Source of the DNA: Sulfuricurvum sp.
GTDB taxonomy: Bacteria > Campylobacterota > Campylobacteria > Campylobacterales > Sulfurimonadaceae
Direction: 5' to 3'
DNA: 51,382 nt
Assembly (NCBI GenBank): GCA_024637215.1
Contig: JAGXFM010000075.1
Span: 1-51,382 of the forward strand
The notes beneath the pieces are model-generated. The model did no database searches, was not told the origin of the DNA, and saw only the letters and a program-made list of their open reading frames with translations. This document shows, one piece after another, positions 1 to 51,382 of this stretch; position 1 is the stretch's first letter; every line of letters starts with the position of its first letter. The position numbers and the translations under genes are program-made.

Positions 1-1
1 C

Positions 2-1123
2 ACCCTCAAAGACAACGATTCCGCCATCAAATGTGTCGTGTTCAAGGGCAACGCCGCACGCTTGAAATTTTCTCTCGAAGAGGGGGCGCATATCATCCTC
101 CACGGTGCATTAAGCCTCTACAAACCACGTGGCGAATATCAGATCAATGCGTTCAGTGCCGAACCTTACGGTGCGGGAGCTTTGGCGGTAGCGTTCGAGC
201 AGCTCAAACAGAAGCTGGAAGCCAAAGGGTACTTCGACCCGACACGTAAAAAAAGCTTTCCTAAATTCCCCCAAACGATTATTTTAGTTACTTCCGCGAC
301 AGGTGCAGCATTGCAGGATATGCAAAGAGTCGCCTCACATCGATGGCCGCTGGTAAAACTCATCGTTTTGGATGTATTGGTTCAGGGTTCGAGTGCGGCG
401 GGACAAATAGCCGATGCTCTCCGCTATGCCGATACCTTAAACGCGGATGCGGTCGTTGTCGGACGTGGCGGTGGAAGTATCGAAGATTTGTGGGCGTTTA
501 ACGAGGAAATCGTAGCTGATGCACTTTTCGCCATGAATACTCCCGTTATGTCAGCGGTAGGTCATGAGATCGACTGGGTCATTAGCGATTATGTGGCCGA
601 TATGCGCGCCCCGACACCGAGTGCTGCAATGCAGATGCTCCTTAGCGATCAAAACGAGCTATCTCAAAGTATCGATGAACTTCGCACCAGTGCTTATGGG
701 ATGATCACGCAACGGTTAGAGCGTAAACGCGAACAGCTCCTCTCGATGCAGGAAGCGTTTAAACGTCACGGGGTTGAACATCGTTTGGAAGTTCAACACG
801 AGTTGGTCAAAGAGCTAGGGGAGCGTTTAAATCGACAGATGACACAACGGTTAGAGCAAAGCCGACGGGAGATCATTCCCCTGATGGAGCGATTGAACCA
901 AAGTATCGAATCAACACTGCGACAAAAGCAGTTTATGATTACTCAGCTAGAGCAGGGGTTTACTGCCAATCATCCGAAAAATAAAAACAAAAGTGGATTT
1001 GCCCAAATCGCCCGGGAGGGGAAAGTGATCGATTTGGATGCGCTCAGTGTTGGGGATCGGTTTGAAGCGATGAATGAGCGGAGAGTCGTCCGCTCGGAAG
1101 TGGTAGAGATCGTTTCGATTTAA
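2..1123 (+). CDS. xseA: exodeoxyribonuclease VII large subunit, 5'-truncated by window edge
   Basis: The frame is open from the first bases, so the gene starts upstream of the window; about 373 C-terminal residues are present. The family forms the large subunit of exonuclease VII, which with XseB degrades single-stranded DNA to oligonucleotides in the cytoplasm. Visible marks are the catalytic-domain motif GRGGGSIEDLW near base 465, the segment PVMSAVGHEIDW soon after it, then a long charged helical region rich in Q, E and R, as expected for the coiled-coil part that carries the small subunits. The N-terminal OB-fold is only partly in view. The gene ends just before the convergent sppA. No xseB lies next to it in the window. 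Confidence 0.95.
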   Translation, partial: TLKDNDSAIKCVVFKGNAARLKFSLEEGAHIILHGALSLYKPRGEYQINAFSAEPYGAGALAVAFEQLKQKLEAKGYFDPTRKKSFPKFPQTIILVTSATGAALQDMQRVASHRWPLVKLIVLDVLVQGSSAAGQIADALRYADTLNADAVVVGRGGGSIEDLWAFNEEIVADALFAMNTPVMSAVGHEIDWVISDYVADMRAPTPSAAMQMLLSDQNELSQSIDELRTSAYGMITQRLERKREQLLSMQEAFKRHGVEHRLEVQHELVKELGERLNRQMTQRLEQSRREIIPLMERLNQSIESTLRQKQFMITQLEQGFTANHPKNKNKSGFAQIAREGKVIDLDALSVGDRFEAMNERRVVRSEVVEIVSI

Positions 1124-1126
1124 TTT

Positions 1127-1999
1127 TTATTGTAACGATACGCTCGGAAAGTACATGTGAGCCAAACTGGCTCCCTCTGCGGCGAACCGTTTAAAAAATT
1201 TATCCATCGGGTCTTCTTTATTCCAAATCGGTTCGCTCACTTTTGCCAGAGTTTCTACCCGTTTTTTGGCATTATACTCAACCCCGATACTGTCGATTAA
1301 TCCTACTTTTTTCGCTTGAGCGGCGGTAAAGATATGGGCATCGGCAAATTCACTGCTAAGTGCCGGATTGAGTTTACGAGCACGTGCGACATCGGAAACA
1401 AACATAGCGTAGGTTCCGCTGATCACTTTATCGAGCTCGGCACGTTCTACGTCACTCCACTCTCGATCAAATGTTCCCACTTGCTTGTAGGTTCCGGCAT
1501 GGACGGTTTGCGTTTTCACCCCCACTTTTTCCATAAGTTCGGAAAGATCAGCTCCTTGCATAATGACACCGATGGAGCCGATCATACTACCGGGATTGGC
1601 GATGATCTCATTTCCCCAAATAGCGGAATAGTACCCTCCGCTTGCCATAATCCCCGCCGCATAGACAACAACGGGTTTGGACTCCGTAAGCCGTTTGATT
1701 GCGTAGGCAATTTCAACGGAAGGGGCCACGGCACCGCCGGGAGAATCGATGCTAAAAAGGACCCCTTTGATATCAGGATTCTCACCGGCTTTGTCGATTT
1801 GTTCTACTATAGGGGTCGCGTCTAAAATCGGTCCCGTCAAAGATATTTTTTGAAGATTATGGGATGTCATCCCCTCATCCCCTGAGGGGAGAAGGAGCCA
1901 AATAACGAAGAGCACTAAGAGGGTAGCTTTAAAATGTTCTTGGATAAATTTGAGTCCCGATGCGAGGCAAGTGCCGATTTTTCTAATAATTTCCATCAT
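1127..1999 (-). CDS. sppA: signal peptide peptidase SppA (S49 family, short form)
   Basis: This 290-residue protein is a membrane-anchored serine protease of family S49 that degrades cleaved signal peptides. One membrane segment lies at about residues 24-38. The Ser/Lys dyad of the family is recognisable as S120 in the motif GIMASGGYYSA and K172 in GTYKQVG. The length fits the short, single-domain form (the E. coli protein is a tandem duplication of about 600 residues). Its ATG overlaps the stop of the upstream amidohydrolase (ATGA), so the two are translationally coupled. A second in-frame ATG follows directly. Campylobacter, as I recall it, has the same gene next to the amidohydrolase and aroQ. 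Confidence 0.93.
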   Translation of the reverse strand: MMEIIRKIGTCLASGLKFIQEHFKATLLVLFVIWLLLPSGDEGMTSHNLQKISLTGPILDATPIVEQIDKAGENPDIKGVLFSIDSPGGAVAPSVEIAYAIKRLTESKPVVVYAAGIMASGGYYSAIWGNEIIANPGSMIGSIGVIMQGADLSELMEKVGVKTQTVHAGTYKQVGTFDREWSDVERAELDKVISGTYAMFVSDVARARKLNPALSSEFADAHIFTAAQAKKVGLIDSIGVEYNAKKRVETLAKVSEPIWNKEDPMDKFFKRFAAEGASLAHMYFPSVSLQ

Positions 2000-3207
2000 T
2001 GTACTTTCTCCCCTTGGATATAAATGGATTCTATGACGTGAGGCTGTGTTATCAGATGAATCGGTAGTTGTTCATTAATGGGGTAATCGATTCGCACTAC
2101 TAAAATATCCGCATCATAAGCAGGAGCGATTGTACCACAATTGAGTTTCAATGCCTTCGCCGCATCGGAAGTGACACTCCTCCAAAGATCGAGTGCCAAA
2201 GAGAATAAGTTATCCTCGGCATGGATAAAAAGGGCAATTTTCATCTCTTCAAACAGATCGAGGGCATAGTTGGAACTCAGTCCGTCGGTTCCGCATACCC
2301 ACGGGATAGAGAATGAGTTAAGGCGGTTGATGTCAAGGACGCTGTTGCCTAAAAGGCGATTTGAGATGGGGCAATGAATAATGCTATGCCCGCCTGAAGC
2401 GATAGCAGAGAGCTCATTTTCAGTCGCTTGAACGACATGGGTAAAGAGGGTAGGTACTTCATGAAAATAGTTGATAAACTCTTGTGCCGTATTGGCGGCT
2501 TGGGTCTGTTTTAAGAAGTTTTGGAAAAACGAGGCAAACGGACCGCTGTTTGAATCAAGCCACTCTCGTTCTGCAGGACTTTCGAGTAAATGAGCGCTTA
2601 CACGCAACTTTTTCTCTTTTGCGTATTTGAGTGCTTTTTGGATCAATACCCGATGGACGGAGTAGGGGGAGTGGATGGCGATTGCGGGATGGAATCCTTC
2701 TCGTTTTAGCTCTTGAGAGGCAAAAAGGCGCTCTTGGAAGTTGGCATAAAGTGCATCGGCCATGGCGGGATCGGAGCCGATAAGTTCGTTAAAAAAGACG
2801 ACTTTCTGAGAGGCTTCAACACAAGAATTGAGATCGAATCCATACGAACTGACCGCACCGAATGCGGTGATACCGTTGGCGAGCATGGTCTCAATCGCAC
2901 GGGTTGTGCAATCGTCATTACATGCGTTGATGAGCTCATCTCGAGATGCGATAACGCTGGAGAGCCACGGCATAAACTCACCGTAAGTGAGATGGGATTG
3001 ATTGGCGGAAAACTCCAGATGGACGTGAGAATTGATAAGACCCGGAAGAAGAACAGAACCCTCTCCTAATTCAGTGCATTGTGCGCCGTAACATGAACGT
3101 AATTTTTCATTCGGTGTGACTTCGAGAATTGTTTTATCAAATACGATACCATGATCACGAAGAACGGTTCCATCCGTAAAAATAGCGTCACTTAATAGTA
3201 CTTGCAA
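1996..3207 (-). CDS. aminofutalosine deaminase-family amidohydrolase
   Basis: This 403-residue metal-dependent hydrolase belongs to the amidohydrolase superfamily. The metal-binding motif NSHVHLEF lies near residue 60, further histidines occur in AIHSPYS and SAHLLES, and a late catalytic aspartate is in WVCGTDGLSSN. Campylobacterota members of this group are linked to 6-amino-6-deoxyfutalosine deamination in the futalosine route to menaquinone (Helicobacter HP0267 is the example I recall). Substrate assignment here rests on lineage and family resemblance, so no symbol is given. The start is a TTG, supported by an AAAGG ribosome binding site seven bases upstream. It overlaps sppA by four bases. 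Confidence 0.85.
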   Translation of the reverse strand: MQVLLSDAIFTDGTVLRDHGIVFDKTILEVTPNEKLRSCYGAQCTELGEGSVLLPGLINSHVHLEFSANQSHLTYGEFMPWLSSVIASRDELINACNDDCTTRAIETMLANGITAFGAVSSYGFDLNSCVEASQKVVFFNELIGSDPAMADALYANFQERLFASQELKREGFHPAIAIHSPYSVHRVLIQKALKYAKEKKLRVSAHLLESPAEREWLDSNSGPFASFFQNFLKQTQAANTAQEFINYFHEVPTLFTHVVQATENELSAIASGGHSIIHCPISNRLLGNSVLDINRLNSFSIPWVCGTDGLSSNYALDLFEEMKIALFIHAEDNLFSLALDLWRSVTSDAAKALKLNCGTIAPAYDADILVVRIDYPINEQLPIHLITQPHVIESIYIQGEKVQ

Positions 3208-3303
3208 TTTTGGACCTTTGATACTGATTTTTAAAAGATAAAGTATAGCGAAATGAGCTTTAGGGCAATCGAATTTTTCGAAGATGAAAGCGATTTAGTT
3301 CCT

Positions 3304-3326
3304 TATAATATAGAACCTCTTATAAT
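3304..3326 (+). promoter_or_regulatory. two tandem TATAAT -10 boxes upstream of aroQ
   Basis: Perfect TATAAT hexamers occur at 3304-3309 and 3321-3326, 17 bases apart, before the aroQ start at 3360. Campylobacterota sigma-70 promoters are defined mainly by the -10 box, so either could start the long aroQ-to-mnmA operon. An AAGG ribosome binding site lies at 3348-3351. No clear -35 hexamer was identified. Confidence 0.55.
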
Positions 3327-3359
3327 CTATCCTTAAAACAGAAGATCAAGGTTTAATCA

Positions 3360-3845
3360 ATGAAAATAGTCGTTATCCAAGGGCCAAACCTCAATATGTT
3401 AGGGGTTCGGGAACAGCAAGTATACGGGCCGATGCGTTTAGAACAGATTCATGCCCAAATGAAAGATGTCGCAACCCAAAACGGTGTAGAGATTGAGTTT
3501 TATCAAAGTAACTTGGAGGGGGAAATTGTTGACCGTATCCAAGAGTGTTACGGGGATGCAGACGGGATCATCATTAATCCTGCCGCCTACACCCACACAT
3601 CGATTGCGATTCGTGATGCGATCAGTGCGGTGAATCTTCCGACCATTGAAGTACATATCAGCAATATCTATCGTCGTGAAGAGTTTCGTCAAAAAAGTAT
3701 GACAGCCCCTGTATGTACCTCTTCGATTATCGGTTTCGGCCCTTTCGGATACCATTTGGCGATGGTGGGGATGATGCAAATTTTGAGCGAAATTAATGCA
3801 ATGCGTCAAGCCGCTTCGGCGCAGCAAAGTGCGGTAGAAGAGTAA
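3360..3845 (+). CDS. aroQ: 3-dehydroquinate dehydratase, type II
   Basis: This 161-residue enzyme converts 3-dehydroquinate to 3-dehydroshikimate in the shikimate pathway. Type II hallmarks are present: GPNLNMLG at residues 8-15, the flexible loop tyrosine near residue 22, [27 protein letters not shown] and EVHISN with the catalytic histidine. The length is slightly more than the usual 145-150 residues because of an alanine- and glutamine-rich C-terminal tail. It is the first gene of a compact operon; folK follows after three bases. Confidence 0.96.
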
Positions 3846-3848
3846 GGA

Positions 3849-4415
3849 ATGCCATTGTGCCGTGTTCTCAATAAGAGTCTTAGCATTTATGTGGATCACA
3901 ATTTTCCTAAAGTACTTCGAAAAGTCCACGGTTATCGTTATCGTGCCTTGATCGGGGTAGGGGGAAATATCGGAGATGTAAAGCGGCGTATGAACCATTT
4001 ATGGATCTATTTGTGTCGTTCGTCTTTGCTCACCCCTCTAAGAAGCGGAGTGATTCTCACTAATCCTCCGTTTGGATACACTGAACAAAGTGATTTTGAC
4101 AATACGGTCATTGAGATTGCTACTTCATTGGAGCCTAAAGCTCTTTTACGGTTGATTTGGCGGATCGAAAAACGTTTTGGGCGGCGTCGCAGTTTTGCGA
4201 ATGCGCCGAGGACGTTGGACTTGGATATACTATTCTTTGGGGATCGAGCCGTTCGAACCAAAGAGTTGAGTATTCCCCACCCTCATTGGAATGAGCGGCT
4301 CAGTGTGATGATTCCGCTTGGAAGTATGATCCAAAAGAAAGCACCTAAGCGTGTTTGGGCACACCGCCGAGGTGAACCAAGTGTTAACGTAGCTAATCGG
4401 TATTTATTCCGATAG
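3849..4415 (+). CDS. folK: 2-amino-4-hydroxy-6-hydroxymethyldihydropteridine pyrophosphokinase
   Basis: HPPK transfers pyrophosphate from ATP to 6-hydroxymethyl-7,8-dihydropterin, one step before dihydropteroate synthase in folate synthesis. Family signatures are GVGGNIGD near residue 36, the phenylalanine/asparagine pair in SDFDNTVIEI, and the ATP/Mg motif RTLDLDILFFGD followed by PHPHWNER. At 188 residues it is longer than the usual 160 or so: about 30 N-terminal residues precede the core. A later start cannot be excluded, but the given ATG sits three bases after aroQ and keeps the operon spacing. In Campylobacter it also sits between aroQ and flhF. Confidence 0.92.
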   Translation: MPLCRVLNKSLSIYVDHNFPKVLRKVHGYRYRALIGVGGNIGDVKRRMNHLWIYLCRSSLLTPLRSGVILTNPPFGYTEQSDFDNTVIEIATSLEPKALLRLIWRIEKRFGRRRSFANAPRTLDLDILFFGDRAVRTKELSIPHPHWNERLSVMIPLGSMIQKKAPKRVWAHRRGEPSVNVANRYLFR

Positions 4416-4434
4416 CGTTTTAAATGGAGATAAA

Positions 4435-5697
4435 ATGAAAATTTTGACATTTAGCGGTGCCACCCCTGCTGAAGCGCTAAAAAAAGCGCAGTTGGAGGTT
4501 GGCGAAGAGGCGATGTTAATCGAGACACGCGAAGTGCAAAAGAAATCACTCGGTAAAAGTGCTTTGTATGAGATTGTAGTCGGGGTTGAAGAACATACTA
4601 TTCCTAAAACAAAATCTAAAATCGAAGAGCCTTTAATGAAACAGCGTCCGCTGGCACAAAAAAGCAGTGATGTTCTTTATAATATCTCCGAAGCGGCCAA
4701 ACAAATCTCTAAAATTGCGGAAGTCACCGAAGAAGAGCGTGTGCCTCGACATACACCGATTCGGGAAAGTGAAGATCTTAAGCGGATCAAAGAGGAGATC
4801 GAAAAACTAGGGGATAAAGTCAAACTGATCCAAAATATGTTTTGGTCTGAAAAATCGCCGAAAACGACGGCGGCTATTCCCCCTGAATTTGCAGAGATTT
4901 ACCGTCTTGCCCAACAAAGCGGAATGGATCAGGGACATCTTGATGAGATTATGCACCTCACACTGGAACATATGCCCTCAAAAATGAGAGAGAGTTCCGA
5001 AACCGTTAAGCGCTATTTTCAGGTATTGATGCGTAAAATGATTCCGGTACGCCTCGAAACATCGCCGAAACCGGGTGGTAAAAAAGTGATTATGCTCGTA
5101 GGCCCTACCGGTGTCGGGAAAACGACTTCGATTGCGAAGTTGGCGGCACGTTTTTCGTATCTGTTGGAGAAGAAATATAAAGTGGGGCTAGTGGTACTCG
5201 ATACCTACCGTATCGGAGCGGTAGAGCAGCTGATGCAATACGCACGGATGATGAAACTGGGGATCGAAACGGTAGTGGATCCTCCAGAGTTTTCAAGTGC
5301 CCTTAACGCTTTACGCTACAGTGATTATATTCTAATCGATACGATGGGCTCTTCCCCGTACGATAAAGGGAAAATCGAAAAAATTTACGAATGTCTGCGT
5401 GATAATAATACCGATTACAGCGTAGATGTCGTATTGGTTATGCCAAGCTCGATTAAATACGATGATCTCAAAGCAACCTATGAGAATTTTGCCCCATTGG
5501 GGATCGATACGATGATGTTTACGAAACTTGACGAGACCAGAGGTTTCGGAAATATCTTCTCACTCGTGTATGATACTAAAGTTCCGATTAGCTACTTTTC
5601 GGTAGGGCAGGAAGTTCCTGAAGATTTGGTAGTTGCGACGAGTGATTTTTTAGTCGAATGCCTTATGAACGGCTTCGGCAAAGGTGAAGATGCATGA
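4435..5697 (+). CDS. flhF: flagellar biosynthesis GTPase FlhF
   Basis: FlhF is an SRP-family GTPase that recruits the first flagellar components to the cell pole and, in Campylobacterota, is needed for sigma-54-dependent flagellar transcription. The 420-residue protein shows the expected order: N-terminal B domain to about residue 120, an N domain of helices, then the G domain with the P-loop GPTGVGKTTSIAKLAARF near residue 223, DTYRIGAVEQL and TKLDETRGFG. An AGATAA-rich spacer of 19 bases separates it from folK. It overlaps flhG by four bases (ATGA), matching the FlhF-FlhG partnership. Confidence 0.96.
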   Translation: MKILTFSGATPAEALKKAQLEVGEEAMLIETREVQKKSLGKSALYEIVVGVEEHTIPKTKSKIEEPLMKQRPLAQKSSDVLYNISEAAKQISKIAEVTEEERVPRHTPIRESEDLKRIKEEIEKLGDKVKLIQNMFWSEKSPKTTAAIPPEFAEIYRLAQQSGMDQGHLDEIMHLTLEHMPSKMRESSETVKRYFQVLMRKMIPVRLETSPKPGGKKVIMLVGPTGVGKTTSIAKLAARFSYLLEKKYKVGLVVLDTYRIGAVEQLMQYARMMKLGIETVVDPPEFSSALNALRYSDYILIDTMGSSPYDKGKIEKIYECLRDNNTDYSVDVVLVMPSSIKYDDLKATYENFAPLGIDTMMFTKLDETRGFGNIFSLVYDTKVPISYFSVGQEVPEDLVVATSDFLVECLMNGFGKGEDA

Positions 5698-6566
5698 ACC
5701 ATCAAGCGTCCAAACTTGAGGCCCTTGTTAATCAAAACCGAAGTACGGTAGCGAAAAAAACGCGATTTATCGCCATAACAAGCGGCAAGGGTGGAGTTGG
5801 AAAAAGTACGATCAGCTCAAATATGGCCTATGTAATGGCAAAGTATGGGCTGAAAGTCGGGATATTTGATGCGGATATCGGACTTGCCAATCTTGATGTT
5901 ATGTTTAACGTCAAAATCAAAAAAAATATTTTGCATGTCCTCAAAGGGGAAGCAACCGTTGAGGAGATATTGGTTCCGATTGAGCCGAATTTAGTATTAA
6001 TTCCCGGAGAGAGCGGGGAAGAGATTTTCAAATACGCATCGGGCGGATTGTTTGAGCGGTTTATGGATCAAGCCAATGTTTTGGATGATTTGGATGTGAT
6101 GATTATCGATACGGGTGCGGGGATCGGAGAGCATATCCAGCTTTTTTTACGTGCGTGTGATGATGTCATTGTAGTGACGGTACCCGATCCTGCGGCAATT
6201 ACCGATGCCTATGCTACAATCAAGGTAACGGCACGTTTACGTAATGAAATCAATGTTATCATGAATCAAGTCCGTTCTCCTAAAGAAGCGGAAAGTTTAT
6301 TTGAAAAGATTCATAAAGTCGCAGCAGCTAATATCGGAGGCTCATTACAGTTAAGTTATTTAGGACAGATTTCAAGTGATCCTAAAATTTCGATGAGTGT
6401 TAAAAAAAGAGCCCTATTTTCTCGTGATTTTCCTACCGCAACGCCAACAAATGAATTAGAGCAGATTGTTAAGCGGATCGCCAAAAAATTGGAACGAAAC
6501 GTGCTAGTAGATCCCAAAGATAGCGGGTTAGGTGGGCTGTTTAAACGTCTAATGGAACATTTTTGA
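5694..6566 (+). CDS. flhG: flagellar number regulator FlhG (MinD/ParA-type ATPase)
   Basis: This 290-residue MinD-like ATPase stimulates the FlhF GTPase and limits flagellar number; in Campylobacter it also affects division placement. The deviant Walker A motif SGKGGVGKST is at residues 30-39, followed by DADIGLANLDVM and IIDTGAGIG. The N-terminal HQASKLEAL segment resembles the DQAxxLR helix that activates FlhF. The C-terminus ends in a basic, amphipathic-looking stretch (GLFKRLMEHF) suited to membrane association. Confidence 0.95.
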   Translation: MNHQASKLEALVNQNRSTVAKKTRFIAITSGKGGVGKSTISSNMAYVMAKYGLKVGIFDADIGLANLDVMFNVKIKKNILHVLKGEATVEEILVPIEPNLVLIPGESGEEIFKYASGGLFERFMDQANVLDDLDVMIIDTGAGIGEHIQLFLRACDDVIVVTVPDPAAITDAYATIKVTARLRNEINVIMNQVRSPKEAESLFEKIHKVAAANIGGSLQLSYLGQISSDPKISMSVKKRALFSRDFPTATPTNELEQIVKRIAKKLERNVLVDPKDSGLGGLFKRLMEHF

Positions 6567-6637
6567 TCCACTGTGTTTGTACGGGTAGGGCAAATACTGC
6601 TTTTTAGGATAGACAGCTACGAGAAGGATAGAAAGAT

Positions 6638-6961
6638 ATGCGGGGTTCGAATTTTGTCTCTTTTCTAACGGTACAGGGGTTTTTTATCGGTATCGTTTTT
6701 GGGATATTACAATCGGATTCTGCGGAGAGCTTTTTGGGATATGTTCTCCTCATTAGCCTCTTTTTTTATCTTTTTGCCCATTTATGTGTGGGCTTCTTTT
6801 TCCAATCGTTGGGGATTAAAGCGCAATCTTTTCCTAAAAAAGCACATGAACATAATCTCGATTTCTTTGTGCGTGAAATTAATAAGCGTGAACAGTTTAT
6901 TGACGCTTTTTACACGCACAAATCAGAGTTACTTGATGATCAAGGACGGGGGCAAGGATGA
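6638..6961 (+). CDS. conserved small membrane protein between flhG and fliA
   Basis: This 107-residue protein has two likely membrane segments (about residues 7-24 and 33-57) and a charged, helical C-terminal half of about 45 residues. I do not recognise a functional family. The same position in Campylobacter is occupied by a small uncharacterised protein (Cj0062c, from memory), which argues for a real gene tied to flagellar control. GAAGGA lies upstream of the ATG at a suitable distance, and the stop overlaps fliA by four bases, so the two are coupled. A 71-base gap to flhG holds no clear promoter. Confidence 0.8.
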   Translation: MRGSNFVSFLTVQGFFIGIVFGILQSDSAESFLGYVLLISLFFYLFAHLCVGFFFQSLGIKAQSFPKKAHEHNLDFFVREINKREQFIDAFYTHKSELLDDQGRGQG

Positions 6962-7650
6962 GCGGTACCAATGCTTATACGCAAGAGTTAAAACACCGTG
7001 AAGATCAACTTGCTATTCAATTTCTTCCGGCGGTAAAAGCAATGTCGTTCCGTCTTAAAGAACGGCTACCGAGCTCTATCGATTATATGGATCTCTGCGC
7101 CATAGGGACTGAAGAACTTGTCAAACTGGCACGCCGCTACGATGAGAGCCAAAATGATTCTTTTTGGGGTTATGCCAAAACACGGGTGTATGGAGCAATG
7201 CTCGATTATCTCCGTTCTCTCGATATGGTAAGCCGCTCCAGTCGGCGGTTGATCAAAGAGATCGATCATGCTATCGAAGTTTATATGGCGGATCATGATG
7301 ATGAACCCAGCGACAGTGAACTCGCTGAGATTTTAGGTATTGAGCAGGAAAAAGTACGCGAAGCGCGTATCGCTTCCGATATTTATACCGTACTGCCGTT
7401 GGATGATCAGTTAGGGACACCTGAAGAGGGTGGCGTGTTGGAGCGGTTGGAGCATGAAGATCTAATCGAGAGTATTCAAGAAGTTCTGATGGGCTTTGAA
7501 GAGCGTGAACAGATTATTATCCAACTCTATTATTTTGAAGAGTTGACGCTTAAAGAGATCAGTGAAATTGTCAATATTACCGAGTCAAGAATTTCGCAAA
7601 TTCACAAATCGGTTATTCGACGAATTAAAGAAGCGGTAGGAGGGCAGTAA
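6958..7650 (+). CDS. fliA: flagellar RNA polymerase sigma factor FliA (sigma-28)
   Basis: The 230-residue protein has the layout of sigma-28: region 2 (YMDLCAIGTEELVKLARRYDE through GYAKTRVYGAMLDYLRSLD), region 3 (DHDDEPSDSELAEILGI) and region 4 with the helix-turn-helix LTLKEISEIVNITESRISQIHKS. It directs RNA polymerase to late flagellar genes such as flaA and is held by FlgM until hook completion. The ATG overlaps the preceding membrane-protein gene, and the TAA shares its last base with the fliM start. Confidence 0.96.
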   Translation: MSGTNAYTQELKHREDQLAIQFLPAVKAMSFRLKERLPSSIDYMDLCAIGTEELVKLARRYDESQNDSFWGYAKTRVYGAMLDYLRSLDMVSRSSRRLIKEIDHAIEVYMADHDDEPSDSELAEILGIEQEKVREARIASDIYTVLPLDDQLGTPEEGGVLERLEHEDLIESIQEVLMGFEEREQIIIQLYYFEELTLKEISEIVNITESRISQIHKSVIRRIKEAVGGQ

Positions 7651-8744
7651 TGGCTGATATATTATCACAAGAAGAGATTGATGCCCTTTTAGACGTTGTT
7701 GATGATGAGGGTGATGGGGTCTTAGAATCGAACGAAGATCCACTATTTCCCCAACGTCAAATTACCCTTTACGATTTCAAACGTCCTAACCGTGTCTCTA
7801 AAGAGCAGCTTCGTGCATTTCGCGGTATCCATGATAAGATGGCCCGCTCTATTGCATCACAGATTTCGGCAATCATGCGCTCCATTGTTGAAATACAGCT
7901 TCACTCCGTCGATCAGATGACCTATGGTGAGTTTTTGATGTCCCTCCCCAATCCGACCAGCTTTAACGTTTTTTCGATGAAGCCATTGGAAGGAAACGGG
8001 GTATTAGAAATTAACCCCTCTATCGCGTTTCCGATGTTGGATCGTATTTTGGGTGGAAAAGGGGAACCTTTCGAAGCCAATCGCGAATTTTCCGATATCG
8101 AACTCTCCCTTTTTGAGACGATTTTACGGGTAATGATGGGGACGCTTCGTGAAGCATGGGGACCGGTTACCGATCTCTATCCTCAGGTAGAGTCGAAAGA
8201 ATCGAGCCCGAACGTTGTTCAGATCGTTGCTCAAAATGAGATCGTCGTTATGGTCGTTATGGAGATTATTATCGGGCACAGTTCGGGGATGATGAACATT
8301 TGTTATCCCGTTATTGCATTGGAACCGGTATTGCCGAAACTCGCTAGCCGTGATCTGATGCTTAATGAAACCAGTTCGAAAAAAAGCCGTAATCAAGAAC
8401 TTCAAGTCCTTCTAGGAGGGGCGCACGTTAATGTTGAAGTGAACCTTGGGGAAGCGGAATTAAGTCTCCATGAGCTTTTAGACTTAGGTGAGGGCGATAT
8501 AATTCGGCTTAATATTCCTGCTGATGATGTCGTCAATGTCAGCGTAGACGGAAAAGCACGCTTTGTCGGGCAGATGGGATTGCGGCGATTTCATAAATCG
8601 ATACAGATTACTTCTCTTATCGATACTGAAAAAGATGCGGTCAAACGGGCGCTTAAAGAGTTTGAAACGAAACGAAAAGCGCGTATCAGCGGGGTTAAAG
8701 AGATGATACGCGGACCAATAGAAGAGGAGGATGAAGATGAGTGA
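7650..8744 (+). CDS. fliM: flagellar motor switch protein FliM
   Basis: FliM (364 residues) forms the middle of the C-ring, binds phosphorylated CheY and passes the switching signal to FliG. The N-terminal CheY-binding peptide LSQEEIDALL is at residues 5-14. The central CheC-like domain carries HSVDQMTYGEFLMSLPNPT, and a SPOA domain follows at roughly residues 245-320 (NVEVNLGEAELSLHELLDLGEGD). The end is acidic (EEEDEDE). The coding end overlaps fliY. Confidence 0.96.
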   Translation: MADILSQEEIDALLDVVDDEGDGVLESNEDPLFPQRQITLYDFKRPNRVSKEQLRAFRGIHDKMARSIASQISAIMRSIVEIQLHSVDQMTYGEFLMSLPNPTSFNVFSMKPLEGNGVLEINPSIAFPMLDRILGGKGEPFEANREFSDIELSLFETILRVMMGTLREAWGPVTDLYPQVESKESSPNVVQIVAQNEIVVMVVMEIIIGHSSGMMNICYPVIALEPVLPKLASRDLMLNETSSKKSRNQELQVLLGGAHVNVEVNLGEAELSLHELLDLGEGDIIRLNIPADDVVNVSVDGKARFVGQMGLRRFHKSIQITSLIDTEKDAVKRALKEFETKRKARISGVKEMIRGPIEEEDEDE

Positions 8745-9600
8745 TTTTCCCGGAGTATTTGCAAACGAAGCGATTGCAACCATAGAAGGATTAACGGGAC
8801 AAGCACCGAGTATTACCCTTAAAGAGGCAGAAGACATCTCTATCATCTCGAATGTCATACCTCCGATTGTTCAAATTCATGTGAGTTTTAGCGGTACGGC
8901 GGCAGGGCGTGGGATTGTGATGATGCCTCCGCAACTGGCAACGGCGCTAGGGGATATGATGCTCGGCGGTGAGGGTGAATCACATGACACCATGTCGGAT
9001 GAAGATATGGATGCCGCCAAAGAGATTGTTTCGAATATTGTAGGGGCTATGAGTACTACCTTGGCGTCACAAAAAGAACTTCCTAAATTTACCATCAAAC
9101 CTGAACGTGCTGAATTTATCCCCGAAAGCGGTGAAGTCAATCTTGATGCCTATGCCAAAATGTTCGTTTTTAGTTTTTCACTGGGGGCAATTAACTCTTT
9201 AATGATGTTGGCTATCGATTCATCTGTCAAAGATGCATTGAGCGGAGAGATCACTCCCCCCCAAAAAGCAAATGTCAGCAGTAATATTTTTGATGATCCT
9301 TCCCCTGAACCTTCGATTAAACTTGAAGACGGAGAGATGAAAAATATCGGTTTGATCATGGGGGTAAAACTCCCCGTACGTGTCCGAATCGGAAAGAAAA
9401 AAATGCTTCTTAAAGATGTTCTTAGTATGGATATCGGATCCGTTATTGAATTAAATCAGCTTGCCAACGACCCGCTTGACATCTTAGTCGACGATCATGT
9501 TATCGCACAGGGTGAAGTCGTTATTGTTGATGGAAATTTCGGTGTTCAGATTACCTCGATCGGAAGCAAACGTGATCGTTTGAATAAACTCAAAGGGTAA
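8737..9600 (+). CDS. fliY: flagellar motor switch protein FliY (CheC-like phosphatase plus FliN domain)
   Basis: The protein has an N-terminal CheC/CheX-type region with the phosphatase-like helix DEDMDAAKEIVSNIVGAM and a C-terminal FliN-type SPOA domain (PVRVRIGKKKMLLKDVLSMDIGSVIEL). In Campylobacterota FliY sits in the C-ring together with FliM and FliN. Two in-frame ATGs exist, at 8731 and 8737. The GAGGAGG sequence at 8724-8730 touches the first but is six bases from the second, so 8737 (287 residues) is chosen. A run of seven C followed by five A (9256-9267) lies in the linker between domains. Confidence 0.93.
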   Translation: MSDFPGVFANEAIATIEGLTGQAPSITLKEAEDISIISNVIPPIVQIHVSFSGTAAGRGIVMMPPQLATALGDMMLGGEGESHDTMSDEDMDAAKEIVSNIVGAMSTTLASQKELPKFTIKPERAEFIPESGEVNLDAYAKMFVFSFSLGAINSLMMLAIDSSVKDALSGEITPPQKANVSSNIFDDPSPEPSIKLEDGEMKNIGLIMGVKLPVRVRIGKKKMLLKDVLSMDIGSVIELNQLANDPLDILVDDHVIAQGEVVIVDGNFGVQITSIGSKRDRLNKLKG

Positions 9601-9602
9601 CC

Positions 9603-10391
9603 ATGCCTCCGCATCGAAAAAAGAAAGAAAAAGAATACCCGAGCAGTCGTTATGTCAAAGATATTAAATCAGCAGACGTATGGAGTGTTTTTAAAATCAT
9701 CGCCGACTTTGTTCAAGGCTTCGACGAACTTGGAGATTTGGGTCCATCGGTAACTATTTTTGGAAGCGCTCGGGTGGATGAAAAACATCCTTATTACCTG
9801 CAAGCAATGGAACTCTCCAGTATGCTGGGTGCGCGCGGATACAATGTTATAACCGGAGGCGGTCCGGGTGTTATGGAAGCGGCTAATCGCGGCGCTTATG
9901 AGCATGAAGATGTCGAATCAATCGGTTTGAATATCGAATTGTCTACTGAACAGCAGCCTAACCCTTATATCACCAAAGGGAGAAGCTTCGATTATTTTTT
10001 CTCCCGCAAAGTGATGCTGGTTAAATACTCGATGGCGTATGTCATTTTTCCAGGGGGCTTTGGAACACTTGATGAGATGTTTGAAGCACTGACACTTATT
10101 CAAACCCGTAAAGTATGGGGTGTACGATTATTTGTGATCGGGACTGAGTTTTATGCACCGCTTATACAGTTTATTCGAGACAAGATGCTTGCTGAGGGGA
10201 TGATTGATGAAGCAGACCTTAATTTGATTATTTTAACGGATGATTTAACTTTTGTTGCGACGGAGATTGAAAAATCATTAATTTCGCAGATGGCTACTTT
10301 AGAAAAAGAGGGATTAAATGATACGAAGTATTATCAGGTTCTCTCTTCCTATATGGCAGATCGAAATAAATGCGAAGAGAGCAGTGTTTAA
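9603..10391 (+). CDS. LOG family protein (TIGR00730-type Rossmann fold)
   Basis: The 262-residue protein has the LOG-family motif PGGFGTLDE at about residues 150-158, GSARVDE near residue 55, and GGGPGVMEAANRGA near residue 85. LOG-family enzymes hydrolyse nucleoside 5'-monophosphates to base and ribose 5-phosphate, classically cytokinin ribotides in plants; bacterial members often act on AMP or CMP (PpnN type) or remain untested. The basic N-terminus (PPHRKKKEKE) is unusual. It follows fliY by two bases and shares one base (TAATG) with mnmA. Confidence 0.88.
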   Translation: MPPHRKKKEKEYPSSRYVKDIKSADVWSVFKIIADFVQGFDELGDLGPSVTIFGSARVDEKHPYYLQAMELSSMLGARGYNVITGGGPGVMEAANRGAYEHEDVESIGLNIELSTEQQPNPYITKGRSFDYFFSRKVMLVKYSMAYVIFPGGFGTLDEMFEALTLIQTRKVWGVRLFVIGTEFYAPLIQFIRDKMLAEGMIDEADLNLIILTDDLTFVATEIEKSLISQMATLEKEGLNDTKYYQVLSSYMADRNKCEESSV

Positions 10392-11410
10392 TGGGAAAAA
10401 AAGTACTCATTGGGATGAGCGGTGGGGTTGATTCAACGGTTTCAACACTGCTTCTAAAAGAGCAAGGGTATGCGGTAGAGGGGGTTTATATGAAACTCCA
10501 TTCCAAACCCGGTTACCATGAAATCCATCAAGTACGTGCACAGAAAGCGGCAGATTTTGCCGGGGTAAAACTTCATATTCTTGACTTACAAGAGCAGTTT
10601 AATGAGAAAGTGTTTACACCGTTTATTGAAACCTACCGTGAGGGGAAAACTCCGAATCCCTGTGCATTGTGCAACCGAAATATAAAATTCGGGGCAATGG
10701 TTGCTTATGCGGACAGTATCGGTGCCGATTACATTGCGACAGGGCACTATATTCGACATGATGGACAATATTTACTGCAAGCGCATGATGATACAAAAGA
10801 TCAAAGTTATTTTCTCTTTTACATTGATCCTACACTGGTGCCACGATTATTGTTCCCCCTCGGAGAACGGCACAAAAGTGATATTAAAGCGTATGCGGCA
10901 AGTATCGAAGGGTTAGAATCGTTTGCTTCTCAGGGGGAATCGAGTGAAATCTGTTTTGTTGAAACGACTTATATGGATGTTTTGAAACCATATGTTCCTG
11001 TTGATCAGGAGGGAGATGTACTTGATCTCTCCGGTAAAATAGTCGGCAAGCACAAAGGGTATATGCATTACACGATCGGTAAGCGAAAAGGGTTTAATGT
11101 TCACGGTGCACATGACCCCCATTTCGTCGTTGCGATTAAACCTGATACCAATCAAATCGTAGTAGGGACACGTGAAGATTTAGAGTGTAATCGTGTGGAG
11201 TTGGAACGGGTCAATATGTTCGATTCACGCACGGAATTTGAGTGTGAAGTGAAGCTTCGTTATCGTACCACGGCGGTACGATGCTCCGTGAAAATCGACG
11301 GTGATCATGCTGTGGTTGAGTTGCATGAACCGGTACTCGGTGTCGCTTCAGGACAAGCAGCTGTTTTTTATGACGGAGAAAAATTACTCGGCGGCGGGTG
11401 GATACTATAA
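10391..11410 (+). CDS. mnmA: tRNA-specific 2-thiouridylase MnmA
   Basis: MnmA adds sulfur to C2 of the wobble uridine of tRNA-Lys, -Glu and -Gln using ATP and persulfide sulfur. The PP-loop SGGVDST lies near residue 9; the two catalytic cysteines are in NPCALCN and SSEICFVE. The protein is 339 residues from the ATG that overlaps the LOG-gene stop; an ATG seven codons upstream gives an unrelated extension and is less likely. It appears to be the last gene of the aroQ operon. Confidence 0.95.
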   Translation: MGKKVLIGMSGGVDSTVSTLLLKEQGYAVEGVYMKLHSKPGYHEIHQVRAQKAADFAGVKLHILDLQEQFNEKVFTPFIETYREGKTPNPCALCNRNIKFGAMVAYADSIGADYIATGHYIRHDGQYLLQAHDDTKDQSYFLFYIDPTLVPRLLFPLGERHKSDIKAYAASIEGLESFASQGESSEICFVETTYMDVLKPYVPVDQEGDVLDLSGKIVGKHKGYMHYTIGKRKGFNVHGAHDPHFVVAIKPDTNQIVVGTREDLECNRVELERVNMFDSRTEFECEVKLRYRTTAVRCSVKIDGDHAVVELHEPVLGVASGQAAVFYDGEKLLGGGWIL

Positions 11411-11418
11411 ATGTTACG

Positions 11419-11446
11419 CACTAAAACGAATTCATCCGTTTTAGTG
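11419..11446. terminator. inverted repeat just after mnmA, probable terminator
   Basis: A perfect 10-base-pair stem (arms 11419-11428 and 11437-11446) closes an eight-base loop nine bases after the mnmA stop. It lacks a clear T-tract, so it may be a weak or factor-dependent terminator, or an mRNA-stabilising 3' hairpin. It is the natural end of the aroQ-mnmA operon. Confidence 0.5.
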
Positions 11447-11448
11447 GC

Positions 11449-11464
11449 AGGGACAAATGTCCCT
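11449..11464. repeat. short palindrome AGGGACA-AA-TGTCCCT
   Basis: Seven-base arms flank two A residues. With its surroundings (a TAC on one side, GC on the other) it looks like a small dispersed intergenic palindrome rather than a terminator. Whether it is repeated elsewhere in the genome cannot be seen here. The remaining bases up to the MFS start hold only a GAGGG ribosome binding site. Confidence 0.35.
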
Positions 11465-11530
11465 ACAACCCCCTAAAGCTACAAAAAACAAGTTTTTTGA
11501 GAGTTTTGAGGCGATATTAGAGGGAAAATT

Positions 11531-12757
11531 ATGACTTCGAAAAAGAAAATCATCGCTGCAGGGATTATCGGAAACGTCATTGAGTATTACGATTTTGCAT
11601 TGATCGGTTTTTTAGCGGTGATGATGGGGAATCTTTTTTTCCCATCACACGATCCTTTTCTCTCATTGTTAGGCTCTTTCGGAGCTTTTGCCGCAGGGAT
11701 GATTATGCGTCCCGTCGGGGCATTGGTCTTCGGTCACATCGGCGATCGGATAGGACGTCGTTTCGCTTTGATGAGTTCGCTTGCTCTTATGGCACTCCCC
11801 ACCTTTTTGATCGGTTTTTTGCCTACCTATACACAAATCGGGATTATGGCTCCGATTCTTCTGGTCGCTCTTCGGATGATTCAGGGGCTTTCCGTCGGGG
11901 GGGAATACGCCAGTTCCATTGTATATTTGGTTGAGCAATCCTCCCCTAATCGTCAAAATCTCTATGGCTCTTTTGTCTCTGTCGGTGCAAAAATAGGGAT
12001 GGCTCTAGGTTCAGGACTATGCGGTGCTTTGCTGTGGTATTTGGGCGAAGATGCCATGGGTGAGTGGGGATGGAGAATTCCGTTTTGGGTTAGTATCATT
12101 ATTGCGGCAGCGGGATTGTATCTGCGCCGTAATCTAACCGATGAGTATCAGCCAAGCGAAGATAAAACCGTCCCTATTGTGGCGATATTACGTCACCATC
12201 GCTCTGAATTTTGGCAGTTTTTAACCGTTGCATCGTCGATTTGGATTTTTTATTACACCGTGTTTGTCTATCTTCCGATCTGGTTGGAGAGCAGTGCCCA
12301 TCTTTCCAAAGCTGAAGCAGGGCAGATCAATACCCTCTCTATCCTCGTTGGGGTCATTTTTATCCCATTAATGGCAATGCTCGCCGATCGAATCGGTTCA
12401 TTTCGTGTCATGCGCGGTGCGGCATTAGGTTTAGCGGTTGGTATTTATCCTCTAATGGTTGGGATGAGTATTGGAGGGTATTGGGTTGCACTAGGGGGTA
12501 CGTTGCTCTTAGTGATCGCGTTATGTGCGTTTCAAGCCCCTATTTTCGCCTCGACGGTCATGGCTTTAAAATATCATGGCTATCGTGCATCGTTTACGGC
12601 GGTTATTTTGGGAAGTGCGGCAGGGATTGTTGGGGGACTAACCCCCGTTTTGATGACATCGCTGGAGAAATTGAGCGGTGACCCGTATGCTCCGGCATCT
12701 CTTATTGCCGCAACATCACTGATCGGGTGGATAGTTCTTAGACGGATCAAGGATTAA
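11531..12757 (+). CDS. MFS transporter, metabolite:H+ symporter (ProP-like) family
   Basis: This 408-residue protein has about twelve hydrophobic segments. The MHS-family signature is visible: GNVIEYYDFALIGFLA at the N-terminus, the MFS loop GHIGDRIGRR near residue 75, and RMIQGLSVGGEYASS near residue 117. Relatives import osmolytes, dicarboxylates, citrate or alpha-ketoglutarate together with protons, so the substrate is not predictable. It is shorter than the usual 430-500 residues of ProP and lacks its C-terminal coiled coil. It stands alone between palindromic repeats. Confidence 0.85.
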   Translation: MTSKKKIIAAGIIGNVIEYYDFALIGFLAVMMGNLFFPSHDPFLSLLGSFGAFAAGMIMRPVGALVFGHIGDRIGRRFALMSSLALMALPTFLIGFLPTYTQIGIMAPILLVALRMIQGLSVGGEYASSIVYLVEQSSPNRQNLYGSFVSVGAKIGMALGSGLCGALLWYLGEDAMGEWGWRIPFWVSIIIAAAGLYLRRNLTDEYQPSEDKTVPIVAILRHHRSEFWQFLTVASSIWIFYYTVFVYLPIWLESSAHLSKAEAGQINTLSILVGVIFIPLMAMLADRIGSFRVMRGAALGLAVGIYPLMVGMSIGGYWVALGGTLLLVIALCAFQAPIFASTVMALKYHGYRASFTAVILGSAAGIVGGLTPVLMTSLEKLSGDPYAPASLIAATSLIGWIVLRRIKD

Positions 12758-12802
12758 TTACCCCTTGACCTTTTTTTTGCCATCCAAAAACTTTTATTCG
12801 TC

Positions 12803-12841
12803 ATTCCCAACTTCACGTGCTCTTTAGGGTAGATTGGGAAT
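12803..12841. repeat. GTCATTCCC-type inverted repeat
   Basis: Perfect eight-base arms (ATTCCCAA at 12803-12810, TTGGGAAT at 12834-12841) enclose 23 bases. The outer sequence GTCATTCCC...GGGAATCC is of the dispersed type found between genes in many Proteobacteria. A related but tighter copy lies beyond the nuclease gene at 14336-14355. Confidence 0.5.
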
Positions 12842-12848
12842 CCAGCTT

Positions 12849-12908
12849 CCGTTCGCCCTGAGCTTGTCGAAGGGCTAATTCATGGTTTGACAAACTCACC
12901 ACGAACGG
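12849..12908. repeat. long imperfect palindrome of the CCCTGAGC..GTCGAAGGG class
   Basis: Two arms of about 25 bases (12849-12874 and 12884-12908) are imperfect reverse complements. Both begin with CCGTTCG when read inward and share TGAG-TTTGTC-AA with a few compensating changes. The core CCCTGAGCTTGTCGAAGGG is, from memory, a widespread REP-like intergenic element in bacteria. The element ends exactly where the stop codon of the small HTH gene begins and could fold at its 3' end. Confidence 0.6.
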
Positions 12909-13097
12909 CTATTTCTTCTTCTCTTCCCCTGCACTTTCTAACTTTTCCATACTTTCTTGAAGCGTCTTTTTGACATCCTCGACCGCGAAGCCTTGCATGA
13001 CTATTTTATAAAGATTTGGTTTGTGTTTTCGCCAGTTTCTGAGGGTTGCTGTGGTGATGTCTAAAATACGTGCCATATCTTGTTGAGTCAGTTTCAT
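12909..13097 (-). CDS. small helix-turn-helix protein, putative repressor
   Basis: This 62-residue protein has a helix-turn-helix of the LTQQDMARILDITTATLRNWRK kind at residues 3-24, a short helical segment and a highly charged lysine/glutamate tail. No recognisable effector domain is present. It is divergent from the nuclease gene and separated from it by 164 AT-rich bases containing a strong inverted repeat, so it is a candidate regulator of that gene (inference). No Shine-Dalgarno sequence is evident before its ATG. Orphan small HTH proteins of this type are common on mobile DNA. Confidence 0.7.
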   Translation of the reverse strand: MKLTQQDMARILDITTATLRNWRKHKPNLYKIVMQGFAVEDVKKTLQESMEKLESAGEEKKK

Positions 13098-13137
13098 GCA
13101 AAAATTTTATTAGAACAAATATACAAAGAAAATTCGA

Positions 13138-13177
13138 AAAATATTATCTTTTAATATTAAAAAATAGATAATATTTT
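13138..13177. promoter_or_regulatory. nested palindrome, candidate operator between HTH and nuclease genes
   Basis: A perfect 11-base inverted repeat (AAAATATTATC at 13138-13148 and its complement at 13167-13177) surrounds a second perfect 14-base palindrome, TTTTAATATTAAAA, at 13149-13162. The right arm ends three bases before a TATAAT (-10) for the nuclease gene. A dimeric HTH protein bound here would block that promoter and possibly its own. Function is inferred from position and symmetry. Confidence 0.5.
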
Positions 13178-13179
13178 GC

Positions 13180-13185
13180 TATAAT
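13180..13185 (+). promoter_or_regulatory. -10 box for the HsdR-N nuclease gene
   Basis: A perfect TATAAT lies 77 bases before the nuclease ATG. The resulting leader would be about 70 bases and contains a GTAAATATTT repeat twice (13197-13206 and 13228-13237, 31 bases apart) and an eight-base inverted repeat (13211-13218 with 13236-13243). AGAAGGAAA before the ATG serves as ribosome binding site. Confidence 0.5.
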
Positions 13186-13261
13186 GATTTAGAATGGTAA
13201 ATATTTTTCTAAAAACAAGCTAATTTAGTAAATATTTGTTTTTACACTTAGAAGGAAACGC

Positions 13262-14326
13262 ATGGAACTTGATATCAAATTAAAACAATTATCAGAACGC
13301 ATAAAAAATTTAAAAGAAAAAATTTTGACAGAAGAAGCGACTAAACATTCATTTATTATGCCTTTTTTGAGTGCATTGGGATACGATGTATTTGATCCAA
13401 CCGTTATTGTTCCAGAATTTACAGCAGATATAGGGATTAAAAAGGGGGAAAAAGTTGACTACGCAATTCTTCGTGATGGGAAGCCGATAATTGTGATAGA
13501 AGCTAAAAACCATACTGAAAAATTAGATAACCATAATAATCAGTTAATTCGATATTTCAACGTTACAGATTCAAGATTTGCAATTTTGACCAATGGAATA
13601 GAATATAGATTTTTTTCAGATATGGAAGAGACTAATCGCATGGATAAAACACCATTTCTAGTAATCAATCTTGATAACTTACGAGATCGTGACATTAAAG
13701 AACTTGAAAAATTTGCCAAAAATAATCTTGATGTTGATTTGATTTTAAGTATGGCAAGTGCAAAAAAATATCATCGAGAAATTCAAGCAATTTTTAAAGC
13801 TGAAACAGATTCACCATCGGATGAATTCGTTAAATTTTTCGCACGAAAACTGACGGACAAGATGATGACAGCACCGATTATTGATGAATTTAGGGGATAT
13901 ATTAAGAAATCATTTGCGGAAGTTTTACATGACTTGGCAAGTGATAAAATTAATGCACTACAAACAAATTTACAAATTGATTTACCTTTAGATGATGAGA
14001 TAGTTCAAGAAGATAAAAATCAAATTATCACTACTGATGAAGAATTAGAAGGGTATTACATTGTAAAAGCCCTGCTTGGTGATACGACAGATATGGTTAA
14101 TATCACATTTAAAGACACTGTAAATTATTTTACTATCATGTATCAAGGCAAAGTAACAAAGTGGCTTTGTCGTTTGTATTTTAATGGAAAACAAAAAGCA
14201 ATAGCATTTCCAGGAGATGAAAAAGGGGCAGAAAGCAAAATGAATATTGATAAAGTTGAAGATATTTATAGACTAAAAAGTCAGCTCAAAGAAGCACTTG
14301 AAAAACGGTTGGTAGGAAAAGACTAA
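13262..14326 (+). CDS. orphan HsdR N-terminal-type PD-(D/E)XK nuclease
   Basis: The 354-residue protein resembles the N-terminal nuclease domain of type I restriction subunit HsdR. The probable active site is E24/E25 (ILTEEATKH), D66 (KVDYAIL), E80 and K82 (VIEAK), with the QxxxY-like NQLIRYF at residues 93-99. It has no helicase motor and no adjacent hsdM or hsdS, so it is not a classical type I enzyme. A C-terminal domain of about 90 residues (from EELEGYYIVKALLGD) recurs in this stand-alone family. The DNA is clearly richer in A+T than its neighbours, with AAA/AAT/TTA-rich codon use, which suggests horizontal acquisition. A defence role is plausible but unproven. Confidence 0.85.
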   Translation: MELDIKLKQLSERIKNLKEKILTEEATKHSFIMPFLSALGYDVFDPTVIVPEFTADIGIKKGEKVDYAILRDGKPIIVIEAKNHTEKLDNHNNQLIRYFNVTDSRFAILTNGIEYRFFSDMEETNRMDKTPFLVINLDNLRDRDIKELEKFAKNNLDVDLILSMASAKKYHREIQAIFKAETDSPSDEFVKFFARKLTDKMMTAPIIDEFRGYIKKSFAEVLHDLASDKINALQTNLQIDLPLDDEIVQEDKNQIITTDEELEGYYIVKALLGDTTDMVNITFKDTVNYFTIMYQGKVTKWLCRLYFNGKQKAIAFPGDEKGAESKMNIDKVEDIYRLKSQLKEALEKRLVGKD

Positions 14327-14335
14327 AAAAGATAG

Positions 14336-14355
14336 ATTCCCGCCTACGCGGGAAT
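14336..14355. repeat. ATTCCCGC-CTAC-GCGGGAAT hairpin between convergent genes
   Basis: A perfect eight-base-pair, GC-rich stem with a four-base loop lies between the nuclease stop and the end of the convergent carbonic anhydrase gene. It is the GATTCCCGC..GCGGGAATGACA type of dispersed palindrome and may double as a bidirectional terminator. It is related to the element at 12803-12841, so the two bracket the HTH/nuclease module. Confidence 0.55.
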
Positions 14356-14363
14356 GACATTGG

Positions 14364-15113
14364 TTACACGTGTACCGGCTTAAAGAGTGATTTCATTAGA
14401 GGAAATTGCATAATTTTCTCAGGGTTAGTCTCTCCGTTGATGTTGACGATTTTTAACCGTCCGTAACCGTTGTTAAAATCGTTCGCCAAATCATAAACCA
14501 CTCCGACGATAGTGAGTTTTCCGCTCTCTACATCTCCTTTAAACTCTTTTTGGGCGTAAAATGCCTGTTGATGAACATTACTGATAACAGCAGAGAGCCA
14601 TTTCGCATCTTCTGTACCGCTGAGGGATGTTTTACGTACCGCTAGCGAGAGAGAATCAAGCTCTTGGATGATATGCGGTCCCTCGGCTGAATAATCGCTG
14701 AGAGCTGCTTTAATGGCACCGCATCGTGAGTGCCCGACGATGATGAGTAGAGGTGTGTTTAGATGGCGGATTCCGTATTCAACGCTTCCCATATTGGAAC
14801 TGAATTGGTTACCGATATTTCGGATAATGAAAAGATCATTTTCCGCTGTTTTATCGAGCGCATCACTTTGGAAACGGGAGTCTGAACATCCGATAACAGT
14901 TGCACGCGGGTGTTGAGAATTTTTCATTTTTTCAAAAAAAGTTGCCCCTTGATGATTGACATAATAGTCATTGTGGGAGATGACTTCGCCAAACATTTTA
15001 TTGGCCATCTCTTGCAATTCTTGGGTATTAGGGGCGCTATGATCGGCAGACGAAGCTAAGGCTAGTGAGCCGGTAGTGAGGGCAAAAAATTTGAGAAACG
15101 TACGTTTGTTCAT
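14364..15113 (-). CDS. beta-class carbonic anhydrase with export signal
   Basis: Carbonic anhydrases interconvert CO2 and bicarbonate. Beta-class zinc ligands and the Asp-Arg dyad are visible as CSDSR (C76, D78, R80) and GHSRCGA (H128, C131), numbered from the start chosen here. The N-terminus MNKRTFLKFFALTTGSLALA is a signal sequence resembling a twin-arginine signal with KR in place of RR, so a periplasmic location is likely. An ATG three codons further upstream touches its AAAAGG site directly; the ATG used here is eight bases from it. The protein is 249 residues. Confidence 0.88.
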   Translation of the reverse strand: MNKRTFLKFFALTTGSLALASSADHSAPNTQELQEMANKMFGEVISHNDYYVNHQGATFFEKMKNSQHPRATVIGCSDSRFQSDALDKTAENDLFIIRNIGNQFSSNMGSVEYGIRHLNTPLLIIVGHSRCGAIKAALSDYSAEGPHIIQELDSLSLAVRKTSLSGTEDAKWLSAVISNVHQQAFYAQKEFKGDVESGKLTIVGVVYDLANDFNNGYGRLKIVNINGETNPEKIMQFPLMKSLFKPVHV

Positions 15114-15155
15114 TTGGGGCATCCTTTTGAATAGGTAGGATAGTGTACCATAAAA

Positions 15156-16025
15156 TTAAAATGTCGAAGAAGAGTTCCCCTCACTATTTTCACCACTGAT
15201 TTCAGAGACTTCCGCTTCGCTAATAGGAGTTTCTTCAGGAGCTGATTCACTGAAAAGATCGGTGATACTCTCATTACTCTCGTCAATGACCGTCTCTTCT
15301 ATTTTAGGGGGTGCCATCACCTCTTTAAAATCAGGGATAACAATTCCTCTACGTTTCATGATCTTGTAAATAATGCGGGCACGATTTTTGACGTATTTTT
15401 GGCTACCCGTAGGATTGTATTTGATCGGGTTAGGGAGAACGGCAGCCAAACGTGAGGCTTCACGGGCGGTGAGCCTTTTGGCACTTTTCCCGTAGTAATG
15501 ACGTGCCGCCGCTTCGATTCCAAATATTCCGTCTCCCCATTCGGCAACATTGAGGTAGATTTCCAAGATACGACGCTTGGAGAGGGTACTTTCGATGCGC
15601 CAAGTGATAATGGCCTCTTTGATTTTGCGTACGGGATTTTTACTCGGGGAGAGGTAAAGATTTTTAGAGAGTTGTTGAGAGATCGTACTCCCGCCGGCAA
15701 CAGAACCTTTTTTAAGACTCCGCTCAATTGCTTGTTCCATCCCTTTGACATCAAAGCCGTCGTGGTTCCAAAATTTATCATCTTCCCCGATTAAAACCGC
15801 TTTGATAACATTGGGGGAAATCTTTTCCATACTTACCCATTTATGTCGGATCTCTTTATTACGGTTTTGTTCTGCCCACTCCTCTTGGCGGTATTCCATA
15901 AAAGCGGTAGGGATAGGTTTTTCTTCTTTTAAATCGGAGATATTCGGGTAAATAAAATAACGGCCGATATCGATTGTTCCTCCGAGGAGGAGAGCTAAAA
16001 AAATAAGTTTGAAAGTACGCATCAT
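15156..16025 (-). CDS. mtgA: monofunctional peptidoglycan glycosyltransferase MtgA
   Basis: This family GT51 enzyme polymerises lipid II into glycan strands at the outer face of the inner membrane. An N-terminal membrane anchor spans residues 4-20. Catalytic motifs are present: IGEDDKFWNHDG with the glutamate at 81, GGSTISQQLSKNLYL near residue 111, and RRILEIYLNVAEWG near 151. There is no transpeptidase domain. The last 45 or so residues (from about 243) form an acidic, serine-rich tail not usual in MtgA. It overlaps the channel gene upstream by a single base. Confidence 0.93.
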   Translation of the reverse strand: MMRTFKLIFLALLLGGTIDIGRYFIYPNISDLKEEKPIPTAFMEYRQEEWAEQNRNKEIRHKWVSMEKISPNVIKAVLIGEDDKFWNHDGFDVKGMEQAIERSLKKGSVAGGSTISQQLSKNLYLSPSKNPVRKIKEAIITWRIESTLSKRRILEIYLNVAEWGDGIFGIEAAARHYYGKSAKRLTAREASRLAAVLPNPIKYNPTGSQKYVKNRARIIYKIMKRRGIVIPDFKEVMAPPKIEETVIDESNESITDLFSESAPEETPISEAEVSEISGENSEGNSSSTF

Positions 16026-16642
16026 TAATCCATATTGAGTTTAGGCAGATGCCATTGTTTATAATACGCAAGAAGGCGTAAAAGGACTGCAAACCCAGCA
16101 ACGCTTGCAACTCCCCATGTAGTGAGCATATCCATTTGTACTAAAAGAAGAAGTAAAATAGAGACGATAATGGCGATAGAGCCGTAAAAATCACTGATCA
16201 GTACAGAGGGGACTTGATTGATCATCGTATCACGTAATACCCCTCCACCAACGGCAGTGAGGAAGCTCAGAATCATGACACCGAAGAAATTAAATTCTAC
16301 TTCGATGGCGAGCAGGGCACCTGTAATACTGAATGCGACAAGACCGATCGTATCACTAATGATAAAGAGCCATTGACGTTCCAGCTGCTCTCGGCGATAA
16401 AGTCGAAAAGCAAAGGCAAGAAGGATCGTTGTGATAACGGTGATAGCAGGATAGTATTCGTTAAACGCAAAGGGGGTACGCCCTAAAATAACATCCCGTA
16501 CGACACCTCCGCCCAAAGCAGTGAGTGAGGCAGAGATAATAAGTCCGAGTAAATCAAGATTGTTGCGCACCCCTACCAAAAAACCGCTCAGGGCAAAAGC
16601 TATAATTCCGAGAATATCGGCAGCAACAACAAGATCAAACAT
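16025..16642 (-). CDS. TRIC-like cation channel family membrane protein (UPF0126)
   Basis: The 205-residue protein has about seven membrane segments arranged as two repeats, each containing a GGG-V-RD motif (ALGGGVVRDVILG and AVGGGVLRDTMIN). This is the pattern of the bacterial TRIC/YadS family, trimeric cation channels related to animal intracellular K+ channels. The physiological role in bacteria is unclear. It overlaps the gamma carbonic anhydrase gene by eight bases and mtgA by one. Confidence 0.88.
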   Translation of the reverse strand: MFDLVVAADILGIIAFALSGFLVGVRNNLDLLGLIISASLTALGGGVVRDVILGRTPFAFNEYYPAITVITTILLAFAFRLYRREQLERQWLFIISDTIGLVAFSITGALLAIEVEFNFFGVMILSFLTAVGGGVLRDTMINQVPSVLISDFYGSIAIIVSILLLLLVQMDMLTTWGVASVAGFAVLLRLLAYYKQWHLPKLNMD

Positions 16643-17171
16643 TAGCGGTACGGTAATTCTCTTTGAAACTCACATAACGTGCAGCGGAGGCGTAAAGCTC
16701 GGCAACTTCGTCATCGGTAAGCTCTCGTACCACTTTAGCAGGGGTTCCCATAATGAGCGAACGGGGAGGAAAAATTTTATTCTTAGTCACCAGTGCTCCG
16801 GCACCGACGATGGACTCTTTTCCGATCACTGCACCATCAAGTATCGTTGCAGACATTCCGATCAAACAGGCATCTTCGATAGTACAGCCGTGTAACATTA
16901 CACGATGTCCTACCGTGACATCATTACCGATGATTGTTGGATATCCATCCGACATATCGTCACGTTTATGGTGGGTAACGTGAACCATACTTAAATCTTG
17001 GATATTGCTGCGATCACCGATAGAGATAGTGTGAACGTCTCCGCGCACGACGCATCCAAACCAGATACTAACATCTTCTCCCATTTTGACCCGTCCGATC
17101 ACATCGGCGGAATCGGCAATCCAAACGCGATCTTTTATTTCAGGGGTGTAATGTTGATAGTTTCCAACCAT
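16635..17171 (-). CDS. gamma carbonic anhydrase-family protein
   Basis: This 178-residue left-handed beta-helix (hexapeptide repeat) protein has the three histidines expected for a trimer-interface metal site: H64 in SMVHVTH, H89 in VGHRV and H94 in MLHGC. Many such proteins (YrdA/CaiE group) are annotated as carbonic anhydrase but some lack activity, so the reaction is not certain. No signal peptide is seen, so it is cytoplasmic, unlike the beta enzyme in the same gene group. Confidence 0.88.
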   Translation of the reverse strand: MVGNYQHYTPEIKDRVWIADSADVIGRVKMGEDVSIWFGCVVRGDVHTISIGDRSNIQDLSMVHVTHHKRDDMSDGYPTIIGNDVTVGHRVMLHGCTIEDACLIGMSATILDGAVIGKESIVGAGALVTKNKIFPPRSLIMGTPAKVVRELTDDEVAELYASAARYVSFKENYRTANV

Positions 17172-17183
17172 ATAAATCCTTGA

Positions 17184-19283
17184 TTAGCTTTCTTTAAATA
17201 AACGTGTTGTTAACTGTTGTACATAGTTCGGAGCTTGTTTTTTGACTGAATTATACACTTTGTTCGTGTGCGTTTCAACGATTTGATGGCTGTCGATACT
17301 ATTGTGCCCGTCATGGGCTACTTTAAGATAAGTTCCGTCATTTTGTAACTCATGGGCAAGGGCATTGTCCGAGGTTTGTAACTGCAAAATTTGGAGCAGT
17401 TTATTAGAGGCCTCTTCACCCGCTATCGGAGTCAAAAGTTCAATCCGTCGGAGAAGATTTCGCGGCATCCAGTCGGCACTGGAGATATAGGTTTGCGGAG
17501 AGGAATGTTTAAAATAAAAAATTCGGGCATGTTCAAGATATTTTCCGATGATGGAAATAACACGAATGTTATCGCTCATACCTGGCACTCCCGGACGTAA
17601 ACAACAGACACCGCGGATGATAAGCTCGATTTTAACCCCCGCTTGAGAGGCTTTATAAAGGGCGCGAATAATATCTTCATCGACGAGGGCATTCATTTTG
17701 GCGATAATAATCCCCTCACTTCCCATACGGGTCTCGTTATGGATAAGGGAGAGGATTTTCGGTTTGATTTGCGTCGGTGCCATATAGAGTTCATTGAGTT
17801 TCCCTTTTTTGCTGAATCCAGTCAAAAAGTGGAAAAATCGAGTCATGTCGTACGTGATCGCGTCATTACTCGTCATGTAGCTGATATCGGTATAGATGGT
17901 TGCGGTAGAGGGGTTATAGTTTCCGGTTCCCAAATGGGCATATTGTTTGAGTTTTCCGTCTACACGTCGGGTAATAAGGGCCGCTTTCGCATGAACTTTA
18001 AATCCGGTGATACCGTAAATAACGTGTGCTCCGGCGCTCTCAAGAGCTTTTGCCCACTGAAGATTATTCTCCTCATCGAAACGGGCGCGCAATTCTACCA
18101 TTACGGTAACTTGTTTACCCGATTCGGCAGCCGCAATCAAAGATTGAACGATAACCGATTTAGAGCCTGAACGATAAAGTGTCATACGGATGGAGACGAC
18201 GTCGGGATCTTTTGCCGCCGTTTGGACGAGGCGTACAACCGGCTCAAAACTCTCAAAAGGGTGAAAAAGGACGAGATCTTGTTTGTCGAGAATAGTATAG
18301 AGACTCTCATCTGAATCGAGTGGCGGAAGATTACGCGGTTTAAAACTGGGGCTTGTAAGATGGGCAAAATCTTTATTTCCGACCACTTGCCAAAGGGCTC
18401 CGAGATTGAGATAGGTTTGGAAACGGTAAATATCGTCTTTGAAAACATTGGCATGGCGGTTGAAAAAGTTGAGTAGATCATCATCCGCATGATTACTCAG
18501 TTCAAGGCGAACGATTTCCCCTTTTTTACGAAGTTTTAATCCCTCTTCGAGGATCTCCATGAAATCATCCGCCTCCTCTTCTTCGATCGCGATATCGGCA
18601 TTTCGGGTAATGCGGAATGCCGAGAATTTGATCAGTTCATAACCGGGAAAAAGATCTTGGATATGTTCGGAAACGATACTGCCGATCGGAATATAGATAC
18701 GATTGTCGATATCGACGAAACGAGGCAGTACGCGCGGTATACGGATAATACCGTAACGTTCGACACTCGGATCGTCTTTGTCCCGAAGTTTGACGATTTG
18801 TCCGAAACTGAGATTATTCAAATGGGGAAACGGATGGGTCGCATCGACGGCAATCGGGACAATAACCGGATAGATATGTTCTTTAAAATAGTTATCGAGG
18901 ATATGCTGTTGCTGAGAGGTTACTTCTTTATACGATTTAAAAAAGATCCCCTCTTTTTCCAATTTTTCCATGATTCCGAGTAAACACGCTTCAACTTCTT
19001 GTTGCTCTTTGTGTAAATAAGTACGAATTTCACGTAATTGATGCAGTGGTGTAAAGCGATCCGCACCTGAGACGTTGACCCCTGCGCTGAAAAGTTTTTT
19101 AAGTCCTGCAATACGGATCATGTAAAATTCATCGAGATTGGTTCCGTAAATGGCCAAAAATTTGAGCCGTTCGAATAAAGGGAGAGATTCGTCTTGTGCT
19201 TGTTTCAAAACGCGGGTATTGAACTGGAGCCACGAAAGCTCTCGATTGATATAAAGTGCTGGGTCTTTGTAATTATTAGGCAT
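17184..19283 (-). CDS. ppk1: polyphosphate kinase 1
   Basis: PPK1 reversibly transfers the gamma phosphate of ATP to long-chain polyphosphate. The 699-residue length is typical. N-terminal YINRELSWLQFNTRVL, the HPFESFEPVVRL segment, YAHLGTGNYNPSTA with the phosphorylated histidine, and FYFKHSSPQTYISSADWMPRN with the second active-site histidine are all present. In Campylobacter polyphosphate supports stress survival. It is divergent from the TPR gene, and the 68-base gap has TATAAT-like boxes on both strands. Confidence 0.95.
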   Translation of the reverse strand: MPNNYKDPALYINRELSWLQFNTRVLKQAQDESLPLFERLKFLAIYGTNLDEFYMIRIAGLKKLFSAGVNVSGADRFTPLHQLREIRTYLHKEQQEVEACLLGIMEKLEKEGIFFKSYKEVTSQQQHILDNYFKEHIYPVIVPIAVDATHPFPHLNNLSFGQIVKLRDKDDPSVERYGIIRIPRVLPRFVDIDNRIYIPIGSIVSEHIQDLFPGYELIKFSAFRITRNADIAIEEEEADDFMEILEEGLKLRKKGEIVRLELSNHADDDLLNFFNRHANVFKDDIYRFQTYLNLGALWQVVGNKDFAHLTSPSFKPRNLPPLDSDESLYTILDKQDLVLFHPFESFEPVVRLVQTAAKDPDVVSIRMTLYRSGSKSVIVQSLIAAAESGKQVTVMVELRARFDEENNLQWAKALESAGAHVIYGITGFKVHAKAALITRRVDGKLKQYAHLGTGNYNPSTATIYTDISYMTSNDAITYDMTRFFHFLTGFSKKGKLNELYMAPTQIKPKILSLIHNETRMGSEGIIIAKMNALVDEDIIRALYKASQAGVKIELIIRGVCCLRPGVPGMSDNIRVISIIGKYLEHARIFYFKHSSPQTYISSADWMPRNLLRRIELLTPIAGEEASNKLLQILQLQTSDNALAHELQNDGTYLKVAHDGHNSIDSHQIVETHTNKVYNSVKKQAPNYVQQLTTRLFKES

Positions 19284-19317
19284 GGTTTCTACCGATTTTG
19301 GTTTTAAGTTAACGGGA

Positions 19318-19329
19318 TTATATTATACT
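19318..19329 (+). promoter_or_regulatory. overlapping divergent -10 sequences between ppk1 and the TPR gene
   Basis: The sequence at 19318-19329 reads as TATACT (19324-19329) on the plus strand and as TATAAT (19318-19323) on the minus strand, about 20 and 35 bases before the respective starts. It could serve both directions, so the two promoters may compete. AAAGGA precedes the TPR-gene ATG. Confidence 0.4.
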
Positions 19330-19351
19330 TAGGTAACAAAAAAGGAACACT

Positions 19352-19939
19352 ATGGGTACATTTCAAATTTTAATGCTGGCGGCGACACTTTTTTTCGCAT
19401 ATCAGATCTATCGTCACGTCCAAACATTGGAAGATTCATCTCCAAAAAATGCCCAACCCGATATTCCTGAAACAACAGAGCTATCTACTTCGACATTGGT
19501 AGATAAAGCGGATGTCGCGTATGAGCTCGGAGAATTGGATAATGCCAAGAGTATGTTAGAAGAAGCGCTAACCTTGGAACCGGAAAATTCGGAGATTTTA
19601 AATAAGCTCGCCTTTGTTACCGCCAAATCGGGTGATCGGCTTAAAGGGATCGAATTGTATGAGCGCTCATTGGAACTTGATGAAAATGATGATTTGGCTC
19701 ATAATGCTATTGCTTCGTTGTACCGCTCTGAAAATGCGTATGAACGTGCCCAGGATCATTATTTAAAGGCGATAGAGATTGATGCCTCTTACGCTCAGAC
19801 TTATTATAACTATGCCAATCTTTTAGTCGATATGGGAGAGATTGAAGAAGCGCGAAATATGTACAAGCGCGCGTTAGATCTTCAAAGAGATTTTCCGGAG
19901 GCACGTGAAGCACTCTTGTCGTTGGGGAGTTATCAATGA
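19352..19939 (+). CDS. TPR protein with N-terminal membrane anchor
   Basis: The 195-residue protein has one hydrophobic N-terminal segment (about residues 4-18), a polar linker, then at least four tetratricopeptide repeats from about residue 50 to 190 (for example LDNAKSMLEEALTLEPEN and YERAQDHYLKAIEIDASY). TPRs mediate protein contacts; no enzymatic domain is visible. It overlaps the NYN gene by four bases (ATGA), which suggests a shared function or stoichiometry. Confidence 0.8.
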   Translation: MGTFQILMLAATLFFAYQIYRHVQTLEDSSPKNAQPDIPETTELSTSTLVDKADVAYELGELDNAKSMLEEALTLEPENSEILNKLAFVTAKSGDRLKGIELYERSLELDENDDLAHNAIASLYRSENAYERAQDHYLKAIEIDASYAQTYYNYANLLVDMGEIEEARNMYKRALDLQRDFPEAREALLSLGSYQ

Positions 19940-20676
19940 TTGATGATCAAGCCCGTCTTGCCGTCTTGATTGACGCGGACAATTCACAACCGTCTATTAT
20001 CGCAGGGCTCATGGATGAGATCGCCGCACACGGCATTGCCAGCGTCAAGCGGATTTACGGTGATTGGACCGATACCAAACTCAAGGGATGGAAAAATGTT
20101 CTTTTAGAACACGGTCTTCATCCGATGCAGCAGTTTGCCTACACGACGGGGAAAAATGCGACCGACAGCGCGATGATTATCGATGCGATGGATCTGCTCT
20201 ATACGAAAAACTTCGACGGCTTTTGCATTGTCTCCAGTGACAGCGACTTTACCCGTCTTGCTAGCCGTATTCGTGAATCGGGGATAAAAGTGTATGGATT
20301 TGGGGAGCAAAAAACGCCCAAAGCATTTATCGGGGTGTGTGATAAATTCATTTTTACCGAAAACCTTCGTCGCGATGCTAATCATAAAGAAGCTGCCACA
20401 GCGAAAATCAAACCGGATAATAAAGCTTTGTTGGCCTTGGTCCGTAACGCGGTCGAAGACACGACCAACGAAGCGGGATGGTCGTATTTGGGCTCCATCG
20501 GGCAAAATCTGATTAACAAATCTCCCGAATTCGATCCGCGCAGTTACGGGTATAAAAAGCTTCTTGATTTGATTGAGTCCTTAGGAGAGTTTGAATTCAA
20601 ATTTTCCGATCCCTTATCGGGTTCACAAGCGGTTCATGTAAGATTCAAGCGACATAAAAGGAGCTATGAAAAATGA
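19936..20676 (+). CDS. NYN-domain nuclease with C-terminal LOTUS/OST-HTH domain
   Basis: Residues 5-145 form a PIN-like NYN domain with the acidic residues D13, D15 (LIDADN), D77 (NATDSAM) and D102/D104 (VSSDSDFTRL), as in LabA/MARF1-type ribonucleases. Residues 160-240 look like a LOTUS/OST-HTH domain (VRNAVEDTTNEAGWSYLGSIGQNL, then YGYKKLLDLIESLG and a final HVRFKRH), which binds RNA, often G-rich structures. The order is conserved in many bacteria. The likely role is RNA processing or decay; the substrate is unknown. It overlaps its neighbours on both sides by four bases. Confidence 0.88.
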   Translation: MIDDQARLAVLIDADNSQPSIIAGLMDEIAAHGIASVKRIYGDWTDTKLKGWKNVLLEHGLHPMQQFAYTTGKNATDSAMIIDAMDLLYTKNFDGFCIVSSDSDFTRLASRIRESGIKVYGFGEQKTPKAFIGVCDKFIFTENLRRDANHKEAATAKIKPDNKALLALVRNAVEDTTNEAGWSYLGSIGQNLINKSPEFDPRSYGYKKLLDLIESLGEFEFKFSDPLSGSQAVHVRFKRHKRSYEK

Positions 20677-21395
20677 CAGTACGAGAGATTTATACCTATC
20701 TTGATGAACTCTCCCCTTTCGTAATACAAGAGGGATGGGATAACTCCGGTCTTTTGGTGGGCGATTTTGCACAAGAGATTACCCATGTCGTACTCAGTAT
20801 CGACATAGATGAAGAGTTGATCGAATCCATCCCCGAAAATGCCCTTTTAATTACTCACCATCCCATCATTTTCGGCGGACTCAAACAACTTCAGTTCAAC
20901 CAATATCCCGCAAAAATACTAGCGCCTATGATTCGTAAAAATATTACGAATATCGCTATGCACACCAACTTTGACCAAACCCATCTTAACGACTATGTTG
21001 CGACAGAGGTTTTAGGATATCCCATTATTGCCAAAGAGGGATTTGTCGCGTATTTAGGGGTTGATGAAGCGTATGAAACGTTTGCCGCCAAGATTAAAGT
21101 TGCATTGGGATTACCGCATACACGGGGGGTGAAATGTCATAATTACATCCGAACCTGCGCTTTGGTAACGGGTTCAGGTGCATCGTTGATGCGAAATATC
21201 GAAGCGGAGTGTTTTTTGACCGGAGATATCAAATATCATGATGCGATGGAAGCCAAGGCGCTCGGATTATCGATGATTGACATTGGGCACTATGAAAGCG
21301 AACGCTATTTTGGCGAGGTTCTAGGGGGGTATTTGGAAAAATTAGGATTGAGTGTTATAATTTCGCCATCTAAGAACCCCTTCACCTATCTTTGA
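20673..21395 (+). CDS. Nif3-like dinuclear metal centre hexameric protein
   Basis: The 240-residue protein belongs to the NIF3/YbgI family (also named GTP cyclohydrolase 1 type 2 homologue). Metal ligands are visible in LLITHHPIIFGG, the AMHTNFDQ motif and the late DIGHYESE. Members form hexameric toroids with a two-metal site; their cellular function is unresolved. In Helicobacter, as I recall, the homologue also directly precedes the zinc ribbon protein HP0958. Confidence 0.9.
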   Translation: MTVREIYTYLDELSPFVIQEGWDNSGLLVGDFAQEITHVVLSIDIDEELIESIPENALLITHHPIIFGGLKQLQFNQYPAKILAPMIRKNITNIAMHTNFDQTHLNDYVATEVLGYPIIAKEGFVAYLGVDEAYETFAAKIKVALGLPHTRGVKCHNYIRTCALVTGSGASLMRNIEAECFLTGDIKYHDAMEAKALGLSMIDIGHYESERYFGEVLGGYLEKLGLSVIISPSKNPFTYL

Positions 21396-21434
21396 GCTAA
21401 AATTAGGTAATCGTGTAACTCCAAAAGGAAACGT

Positions 21435-22160
21435 ATGAACAAACACCTTGAACAATTAATCGAGCTCTCTCATGTTGACAAAGAGATCGATGCATTTGAA
21501 CCACAAATCGAAGAAGCGAATCTTCAGTATGACGCTCTTCTAGCAAGTAAAAATAGCATCATTAATGAGATCAACGCTCTTAAACAAGAGATCAAAGATG
21601 AGCAAATTAAAAAACAGAAAAATGAGCTTCATCTTGCCGAACTCTCTGCAAAACTCGAAGAAAATGCTCGTAAAAGCGGTGAGGTTAAAACTGAACGTGA
21701 AATGAAGTCGCTTCAACTTGAAGAAGAGATTGCAAAAGAGCAAGTGAACTTTGCGAATGAAGAGATTGCACGTTTGGAAAAATTGATTGATCACAAGCAA
21801 GCTAAAATCGATGAGCTAGAAACGAAAGCCTCTGAAATCGAAGGGACTCTCTCTACCGTAAAAGCGGATGTTGATGTCAAATTGGCACGTATTGACGATG
21901 CACGTAAAGAGGTATTTACCCGTAAAGAGACTTTAGTCGGTGCGATGAATCAAAAAGGGCTTTCGTTTTATCAAAAAATCCGTCGTTGGGCTAAAAATAC
22001 CACTGCCGTTCCTGTACGTAATCAAGCGTGCATGGGGTGTTATATGGCCATCAGTGATAAAGTCTATTCGGACGTTATCAAAGGGGAAGAGATTACAATG
22101 TGTCCACATTGCGGACGTATTCTATTCCTTGAGCCGGTTTCTGACGCTATCGGTGCGTAA
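21435..22160 (+). CDS. coiled-coil zinc ribbon protein, FlgZ/HP0958-like
   Basis: This 241-residue protein has a long antiparallel coiled coil (about residues 5-165, rich in E, K and L) followed by a four-cysteine zinc ribbon: C199, C202 (ACMGC) and C223, C226 (MCPHC). Its Helicobacter counterpart HP0958 (FlgZ) binds the sigma-54 factor RpoN and flaA mRNA, linking flagellar transcription and translation. The neighbours waaA and Nif3 match the Helicobacter arrangement, which supports orthology. AAAAGGAAA precedes the ATG. Confidence 0.88.
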   Translation: MNKHLEQLIELSHVDKEIDAFEPQIEEANLQYDALLASKNSIINEINALKQEIKDEQIKKQKNELHLAELSAKLEENARKSGEVKTEREMKSLQLEEEIAKEQVNFANEEIARLEKLIDHKQAKIDELETKASEIEGTLSTVKADVDVKLARIDDARKEVFTRKETLVGAMNQKGLSFYQKIRRWAKNTTAVPVRNQACMGCYMAISDKVYSDVIKGEEITMCPHCGRILFLEPVSDAIGA

Positions 22161-23316
22161 CGTAGTATTCGACCTTTTTTATACTTTGGTTGCGACGATT
22201 TTTTACGTCGTAGCCCTTCCCCTTCTGCTCTTTTTTGCATTTAAGAAAAAATATCGTGATTCGATTCCTGCACGATTTTTTGGTATAAAGAATCCCCCTT
22301 TTCAACCTCATGATATTTGGTTTCATGTCTGCTCGTTGGGAGAAGCGAAAGCGATCGCACCGATCATTGAAAAGTTAGAGAATAAAAGGGTTGCTATTAG
22401 CGTGATTACCCATACGGGATATGAAGCGGCATCCAAATATGCGGCGCAGGTGAGATATCTTCCCTATGAGATGTGGCTATGGTTTTGGATTGAACGTCCT
22501 AAAACGGTAGTGGTACTCGAAGCAGAGTTTTGGTACTTATTATTTCGTTTGGCACGTGTTCGCGGAGCGCGGGTTATTGCCCTTAATGCCCGTATTAGCG
22601 ATCGAAGTTTTCCGAAATACTACCGTATGCGGTGGTTTTACCGGATATTATTCGCTCAATGTGACCGTATTTTTTGTCAAAGTACGGAAGATATGGTACG
22701 CTTTATCGCTTTAGGTGCGCGCAATGTTGAAGTAGTCGGGAATATTAAACTTTCCCAAAAGATCGAGGTGACAAAGCACTATCTGAAGCCGCAAGGGACA
22801 ATCATCGTCGCCGCAAGCACCCATGAGGGGGAAGAGGAAGCGATTGTGCGAGGATTTATCGCTTACCGTGTGCATAACCCCTCTGCGAAACTTTTGGTCG
22901 TTCCGCGTCACCCCGAACGGTTCGCTAAAGTTGGGGAACTGATTTCTAAAACGGCTCCGATGATGAGTTTGTCACGTTGGAGTGAGTCTCAATCACTAGA
23001 GAGTGATATTGTCCTTATCGATGCGATGGGGGAGTTAAACAACCTCTACGCCATCAGCGATGTGGCAGTTTTAGGGGGTGCATTCGTACCCATCGGGGGG
23101 CATAACCCTCTTGAGCCTGCGACATTCGGGTGTAAGATTATTAGCGGTGAGGAGATGTTTTTACAGCGTGAGCTATTCAAATATGTCTCGCATGTACAGT
23201 TTACATCATTGGAGGAGATTGCGGAAGCATTGAAAAATGCGGAAACATTGCCCCCTTCACAGATCAACGGAAGCGTTGATCTGCAAAAAGTATTAGATTA
23301 TTTAACGGAGAAATAA
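22153..23316 (+). CDS. waaA: 3-deoxy-D-manno-octulosonic acid (Kdo) transferase
   Basis: WaaA adds Kdo to lipid A precursor at the inner face of the inner membrane. The protein has an N-terminal membrane segment (FDLFYTLVATIFYVVALPLLLFF), the acceptor-domain motif PARFFG, VWFHVCSLGEAKA-like HDIWFHVCSLGE, and the donor-side AVLGGAFVPIGGHNPLEPA. Relatives begin with a few residues before FDLFY, so the GTG at 22153, overlapping the zinc ribbon gene by eight bases, is the best start (387 residues). A longer frame to 22054 would add residues unlike WaaA. No strong ribosome binding site is seen, so expression may depend on coupling. Confidence 0.9.
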   Translation: MRNVVFDLFYTLVATIFYVVALPLLLFFAFKKKYRDSIPARFFGIKNPPFQPHDIWFHVCSLGEAKAIAPIIEKLENKRVAISVITHTGYEAASKYAAQVRYLPYEMWLWFWIERPKTVVVLEAEFWYLLFRLARVRGARVIALNARISDRSFPKYYRMRWFYRILFAQCDRIFCQSTEDMVRFIALGARNVEVVGNIKLSQKIEVTKHYLKPQGTIIVAASTHEGEEEAIVRGFIAYRVHNPSAKLLVVPRHPERFAKVGELISKTAPMMSLSRWSESQSLESDIVLIDAMGELNNLYAISDVAVLGGAFVPIGGHNPLEPATFGCKIISGEEMFLQRELFKYVSHVQFTSLEEIAEALKNAETLPPSQINGSVDLQKVLDYLTEK

Positions 23317-23317
23317 A

Positions 23318-24055
23318 ATGGAAAAACCAAAAGCGTATAAGCTCCTAGCGGAGCAAGAGGGAATATCCAACTCTGAGGCCAAATCACTGATTGATCGCGG
23401 TTTGGTTTATGTGGGGAATAATAAGGTGATGATCGCACGGGGTGAAATCAGTGCTAAAACAGTGTTCATCGTCCAAAAAGTGGAAAAAGCACGTCCGATT
23501 TTTGAAAATGAGGATTTGATTGTTATCGATAAACCGGCATTTGTCAACTCCGATGAGATTGAGCGACAGTTCAAAGGCTCACAGCTTTTGCATCGTCTGG
23601 ATCGTGAGACAAGCGGTGTTTTGATGCTTGTTAAAAACGAAGAGTTTCGAGCCAAAGCGATTCAAGAGTTTAAAAAAGACAATGTTTACAAAGAGTACGT
23701 GGCATGGGTAGAGGGATTGGTAAGCGAACCGTTCATCATTGATCAACCGCTTATTACGGAGAAAAAAGGGAACAAAGCCTATACCAAGGTTGCTAAAAAC
23801 GGTAAACCCGCCATTACCGAAGTGACCCCATTGGAAGTATCGGGGAAAAAGACGAAAATTCAGCTCGTTATTCATCACGGACGTACACACCAAATCCGTG
23901 CGCATATGAAATACGCTCAACATCCGATTATCGGGGATGAGAGTTACGGCGGACGTCAGTCGAAGCGTGTCATGCTTCACGCGAAAAAAGTGACGTTATT
24001 GGGACGAACATTTGAAGCCCCTGAGCCGAAAGTATTTGGGCACTTCGGAAGTTAA
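23318..24055 (+). CDS. RNA pseudouridine synthase, RluA family
   Basis: The 245-residue enzyme has an N-terminal S4-like RNA-binding region (KLLAEQEGISNSEAKSLIDRGLVYVGN) and the catalytic motif LLHRLDRETSGVLML with the essential aspartate, then GRTHQIRAHM near residue 188. It converts uridine to pseudouridine in rRNA or tRNA; the site modified cannot be told from sequence. It starts one base after waaA and is the last gene of this run, as in Helicobacter. Confidence 0.9.
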   Translation: MEKPKAYKLLAEQEGISNSEAKSLIDRGLVYVGNNKVMIARGEISAKTVFIVQKVEKARPIFENEDLIVIDKPAFVNSDEIERQFKGSQLLHRLDRETSGVLMLVKNEEFRAKAIQEFKKDNVYKEYVAWVEGLVSEPFIIDQPLITEKKGNKAYTKVAKNGKPAITEVTPLEVSGKKTKIQLVIHHGRTHQIRAHMKYAQHPIIGDESYGGRQSKRVMLHAKKVTLLGRTFEAPEPKVFGHFGS

Positions 24056-24086
24056 TGCTCTAATTGTAATTGAAGAAAAAATTAAG

Positions 24087-24092
24087 TATAAT
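24087..24092 (+). promoter_or_regulatory. -10 box for ffh
   Basis: A perfect TATAAT lies 45 bases before the GTG start of ffh, within an AT-rich stretch. AGGAG at about 24130 is the ribosome binding site. Confidence 0.55.
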
Positions 24093-24137
24093 TCGGAAAT
24101 TTTATACACCCTGTAGAGCTATTATTTAGGAGTCAAA

Positions 24138-25484
24138 GTGTTTGATACACTAACCGAATCGTTTACATCAGCCATACGCAAAATTCGTTTTCACGACGAT
24201 GAAAAGGCGTTAACCAAGGCACTCGGCGAGCTTAAAAAAGCGTTGCTTAAAGCCGATGTAAATCATAAAGTCGTCAAAGACCTTATCGATTCGGTCGAAC
24301 TCCAAACCAAGCAAAGCGGTATCGGAAAAGACCAATTCCTCGATGCGCTTCGCAAATCATTGTATGCCCTTTTGGATGTTAAAGGCAAATCAGGGTTTGT
24401 CTACGCTCCGGTAGCACCGACGGTTATTTTGATGACGGGTCTGCAAGGTTCGGGTAAAACAACGACAACGGGTAAGCTTGCAAACTGGCTTAAAACACGT
24501 CAGAAAAAGCGTGTACTGGTCGTAGCGGCAGACTTACAGCGTCTTGCGGCGGTTGAACAGCTTCGTCAAGTGTGTGCTTCTATCGAAGTGGAACTTTATG
24601 CGGATGATGCAAGTAAAAATCCGGTTGAAGTGGTCAAAGCGGCACTTGAGCACGCGAAAAAAGCACTGGTTGATGTCGTATTGATCGATACCGCCGGACG
24701 TTTAGCGATTGACGATGAGTTGATGGGCGAGCTAGCGGAAGTGAAAGCCGTTGCCAATCCTCATGAAATCTTCTACGTTGCCGACTCACTATCGGGTCAA
24801 GATGCGGTTCGTACCGCAGGTACCTTTAATGAAAAAATCGGGATCGATGGGGTTATCCTTACCAAATACGACGGGGATTCCAAAGGGGGCGTTGCTTTAG
24901 GTATCGCTTCTCAGATTCAAGTACCGCTTCGCTTTATCGGTGCGGGTGAGAAAATGGAAGATCTCGAAATCTTTCTCCCTGATCGTATCGTCAACCGTCT
25001 TATGGGATTGGGTGACATTGAAGGTCTTGCAGAGCGGACTGCATCGGTTATTGATGAAAAAAGAGCGAAAGCCCTTACTAAAAAGATCAAAAAAGGGGAG
25101 TTTAACTTTAACGACTTCCTAGAGCAGATGGAGAGCCTCAAAAAAATGGGGAGCATGAAATCCATTATGGGGATGATCCCCGGTATGGGCGGAATGGCAT
25201 CTGCCCTTAAAGATTTCGATTTGGAAAACTCTAGCCAGCTCAAACAGATTAAAGCCCTCGTTTCATCGATGACGGTGAAAGAGCGCGAAGATCCCGAACT
25301 GTTGAACAACAGCCGAAAAGCTCGTTTGGCAAAAGGGTGCGGACTTGATATTATCGAAGTGAACCGTATTTTGAAGCAGTTTAAAAATGCCTCTAAAATG
25401 GCAAAACGGTTCTCAGGTAAATCAGGGATGAAAGACCTTCAAAGTATGATGGGTCAGATGCAAGGTGCGCGCTTACCGCGTTAA
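24138..25484 (+). CDS. ffh: signal recognition particle protein Ffh
   Basis: Ffh binds 4.5S RNA and signal sequences and, with FtsY, targets membrane proteins to the translocon. The 448-residue protein has the N domain, the GTPase G domain (TGLQGSGKTTTTGKLA near residue 98, DTAGR, TKYDGDSKGG) and the methionine-rich M domain (from about residue 325, GSMKSIMGMIPGMGGM) ending with QSMMGQMQG. It starts with GTG behind a good AGGAG. The 4.5S RNA gene was not found in the window. Confidence 0.97.
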   Translation: MFDTLTESFTSAIRKIRFHDDEKALTKALGELKKALLKADVNHKVVKDLIDSVELQTKQSGIGKDQFLDALRKSLYALLDVKGKSGFVYAPVAPTVILMTGLQGSGKTTTTGKLANWLKTRQKKRVLVVAADLQRLAAVEQLRQVCASIEVELYADDASKNPVEVVKAALEHAKKALVDVVLIDTAGRLAIDDELMGELAEVKAVANPHEIFYVADSLSGQDAVRTAGTFNEKIGIDGVILTKYDGDSKGGVALGIASQIQVPLRFIGAGEKMEDLEIFLPDRIVNRLMGLGDIEGLAERTASVIDEKRAKALTKKIKKGEFNFNDFLEQMESLKKMGSMKSIMGMIPGMGGMASALKDFDLENSSQLKQIKALVSSMTVKEREDPELLNNSRKARLAKGCGLDIIEVNRILKQFKNASKMAKRFSGKSGMKDLQSMMGQMQGARLPR

Positions 25485-25496
25485 CTTTGCCAAGCA

Positions 25497-25541
25497 AAAT
25501 GTTAAGTAGTGTACTCATAATGAGTTTACTCCTTAGCATTT
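25497..25541 (+). other. long hairpin between ffh and rpsP
   Basis: Arms 25497-25516 and 25522-25541 pair over 20 positions (16 Watson-Crick, two G-U, two mismatches) around the five-base loop ATAAT. It starts 13 bases after the ffh stop and is not followed by a T-tract, so it is either an ffh 3' hairpin or the first element of the rpsP leader. Confidence 0.6.
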
Positions 25542-25542
25542 G

Positions 25543-25600
25543 AAGAAGCTTAGAGGTTTTTCTTTTACTTTTGTGGGTAAAACACTCTTCTAAACTTCTT
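25543..25600 (+). promoter_or_regulatory. second, nested hairpin in the rpsP leader
   Basis: Outer arms 25543-25555 and 25588-25600 form 13 pairs with one mismatch and one G-U; an inner stem TTTTAC/GTAAAA (25563-25568 with 25577-25582) stacks inside. It lies 29 bases before the rpsP start. It could be an autoregulatory leader for the ribosomal protein operon, but no protein-binding mimic has been established. Confidence 0.5.
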
Positions 25601-25629
25601 GGTGCAAAACAACATTTAAAGGACACACA

Positions 25630-25860
25630 ATGGCAACAGTCATCCGTTTAACCCGTATGGGTCGCAAAAAACAACCTTTCTACCGTATCGCGGTAACCGA
25701 TAGTCGCAAACGTCGCGACGGCGGTTGGATTGAATTGATCGGGTATTATAACCCTATGACAGACCCTATCACTACCAAAGTGGATGAAGAGCGTTTGAAC
25801 TACTGGTTGAGCGTTGGTGCTCAAATGTCAGACCGCGTTAAAAAAATTACCGGTAAATAA
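25630..25860 (+). CDS. rpsP: 30S ribosomal protein S16
   Basis: The 76-residue protein begins [20 protein letters not shown], the S16 signature, followed by [19 protein letters not shown]. It is an early assembly protein of the 30S body. It heads the classical rpsP-(KH)-rimM-trmD-rplS operon. AAAGGACAC provides the ribosome binding site, and the stop overlaps the KH gene by one base. Confidence 0.97.
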
Positions 25861-26102
25861 TGATGGTTGCGGACTTCGTCGCAGGTTTTGCTAAGTTAAT
25901 AGCGTCTTATCCCGAAGAGATTCGGGTAGAATCGAATGAAGGCGACGAAGTGACCGAAATCGTTTTGTACGCTAATCAAGCGGATGTGGGCAAGCTAATC
26001 GGAAAAGAGGGCAAAATGATCGGTGCGATCAAAACTGTCATCTCCGGTTGTAAAGCCAAAGACGGAAAAAGTTACCGAATCAATGTCGAACCGCTTTCGT
26101 AA
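25860..26102 (+). CDS. KH-domain RNA-binding protein (KphA/YlqC type)
   Basis: This 80-residue protein consists of one type II KH domain with the RNA-contacting GxxG loop IGKEGKMIGAIK at about residues 47-58. It typically sits between rpsP and rimM in Firmicutes and Campylobacterota and is thought to help ribosome or RNA processing, in some species together with a KhpB partner. The start overlaps the rpsP stop (TAAATG). Confidence 0.92.
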   Translation: MMVADFVAGFAKLIASYPEEIRVESNEGDEVTEIVLYANQADVGKLIGKEGKMIGAIKTVISGCKAKDGKSYRINVEPLS

Positions 26103-26637
26103 TTCACCTCCGCAGGATTTACTCCATGTCGCCACTTTAGGCCGAGTTGTCGGCTTAAAAGGGGATATGAAACTTAACCTCTCCACCGATTTCCCTGAAC
26201 AATTTGCTCCTAATGCCTCATTCACCCTTGAAAACGGCAAAGAGATCACTCTCGTCTCTTATAATCCTGATCGTGAACTGGTTCATCTTAAAGGGATCGA
26301 TTCTCCCGAAGCGGCCAAAGCCCTTACCAACGCGAAACTTTTCACCACTTTCGAAGCGACGCGTGAGCGATGTAACTTGAGTGAGGGGGAGTTTTTCTGG
26401 TTTGATTTACTGGGTTCAAGTGTTATGGAGGGGGAGATCCTTTTAGGCAGCGTTCAAGAGATCGAACGTATCGGACCATTGGATTATCTACTCGTGGCAA
26501 CCGATGCGGCTTTGGTTTCCAAAGAGCTTCCTACTACCTTTTTAATCCCTTATATTGATCGTTTTGTTTTAAACGCCGATGCAAAGGCTAAAGTAATCAC
26601 CGTAGAGGGCGGATTGGATCTGTTAGAGGCATCCTAA
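26083..26637 (+). CDS. rimM: 16S rRNA processing protein RimM
   Basis: RimM helps mature the 30S head and binds S19. The protein has the RimM N-domain motif LGRVVGLKGDMKL and a C-terminal PRC-barrel (EFFWFDLLGSSVMEGEILLGSVQEI and FLIPYIDRFV). The chosen ATG at 26083 gives 184 residues and a 20-base overlap with the KH gene; an upstream ATG at 26023 would add 20 residues that only reflect another reading of the KH gene. Its stop overlaps the trmD start. Confidence 0.93.
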   Translation: MSNRFRNSPPQDLLHVATLGRVVGLKGDMKLNLSTDFPEQFAPNASFTLENGKEITLVSYNPDRELVHLKGIDSPEAAKALTNAKLFTTFEATRERCNLSEGEFFWFDLLGSSVMEGEILLGSVQEIERIGPLDYLLVATDAALVSKELPTTFLIPYIDRFVLNADAKAKVITVEGGLDLLEAS

Positions 26638-27332
26638 TGCGCTTTACGTATGTAACAATTTTTGCTAATCTGATCGAAGGATATTTTCAAGACTCTATCC
26701 TCAAACGGGGGATCGAGTCGGGTAAATTTTCGGTTGATTATCTCAACCCAAGAGATTTTAGTACGTCAAAACATCACAAAGTGGACGATACCGCCGCAGG
26801 CGGTGGAGCGGGAATGTTAATGACGCCTCAGCCGTTGTTTGATGCGCTTCAGACACTATCGCAAGAGGCTCATATCATTTTTGTGGCACCGGTAGGGAAA
26901 CAATTTACCCAAAATGACGCCAAACGACTTTCTAGAAAATCCCATGTGGTTTTTGTGAGCGGACGGTATGAGGGGATTGATGAGAGGGTGGTTGAGCGCT
27001 TTGGTGATGAAGTGTTCAGTATCGGTGATTACGTTCTCACCGGAGGGGAACTTCCTTCTCTCGTGATGACCGATGCTATCGTCCGAAACATCGAAGGTGT
27101 TTTGGGAAACAGTGAATCATTGGAATATGAGAGTTTCGAATCACCACTCTTAGAGGCACCTTCGTTTGGAAAACCCCCTGTTTATGAGAATATGAGTGTT
27201 CCATCAGAATACTTAAAGGGAAATCACAGTAAAATTCGTGCACTAAAATCGTCTCTGTCTGAATGCAAAACAAAATACTTCAGACCGGAGCAGCTTCAAA
27301 AGCATAAAACAAGGACATCTTATGAAAAATAA
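26637..27332 (+). CDS. trmD: tRNA (guanine-N1)-methyltransferase TrmD
   Basis: TrmD is a SPOUT-fold enzyme that methylates G37 at N1 in tRNAs to prevent +1 frameshifts, using S-adenosylmethionine bound in its trefoil knot. Signatures are [29 protein letters not shown] and [19 protein letters not shown]. The 231-residue length is normal. Its 3' end contains the start of rplS (11-base overlap). Confidence 0.96.
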
Positions 27333-27681
27333 GTATATTGCAAGTTTCGAACAAGCACAAATCGCTAACAAAAACGTTCCTGAGTTCCGTGCGGGTGATA
27401 CACTTCGTCTTGCTGTAACCATTACAGAGGGCGAAAAATCACGTGTTCAAAATTATGAAGGTATCTGTATCTCTATCCGTGGAGAAGGTACTGGTCGTAC
27501 TATTACTGTACGTAAAATCGGTGCAAACGGCATTGGTATCGAGCGTGTATTCCCAATCTACAGCGACAGCCTCGAGAAAATCGAAGTTCTTCGCCGTGGT
27601 CGTGTACGTCGTGCGAAATTGTTCTACCTTCGTGATCTTGCAGGTAAAGCTGCGCGTATTAAAGAAATTCGTCGCAAATAA
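27322..27681 (+). CDS. rplS: 50S ribosomal protein L19
   Basis: L19 lies at the 30S-50S interface. The 119-residue protein shows the signature [27 protein letters not shown] and [33 protein letters not shown]. The ATG lies inside the last codons of trmD, with AAGGAC upstream, so translation is coupled. It is the last gene of its operon. Confidence 0.97.
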
Positions 27682-27687
27682 TCCCCC

Positions 27688-27709
27688 TTGCCGCACTCTC
27701 TTGCGGCAA
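27688..27709. terminator. hairpin between convergent rplS and smpB
   Basis: A perfect eight-base-pair stem (TTGCCGCA/TGCGGCAA) with a six-base loop lies seven bases after the rplS stop. It is GC-rich and placed between convergent genes, so it probably terminates in both directions, although T-tracts are poor. Confidence 0.6.
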
Positions 27710-27756
27710 ACTCGTTACCTTCCCCATCAATCTTTTTTATCCGAACAAGCCTAAGC

Positions 27757-28209
27757 TTATTCCCCTTTTAATGCACGTTCCATATCCCGTTTGAGACTTT
27801 TCTCTTTCAAATCATCCCGTTTATCGTAGAGCTTTTTCCCTTTCACAATAGCCACTTGCATTTTGGCGAGGTTTTTATCGTTAAAATAGATGCTGAGCGG
27901 TACAAGGGTAAAACCCTCTTTCTCCACCCCTTTAAACATCTTGTCTATTTGCTTTTTGTGCAGAAGCAGTTTACGGCTTCCCCGCTCTTCGTGGGTGTAA
28001 TAGTGATGGGTGGTATCGAGTACCCCGATGTGGACACCGAATACAAATGCTTCGCCCCGAACGATTTTGATAAAGCCGTCTTTGAGGTTGACCCGTCCGG
28101 CGCGGAGTGCTTTGACTTCAGACCCTTTGAGGACAAGTCCCGCTTCGAATTTCTCTTCGATGTAGTAGTCAAAAAAAGCTTTTTTATTAGTGGCTATATT
28201 GTCGCCCAT
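27757..28209 (-). CDS. smpB: SsrA (tmRNA)-binding protein SmpB
   Basis: SmpB binds tmRNA and brings it to stalled ribosomes for trans-translation. The 150-residue protein shows [37 protein letters not shown] in recognisable pieces (given here as [16 protein letters not shown]), [18 protein letters not shown] and the basic C-terminal tail [20 protein letters not shown]. The tmRNA gene is not in the window. It is the last gene of the uvrD-truB-csrA-ispE-smpB run. Confidence 0.94.
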
Positions 28210-28214
28210 AGTTA

Positions 28215-28979
28215 TTATTCCTTGATCCTAAAAAAACTGCTTCCGCTCCCTGAGAAAAACCACCCCTCTTTTTCTTGCAGCTCTGGATAACATCCTAACG
28301 CGGCACTGTACAGATCGTTTGCCTCTTTTGAGTTAATGGTAGCCAATATCTCTAGTGAGGGGGTGGCTTCGAGACGAGTAGCCTCTTCGTCTGTGATAGG
28401 AGCATAGCGGTGTTCACGGTAGTAGCGATAGACCGCAGGGGTACTGATTTGAAGTTCAGGGGTAGTTACTTCAAAATCAATTGAGGGCTCATTAAAGGGT
28501 TCGACAATCTCGCCGATGCCGCGCACGTTGGCAGACGTATAACCGTAGATAAAGAAGGGGACATCGGCACCGACATTCGAGCCGATCTTTGCGAGTTCGT
28601 CGATATTTAGTCCCAATTCCAGTTCTTCATTGCACATTCGCAAAAAGGTTGCCGCATCGGAACTTCCGCCCCCGAGACCTGCAAAAGAGGGGATCTGTTT
28701 GTCGACGCAAATCGCATGATTTTCCATCCATTGTGAGAGGTTATCGGAGTGGGTAGCGGCGAGGAGATGTTTATAGGCTTTATAGATCGTATTGGAGTGG
28801 ACTTCGCAGTCGAAATTTCCCCGTATTTCAAATTCTGGGGTCGATTTAGACTCAAACCAAAGGGTATCAAAAAGGTTGCTAACGCGCATAAATCGGGAGC
28901 TTAGGGTATGATATTCCCCCCGTATCCCGGTGATTTTTAGAAAAATATTAACTTTAGCGTAGGCACGATGACGAATCAT
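28215..28979 (-). CDS. ispE: 4-diphosphocytidyl-2-C-methyl-D-erythritol kinase
   Basis: IspE phosphorylates CDP-methylerythritol in the MEP pathway to isoprenoids. The GHMP-kinase ATP loop is at residues 101-109 ([10 protein letters not shown]), the N-terminal [13 protein letters not shown] is typical, and the C-terminal [12 protein letters not shown] matches motif 3. At 254 residues it is slightly short (about 280 in E. coli), as in other Campylobacterota. Its ATG overlaps the csrA stop (ATGA). Confidence 0.93.
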
Positions 28980-29206
28980 AGTTTTAATTTTTGAGCGAGC
29001 TGTTGCAGAAGTGATACATCATGTCCCGAAGAAGCTTCTTTGTTGGAGTTCTCTACCGCACGAACCAACTCACTTCTCAGCACCCGAATATTATGGGGTG
29101 CATCAATCCCGAGTTTGACCACCCCTTTTTCGATGGAGACCACTTTGACGGTGATCGTATCGGCGATAATGATTGATTCTTCGGCTCTTCTGGAGAGAAT
29201 CAGCAT
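28976..29206 (-). CDS. csrA: carbon storage regulator CsrA
   Basis: CsrA is a small dimeric RNA-binding protein that represses translation by binding GGA motifs; in Campylobacterota it controls flagellin and is antagonised by FliW. The 76-residue protein begins MLILSRRAEESIIIADTITV and carries GIDAPHNIRVLRSELV, the conserved RNA-contact region, followed by a longer C-terminal helix than in E. coli. It overlaps truB by seven bases and ispE by four. Confidence 0.95.
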   Translation of the reverse strand: MLILSRRAEESIIIADTITVKVVSIEKGVVKLGIDAPHNIRVLRSELVRAVENSNKEASSGHDVSLLQQLAQKLKL

Positions 29207-30021
29207 GCTTCAACCTTATTGAGAATATAACGGACACCCTCAGGGGTAATCTCCAGAATCGAGATCGTATCTCCGTTGTCGATCCAGTAGGTTCCCTCTT
29301 CGCTAATATCGAAATCTTCACGCACCAGAGGTTGTCCTAAGAGGATCGTTTGTATTGTGCCATTATAGCGGTTTTTAGGGAGGGAGAGAGAGTTTTTAAT
29401 GTCAAGTTCTCTTTCGTTTTCATACACAAACTGCCCCTCATTAAGTCTTTCAAGCGCGCTAAGTGCGCCACTTACACCCAGCTGAGCCGCAATCATCTCC
29501 CCTAGTGAGCGGATATAGGTACCCTCGGATACGGTTGCTTCAAATGTCACAAAAGGGTGACAATAGTGGACAAGGGTGAGATCATAAATACTAGAGGTAA
29601 TCTCTCGCAAATCGACCTCTTTTCCCTCGCGGGCAAATTCATACGCTCTGCGCCCCTCTATCCGTTTCGCACTGTATTTGGGAGGGAGATAGGTAAGCTC
29701 CCCTTGCAGTGAGTGGAGGATGGATTGAAGCTGCGCTTGTGCGACAGGTTGTGTTTCCTCTATCGTTTCGATCTTCTCAATATCCAGTGTCGGAGAATAA
29801 GCACCAAGCCAGAGTGTTGCACGGTATCGCTTAGGTGTTTTGTTGAGAAAACGAAATAATCGTCCGTGATTTCCAAACGCAATGATCAAAACCCCTTTGG
29901 CAAACGGATCAAGGGTTCCGGAATAGCCCGCTTTTTTTATTTTATAGCGGCGCTTGAGCTGGCCTAAGAGCTGGTTAGAACTAATGCCGGAGGGTTTATA
30001 GGCTACGAAAAGGCGGTTCAT
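29200..30021 (-). CDS. truB: tRNA pseudouridine-55 synthase TruB
   Basis: TruB makes pseudouridine 55 in the T-loop of tRNAs. The 273-residue protein has KPSGISSNQLLGQLK, the catalytic AGYSGTLDPFAKGVL with the essential aspartate, KYSAKRIEGRRAYEFAREG and TYIRSLGEMI. It starts six bases after uvrD and ends inside the csrA start, matching the Campylobacter order. Confidence 0.95.
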   Translation of the reverse strand: MNRLFVAYKPSGISSNQLLGQLKRRYKIKKAGYSGTLDPFAKGVLIIAFGNHGRLFRFLNKTPKRYRATLWLGAYSPTLDIEKIETIEETQPVAQAQLQSILHSLQGELTYLPPKYSAKRIEGRRAYEFAREGKEVDLREITSSIYDLTLVHYCHPFVTFEATVSEGTYIRSLGEMIAAQLGVSGALSALERLNEGQFVYENERELDIKNSLSLPKNRYNGTIQTILLGQPLVREDFDISEEGTYWIDNGDTISILEITPEGVRYILNKVEAC

Positions 30022-30026
30022 AGAGG

Positions 30027-32075
30027 TTAAAGCTTTTCGACGAAAGAGGCGAGAATATCCCGTTTATTTCCACCGAAGTTAATGCTCAGTTTAAATTCGC
30101 GTCCCGCTTTGCTAACCCCTTCAACCCGACCCGCACCGAATATTTTGTGGCGGACCAAATCCCCTTTTTTATAGGAGGTGTTTTTTTCTAAAATCAATGA
30201 CCCTTCGCATAAGCCCGCTTCATTGATAAAGCGGCTTTTTTGCAGATCGGTACGTCTCCCCTTGTAAAAGCGGCTATTGACGTTTGAGAGGGTAAGGTTG
30301 CTTTTGGCACGTGTGATTGCAACGTAGCCTAGACGTCTCTCCTCTTCAAGATCGCTGCCATCACCGATAAGAGGTAAAAATCCCTCTTCTAAACCGATGA
30401 CGAAGAGGTGTTCGAACTCCAACCCTTTGGAAGCGTGGATACTCATAATGTAGATGCTCTCACCCTCTACCTGATCTTGTTCACTTTGCAGTGTAATATC
30501 GTTGAGAAACTCAGCGAGCGAGCTTTCCGGATTTTGTTTAACGTAATCGCGAAACAGTCCATAAAACTCGTCGATATTGGCGATTTTCTCCGCTTCATCC
30601 GGAAGCCCTTTAAGGGTCTCTTTGATTTTGAAACGCTCTTCGAGCAGATCGATAAAACGGTAAATTGCCTCTTCAGAGACACGACGAAGTTCGAGAATCT
30701 CCGCAACGAAATCACGCAGTTCACCGGCACTCTTTTTACGTACTAAAGTTTCAAGCTCACTGTCACTGAGGGTGGAGATAAATTCAAACATTGATTTAGA
30801 CACTTCGATAGAAGAGAGCTCGATTTTATCAATGGTTGCTTTCCCAAGACCTCGTTTGGGTTTATTGATAATCCGTTTGAGGGAGAAATTGTCATGGACA
30901 TTGGTGATGACCCGCAGATAGCTGATAAGGTCTTTGATTTCGGCACGATCATAGAAGCGCAAACCGCCGACAAGTTTATAAGCGACCCCTGCACGGTTTA
31001 GACCTTCTTCGAGGGATCGGCTGAGGGCGTTAATCCGGTACAAAACGGCGATCTCATTCGGCCGCACCCCTTGATTGATGAGTCCTTTGATTGTTTTAGC
31101 AATTTTTTGGGACTCTTCACTCTCGTCGTTTGAGGTTATGGTCTGAACATCATCTCCTCCCTCTTTTGTGGCGATAAGGGTTTTGCCCAAGCGGGAGCGG
31201 TTGTGTTCGATAAGGGCGTTAGCAACGGTGAGGATTGGCTGAGTAGAGCGGTAGTTGTGCTCTAATTTGACCACCATTGCATCGGCAAAATCTTGATCAA
31301 ATTCGAGGATATTGCGCACATGGGCTCCACGCCAGCCGTAGATACTTTGGTCATCATCTCCGACAACGCAGAGGTTATTGTGGGTAGAGCAGAGTTTTTG
31401 AAGAAGTCTGAGTTGAAGTTCATTGGTATCTTGGTACTCATCGATCATAATGTAGCGGTATTTTTCCGAGGTTTGAGTACAAAGCTCAGGATTTTCATCA
31501 AGTAATTTATAGGTTAGGCAGAGTAAATCGTCGAAATCAACAAGGTTATTTTTGAGCAGATAGGCTTCATACTCTTCATAGATTTTAGCAATGTGTTTGT
31601 AGTTGGTTAGCTCTGCTTGAGCATAGGCTTCGCTAGGATCAATAAGGGAATTTTTATAGCGGGAAATTTCACTGGCGATTAACGCGGTAGGGAGATCGGC
31701 ATTGATTTTTTTGATGATTTTCTTTTTGTCATCGGTATCGATCACGACGAAATTATTGGCACGATGGAGCAAGTGAATATGGAATTTTAAAAAGAGAAGA
31801 CCGAATTTATGAAAGGTACAGAGTAACGGAGGATAGGAGTTTTGGGAGATTAGCCCCATCGCCCGCTCACGCATCTCTTTTGCCGCTTTATTGGTGAAGG
31901 TGAGGGTGAGGGTATTACCCGCTGGAATTCCTACCTGATCGAGAAGATAGGCAAGACGTGTCGTAATGGTTTTTGTTTTTCCGCTTCCTGCACCCGCCAA
32001 AATGAGCAAAGGACCGTCAATCCGCTCTACCGCACTGCGCTGTGCCTCATTAAGGTTTGAGAGAATTCCATCCAT
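30027..32075 (-). CDS. UvrD/PcrA/Rep-family ATP-dependent DNA helicase
   Basis: This superfamily 1A 3'-5' helicase acts in repair and replication restart. The 682-residue protein shows the Q-motif LNEAQRSAV, Walker A ILAGAGSGKTKT, the DEYQDTN Walker B, GDDDQSIYGWRGA, and later MSIHASKGLEFEHLFVIGLEEG and RRLGYVAITRA. Uvr/Rep assignments are blurred in Campylobacterota, so no symbol is given. A longer frame from 32123 begins with TTG inside the promoter TATAAT; the ATG at 32075 fits family starts. Confidence 0.93.
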   Translation of the reverse strand: MDGILSNLNEAQRSAVERIDGPLLILAGAGSGKTKTITTRLAYLLDQVGIPAGNTLTLTFTNKAAKEMRERAMGLISQNSYPPLLCTFHKFGLLFLKFHIHLLHRANNFVVIDTDDKKKIIKKINADLPTALIASEISRYKNSLIDPSEAYAQAELTNYKHIAKIYEEYEAYLLKNNLVDFDDLLCLTYKLLDENPELCTQTSEKYRYIMIDEYQDTNELQLRLLQKLCSTHNNLCVVGDDDQSIYGWRGAHVRNILEFDQDFADAMVVKLEHNYRSTQPILTVANALIEHNRSRLGKTLIATKEGGDDVQTITSNDESEESQKIAKTIKGLINQGVRPNEIAVLYRINALSRSLEEGLNRAGVAYKLVGGLRFYDRAEIKDLISYLRVITNVHDNFSLKRIINKPKRGLGKATIDKIELSSIEVSKSMFEFISTLSDSELETLVRKKSAGELRDFVAEILELRRVSEEAIYRFIDLLEERFKIKETLKGLPDEAEKIANIDEFYGLFRDYVKQNPESSLAEFLNDITLQSEQDQVEGESIYIMSIHASKGLEFEHLFVIGLEEGFLPLIGDGSDLEEERRLGYVAITRAKSNLTLSNVNSRFYKGRRTDLQKSRFINEAGLCEGSLILEKNTSYKKGDLVRHKIFGAGRVEGVSKAGREFKLSINFGGNKRDILASFVEKL

Positions 32076-32111
32076 ACCGTTCTTGCCTTGCTCGTAATAT
32101 ATAGTTGATTT

Positions 32112-32117
32112 ATTATA
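32112..32117 (-). promoter_or_regulatory. -10 box for the helicase operon
   Basis: On the minus strand a perfect TATAAT lies 36 bases before the helicase ATG. It would drive uvrD/pcrA-truB-csrA-ispE-smpB. It is divergent to the lysR promoter region. Confidence 0.5.
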
Positions 32118-32189
32118 GCCCAAGTTTTCTGTTATTTAAATTCCATGACACTATCGGGATTTTTTTTGCATTCAATCTCTTGCATTGGT

Positions 32190-32208
32190 TATAATATTGA
32201 GTTATAAT
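32190..32208 (+). promoter_or_regulatory. two TATAAT boxes upstream of the LysR gene
   Basis: Perfect TATAAT hexamers at 32190-32195 and 32203-32208 lie 31-50 bases before the ATG. They are 13 bases apart, so two start sites or a -10 with a decoy are possible. TAGGAA is the ribosome binding site. Confidence 0.5.
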
Positions 32209-32239
32209 ACTGCTATTCATTCAGCTTATAGGAATTATT

Positions 32240-33139
32240 ATGTTAAAAGATTTTGCCAAACTTATGACGTTTCTGACGGTGGTTCGAGAAAAAAGTTTTT
32301 CCAAAGCATCGGCGAAACTTGGGATTTCTCAGCCGGCGGTGACACAGCAGATCAAATTCATCGAAGATTATTTGGATACCCGTGTCGTTGAACGTAAAAA
32401 AAACGGGATTAAACTTACCAAAGAGGGGGAAGACCTTTTCCGTATCGCGACTAAGTTAGAAAAAGCGATTCAATCAAGTGAAAAAGAGCTTCTTAAAATT
32501 ATCAATAAAGAATTCACCTTTATTGTCGGTGCATCGTACGCCATCGGTAACTATGTATTGCCATCGTATTTGGGGCAGCTAAAAGAGAAGATTAACAATG
32601 AAGTGCACATTCGGGTTGCCTTTTCAGAAGATATTGTGGATCAGTTATTGGATAAAAAAATCGATATCGCCCTTATCGAATCTCCGGTATTTAAAGAGGG
32701 GCTGATTTACCGTGAATGGGAAGAGGATGAGTTGGTTGTTTTCTCGAATCAGCCGATCCCGAAACAGCTTCGTAAAGAAGATTTATACAAATTCGACTGG
32801 ATCTGCCGTGACGAAAACTCCCATACCCGTAAACTGACCGCCGAAGTATTCGAAGAGATCGGTGTTGAGTGTTCAAGTTTTAGCGTTATCGGTGTCGTTG
32901 CCAGCTCTACGGCAATTAAAGAGACGTTGATGCGTTCACCTAAAGATGCTGAACGTCCTGTTGTGTCGGTCATCTCTCGCCATGTTATTAGTGATGAGGT
33001 GGAAGAGGGGAAATTGTTCGAAGCTCGGATTAAAAACTATAAAATTAAGCGTAAGTTTTACATCGCTTACAGCAAAGAGCGTAAACATGATGCGTTTATC
33101 GACAATGTCGTCACCTATTTATTAGGGTTGAAGTTATAA
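32240..33139 (+). CDS. LysR-family transcriptional regulator
   Basis: The 299-residue protein has an N-terminal winged helix-turn-helix (FLTVVREKSFSKASAKLGISQPAVTQQIKFIE, here residues 10-41) and a C-terminal periplasmic-binding-like effector domain (from about residue 90). The ligand is unknown. Unusually there is no divergent metabolic target next to it: upstream is the helicase operon, downstream are convergent genes. It closely follows the Campylobacterota style of LTTR with a long linker helix. Confidence 0.9.
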   Translation: MLKDFAKLMTFLTVVREKSFSKASAKLGISQPAVTQQIKFIEDYLDTRVVERKKNGIKLTKEGEDLFRIATKLEKAIQSSEKELLKIINKEFTFIVGASYAIGNYVLPSYLGQLKEKINNEVHIRVAFSEDIVDQLLDKKIDIALIESPVFKEGLIYREWEEDELVVFSNQPIPKQLRKEDLYKFDWICRDENSHTRKLTAEVFEEIGVECSSFSVIGVVASSTAIKETLMRSPKDAERPVVSVISRHVISDEVEEGKLFEARIKNYKIKRKFYIAYSKERKHDAFIDNVVTYLLGLKL

Positions 33140-33149
33140 ACTTCACCCT

Positions 33150-33611
33150 TTATTTTTTCTTCAAAAACTTCTGATTTTCGGGATTTGCGAGCAGTGCGCT
33201 CATCGAGTTCTGAACCCCTTCATGCTTTTCAATATTGATAATAGGATGTTGCTCTTGCGGGAGTGCTAAGTTAACAAATGCGGGAGTATCATCGATAATT
33301 ACTTGGACGATTGAGAGTAACGGTACGGAGACGAAACTGCCGATATTTTCATGACCGAATCCTGCTTCAAAAATTAAAATATCATTATCGATTCGGGCAC
33401 TTTCAAAGGTATATCCGGCTAGAAAAAAGAGGGTCATGGCTCGAAACTCTTCACTTAAGTGTTGCGGGAGAGGCGGATCAAAGGTGACATGATCAATTTT
33501 ACATAAAATACCGAAGTTTTGGTCGTTTTCAAAAAGATAAATGAGCATATCTCGAACATGATTTTCCATCAAACGTGCGAATGAAGAGCTTTTAATAATA
33601 TCAAATAACAT
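33150..33611 (-). CDS. SspB-like protein, putative ClpXP adaptor
   Basis: The 153-residue protein is not an obvious member of a named family, but its plan resembles SspB, the adaptor that tethers ssrA-tagged substrates to ClpXP. It has an N-terminal helix (FARLMENHVRDMLIYLF), then MTLFFLAGYTF, ILIFEAGFG and SFVSVPLLSIVQVIID, which line up with the 'MTIVLQ..F..LxFGG..xxxxIPFxAI' pattern I remember from alphaproteobacterial SspB. The tail QKFLKKK resembles the short basic ClpX-binding tail of such proteins, after a flexible linker. This is inference from memory without an alignment. It is the third gene after cysK and the class IV aminotransferase. Confidence 0.5.
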   Translation of the reverse strand: MLFDIIKSSSFARLMENHVRDMLIYLFENDQNFGILCKIDHVTFDPPLPQHLSEEFRAMTLFFLAGYTFESARIDNDILIFEAGFGHENIGSFVSVPLLSIVQVIIDDTPAFVNLALPQEQHPIINIEKHEGVQNSMSALLANPENQKFLKKK

Positions 33612-33627
33612 AACGACAAACCTGTTT

Positions 33628-34197
33628 TTAGGAAATTATACCATTTTCGACTTCAATGAACCCTACCATCACATTCATGATCCCCACTTTGGTCGCTTTC
33701 GCGATATCGGACACACTAAGAGGTGCAGGGGTGAGGAACCCTTCCTCGAGCAAACGTGCACGTGTGGTTCCTGTAAGTAAAGGGGTTTGAGGGGTGAACC
33801 ATTTCCCCTCTATCTCCAATGCAATATTGGCGATAGTGGTATCGGTAAGAAAGCCATTTTTGACGATGAGAACGTCATCACACATTTCACGTTGTTCAAA
33901 TAAGCGCTCAAGTGCTTCTCGATCGGAATATTTGATATCGTACTCAATCTCATCGCTGATGAGCAATTTGAGGGAAGTGATTTTTTTCGGAATATAAGGG
34001 TGAAATTCGATGGAATATCCCTCTGCATTATAAAGAAAACGGCATCGATAGATTCCGAGTTTAGGGGGAAAAATGAGTGCATGTAAGTCATACGTTTTTT
34101 GAATGTTAAGGGTATGGAGGGTAGCTTCGAGACGCTCCTGATGGTAGGAGAGATGTAAGGGGGAACCGTTCTCGCATCGAAGCGTCTCTAGGAGCAT
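33628..34197 (-). CDS. class IV aminotransferase, aminodeoxychorismate lyase-like (PabC-type)
   Basis: This PLP enzyme of 189 residues has the catalytic lysine at about K89 (DIKYSDRE), the cofactor loop GFLTDTTIANIAL near residue 115 and LLTGTTRARLLEEG near 140. It is much shorter than branched-chain aminotransferases (about 300) and matches short PabC-like proteins that make 4-aminobenzoate for folate. The partner PabB is not next to it. The start lies directly after the cysK stop. Confidence 0.8.
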   Translation of the reverse strand: MLLETLRCENGSPLHLSYHQERLEATLHTLNIQKTYDLHALIFPPKLGIYRCRFLYNAEGYSIEFHPYIPKKITSLKLLISDEIEYDIKYSDREALERLFEQREMCDDVLIVKNGFLTDTTIANIALEIEGKWFTPQTPLLTGTTRARLLEEGFLTPAPLSVSDIAKATKVGIMNVMVGFIEVENGIIS

Positions 34198-35121
34198 TTA
34201 GGCTTCAAAAAGTGGGGTACTGAGGTAACGTTCTGCGGTATCGCAAAGGATCGTGACAATGGTTTTTCCTTTGTTTTCAGGACGTGCTGCAATCAATGAT
34301 GCGGCATGAACATTGGCTCCTGCTGAGATGCCGACAAGCAATCCCTCAGATTTTGCCAGAGCTTTGGATGCGGCTATCGCTTCTTCATTGCTTACGGTAA
34401 TCACTTCACTGTAAAGAGTCGTGTTAAGGACATCAGGGACAAATCCTGCTCCAATTCCTTGAATTTTATGAGGTCCCGGTTTACCTCCGGAGAGGACAGG
34501 AGAGTCTTTCGGTTCTACGGCGATGATCTGGATATTCGGCAAAGCAGCTCGGAGCGCTTCACCTGTTCCTGTGATGGTTCCGCCTGTTCCCACAGCGGCA
34601 ATAAAGATATCAACTTGACCGTCCGTATCTCGAAGAATCTCTTGTGCGGTGGTGATGCGGTGAATAGCGGGATTGGCAGGATTGGCAAATTGCTGTAAAA
34701 CAATCGCATTAGGATTAGAGGCAACGAGGGCATTGGCTTCATCAATCGCCCCTTTCATTCCAGACGCGGCAGGAGTAAGAACCAAATTGGCTCCGAGTGC
34801 TTTAAGTAGATTTCGTCGCTCGATTGACATCGATTCGGGCATGGTAAGGGTGAGTTTTAATCCCAATGCGGCACAAATAGAAGCAAGCGCAATGCCGGTA
34901 TTACCGCTAGTAGGTTCAATAATTAGGGTATCTGCATTGATTTTTCCCTCTTCCATAGCCGTATGAATCATGTTATAGCCGATGCGGTCTTTGACCGAAC
35001 TGGTCGGATTCATGAATTCACATTTTCCTAGAATCGTAGCTCCGCTTGCAGATGAGGGGGCATTGAGCCGTACGAGAGGAGTATTGCCGATGAGTTCAGT
35101 GATATTTGCCGCTATTTTCAT
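34198..35121 (-). CDS. cysK: cysteine synthase (O-acetylserine sulfhydrylase)
   Basis: This PLP enzyme makes cysteine from O-acetylserine and sulfide. The PLP lysine is K44 in [10 protein letters not shown], the phosphate-binding [11 protein letters not shown] is at residues 70-80, and the C-terminal [11 protein letters not shown] and [13 protein letters not shown] are typical. The ATG at 35121, preceded by AGGGA, gives the family-standard 307 residues beginning [17 protein letters not shown]; an upstream ATG adds a hydrophobic stretch that is non-homologous. Symbol cysK is used rather than cysM because of the overall pattern. Confidence 0.9.
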
Positions 35122-35178
35122 TGTGTATCCCTGTGTTTTTGGTAAGTATAATAGCAAAATTTTAAAAAGCCAATAATC

Positions 35179-35195
35179 CATAGTATTTTACTATG
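35179..35195. terminator. small AT-rich hairpin between the response regulator and cysK
   Basis: A perfect seven-base stem CATAGTA/TACTATG around TTT lies in the gap between the regulator stop and the cysK leader. On the minus strand a T-rich stretch comes soon after. It could be a weak terminator for the two-component operon. Confidence 0.3.
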
Positions 35196-35208
35196 TTTAA
35201 TGTACTAT

Positions 35209-35907
35209 CTAATTTGTAGTAGTGCAGATAAAGCGGTATCCGATTCCAAGCTCGGTCTGGATGTAAAGTGGCGATGTTGTATTGGTCTCTATTTTTTTTC
35301 TCAAAGCATTGACGTAAGTTCGAAGGTACTGCATTTCATACTCATAAGCGGCCCCCCATACTTCTTTTAGAATTTTATTATGGGTTAAAACCTGATTACG
35401 GTGGAGGATAAAATATTTGAGCAAATTAAATTCGGTTGGCGTTAATTTAAGCGGTTGATCCCCTTTTAGGGCGGAAAAGTTTTCGACATCGATCGTAATA
35501 TCATTGCATGTGATGAGCGAATCGGAAGTCTGATGCATCATAAATCGTCTTTGTGTCGAGCGAACCCGCGCGAGGAGCTCATTGGTTGAAAACGGTTTGG
35601 TCACATAATCATCGGCGCCTGCATCGAGTGCGGCAATGATTTCTTGTTCATCACTACGGGCTGAAACGACAATAATAGGGATGGATAGCAGGGAACGGAC
35701 TGTTTTTATGAGCTCTTTGCCGTCCCCGTCCGGTAGCCCAAGATCGAGCAATATAATATCGGGATTACGTGTTTGGATCTCTCGCAACGCGCTTTGGCGA
35801 TCTTTGGCGAGTAGCGTTTTGTGACCGAGCTGTTTAAAAGAGAGTTGCAGCAGTCGGCTGATTGCCTCATCATCTTCGACAATTAAAATCAATTGATGGG
35901 GTTTCAT
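35209..35907 (-). CDS. OmpR-family response regulator, KdpE-like
   Basis: The 232-residue regulator has a receiver domain with phospho-acceptor D55 (PDIILLDLGLPDGDG), acidic pair near residue 11 and T/K switch residues (VSARSD, YVTKPF), and a C-terminal winged helix with LTPTEFNLLKYF and the RTYVNALRKKIE recognition helix. It looks like KdpE. It overlaps the sensor kinase gene by four bases. No kdpFABC operon is in the window, so its targets are unknown. Confidence 0.9.
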   Translation of the reverse strand: MKPHQLILIVEDDEAISRLLQLSFKQLGHKTLLAKDRQSALREIQTRNPDIILLDLGLPDGDGKELIKTVRSLLSIPIIVVSARSDEQEIIAALDAGADDYVTKPFSTNELLARVRSTQRRFMMHQTSDSLITCNDITIDVENFSALKGDQPLKLTPTEFNLLKYFILHRNQVLTHNKILKEVWGAAYEYEMQYLRTYVNALRKKIETNTTSPLYIQTELGIGYRFICTTTN

Positions 35908-36926
35908 AGGTTATCCATTTTTAAAGATGCGGGGCGTTTTAAAATAGGGAGTGTCACTTCGATACGGATTCCGTATTCATCGTTGTACGCTCGGATAGTA
36001 CCGTGATGAGCCCGTGTAATATCACGGCAGATTGACAATCCGATGCCGCTGCCCGATATATCTGCCGTGTTTCCGGCACGGTAAAACTTTTCAAAGAGAT
36101 TTGCCAGCTCTGCAGGTTCAAGTGGGGGACATTTGTTGGAAAAGGAGATATGAAATGCGTTAGGGGTTGTCGTGATAGAAACGTTAATCGGTTGTTCTTC
36201 ATCCGAGTATTTCAGCGCATTGTCAATCAGATTGACAAAAAGGCGCATCAAAAGTCCGCCGTCGCCGTAAAAGAGAGGAAGCTCGGAGCTGACATGATAC
36301 TCAATTCGCTCATGCAAGACATCTCTGCGAAATTCGCGCAAAGCGACGGTGAGTAGATCTTCCATATCACACCACCCATTTTTAAGCGGTGTTTGGGGAT
36401 TTTTGAGGCGGGCACTGTCGAGAAGAGTGTTAATAAGACGGTTCATCTGGCGGCTTGATTCGATAATCTGAGCAAGGGCTTGATAGCGTAATGCAGGATC
36501 AAGGGGGTGGGTTTCAACTACGAAGGTAGCATTTCCCATGATCGAAGAGAGAGGTGTTTTTAAATCATGTGAGAGGGTGTTGTAGAGGATCTCTTTGACA
36601 CTGTTGGCATGGATTTTACGCGCTTGGAAGGTAATGGTATAGCCTACGACATAAAAGATAATGAAGCTCCAAATGTAGATCATCTCATGGACGATAAAAC
36701 TAAGTGTCGGTGGAGCGTAGAGGGCTAAAAGAGCAATAGAGGCGGTTGTTGTGATGAACGTGGCAATCCATTCTCCGCGCAAAGCGATAACGACAACCGG
36801 CAAAAGATGGATTAAAATGATATTGGTCATTTCAAGCTCTTTGCGAAATACCAAAGAGATTCCCGTGATCAGGAGAAAGAGAAAAAAGGTAACAATATAA
36901 TGCCGATACGTATAAAAAAGTTGCAT
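35904..36926 (-). CDS. KdpD-like sensor histidine kinase lacking the N-terminal domains
   Basis: This 340-residue kinase begins with four closely packed membrane segments (about residues 10-100) of the DUF4118 type found in KdpD, then HisKA with H120 (LSHDLKTPLSSIMGN) and HATPase with NLIDNALKYS, GSGIGLSICRDI. The roughly 400-residue KdpD sensor and Usp domains are absent. The absence of these domains means potassium sensing cannot be assumed. It is divergent from the biotin carboxylase gene. Confidence 0.88.
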   Translation of the reverse strand: MQLFYTYRHYIVTFFLFLLITGISLVFRKELEMTNIILIHLLPVVVIALRGEWIATFITTTASIALLALYAPPTLSFIVHEMIYIWSFIIFYVVGYTITFQARKIHANSVKEILYNTLSHDLKTPLSSIMGNATFVVETHPLDPALRYQALAQIIESSRQMNRLINTLLDSARLKNPQTPLKNGWCDMEDLLTVALREFRRDVLHERIEYHVSSELPLFYGDGGLLMRLFVNLIDNALKYSDEEQPINVSITTTPNAFHISFSNKCPPLEPAELANLFEKFYRAGNTADISGSGIGLSICRDITRAHHGTIRAYNDEYGIRIEVTLPILKRPASLKMDNL

Positions 36927-37054
36927 GGACGAATTGTAGTGTGGTTTAGGTGAAATTCAGCCAAACAATAAAAGGAGAGAGTGTTTTTTTGATCCCATTT
37001 TGATATCGATTTCTCTAAAATCCGATTCATAAAACTTTGTTAATGAGGAAAAAT

Positions 37055-38512
37055 ATGAAAACGACTAAGATCAAAAAAATCTTGATTGCCAATCGCGGTG
37101 AAATCGCTTTACGTATTATTCGTGCTTGTAAAGAGCTTGAAATTAAAAGTGTCGTTGTTTTTTCTGAAGTGGATATGAACGGCGTATGGGTTCGTAAAGC
37201 AGATGAGTGCTATCCGATTATGGGCGATCCGATTGCGGCTTATTTGGATTATGAGCGTATTATCTCTTTAGCAAAAAAAGCCGATTGTGACGCGATCCAT
37301 CCGGGATACGGGTTTTTATCGGAGAGTGCAGAATTTGCACAGGCGTGTATTGATAACGGTCTTATTTTTATTGGACCGAAACCGGAACATGTTGCCCTGT
37401 TCGGCGATAAAATGGCGTCTAAAGTGGCGATGCGAGCGGTAGGTGTTCCGATGCTTCCCGGAACCGATGAGCCGATTGATAATATTAATGATGCCGAAAA
37501 AATTGCAGCCGATATCGGATTCCCGATTATTATCAAAGCGGCATTCGGCGGGGGCGGACGCGGGATGCGTATCGTTGAGAAGGCATCTGATTTTAAAGAG
37601 ATGTACGAATCGGCAACCAAAGAGGCATTGCGTTTCTTTAGCCGAGGTGAAGTATTCATCGAAAAATATCTTAAAAACCCTCGCCATATTGAGATCCAAA
37701 TCATTGCCGATAAATACGGTAACGTTGTTCATCTCGGAGACCGTGACTGCTCTATTCAACGCCGCCACCAAAAAGTGATTGAGATTGCCCCTTCACCGCT
37801 ATTAAACGAAGCGGTACGCCGTGAGCTTTACCGCATATCGACCAAAGCAATGTTTAAATTGGGCTATGAGAGTGTTGGAACCATCGAATATCTTGTGGAT
37901 GCGGAGGATAATTTCTACTTTATTGAGATGAATACCCGCGTACAGGTAGAACATCCGGTTACTGAAGCGATATCGGGGATCGATTTGATTCAACGGATGA
38001 TTGAAATTGCCGAAGGTGATCCACTCAAATTTTTACAAGAAGAGATTAAATTTCGAGGATATGCAATCGAATTTCGTATTAATGCGGAGAATCCGAAAAT
38101 GAACTTTGTCCCCTCACCGGGATTGATCACTAATTACCTAGCACCCGGAGGTCCGGGAGTTCGTTTGGACTCTATGGCCTATACTAACTATCAAATTCCC
38201 TCAAATTATGATTCGATGATTGGAAAATTGATTGTTTCAGCACTGACATGGGAAGATGCCGTTCGCAAAGCGCGACGTGCATTGGATGAGTTTTTGATCG
38301 AGGGGGTTCCGACCAATATCGCCCTTCACCGTCAAATTGTTCGTGATCAGGACTTTATCGACGGTAAACTCGATACGGGATATTTGGATACGAAACTAAC
38401 AACCTTTAACCTTGAAGCGATCCACAATATGGACGATGAAGAGGCAAAAATGAAGCAAATTCAATCGATCATCAACGTGATCAAAGCAAATAATATCTCA
38501 GTTCGTCACTAA
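37055..38512 (+). CDS. biotin carboxylase subunit (acetyl-CoA carboxylase subunit A / PycA-like)
   Basis: This ATP-grasp enzyme carboxylates biotin on a carrier protein. Motifs are ILIANRGEIALRIIRACKEL, HPGYGFLSE, the ATP loop KAAFGGGGRGMRIV, ERDCSIQRRHQKVIE-like GDRDCSIQRRHQKVIE and EMNTRVQVEHPVTE. At 485 residues it is longer than AccC (about 445). The N-terminus is closer, from memory, to the subunit A of pyruvate or 2-oxoglutarate carboxylase than to the typical accC. In a reverse-TCA organism either is plausible. There is no accB or oadA neighbour. The start with AGGAAAAAT is preferred to a TTG six codons earlier. Confidence 0.85.
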   Translation: MKTTKIKKILIANRGEIALRIIRACKELEIKSVVVFSEVDMNGVWVRKADECYPIMGDPIAAYLDYERIISLAKKADCDAIHPGYGFLSESAEFAQACIDNGLIFIGPKPEHVALFGDKMASKVAMRAVGVPMLPGTDEPIDNINDAEKIAADIGFPIIIKAAFGGGGRGMRIVEKASDFKEMYESATKEALRFFSRGEVFIEKYLKNPRHIEIQIIADKYGNVVHLGDRDCSIQRRHQKVIEIAPSPLLNEAVRRELYRISTKAMFKLGYESVGTIEYLVDAEDNFYFIEMNTRVQVEHPVTEAISGIDLIQRMIEIAEGDPLKFLQEEIKFRGYAIEFRINAENPKMNFVPSPGLITNYLAPGGPGVRLDSMAYTNYQIPSNYDSMIGKLIVSALTWEDAVRKARRALDEFLIEGVPTNIALHRQIVRDQDFIDGKLDTGYLDTKLTTFNLEAIHNMDDEEAKMKQIQSIINVIKANNISVRH

Positions 38513-38515
38513 GCT

Positions 38516-38535
38516 ATCAAGCCCTTGGGCTTGAT
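38516..38535. terminator. bidirectional terminator hairpin between the biotin carboxylase and lnt genes
   Basis: A perfect inverted repeat (ATCAAGCCC, TT, GGGCTTGAT) fills the gap between convergent genes, ending at the lnt stop codon. It folds as eight pairs with a four-base loop. Confidence 0.65.
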
Positions 38536-39753
38536 TCAATACACTATCCCGCTTCCCCCGCCGTTAGCCGCATGAAATACAACGGTATTGTTTTTCCGTG
38601 CGTAAAAACGGATTAACAGCTTTTGTACCGTCGGCTCGATGGAGGGTTTGAACCATCCGTTATTGCTGACTGCGATCATATAGCGAACCTCCGGCGTATA
38701 AAGCTCTTCTCGGGTTGCTTCGTAGCAGACCGCATTGCGAAAGCTCACCCCTTTGACTTTGAAATCGGTCGGGGCTCTAGCGGTGACAAAATCAGCCCCT
38801 CCTCCGAAAATCTCACGATTAACCCATCCTCGCAAAAATTCTGGAAGGGGAATGTACTCGCCGAAGGGGACGAGGATTGTCTTTTTCGCAACGGTGACGT
38901 TCCCTCGATCGAAAAGATAAGAGACGTTATAGTTGAGGTTATTTTCTTTATGCAACGTTCCCGTCAGTATGGCAATGTGCAGGGAACGTTTTGCGAGTGC
39001 TTCGGCGATAGCGGTATGTTCATTCATATAGAGGGGGAATGCCGATTCGGGGAGGACGACCAGATCATACCCTTGCGCGATCGCTTCATCAATAGCATCA
39101 AAATTTTCTTGTAGGGTTTGCTCTAAACGCTCCCCCTGCCATTTGAAATCCTGCGAAATATCGGTAGAGACCAGTTTGATTTTTATCTCAGGAAGCGGCG
39201 CGGCGGGATGGGTGGTTTGAACCGCGCCGAGAAGAAGAATAAGGGGAAGGAGTTTTTTCCACCCCTCAAACCATACCGTCGAGGCGAGCGAAAAGAGGAT
39301 TAGGGCAAACTGCCATTTGGTAAATCCAAGATAGCTTTCAACGAAGATCAGTTCGGGTTGCATCCAGTTAAAATCCATCGGCCAAATATAGGTGAGACCT
39401 AATAGGATGATGGCACGGATAAGGGGATGTGCGGTGAGTGCCATCGTCCCGTAATAGAGGGCATAGACGATTCCGAATCCTAATGCGACAAGCCATGTCG
39501 CCCATCCCAGACCGTAATACTGAAAACTAAATCCGATCCAATAGCACCACAGCAGTCCGATCCAAAACCCGCTGATGAGAATAGTACGTTTGGGTGCGTG
39601 CAAAAGGGCATAAAGGGCAATAAGCCCTGAAAAAGTGTTCAAAGCTTTAGAGGTGAGACCGAAATGTTCCCAATAAATAAAAGCTGAGAAAAAAAGGGCG
39701 ATCAACAAAGGGGCGAGTACGAGTTCAATAATAGGTGCAGTTCGATATTTCAT
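38536..39753 (-). CDS. lnt: apolipoprotein N-acyltransferase
   Basis: Lnt adds the third acyl chain to the N-terminal cysteine of lipoproteins. The 405-residue protein has about six N-terminal membrane segments and a C-terminal nitrilase-like domain with the Glu-Lys-Cys triad region: VVLPESAFP (E), KKTILVPFGEYIPL (K) and VCYEATREE (C). It is shorter than the E. coli protein (about 510), as in other Campylobacterota. It is divergent from yajC. Confidence 0.93.
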   Translation of the reverse strand: MKYRTAPIIELVLAPLLIALFFSAFIYWEHFGLTSKALNTFSGLIALYALLHAPKRTILISGFWIGLLWCYWIGFSFQYYGLGWATWLVALGFGIVYALYYGTMALTAHPLIRAIILLGLTYIWPMDFNWMQPELIFVESYLGFTKWQFALILFSLASTVWFEGWKKLLPLILLLGAVQTTHPAAPLPEIKIKLVSTDISQDFKWQGERLEQTLQENFDAIDEAIAQGYDLVVLPESAFPLYMNEHTAIAEALAKRSLHIAILTGTLHKENNLNYNVSYLFDRGNVTVAKKTILVPFGEYIPLPEFLRGWVNREIFGGGADFVTARAPTDFKVKGVSFRNAVCYEATREELYTPEVRYMIAVSNNGWFKPSIEPTVQKLLIRFYARKNNTVVFHAANGGGSGIVY

Positions 39754-39786
39754 AGAGTAATTATATCGTTGTTAGCCACATTTCAG

Positions 39787-39792
39787 TATAAT
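39787..39792 (+). promoter_or_regulatory. -10 box for the yajC-secDF operon
   Basis: A perfect TATAAT lies 36 bases before the yajC ATG at 39823, with AAGGA as ribosome binding site. No convincing -35 is seen. It probably starts the whole run to mfd. Confidence 0.6.
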
Positions 39793-39822
39793 GCCCCAAT
39801 TTCACATTACCCAAGGATACCC

Positions 39823-40089
39823 ATGGAAATTGTTACCCAGATTCTCCCATTTGTCTTTTTGATCGCTATTATGTATTTCGTGATCATTCGTCCCCAAAAC
39901 CAGCAGGCTAAAAAACATAAAGAGATGATTGAAGCTCTTACACGAGGGGATAAAATTATTACCACCGGCGGATTGATCGTCGAAATTAAAAAAGTTGAAG
40001 ATACTTATTTCGTCATTAAAATGAACAATGAAACTGAAGTGCGCCTAGTCAAAGATGCGGTTGCCAGAAAGTACGAGGATGAAGCTTAA
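39823..40089 (+). CDS. yajC: preprotein translocase subunit YajC
   Basis: The 88-residue protein has one membrane helix (FVFLIAIMYFVIIRP) followed by the cytoplasmic motif RPQNQQAKKHKEMIEALTRGDKIITTGG. YajC associates with SecDF and YidC. An upstream in-frame ATG at 39769 would add 18 residues overlapping the promoter, so the ATG behind AAGGA is used. Its end overlaps secD by 11 bases. Confidence 0.94.
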   Translation: MEIVTQILPFVFLIAIMYFVIIRPQNQQAKKHKEMIEALTRGDKIITTGGLIVEIKKVEDTYFVIKMNNETEVRLVKDAVARKYEDEA

Positions 40090-41650
40090 TTACCGCGTTG
40101 TTTTACTGATACTCGCTACCGTATTCGGTCTGGTATTTTCTCTCCCCTCATTCACGCAAAGCGGTGAGGGGAAAAAGATTACCCTCGGACTTGATTTACA
40201 GGGTGGATTGCACATGCTTTTAGGGGTTAAAACCGAAGAAGCGGTCAATTCTCAGATCAAATCTATCGCTTCGGGAATCAAACATTTTGCCGAGCGTAAT
40301 GATATTTTGATCGAAGGGATCAGCGTTCGGGAAGAGAAAGTTGTATTTGAACTTCTTGATGGTGATGATGCAACGGTTATGGATGAACAGCTCAAAACGA
40401 TTGAGGGGAGCGTAGTCCATGCTTCTGCGGGGAAATATACCGTATCTATTACTCCTGAAGCGGTGGAAAAACTCAAACTTCAAGCGGTGGATCAGGCTAT
40501 TGAGACGATCCGTAACCGTCTTGATCAGTTTGGATTGGCGGAACCGACGGTTGCGAAACAGGGGGTTGATAAAATTCTCGTCGAGCTTCCGGGGATTAAA
40601 ACGCCGGAGGAAGAACAGCGTGCTCGCGAGTTGATTTCCCGTGCGGCAAAACTCGAGCTGATGGCTGTGGATGAAGACCGTTCTATGCGTGTTAATGACA
40701 TAACTGAGGCAGAAGCGGCAAGCTATGGGGATAAAGTCCTCGAAGATGCGCTTCAGCCGCAGATGAAACATCTTGTCAATGAAATCCCGATTTTGGATGG
40801 GACAATGTTGACCGATGCGCAAGTCGGATACGATCAAAACAATCGACCGGTTATCAATTTCTCACTCAATGCCCAAGGGGCGCAGATTTTTGGTGATTTT
40901 ACGGGTAAAAGTGTCGGCAAACGCCTCGCTATCGTACTGGATGGCAAAGTGTACTCGGCTCCCGTTATTAATGAACGTATCGGCGGCGGATCGGGTCAAA
41001 TCAGCGGGAACTATACGACCGCCGAAGCGAACGATTTGGCGATTGCACTCCGCTCAGGGGCATTGCTAGCACCGATTTATATGATGGAAAAACGCTCGGT
41101 AGGGCCAAGCCTCGGAGCCGATAGTATTAAAGCGAGTATGCTTGCCTTAGTATCTGGTTTCGGACTGGTTGTTTTGTTTATGATGGTTTACTATCGACGT
41201 GCCGGTGTAATCGCCAATATTGCATTAGTAGTCAATATTTTACTGATTGTTGCCGTTATGGCACTTTTCGGTGCCACATTGACATTGCCGGGTATGGCGG
41301 GGATCGTCCTCACCGTAGGTATGGCAGTCGATTCTAACGTTATTATTAATGAACGGATACGTGAAATATTAGCTGAGGGTTCTTCTGTGAAACGTGCGAT
41401 TGAGGTCGGATATGAAAATGCTATGCGTGCAATTACCGACTCCAATGTTACAACCTTGATTGCTGCTATTGCTCTGTACGTGTATGGAACGGGTGCAATC
41501 AAAGGGTTCGCCATTACGATCAGTATCGGGATCTTAGCTTCGATGTTGACGGCAATTTTAGGTACGCACGGTATTTATTTGATGTTACAAGATCGTATTG
41601 AAAAATCCAAAGATACTGCCAAATGGTTTGGCGTGAAACGGAGTAATTGA
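40079..41650 (+). CDS. secD: protein translocase subunit SecD
   Basis: SecD with SecF uses the proton motive force to complete export through SecYEG. The 523-residue protein has an N-terminal membrane helix, a large periplasmic P1 region (LGLDLQGGLHMLLGV near residue 40), and five C-terminal helices with the AVDSNVIINERIRE motif. An ATG eight codons upstream is also possible; the one used follows GAGG immediately, so coupling to yajC is likely. secF starts at its stop (TGATG). Confidence 0.95.
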   Translation: MKLNYRVVLLILATVFGLVFSLPSFTQSGEGKKITLGLDLQGGLHMLLGVKTEEAVNSQIKSIASGIKHFAERNDILIEGISVREEKVVFELLDGDDATVMDEQLKTIEGSVVHASAGKYTVSITPEAVEKLKLQAVDQAIETIRNRLDQFGLAEPTVAKQGVDKILVELPGIKTPEEEQRARELISRAAKLELMAVDEDRSMRVNDITEAEAASYGDKVLEDALQPQMKHLVNEIPILDGTMLTDAQVGYDQNNRPVINFSLNAQGAQIFGDFTGKSVGKRLAIVLDGKVYSAPVINERIGGGSGQISGNYTTAEANDLAIALRSGALLAPIYMMEKRSVGPSLGADSIKASMLALVSGFGLVVLFMMVYYRRAGVIANIALVVNILLIVAVMALFGATLTLPGMAGIVLTVGMAVDSNVIINERIREILAEGSSVKRAIEVGYENAMRAITDSNVTTLIAAIALYVYGTGAIKGFAITISIGILASMLTAILGTHGIYLMLQDRIEKSKDTAKWFGVKRSN

Positions 41651-42621
41651 TGGAACTTTTTCGATACAGCAAGCCTATCGGGTTAATGGGTAAATCGAAG
41701 ATAGCGATGGGCATTTCTTCATTGCTTGTGATCGCTTCGTTAATTTTAATTTTTACTAAAGGGCTTAATTTCGGTATCGATTTTGCCGGCGGTACTATTA
41801 TTCAAGTCAAATACGAAACAAAAGCACCTATTGATGAAATGCGTGAAAAGCTTTCGAATAGTCCAATCTTTGAAGGCTCAAGTATTAATGAATTCGGTTC
41901 TCCCGATGAGGTGGTTATCCGTCTTAAAAACAGTTCCGAAAGTGTTACGAAAGATATTGGCGATATCACCCGTGAACAGCTTCAAGGGACAGGAAAATTT
42001 GAAATTCGACGCGTTGATATCGTCGGGGCAAAAGTGGGAAGCGAACTTCGTGAAAAAGGGATTATGGCATTGACTTTTGCCATTATCGGTATTTTAATTT
42101 ATGTTGCATTCCGATTTGAATGGCGTTTTGCTGTTGCATCCGTATTGGCATTAGCGCACGATTTGACAATTGCGGTAGGGGCTATTTCACTTGCAGGATT
42201 GGATGTTAACCTTGATGTTATTGCTGCATTGCTGACGATTTTAGGATATTCGATTAATGATACAATTATCGTATTTGACCGTATTCGTGAAGAGATTAGT
42301 GATTCCTCGGCTAAAACCGTCAATGATATTATTGATGATTCAGTTACACGAACACTTTCTCGAACGGTCTTGACCTCTTTAACCGTCTTCATCGTTTTAG
42401 TGACGTTATTTATATTTGGCGGAGAGATAATTCATACGTTTGCGTATACGTTACTAGTAGGGGTGACAGTTGGGACGTACAGTTCGATTTTTGTTGCATC
42501 TCCTTTATTAGAAACACTAGGTTTTAATCTTAAAATGTATCGTGCTAAACTGTCGGAAAAGGCAGCACGTGAACTGGAAAAAGAGCGTTTACGTGCTCAG
42601 TTCGAACAAGGTATAGTCTAA
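41650..42621 (+). CDS. secF: protein translocase subunit SecF
   Basis: SecF is the partner of SecD. The 323-residue protein has six membrane helices, the periplasmic GLNFGIDFAGGTIIQVKY motif, LALAHDLTIAVGAISL and the conserved TILGYSINDTIIVFDRIRE. The ATG overlaps the SecD stop codon. A TTG codon directly before is an alternative. Confidence 0.96.
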   Translation: MELFRYSKPIGLMGKSKIAMGISSLLVIASLILIFTKGLNFGIDFAGGTIIQVKYETKAPIDEMREKLSNSPIFEGSSINEFGSPDEVVIRLKNSSESVTKDIGDITREQLQGTGKFEIRRVDIVGAKVGSELREKGIMALTFAIIGILIYVAFRFEWRFAVASVLALAHDLTIAVGAISLAGLDVNLDVIAALLTILGYSINDTIIVFDRIREEISDSSAKTVNDIIDDSVTRTLSRTVLTSLTVFIVLVTLFIFGGEIIHTFAYTLLVGVTVGTYSSIFVASPLLETLGFNLKMYRAKLSEKAARELEKERLRAQFEQGIV

Positions 42622-42633
42622 AAGGAGCATGGT

Positions 42634-42975
42634 ATGGATTGGGGAAAAGTAGTTTATGTTTTTTTCACGCTGATGAGCTTAACCTCGGTTGCGGGGTTTT
42701 TGTACGATCACTCATCGATTATGCTTTTTGTCGCGGCAAGTTTGAATCTGATTTCAACGATCTTGAAATTAGGGGTTCGTAACCTTTTGGCGGCAGAATT
42801 ACTGGCTGCCTCTTTGGTTGCGGATTTGCATTTGATCCCAGCATTCATCTACATTGAAGTCGTTGGGAATATTACTTGGGCGATGTCATTGGCTATCGGT
42901 GCTTTGATCGCCAATCTTTTTTCAATTTTTATGGTATTCATTGAGAGTGCTAAAGCTAAAGAGAATTACGAATAA
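42634..42975 (+). CDS. small four-helix membrane protein (possibly DUF6394)
   Basis: The 113-residue protein is very hydrophobic, with about four membrane segments and an acidic end (ESAKAKENYE). I recall a Campylobacterota-specific uncharacterised family (DUF6394) that looks like this, but function is unknown. It lies 12 bases after secF and 15 before leuS, with AAAGGAG before its ATG, so it is part of the Sec operon. Its place suggests, but does not show, a role in membrane protein export. Confidence 0.8.
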   Translation: MDWGKVVYVFFTLMSLTSVAGFLYDHSSIMLFVAASLNLISTILKLGVRNLLAAELLAASLVADLHLIPAFIYIEVVGNITWAMSLAIGALIANLFSIFMVFIESAKAKENYE

Positions 42976-42990
42976 ATATAGGAGTTTTTT

Positions 42991-45438
42991 TTGAATTATA
43001 CCCCCGCATCGATTGAGGCCAAGTGGCAGAAAACTTGGAGTGCAACCAAAGCGTATGAACCCTCAACTGATTTTTCCAAACCAAAAAAATATGTGTTAAG
43101 TATGTTCCCTTACCCCTCGGGGCGCATCCACATGGGACACGTTCGTAACTACACGATCGGCGATGCTTTCGCCCGATACTACCGTCAGCAGGGATTTAAT
43201 GTCCTTCATCCAATCGGATGGGACAGTTTCGGTATGCCCGCAGAGAACGCGGCGATCAAACACGGTGTTCATCCAAAAAAATGGACCTATGAAAACATCG
43301 CCACGATGCGCGGCGAGCTTGCGGGATTAGGACTTTCGTTTTCGGAAGATAGAGAGTTTGCAACGTCTAACCCTGAATATACGGCGTTCGAACAGGGTTT
43401 TATTATTGATATGTTCAACAAAGGGTTGTTGTATCGTAAGCAGGGGTTCCTCAACTGGTGTCCGCACGATTTGACCGTTTTAGCCAACGAGCAGGTGGTT
43501 GATGGCGGATGCTGGAGATGCGGAACCGAGATTGTCCAAAAAGAGATGTATCAGTACTATCTCAAAATCAGTGACTACGCCGAAGAACTCTTAGAATCAC
43601 TTAAAACCCTCGAGGGAAAATGGCCGAAACAGGTTTTAACGATGCAGGAGAACTGGATCGGAAAATCGTACGGTTTGGAGTTTGCGTTTAAACTCGACGA
43701 AGAGAGCGAAGCGCGTTTAGGTGCCGTCTATCAAAGTTTCGATGTCTTTACAACCCGTCCCGATACGATTTACGGGGTGAGTTACGCCGCTCTCGCACCG
43801 GAACATGAAATCGTTCGTCATATGATCTCCTTCGGATTGCTTAATGCGGATACTGTCAATGCGATTAAAGCGATGCAGAGGGTGAGTGCGCGTGAGCGTG
43901 CTACAAGTCCGAAAGAGGGGGTATCGCTTGGGATCAATGTTATCCATCCGCTAACGGGTGCGAAAGTGCCGGTATGGGTAGCGAATTTTGTCCTTACCGA
44001 TTACGGCTCGGGTGCGGTTATGGCCGTTCCTGCCCATGATGATCGTGACTATGAGTTTGCGACGAAGTATAATCTTCCGATCAAAGCGGTTATTTTCCCT
44101 TCCGAGGGTGAGCTACCATCAGGATGTGCGTATACCGAAACGGGAATTCTCCGTGATAGTGCAGAGTTTAGCGGTTTGGATAATATTAGTGCAAAAGCGT
44201 CGATTATGGATCATTTCGAAGCCGAAAAGCTCGGTAAAAAAGTGATCAATTTTCGTCTCAAAGACTGGGGGATCAGCCGCCAACGCTATTGGGGTGCTCC
44301 GATCCCGTTGATCCATTGTGACACGTGTGGAATCGTCCCTGAAGATAAAGCCAATCTTCCGGTAGCACTTCCTGAGGATGTCGTCATCAACGGTGAGGGA
44401 AATCCGCTCGAACATCATGAGACATGGAAACACTGCGCATGTCCGAAATGCGGCAAACCTGCCATCCGTGAAACCGATACGATGGATACTTTTATCCAGT
44501 CGTCATGGTATTTTCTCCGCTACACGGTGCCGAATGATCATAAAGAGGTATTTGACAAACAAGCCCTCGATTATTGGATGGGTGTTGATCACTATATCGG
44601 TGGTATTGAGCACGCGATTTTACACCTTCTTTATGCCCGTTTCTTTACAAAAATGCTTCGTGATTTGGGATATGTCAACAGCGATGAGCCGTTTGAGCAC
44701 CTCTTGACGCAGGGGATGGTTCTTAAAGACGGTGCGAAGATGTCGAAGTCCAAAGGAAATACCGTTGATCCGGGTGCCTTGGTGGAAAAATACGGTGCCG
44801 ATACGGCGCGTCTCTTTATCCTTTTCGCCGCTCCTCCGACCCAAGAGTTGGAGTGGAATGACAGTGCGGTTGAGGGGGCATATCGTTTTCTCAAACGATT
44901 TGCCGATCGCAGTCAATACGTTAATGTAACCGATCGCTTACCGATGATCGATCATAATACTCTCTCTAAAGAAGAGAAAGGTGCTCGTAAAAAAGTCTAC
45001 GAAGCACTCAAACGTGCTCAAGAAGTGTATGGTGAGCGTCATACGTTTAACACGATGATTGCCGGCGTTATGGAAGCTATGAATGCATTGGGTGAACAAA
45101 TCAATCGCGATGTCTGGACGGAGGGGTACTGGATACTTACCTCTGTGCTTGAGCCGATTGTCCCTCACTTATGCTGGGAACTCTCAACCGAATTTTTCGG
45201 CGGAAAGAATTTCGGTATCCAAGTGGTGCGCGAAGAGGTGTTTGAAGTCGATAGCGTAGCTCTGGGAGTTTCGATCAACGGTAAAAATCGCGCTACGATT
45301 GAGGTCGGAGTAAATGAATCTCAAGAGACGATTATCGAGATCGCAAAAACTGCCGTAGAGAAATGGATCGAAGAGAAAGAGATACTCAAAGCGATTGTCA
45401 TTCCGGGTAAACTTGTGAATCTCGTGATAAAAGGGTAA
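42991..45438 (+). CDS. leuS: leucyl-tRNA synthetase
   Basis: This class I synthetase charges tRNA-Leu. The 815-residue protein has HIGH-type [14 protein letters not shown] near residue 45, the editing domain with [12 protein letters not shown], the zinc-binding cysteines CDTCG and CPKCG, and the KMSKS loop [10 protein letters not shown]. The start is TTG, placed at the end of a run of eight T behind GGAG; no better start exists nearby, and the sequence [12 protein letters not shown] agrees with family N-termini. Confidence 0.95.
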
Positions 45439-45440
45439 TT

Positions 45441-45938
45441 ATGAAGTATTGGATACTGAGCGCATTAATCCTCCTAAGCGGATGCGGCTATCAGCCGGCC
45501 AGTCATTATGCAAAAAATATTGTAGGTGAGAGCGTCAGTACCGAAGTGGTTGTCTCAATGGAGGACCCGCAAAATACGGTGATTATCAAAGATGCCGTGG
45601 ATACGGCGGTCATTACAAAATTCAGGACGGCACTCGTTCCTAAAAACATGGCAAAAACACATTTAAAAATATCGATAGGGAGTGTTTCGTTCACACCGCT
45701 TCGCTATGATACGGATGGATATGTAATTACCTATCGTACGACGGTAACCATGTCGATTATCCGCACATCGGAAGAAAAATCATATACCTACTCTACCAAG
45801 GGGATGTATGATTTTGAAATTGAACCGAATGCGATTATAAGTGATCAGGCCCGATTTGAAGCAATACGCCAAGGGGCGCAAAAAGGGATTGATGCTTTTG
45901 TTGCACAAATTGCGGCACAGGGTGCGAACTCGAAATAA
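45441..45938 (+). CDS. lptE: LPS assembly lipoprotein LptE
   Basis: The 165-residue protein begins with a lipoprotein signal ending in LLSG with the acylated cysteine at position 15 (GCGYQPAS). The following beta-rich region with a YRTTVTMSI strand fits LptE, which plugs the LptD barrel in the outer membrane. LptE sequences are poorly conserved; the call uses the lipobox, GYxP motif and its place between leuS and folC as in Campylobacter. Confidence 0.8.
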   Translation: MKYWILSALILLSGCGYQPASHYAKNIVGESVSTEVVVSMEDPQNTVIIKDAVDTAVITKFRTALVPKNMAKTHLKISIGSVSFTPLRYDTDGYVITYRTTVTMSIIRTSEEKSYTYSTKGMYDFEIEPNAIISDQARFEAIRQGAQKGIDAFVAQIAAQGANSK

Positions 45939-45947
45939 GGGGTAATA

Positions 45948-47483
45948 ATGACCATTCATCAGATTGTCCGAAATACGGTCGAAAAACTGAAAGCAGAGGG
46001 AAAAACATGGACTCCCGATGTGTATGCCGAAACGTTTTGTTCTGAAGCGAAAAAAGCAGGTTTTTCGGTTGAAGATTGCAGCGGCATTGATCGTTATGTA
46101 TCCCTGTTTGATAAAAAAACTGCCGAAGAGATTAAAAAATACCGCGTTAGAACAACCGCTGAGCTCATCCGTTTTTTAATCTCTAAACTTAGCCGTATGA
46201 ACCCGAATGAAGCGACGGTATTGGTTGAACTTTTTAGTGCTCTGGCGAAAAAAATGGCGCAAAGTATCGATTTATTGCATAATCCTGATGCTTCGGCATT
46301 GGCGAAGAAAACAATCACGATTTTAGAATCCCAAGGAGGATCGACTCAGATTGAACTGCTCAAACAGGCATGGACTAATTTCCTAACCGTATACGATGAC
46401 TCTTTTTTAATGAAATTAACCGATTTCGGCCCTGTCGATTCGGCTAATTTACGGCGTACCATCGAGGGTCTTAATCTCCATAAAAGTGCAGATCAAGGGG
46501 TAGATTACGATAAAACCATCCGGTTGCTCGTCTCTTCGTTAGTCCCCTCTATTGCACCCACGATGGACAATGCAACGATTGAACTCACACAAAAACTGAG
46601 CGATAATCCTGAATATATTGCAAGTGATGAGTGTGAAAAAGAGCTTAAAATTGCGATTGCCATGCGAATCGCTTTGGACAAACGCAGCGTTGAAGAGATG
46701 GTGAATGCCCTTGATATACTCCTCGAAAAACTTTCGGCGCAACTGATTGAGCTGATTGAGCGGAGTGAAAATTCCAGCAGTGAAATTCGAGAGGTAAAAC
46801 GTGACCTTGAAGCGTTAGAGAGCAATAAACCGACCGATTTTAAAACGGCGCACAAGCGTCTTTATACGATTGCAAGCACGTTGGAAGAAAAAGTAGAGGT
46901 ACTTAGTAAAGATTTGAAAATCCACAACGAAAAAGTGGTTCAGATGGGGAAAAAGATTGCGACACTTGAAGTGGAACTAGCGCAAGCAACGCAAGCTTCT
47001 CGAGAAGATTTTTTAACGAAGCTTTTTAATAAACGTGCAATAGAAGAGCATTTAAATTTAAAAGAAGCGGAGTATGAACGCCACGGTCATTCGTTTTGTG
47101 TTGCGATGCTTGATTTGGACCATTTCAAAGCGGTCAATGATACCTATGGGCATGACGCGGGGGATGCGGTGCTGATCGCATTTGCAAAAATTCTAAAATT
47201 AGAAGCAAGAACCAGTGATGTGGTGGGGCGTTACGGCGGAGAAGAGTTTATGGCGATTCTAGGAGAAACCGATCTCTCCGGAGCCAAAGTGTTTTGTGAA
47301 AAAGTAAGAGCGCATGTCGAGCAAGCCCACTTTATGTATCAAGGGCAGCGGATTGCGGTGAGCCTAAGTATCGGTGTTGCCGAGCGTAGCGATTACCCCT
47401 CCCTCAAAGCATTGGTAAACGGTTCGGATGAGCGTTTGTACGATGCTAAGCACAAAGGGCGAAACCGCGTAGAGCCTGCATGA
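45948..47483 (+). CDS. diguanylate cyclase with unrecognised helical N-terminal region
   Basis: The 511-residue protein makes c-di-GMP. The C-terminal GGDEF domain starts near residue 352 with DFLTKLFNKRAIEEHL, has the active-site GGEEF at residues 430-434 and an intact I-site RTSD at 421-424, so product inhibition is likely. The first 340 residues are mostly helical, soluble and without a recognisable sensor domain, ending in a coiled coil (about 255-350). No membrane segment is seen. It follows lptE by nine bases and overlaps folC by four. Confidence 0.9.
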   Translation: MTIHQIVRNTVEKLKAEGKTWTPDVYAETFCSEAKKAGFSVEDCSGIDRYVSLFDKKTAEEIKKYRVRTTAELIRFLISKLSRMNPNEATVLVELFSALAKKMAQSIDLLHNPDASALAKKTITILESQGGSTQIELLKQAWTNFLTVYDDSFLMKLTDFGPVDSANLRRTIEGLNLHKSADQGVDYDKTIRLLVSSLVPSIAPTMDNATIELTQKLSDNPEYIASDECEKELKIAIAMRIALDKRSVEEMVNALDILLEKLSAQLIELIERSENSSSEIREVKRDLEALESNKPTDFKTAHKRLYTIASTLEEKVEVLSKDLKIHNEKVVQMGKKIATLEVELAQATQASREDFLTKLFNKRAIEEHLNLKEAEYERHGHSFCVAMLDLDHFKAVNDTYGHDAGDAVLIAFAKILKLEARTSDVVGRYGGEEFMAILGETDLSGAKVFCEKVRAHVEQAHFMYQGQRIAVSLSIGVAERSDYPSLKALVNGSDERLYDAKHKGRNRVEPA

Positions 47484-48643
47484 GACTGAATGATTTTTTA
47501 GCGAATAAGCCTCTTTTTTACGACGTGATTGATTATGAACGCTTTCCAAAAGCGTATCGAGCGATTGCGCATCTTTTGCCCAGCCCAAAGATTATTCACC
47601 TTGTCGGTACCAACGCTAAAGGTTCAACCGGAAGGTTTTTAGCAAATGCACTGCACCGATCAGGCAAGAGAGTAGGGCATTACACGTCACCTCACATTCT
47701 CCGCTTTAATGAGCGGATTTACAGAGACGGAGACGAGGTGAGTGATGAGGTATTAGAAGAAGCGCATCAAAAGCTCCTCACCTTGTTATCCGAATCCGTG
47801 GCAGAATCGTTGAGTTATTTTGAGTATACGACTCTTTTGGCGATGGTGGCTTATGAAGGGTGTGAATACGTGGTATGTGAAGCGGGATTGGGAGGGGAGT
47901 TTGATGCTACTAATGTCTTTGACAAGGTTTTAAGTATCTTCACCCCCATCGATTTTGATCATGCGGCATTTTTAGGCACTTCGATCGATTCGATTGCGAC
48001 GACGAAGCTTCGTAGTATGCAGTCTATCGCTTTGTTAGGAAGACAAAAACACATCGATGTGGAGTGTATTGCACGCACTATTGCGGATGAAAAAGGGTGT
48101 GAACTTTATACCCTCATGGAGCGTTTAACTCCGAGTATCGAAGAGATCGCATTGCTCCTTGCCACAAAAAACTCTCTCAGCGACTATTTACGGGATAATC
48201 TGATGTTGGCTATGGCGGCGTATGAATTGTTGGGATATGAAGCAGATGAATCGCTTTTTGATCAGAAAGCCCTATTTGGTCGTTTGAGCCGTATAGCTTC
48301 GAATATTACGTTGGATGTCGGGCATAACGCTTTGGCGGCAGAGTCGATAGCCCTAAATTATCGGGGGAAAAAAGTGACTCTGATTTATAACACCTACGGC
48401 GATAAAGATTATCGGGAGATTTTGAGCATATTAGCACCGATCATCGAATCGGTTGAGATTATTGAAGTGAGTGAAGGGCGGATTGTGGAGAGGAGACTTC
48501 TCGAATCGGTATTACATGAATTGGATATTCCATATCGCTCATTTGATGAAATTAACAATAAACAAGAATATCTAGTCTTTGGCTCGTTCAGCGTAGCCGA
48601 AACGTTTTTAAAGAGGATAAATGTCACAAGCACGTTGGTATGA
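47480..48643 (+). CDS. folC: folylpolyglutamate/dihydrofolate synthase
   Basis: FolC adds glutamate to dihydropteroate and folates. The 387-residue protein has the P-loop-like VGTNAKGSTGRFLANAL, the motif RIYRDGDEVSDE and CEAGLGGEFDATNV. The C-terminal ligase domain with DVGHNALAAE is present. It overlaps the GGDEF gene upstream (ATGA) and mfd downstream by 23 bases. Confidence 0.93.
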   Translation: MRLNDFLANKPLFYDVIDYERFPKAYRAIAHLLPSPKIIHLVGTNAKGSTGRFLANALHRSGKRVGHYTSPHILRFNERIYRDGDEVSDEVLEEAHQKLLTLLSESVAESLSYFEYTTLLAMVAYEGCEYVVCEAGLGGEFDATNVFDKVLSIFTPIDFDHAAFLGTSIDSIATTKLRSMQSIALLGRQKHIDVECIARTIADEKGCELYTLMERLTPSIEEIALLLATKNSLSDYLRDNLMLAMAAYELLGYEADESLFDQKALFGRLSRIASNITLDVGHNALAAESIALNYRGKKVTLIYNTYGDKDYREILSILAPIIESVEIIEVSEGRIVERRLLESVLHELDIPYRSFDEINNKQEYLVFGSFSVAETFLKRINVTSTLV

Positions 48644-51382
48644 GTACCTAAAAAATAACCCGAAAAATCGCCCTGAAATCCTCCTTTGCGAGGATGCCAA
48701 AGAGGCGTCGGAACTGAGTGATGTTTCGACATTTTTAGAGGTACCTCATATCGTATTGCCCGATTTTCGTGCAATCTATATGGACGACTTACGCCCGTTT
48801 TCTGAAGAGTTGTTTGCCCTTTTCGCCGCGCTTCGTACCTATTACACGGCGTCCAAAAAACCGCTGATTATAGCACCTCTTAAAACCCTCCTTTTTCCGA
48901 TGCCTGATCCTTCACTGCTCCAAAGCGAGACCATCGAGTTCGCTTCTCGGATCGATTTAGGGAGTTTTAAAGAGAAGTTGCTTCATTGGGGATACACCTT
49001 CGTCGATATGGTGGAGATGGAGGGGGAAGTCTCCCATCGCGGCGATATTCTCGATATTTACGTTCCGAACCAAAGCCATCCGTACCGTATCAGCCTGTTT
49101 GATGATGAGGTGGAAGAGATCAAAGCGTTCGATGTTGAGACGCAACGCACCGATAAAGAGGAGTTGGCTTCGATCGAAGTGAGCAGTGCTTTTTTCTCTC
49201 TCGATGCTGTGCAATACAAACATTTCGAAAAAGCGATAGCTCAGGCGCAAAGCGACAGTTTTGTGAAAGACATTGCCTCGCTCGGTTTTTGGGTATTGGG
49301 AGAGCACGGCATTGATCTGTGCGAAGGGAAGAGGATTGCACGTATTCGTGAGATGAAAAGCGTCCTCGATGAAGCCTACGGGCTTAATCAGCCTGTATTA
49401 CCACGTGAGCGATTGGAAGTGGATATCCTTAGCGAGTCGGAGCGCTACACGCCCTTGGGTGGGGGGAATTTCGAAACTCTTCGCAGTGTCCATAAAAACA
49501 AAAAATTCACCCTTATCGCCGCGAGCGATACTCAGCTCAAAGCGGCGGGGATATTTGAACTTAAAGGGATCACGGTAAAAACCTCAGGGATCGTCCTTAA
49601 CCTGATCGGTCCTGATGAGATTATTCTCTCTCTCAACCGCCATGAGAAAAAGCGTCGTCGCCGTCGTACCTCTATCTTGCTCGATGATTTGAAAGTGGGC
49701 GATTACGTTGTTCACGAAGAGTACGGGGTGGGGATATTTGTCGGGATTGAGCAAGCTGAAATCCTCGGAGGGATCAAAGATCTCGTCGTCATCAAATACA
49801 TGGGGGATGATAAACTTCTTCTCCCCGTCGAAAATCTCGATGCTATTGATCGCTATATTGCTTCAGGGAGTCTTCCCGTACTTGATCGTCTGGGCAAGGG
49901 GAGCTTCGGGAAACTCAAAGAGTCGGTTAAGGCACGGTTGTTCGAGATCGCCTCTGAGATTGTAGGGATTGCCGCAAGCCGTGCTCTTATTAAAGCTTCG
50001 GTTATCAATGTTGACGGGGGTGAAGTACACCGATTTCAAGCCGCCGCAGGATTTGATTATACTCCCGATCAAGCGAGCGCGATTAGCTCTATCCTTCGCG
50101 ACCTCTCTTCGGGGCAGATTATGGATCGCCTCCTCAGCGGCGATGTCGGTTTCGGGAAAACCGAGGTAGCGATGAATGCCATCTTTGCCGCCGCGAAAGG
50201 GGGGTATCAATCCCTCTTGGTTGTTCCGACAACGCTCCTGAGTTCCCAACATTTTCAATCGCTTAAAGCACGTCTTGCCCCTTTTGGACTACGGATTGCG
50301 AAGTTGGATCGTTTCGTCAGTGCCAAAGAGAAAACGGCAACACTGCGAGCGCTTGAAGCGGGTGAACTCGATTGTGTTGTCGGAACCCATGCGCTGTTTG
50401 GGGTGAGCTGTTCGAAACTTGGGATCGTCATTATCGATGAAGAGCACAAATTCGGGGTGAAACAAAAAGAGAAACTCAAATCGCTCTATGAAAACGTTCA
50501 TCTCCTCAGTATGAGTGCGACACCGATCCCTCGCAGTCTCAATCAAGCCCTCAGCTCGATCAAAACGATGAGCGAACTCCTCACCCCGCCAAGCGAGCGT
50601 TTAGGGGTACGTACGTTTGTCAAAAATTATGATGAGAAACTGATCAAAGAGGTAATTTTGCGCGAGCTTCGACGCGGTGGTCAAGTGTTTTATGTCCATA
50701 ACTCGATTGACTCGATGGTGATCAAATCAGGGGAACTCAAAGCGATCCTCCCCGAGTTGCGTATCCTTATCCTCCACTCCCAAATCGGCGCGACCCAAAC
50801 CGAGGATGAGCTTGCTAAGTTTGCGAATCGAGAATATGACGTATTACTTGCCACCTCGATTATCGAGTCGGGAATTCATATGCCGACGGTCAACACGATG
50901 ATTATCGATGGAGCGGATCGTTTCGGAATGGCGGATCTGCATCAGTTACGCGGACGGGTCGGGCGGGGGCATACCGAGGGGTACGCCTATTTCATCGTGG
51001 ATGATAAAGACCATCTCACTGAAGAGGCTAAAAAACGGCTTGTGGCGCTGGAATCGAACTCTTTCTTAGGCTCCGGTTCGATGTTGGCACATCACGACCT
51101 CGAAATCCGCGGTGGGGGAAATCTCGTCGGGGATGCTCAAAGCGGTCACATCAAAAACATTGGATATGCGTTGTATCTGCGGATGTTGGAGGATGCTATC
51201 AAAATCCTCACCAACCAAACGACGGCCGTGCGGGCGAAAGTGGATATTAAACTCACCGTTAGTGCCTTTATCAGTGATGAGATCGTCACCGAAGATCGCC
51301 TCCGCCTTGAACTTTACCGCCGACTCAGTCAGTGTGAATCACCGAGTGAGATTTATGAGATTGAAGAAGAGGTGGGGGATCG
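48621..51382 (+). CDS. mfd: transcription-repair coupling factor Mfd, 3'-truncated by window edge
   Basis: Mfd removes stalled RNA polymerase and recruits UvrA. About 920 residues are in view without a stop. In order they are a UvrB-like N-terminal region (GEVSHRGDILDIYVP), the RNA polymerase-interacting module with KVGDYVVHEEYGVGIFVGI, the translocase motor with Walker A SGDVGFGKTEVA near residue 506, DEEHKFG near 606, SATPIPRSL and QLRGRVGRG, then the start of the C-terminal domain. The ATG lies behind AGAGGAT and overlaps folC. Confidence 0.95.
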   Translation, partial: MSQARWYEYLKNNPKNRPEILLCEDAKEASELSDVSTFLEVPHIVLPDFRAIYMDDLRPFSEELFALFAALRTYYTASKKPLIIAPLKTLLFPMPDPSLLQSETIEFASRIDLGSFKEKLLHWGYTFVDMVEMEGEVSHRGDILDIYVPNQSHPYRISLFDDEVEEIKAFDVETQRTDKEELASIEVSSAFFSLDAVQYKHFEKAIAQAQSDSFVKDIASLGFWVLGEHGIDLCEGKRIARIREMKSVLDEAYGLNQPVLPRERLEVDILSESERYTPLGGGNFETLRSVHKNKKFTLIAASDTQLKAAGIFELKGITVKTSGIVLNLIGPDEIILSLNRHEKKRRRRRTSILLDDLKVGDYVVHEEYGVGIFVGIEQAEILGGIKDLVVIKYMGDDKLLLPVENLDAIDRYIASGSLPVLDRLGKGSFGKLKESVKARLFEIASEIVGIAASRALIKASVINVDGGEVHRFQAAAGFDYTPDQASAISSILRDLSSGQIMDRLLSGDVGFGKTEVAMNAIFAAAKGGYQSLLVVPTTLLSSQHFQSLKARLAPFGLRIAKLDRFVSAKEKTATLRALEAGELDCVVGTHALFGVSCSKLGIVIIDEEHKFGVKQKEKLKSLYENVHLLSMSATPIPRSLNQALSSIKTMSELLTPPSERLGVRTFVKNYDEKLIKEVILRELRRGGQVFYVHNSIDSMVIKSGELKAILPELRILILHSQIGATQTEDELAKFANREYDVLLATSIIESGIHMPTVNTMIIDGADRFGMADLHQLRGRVGRGHTEGYAYFIVDDKDHLTEEAKKRLVALESNSFLGSGSMLAHHDLEIRGGGNLVGDAQSGHIKNIGYALYLRMLEDAIKILTNQTTAVRAKVDIKLTVSAFISDEIVTEDRLRLELYRRLSQCESPSEIYEIEEEVGD

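Follow-up and report, generated by a model that had tools for sequence, protein, structure and literature searches.

A probable divergent SspB adaptor in Campylobacterota whose gene covaries with an aromatic residue of the tmRNA tag

Results

The sspB-like locus in Sulfuricurvum

The window analyzed here, a stretch of 51,382 nucleotides, belongs to a Sulfuricurvum genome whose closest named contigs are at most 96% identical to it. An earlier sequence-only reading had singled out an uncharacterized protein of 153 residues as a possible SspB-type ClpXP adaptor, and had noted that smpB lies in the same window. Exactly this open reading frame, with the motifs then quoted, was recovered on the minus strand, while many stop codons interrupt the plus strand over these positions; smpB was likewise where it had been said to be. 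Because orthologues occur throughout the family and the phylum, the frame is a real gene and not a chance one. The core of its product contains MTLFFLAGYTFESARIDNDILIFEAGFGHENIGSFVSVPLLSIV, and its C-terminus reads QKFLKKK. The features of the locus are as follows.

33150–33611, minus strand: sspB-like gene, 153 aa, ATG start, putative divergent SspB adaptor (open reading frame, orthologues, fold)
33258–33611, minus strand: predicted SspB fold, N-terminal helices and beta core, residues 1–118 (AlphaFold model, fold searches)
33354–33371, minus strand: FEAGFG motif, residues 81–86, aligning with FNARFG (72–77) of E. coli SspB
33216–33257, minus strand: variable linker, residues 119–132 (mean column entropy 3.1 bits)
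33153–33215, minus strand: C-terminal tail, residues 133–153, conserved by column entropy, proposed ClpX-docking peptide
27757–28209, minus strand: smpB, tmRNA partner (PF01668, E 2e-54)
30027–32123, minus strand: UvrD-type helicase, conserved downstream neighbor of the sspB-like gene (neighborhood and domain match)
33628–34197, minus strand: class IV aminotransferase, directly upstream of the sspB-like gene and a frequent neighbor in relatives

In SspB proteins, a flexible linker bears the C-terminal peptide that binds ClpX. The tail of the window protein has a column entropy of 1.55 bits, lower even than that of the core (1.76 bits), and is set off from the core by the variable linker. Its consensus, SMxxFLSNPENxKFLKK, has a basic end, with S136, N143, P144 and N146 nearly invariant, and the AlphaFold model places helices of low pLDDT in it. 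By analogy, the variable linker and conserved end appear to form an SspB-like layout, in which the tail would dock on ClpX. The peptide itself is close to neither known ClpX-binding peptide: NPENxKFLKK stands in place of the RPALRVVK of E. coli SspB, and an F-x-K-K element near the end (QKFLKK, against LDSFRKK) is shared with alphaproteobacterial SspB, the last residues being NQKFLKKK in the window protein and SLDSFRKKN in that of S. meliloti.

Distribution and gene neighborhood

Orthologues were present in 96 of the 101 genomes of the family and in 198/200 genomes of Campylobacterota, and a search with a profile built on 72 diverse members found them in 387 of 397 Campylobacterota genomes, all of the genomes in these phylum searches belonging to the window's own order rather than to deeper branches. 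The protein is strongly diverged in genera g29 and g58 (genomes G115, G212, G267, G326, G442), where the profile E values range from 1e-17 to 1e-30, most genera reaching 1e-40 or better; the tag retains Phe or Tyr in these genomes.

The upstream neighbor is pepF, encoding an M3 oligoendopeptidase F, in 33 of 43 loci (for example L091, L110 and L126), and in some loci the two genes overlap by a few bases, a pairing that may represent a degrade-and-trim operon. Downstream, uvrD and truB are common, and smpB follows a few genes beyond the sspB-like gene in Sulfuricurvum and Sulfurospirillum. Since the published gene order in C. jejuni is pyrB-pepF-X-uvrD, with X the hypothetical protein Cj1100 (PMC4004267), the orthologue in that species is Cj1100. 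Among viral sequences, we found no homologue of the Campylobacterota type in IMG/VR contigs, and PHROGs gave weak, scattered matches, almost all of them in functionally unassigned families. By gene order, HP0469 is probably the orthologue in H. pylori.

Sequence relation to known SspB proteins

The window protein searched alone against Pfam (PF04386 included), NCBIfam and PDB sequences gave no match, so that the kinship predicted for it becomes visible only through the family profile and the fold. Against PDB sequences, the 72-member profile returned only designed helical repeats (E 0.5). Both nulls are failures of sensitivity and not of the SspB hypothesis. When the members were scanned singly, PF04386 was the commonest Pfam family (6/72, best E 0.012), and the NCBIfam SspB models matched 10, 5, 2, 2, 2 and 1 of the 72 (best E 0.0012). 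Searching 200 Campylobacterota genomes with PF04386 gave as its strongest, sub-threshold match the orthologue itself, in G249, and also found that of G202. No curated Pfam or NCBIfam cut-off was reached, the best PF04386 score in the phylum being 15.1 against 27 bits, and the Campylobacterota protein therefore lies outside PF04386 as this family is now modeled.

Comparison with shuffled sequences revealed a clearer signal. Set against 14,400 composition-matched shuffles, 33 of the 72 members scored above the 99.9% quantile with a gamma/betaproteobacterial SspB profile built from six sequences. Wider SspB alignments were limited to records of a plasmid collection. With the Campylobacterota profile, E. 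coli SspB scored above all 12,000 of 12,000 decoys. The alphaproteobacterial profile scored none of the 72 members better than shuffles, contrary to the resemblance to alphaproteobacterial SspB that had been suggested from the sequence alone. Profile-profile probabilities were 42% against gamma/beta and 0.3% against alpha SspB, although the six-member SspB alignments are too shallow for these values to decide. Residues F81, A83, F85 and G86 of the window protein align with F72, A74, F76 and G77 of E. coli SspB, VSVPL follows the aligned FG in both proteins, and F81 and A83 are invariant in all 72 sequences. A literature search for point mutants of SspB found none. The relation in sequence is to gamma/beta SspB, whereas alpha SspB is close only in fold.

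Predicted fold

An AlphaFold model of the window protein, made from the 72-row alignment, had a pLDDT of about 96 over residues 11–110 (block means 90–98). Foldseek against the PDB placed SspB entries at all of ranks 1–18 with probability 1.0. In VIA, all 12 SspB entries came first (Z 11.2 to 8.8), ahead of the first other structure at 7.0; the best was Caulobacter 2qas (Z 11.2, rmsd 3.8, 109 residues) and the lowest 8et3 (Z 8.8). A separate model of an H. pylori-type orthologue gave the same picture, with SspB at ranks 1–12 (Z 11.8 to 9.2, the next 7.5) and Foldseek probability again 1.0. The predicted SspB fold is confirmed by these two models, and the structure comparison proposed for the protein from its sequence was borne out, every solved SspB standing on top.

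Set beside E. coli and Haemophilus influenzae SspB (PF04386; 1ox9, 1ou8, 1yfn, 8et3), the protein shares the fold (Z 8.8–10.8), the FxAxFG...VSVPLxxVxxI core and, apparently, the layout of a linker with a conserved C-terminal peptide. It differs in its score below all curated cut-offs, its identity of about 13–19%, its longer loops before and within the core, and its location outside any sspA operon. Alphaproteobacterial SspB (Caulobacter 2qas/2qaz, Agrobacterium 2nys) is equally close in fold (Z 10.8–11.8), and likewise showed no sspA linkage in the S. meliloti and Sphingomonas loci that we saw. SspB-named proteins of phages phiA8-29 and Noxifer, at 11–15% identity, were among the best fold matches in a viral library.

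The tmRNA tag and covariation with the gene

A tmRNA was found in all 50 of the genomes first checked. The host tag called by ARAGORN is ANNTNYRPAYAVA, and it begins A-A-N-N-T-N-Y when the tmRNA's own alanine is counted as position 1. It therefore shares A2, N3 and an aromatic position 7 with the E. coli tag, whose start, AANDENY, is the part bound by SspB (PMC8512704). Searched as a DNA pattern, (A/V)NNxx(Y/F)xPAxA occurred in 365 of 397 genomes and 66 of 68 genera, and the reversed pattern in none of the 397. In the alphaproteobacterial tag, AANDNFAEEFAVAA, the aromatic residue is at position 6, not at position 7. The tag of the H. pylori-type genome, VNNTDYAPAYAKAA, is presumably that of H. 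pylori.

The sspB-like gene was carried by 363 of the 365 pattern-matching genomes. Another 24 genomes had the gene but lacked the pattern; the 21 whose tags could be read all had Tyr or Phe at position 7, and no tmRNA was obtained from the other three (G047, G362, G425). Tyr or Phe thus occupies position 7 in 384 of 384 judgeable gene-bearing genomes, 363 of them by the DNA pattern rather than by individual tmRNA calls and 21 by reading. Only two genera lack the pattern, and it is these same two that lack the gene; Leu stands at this position in each of their seven genomes: the four of g43 carry ANNNKL, ANNKKL or ANTNKL, and the three of g65 carry ANKKEL. At genus level, gene presence and the aromatic residue are associated (Fisher p = 4.4e-4).

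The tag also showed some variation elsewhere. In genus g25 of family f7 (loci L284, L286, L287, L289, L290), some tags have APQRVAA, VPMRVAA or MPQRVAA as their final residues, very unlike the usual PAYAKAA; the NNxxY half is retained. At positions 1587–1640 of locus L291 (genome G288), a tmRNA has a tag frame without the expected stop (ANNTDYRPARSNVSY...) and received no ARAGORN call, which reflects a sequencing error or an unusual tag.

Two losses of the gene

Because g43 and g65 stand apart on a ClpX tree, which requires two changes (a single change sufficed in 0 of 200 bootstrap trees), the sspB-like gene was lost twice independently, and these two events are the whole of the independent support for covariation. 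In g65, pepF and uvrD abut or overlap. The g43 genomes other than G166 have, directly after pepF, the gene that H. pylori-type genomes carry on the far side of sspB; in G166, pepF is followed by a gene from a more distal downstream position. The pepF locus showed no remnant of sspB in either genus, and with the locus this clean the absence is a deletion and not an assembly gap. Three single drafts (G281, G382, G417) also lack the gene and have Tyr at position 7; as no pepF was found in them, an assembly gap and a recent loss are indistinguishable, and either may be the cause.

The ClpX partner

The host (genome G000) has two clpX genes, with PF06689 matches at E 1e-15 and 1e-13. Their products are paralogues of 404 and 410 aa (C36:12442, minus strand; C42:17958, plus strand; loci L225 and L248), both with the zinc-binding N-domain, and two full PF06689 matches were also found in G010, G253, G264 and G215. 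PF06689 found no match in ClpX of the gene-less genera or of the H. pylori type. We considered a joint loss of the ClpX zinc domain in the gene-less genera, but rejected it on the sequences, which retain the four cysteines; the CxxC...CxxC of the N-domain is present in 20 of 20 genomes read, gene-less genera included. The misses are due to divergence and not to loss of the zinc domain.

Discussion

The covariation of the gene with the tag residue and its clean deletion in two lineages with a changed tag support an adaptor role, as had been proposed for this protein, and together with the fold they make it very likely that the window protein is a divergent Campylobacterota SspB delivering tmRNA-tagged proteins to ClpXP. 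In the mechanism that we infer, which comprises tag binding, docking of the tail on ClpX, dimerization and delivery, the N-terminal helix and beta core (residues 1–118) would bind the N-terminal half of the tag (A-ANNTNY), a key contact being the aromatic residue at tag position 7. The flexible linker and the basic, conserved tail would engage ClpX at its N-terminal zinc domain, and tagged products of stalled translation would then be handed to ClpXP. It is more doubtful that SMxxFLSNPENxKFLKK is a new type of ClpX-binding motif and that the common pepF-sspB pair couples ClpXP delivery to a peptide-trimming oligopeptidase, an extension that we put forward only as speculation.

Gene loss and tag change could both be by-products of fast evolution, in which case their covariation would be uninformative on function. 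ClpX of g43 and g65 (loci L266–L272) indeed sits on long stems, of 0.72 and 1.03 changes per site against a median end branch of 0.21, and its zinc domain is below PF06689 detection. We nevertheless regard this explanation as unlikely, since other long ClpX branches (G134, 0.86; G126, 0.77) retain both gene and aromatic residue, as do g29 and g58, the genera in which the protein has diverged fastest, and the same position changed to Leu in both lineages. The protein might instead have the SspB fold and serve mainly other substrates, RseA-like or regulatory, with tag binding minor or absent. SspB folds do bind several peptides, the SspB-RseA complex (1yfn) being among the fold matches, and the C-terminal half of the tag varies freely in gene-bearing lineages (APQRVAA, PNYAKAA). 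Given that the gene covaries with the aromatic residue (384/384 with it, against 0/7 in the gene-less genera) across two clean deletions, we think this very improbable. That the protein is instead a small, conserved beta-barrel from a different superfamily (Sm/Hfq-like or WYL-like), similar to SspB in topology only, is hardly credible: Hfq and WYL domains do occur in the fold lists (Z 4.5–6.8), but all 12 SspB entries rank above them over about 100 residues (Z 8.8–11.8), and the FxAxFG...VxVPLxxIxxI signal beats shuffles.

The reading of the protein as a divergent SspB bears directly on the literature. H. pylori cannot do without tmRNA, and it needs tagging for competence and stress resistance; studies of this species described its tag as lacking the SspB motif and predicted SspB to be absent (PMC2584231, PMC2862035). 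Our full-text searches, which covered literature outside subscription journals, found no report of SspB from this phylum, in agreement with what the sequence-only reading had supposed. Given this and the published prediction of absence, we judge that a divergent SspB has been overlooked in Campylobacterota, in contradiction to the statements that SspB and its motif are missing from H. pylori.

The phylum with this putative adaptor includes both H. pylori and C. jejuni, and if the adaptor is present, the degradation of tagged proteins in Campylobacterota must be re-read. If the proposal is true, the protein would bind the peptide AANNTNYRPAYAVAA, and would bind neither its Y7L form nor AANNNKLAPAYARAA. 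The paired loss of the putative adaptor and the tag residue would then offer a natural experiment on SspB recognition.
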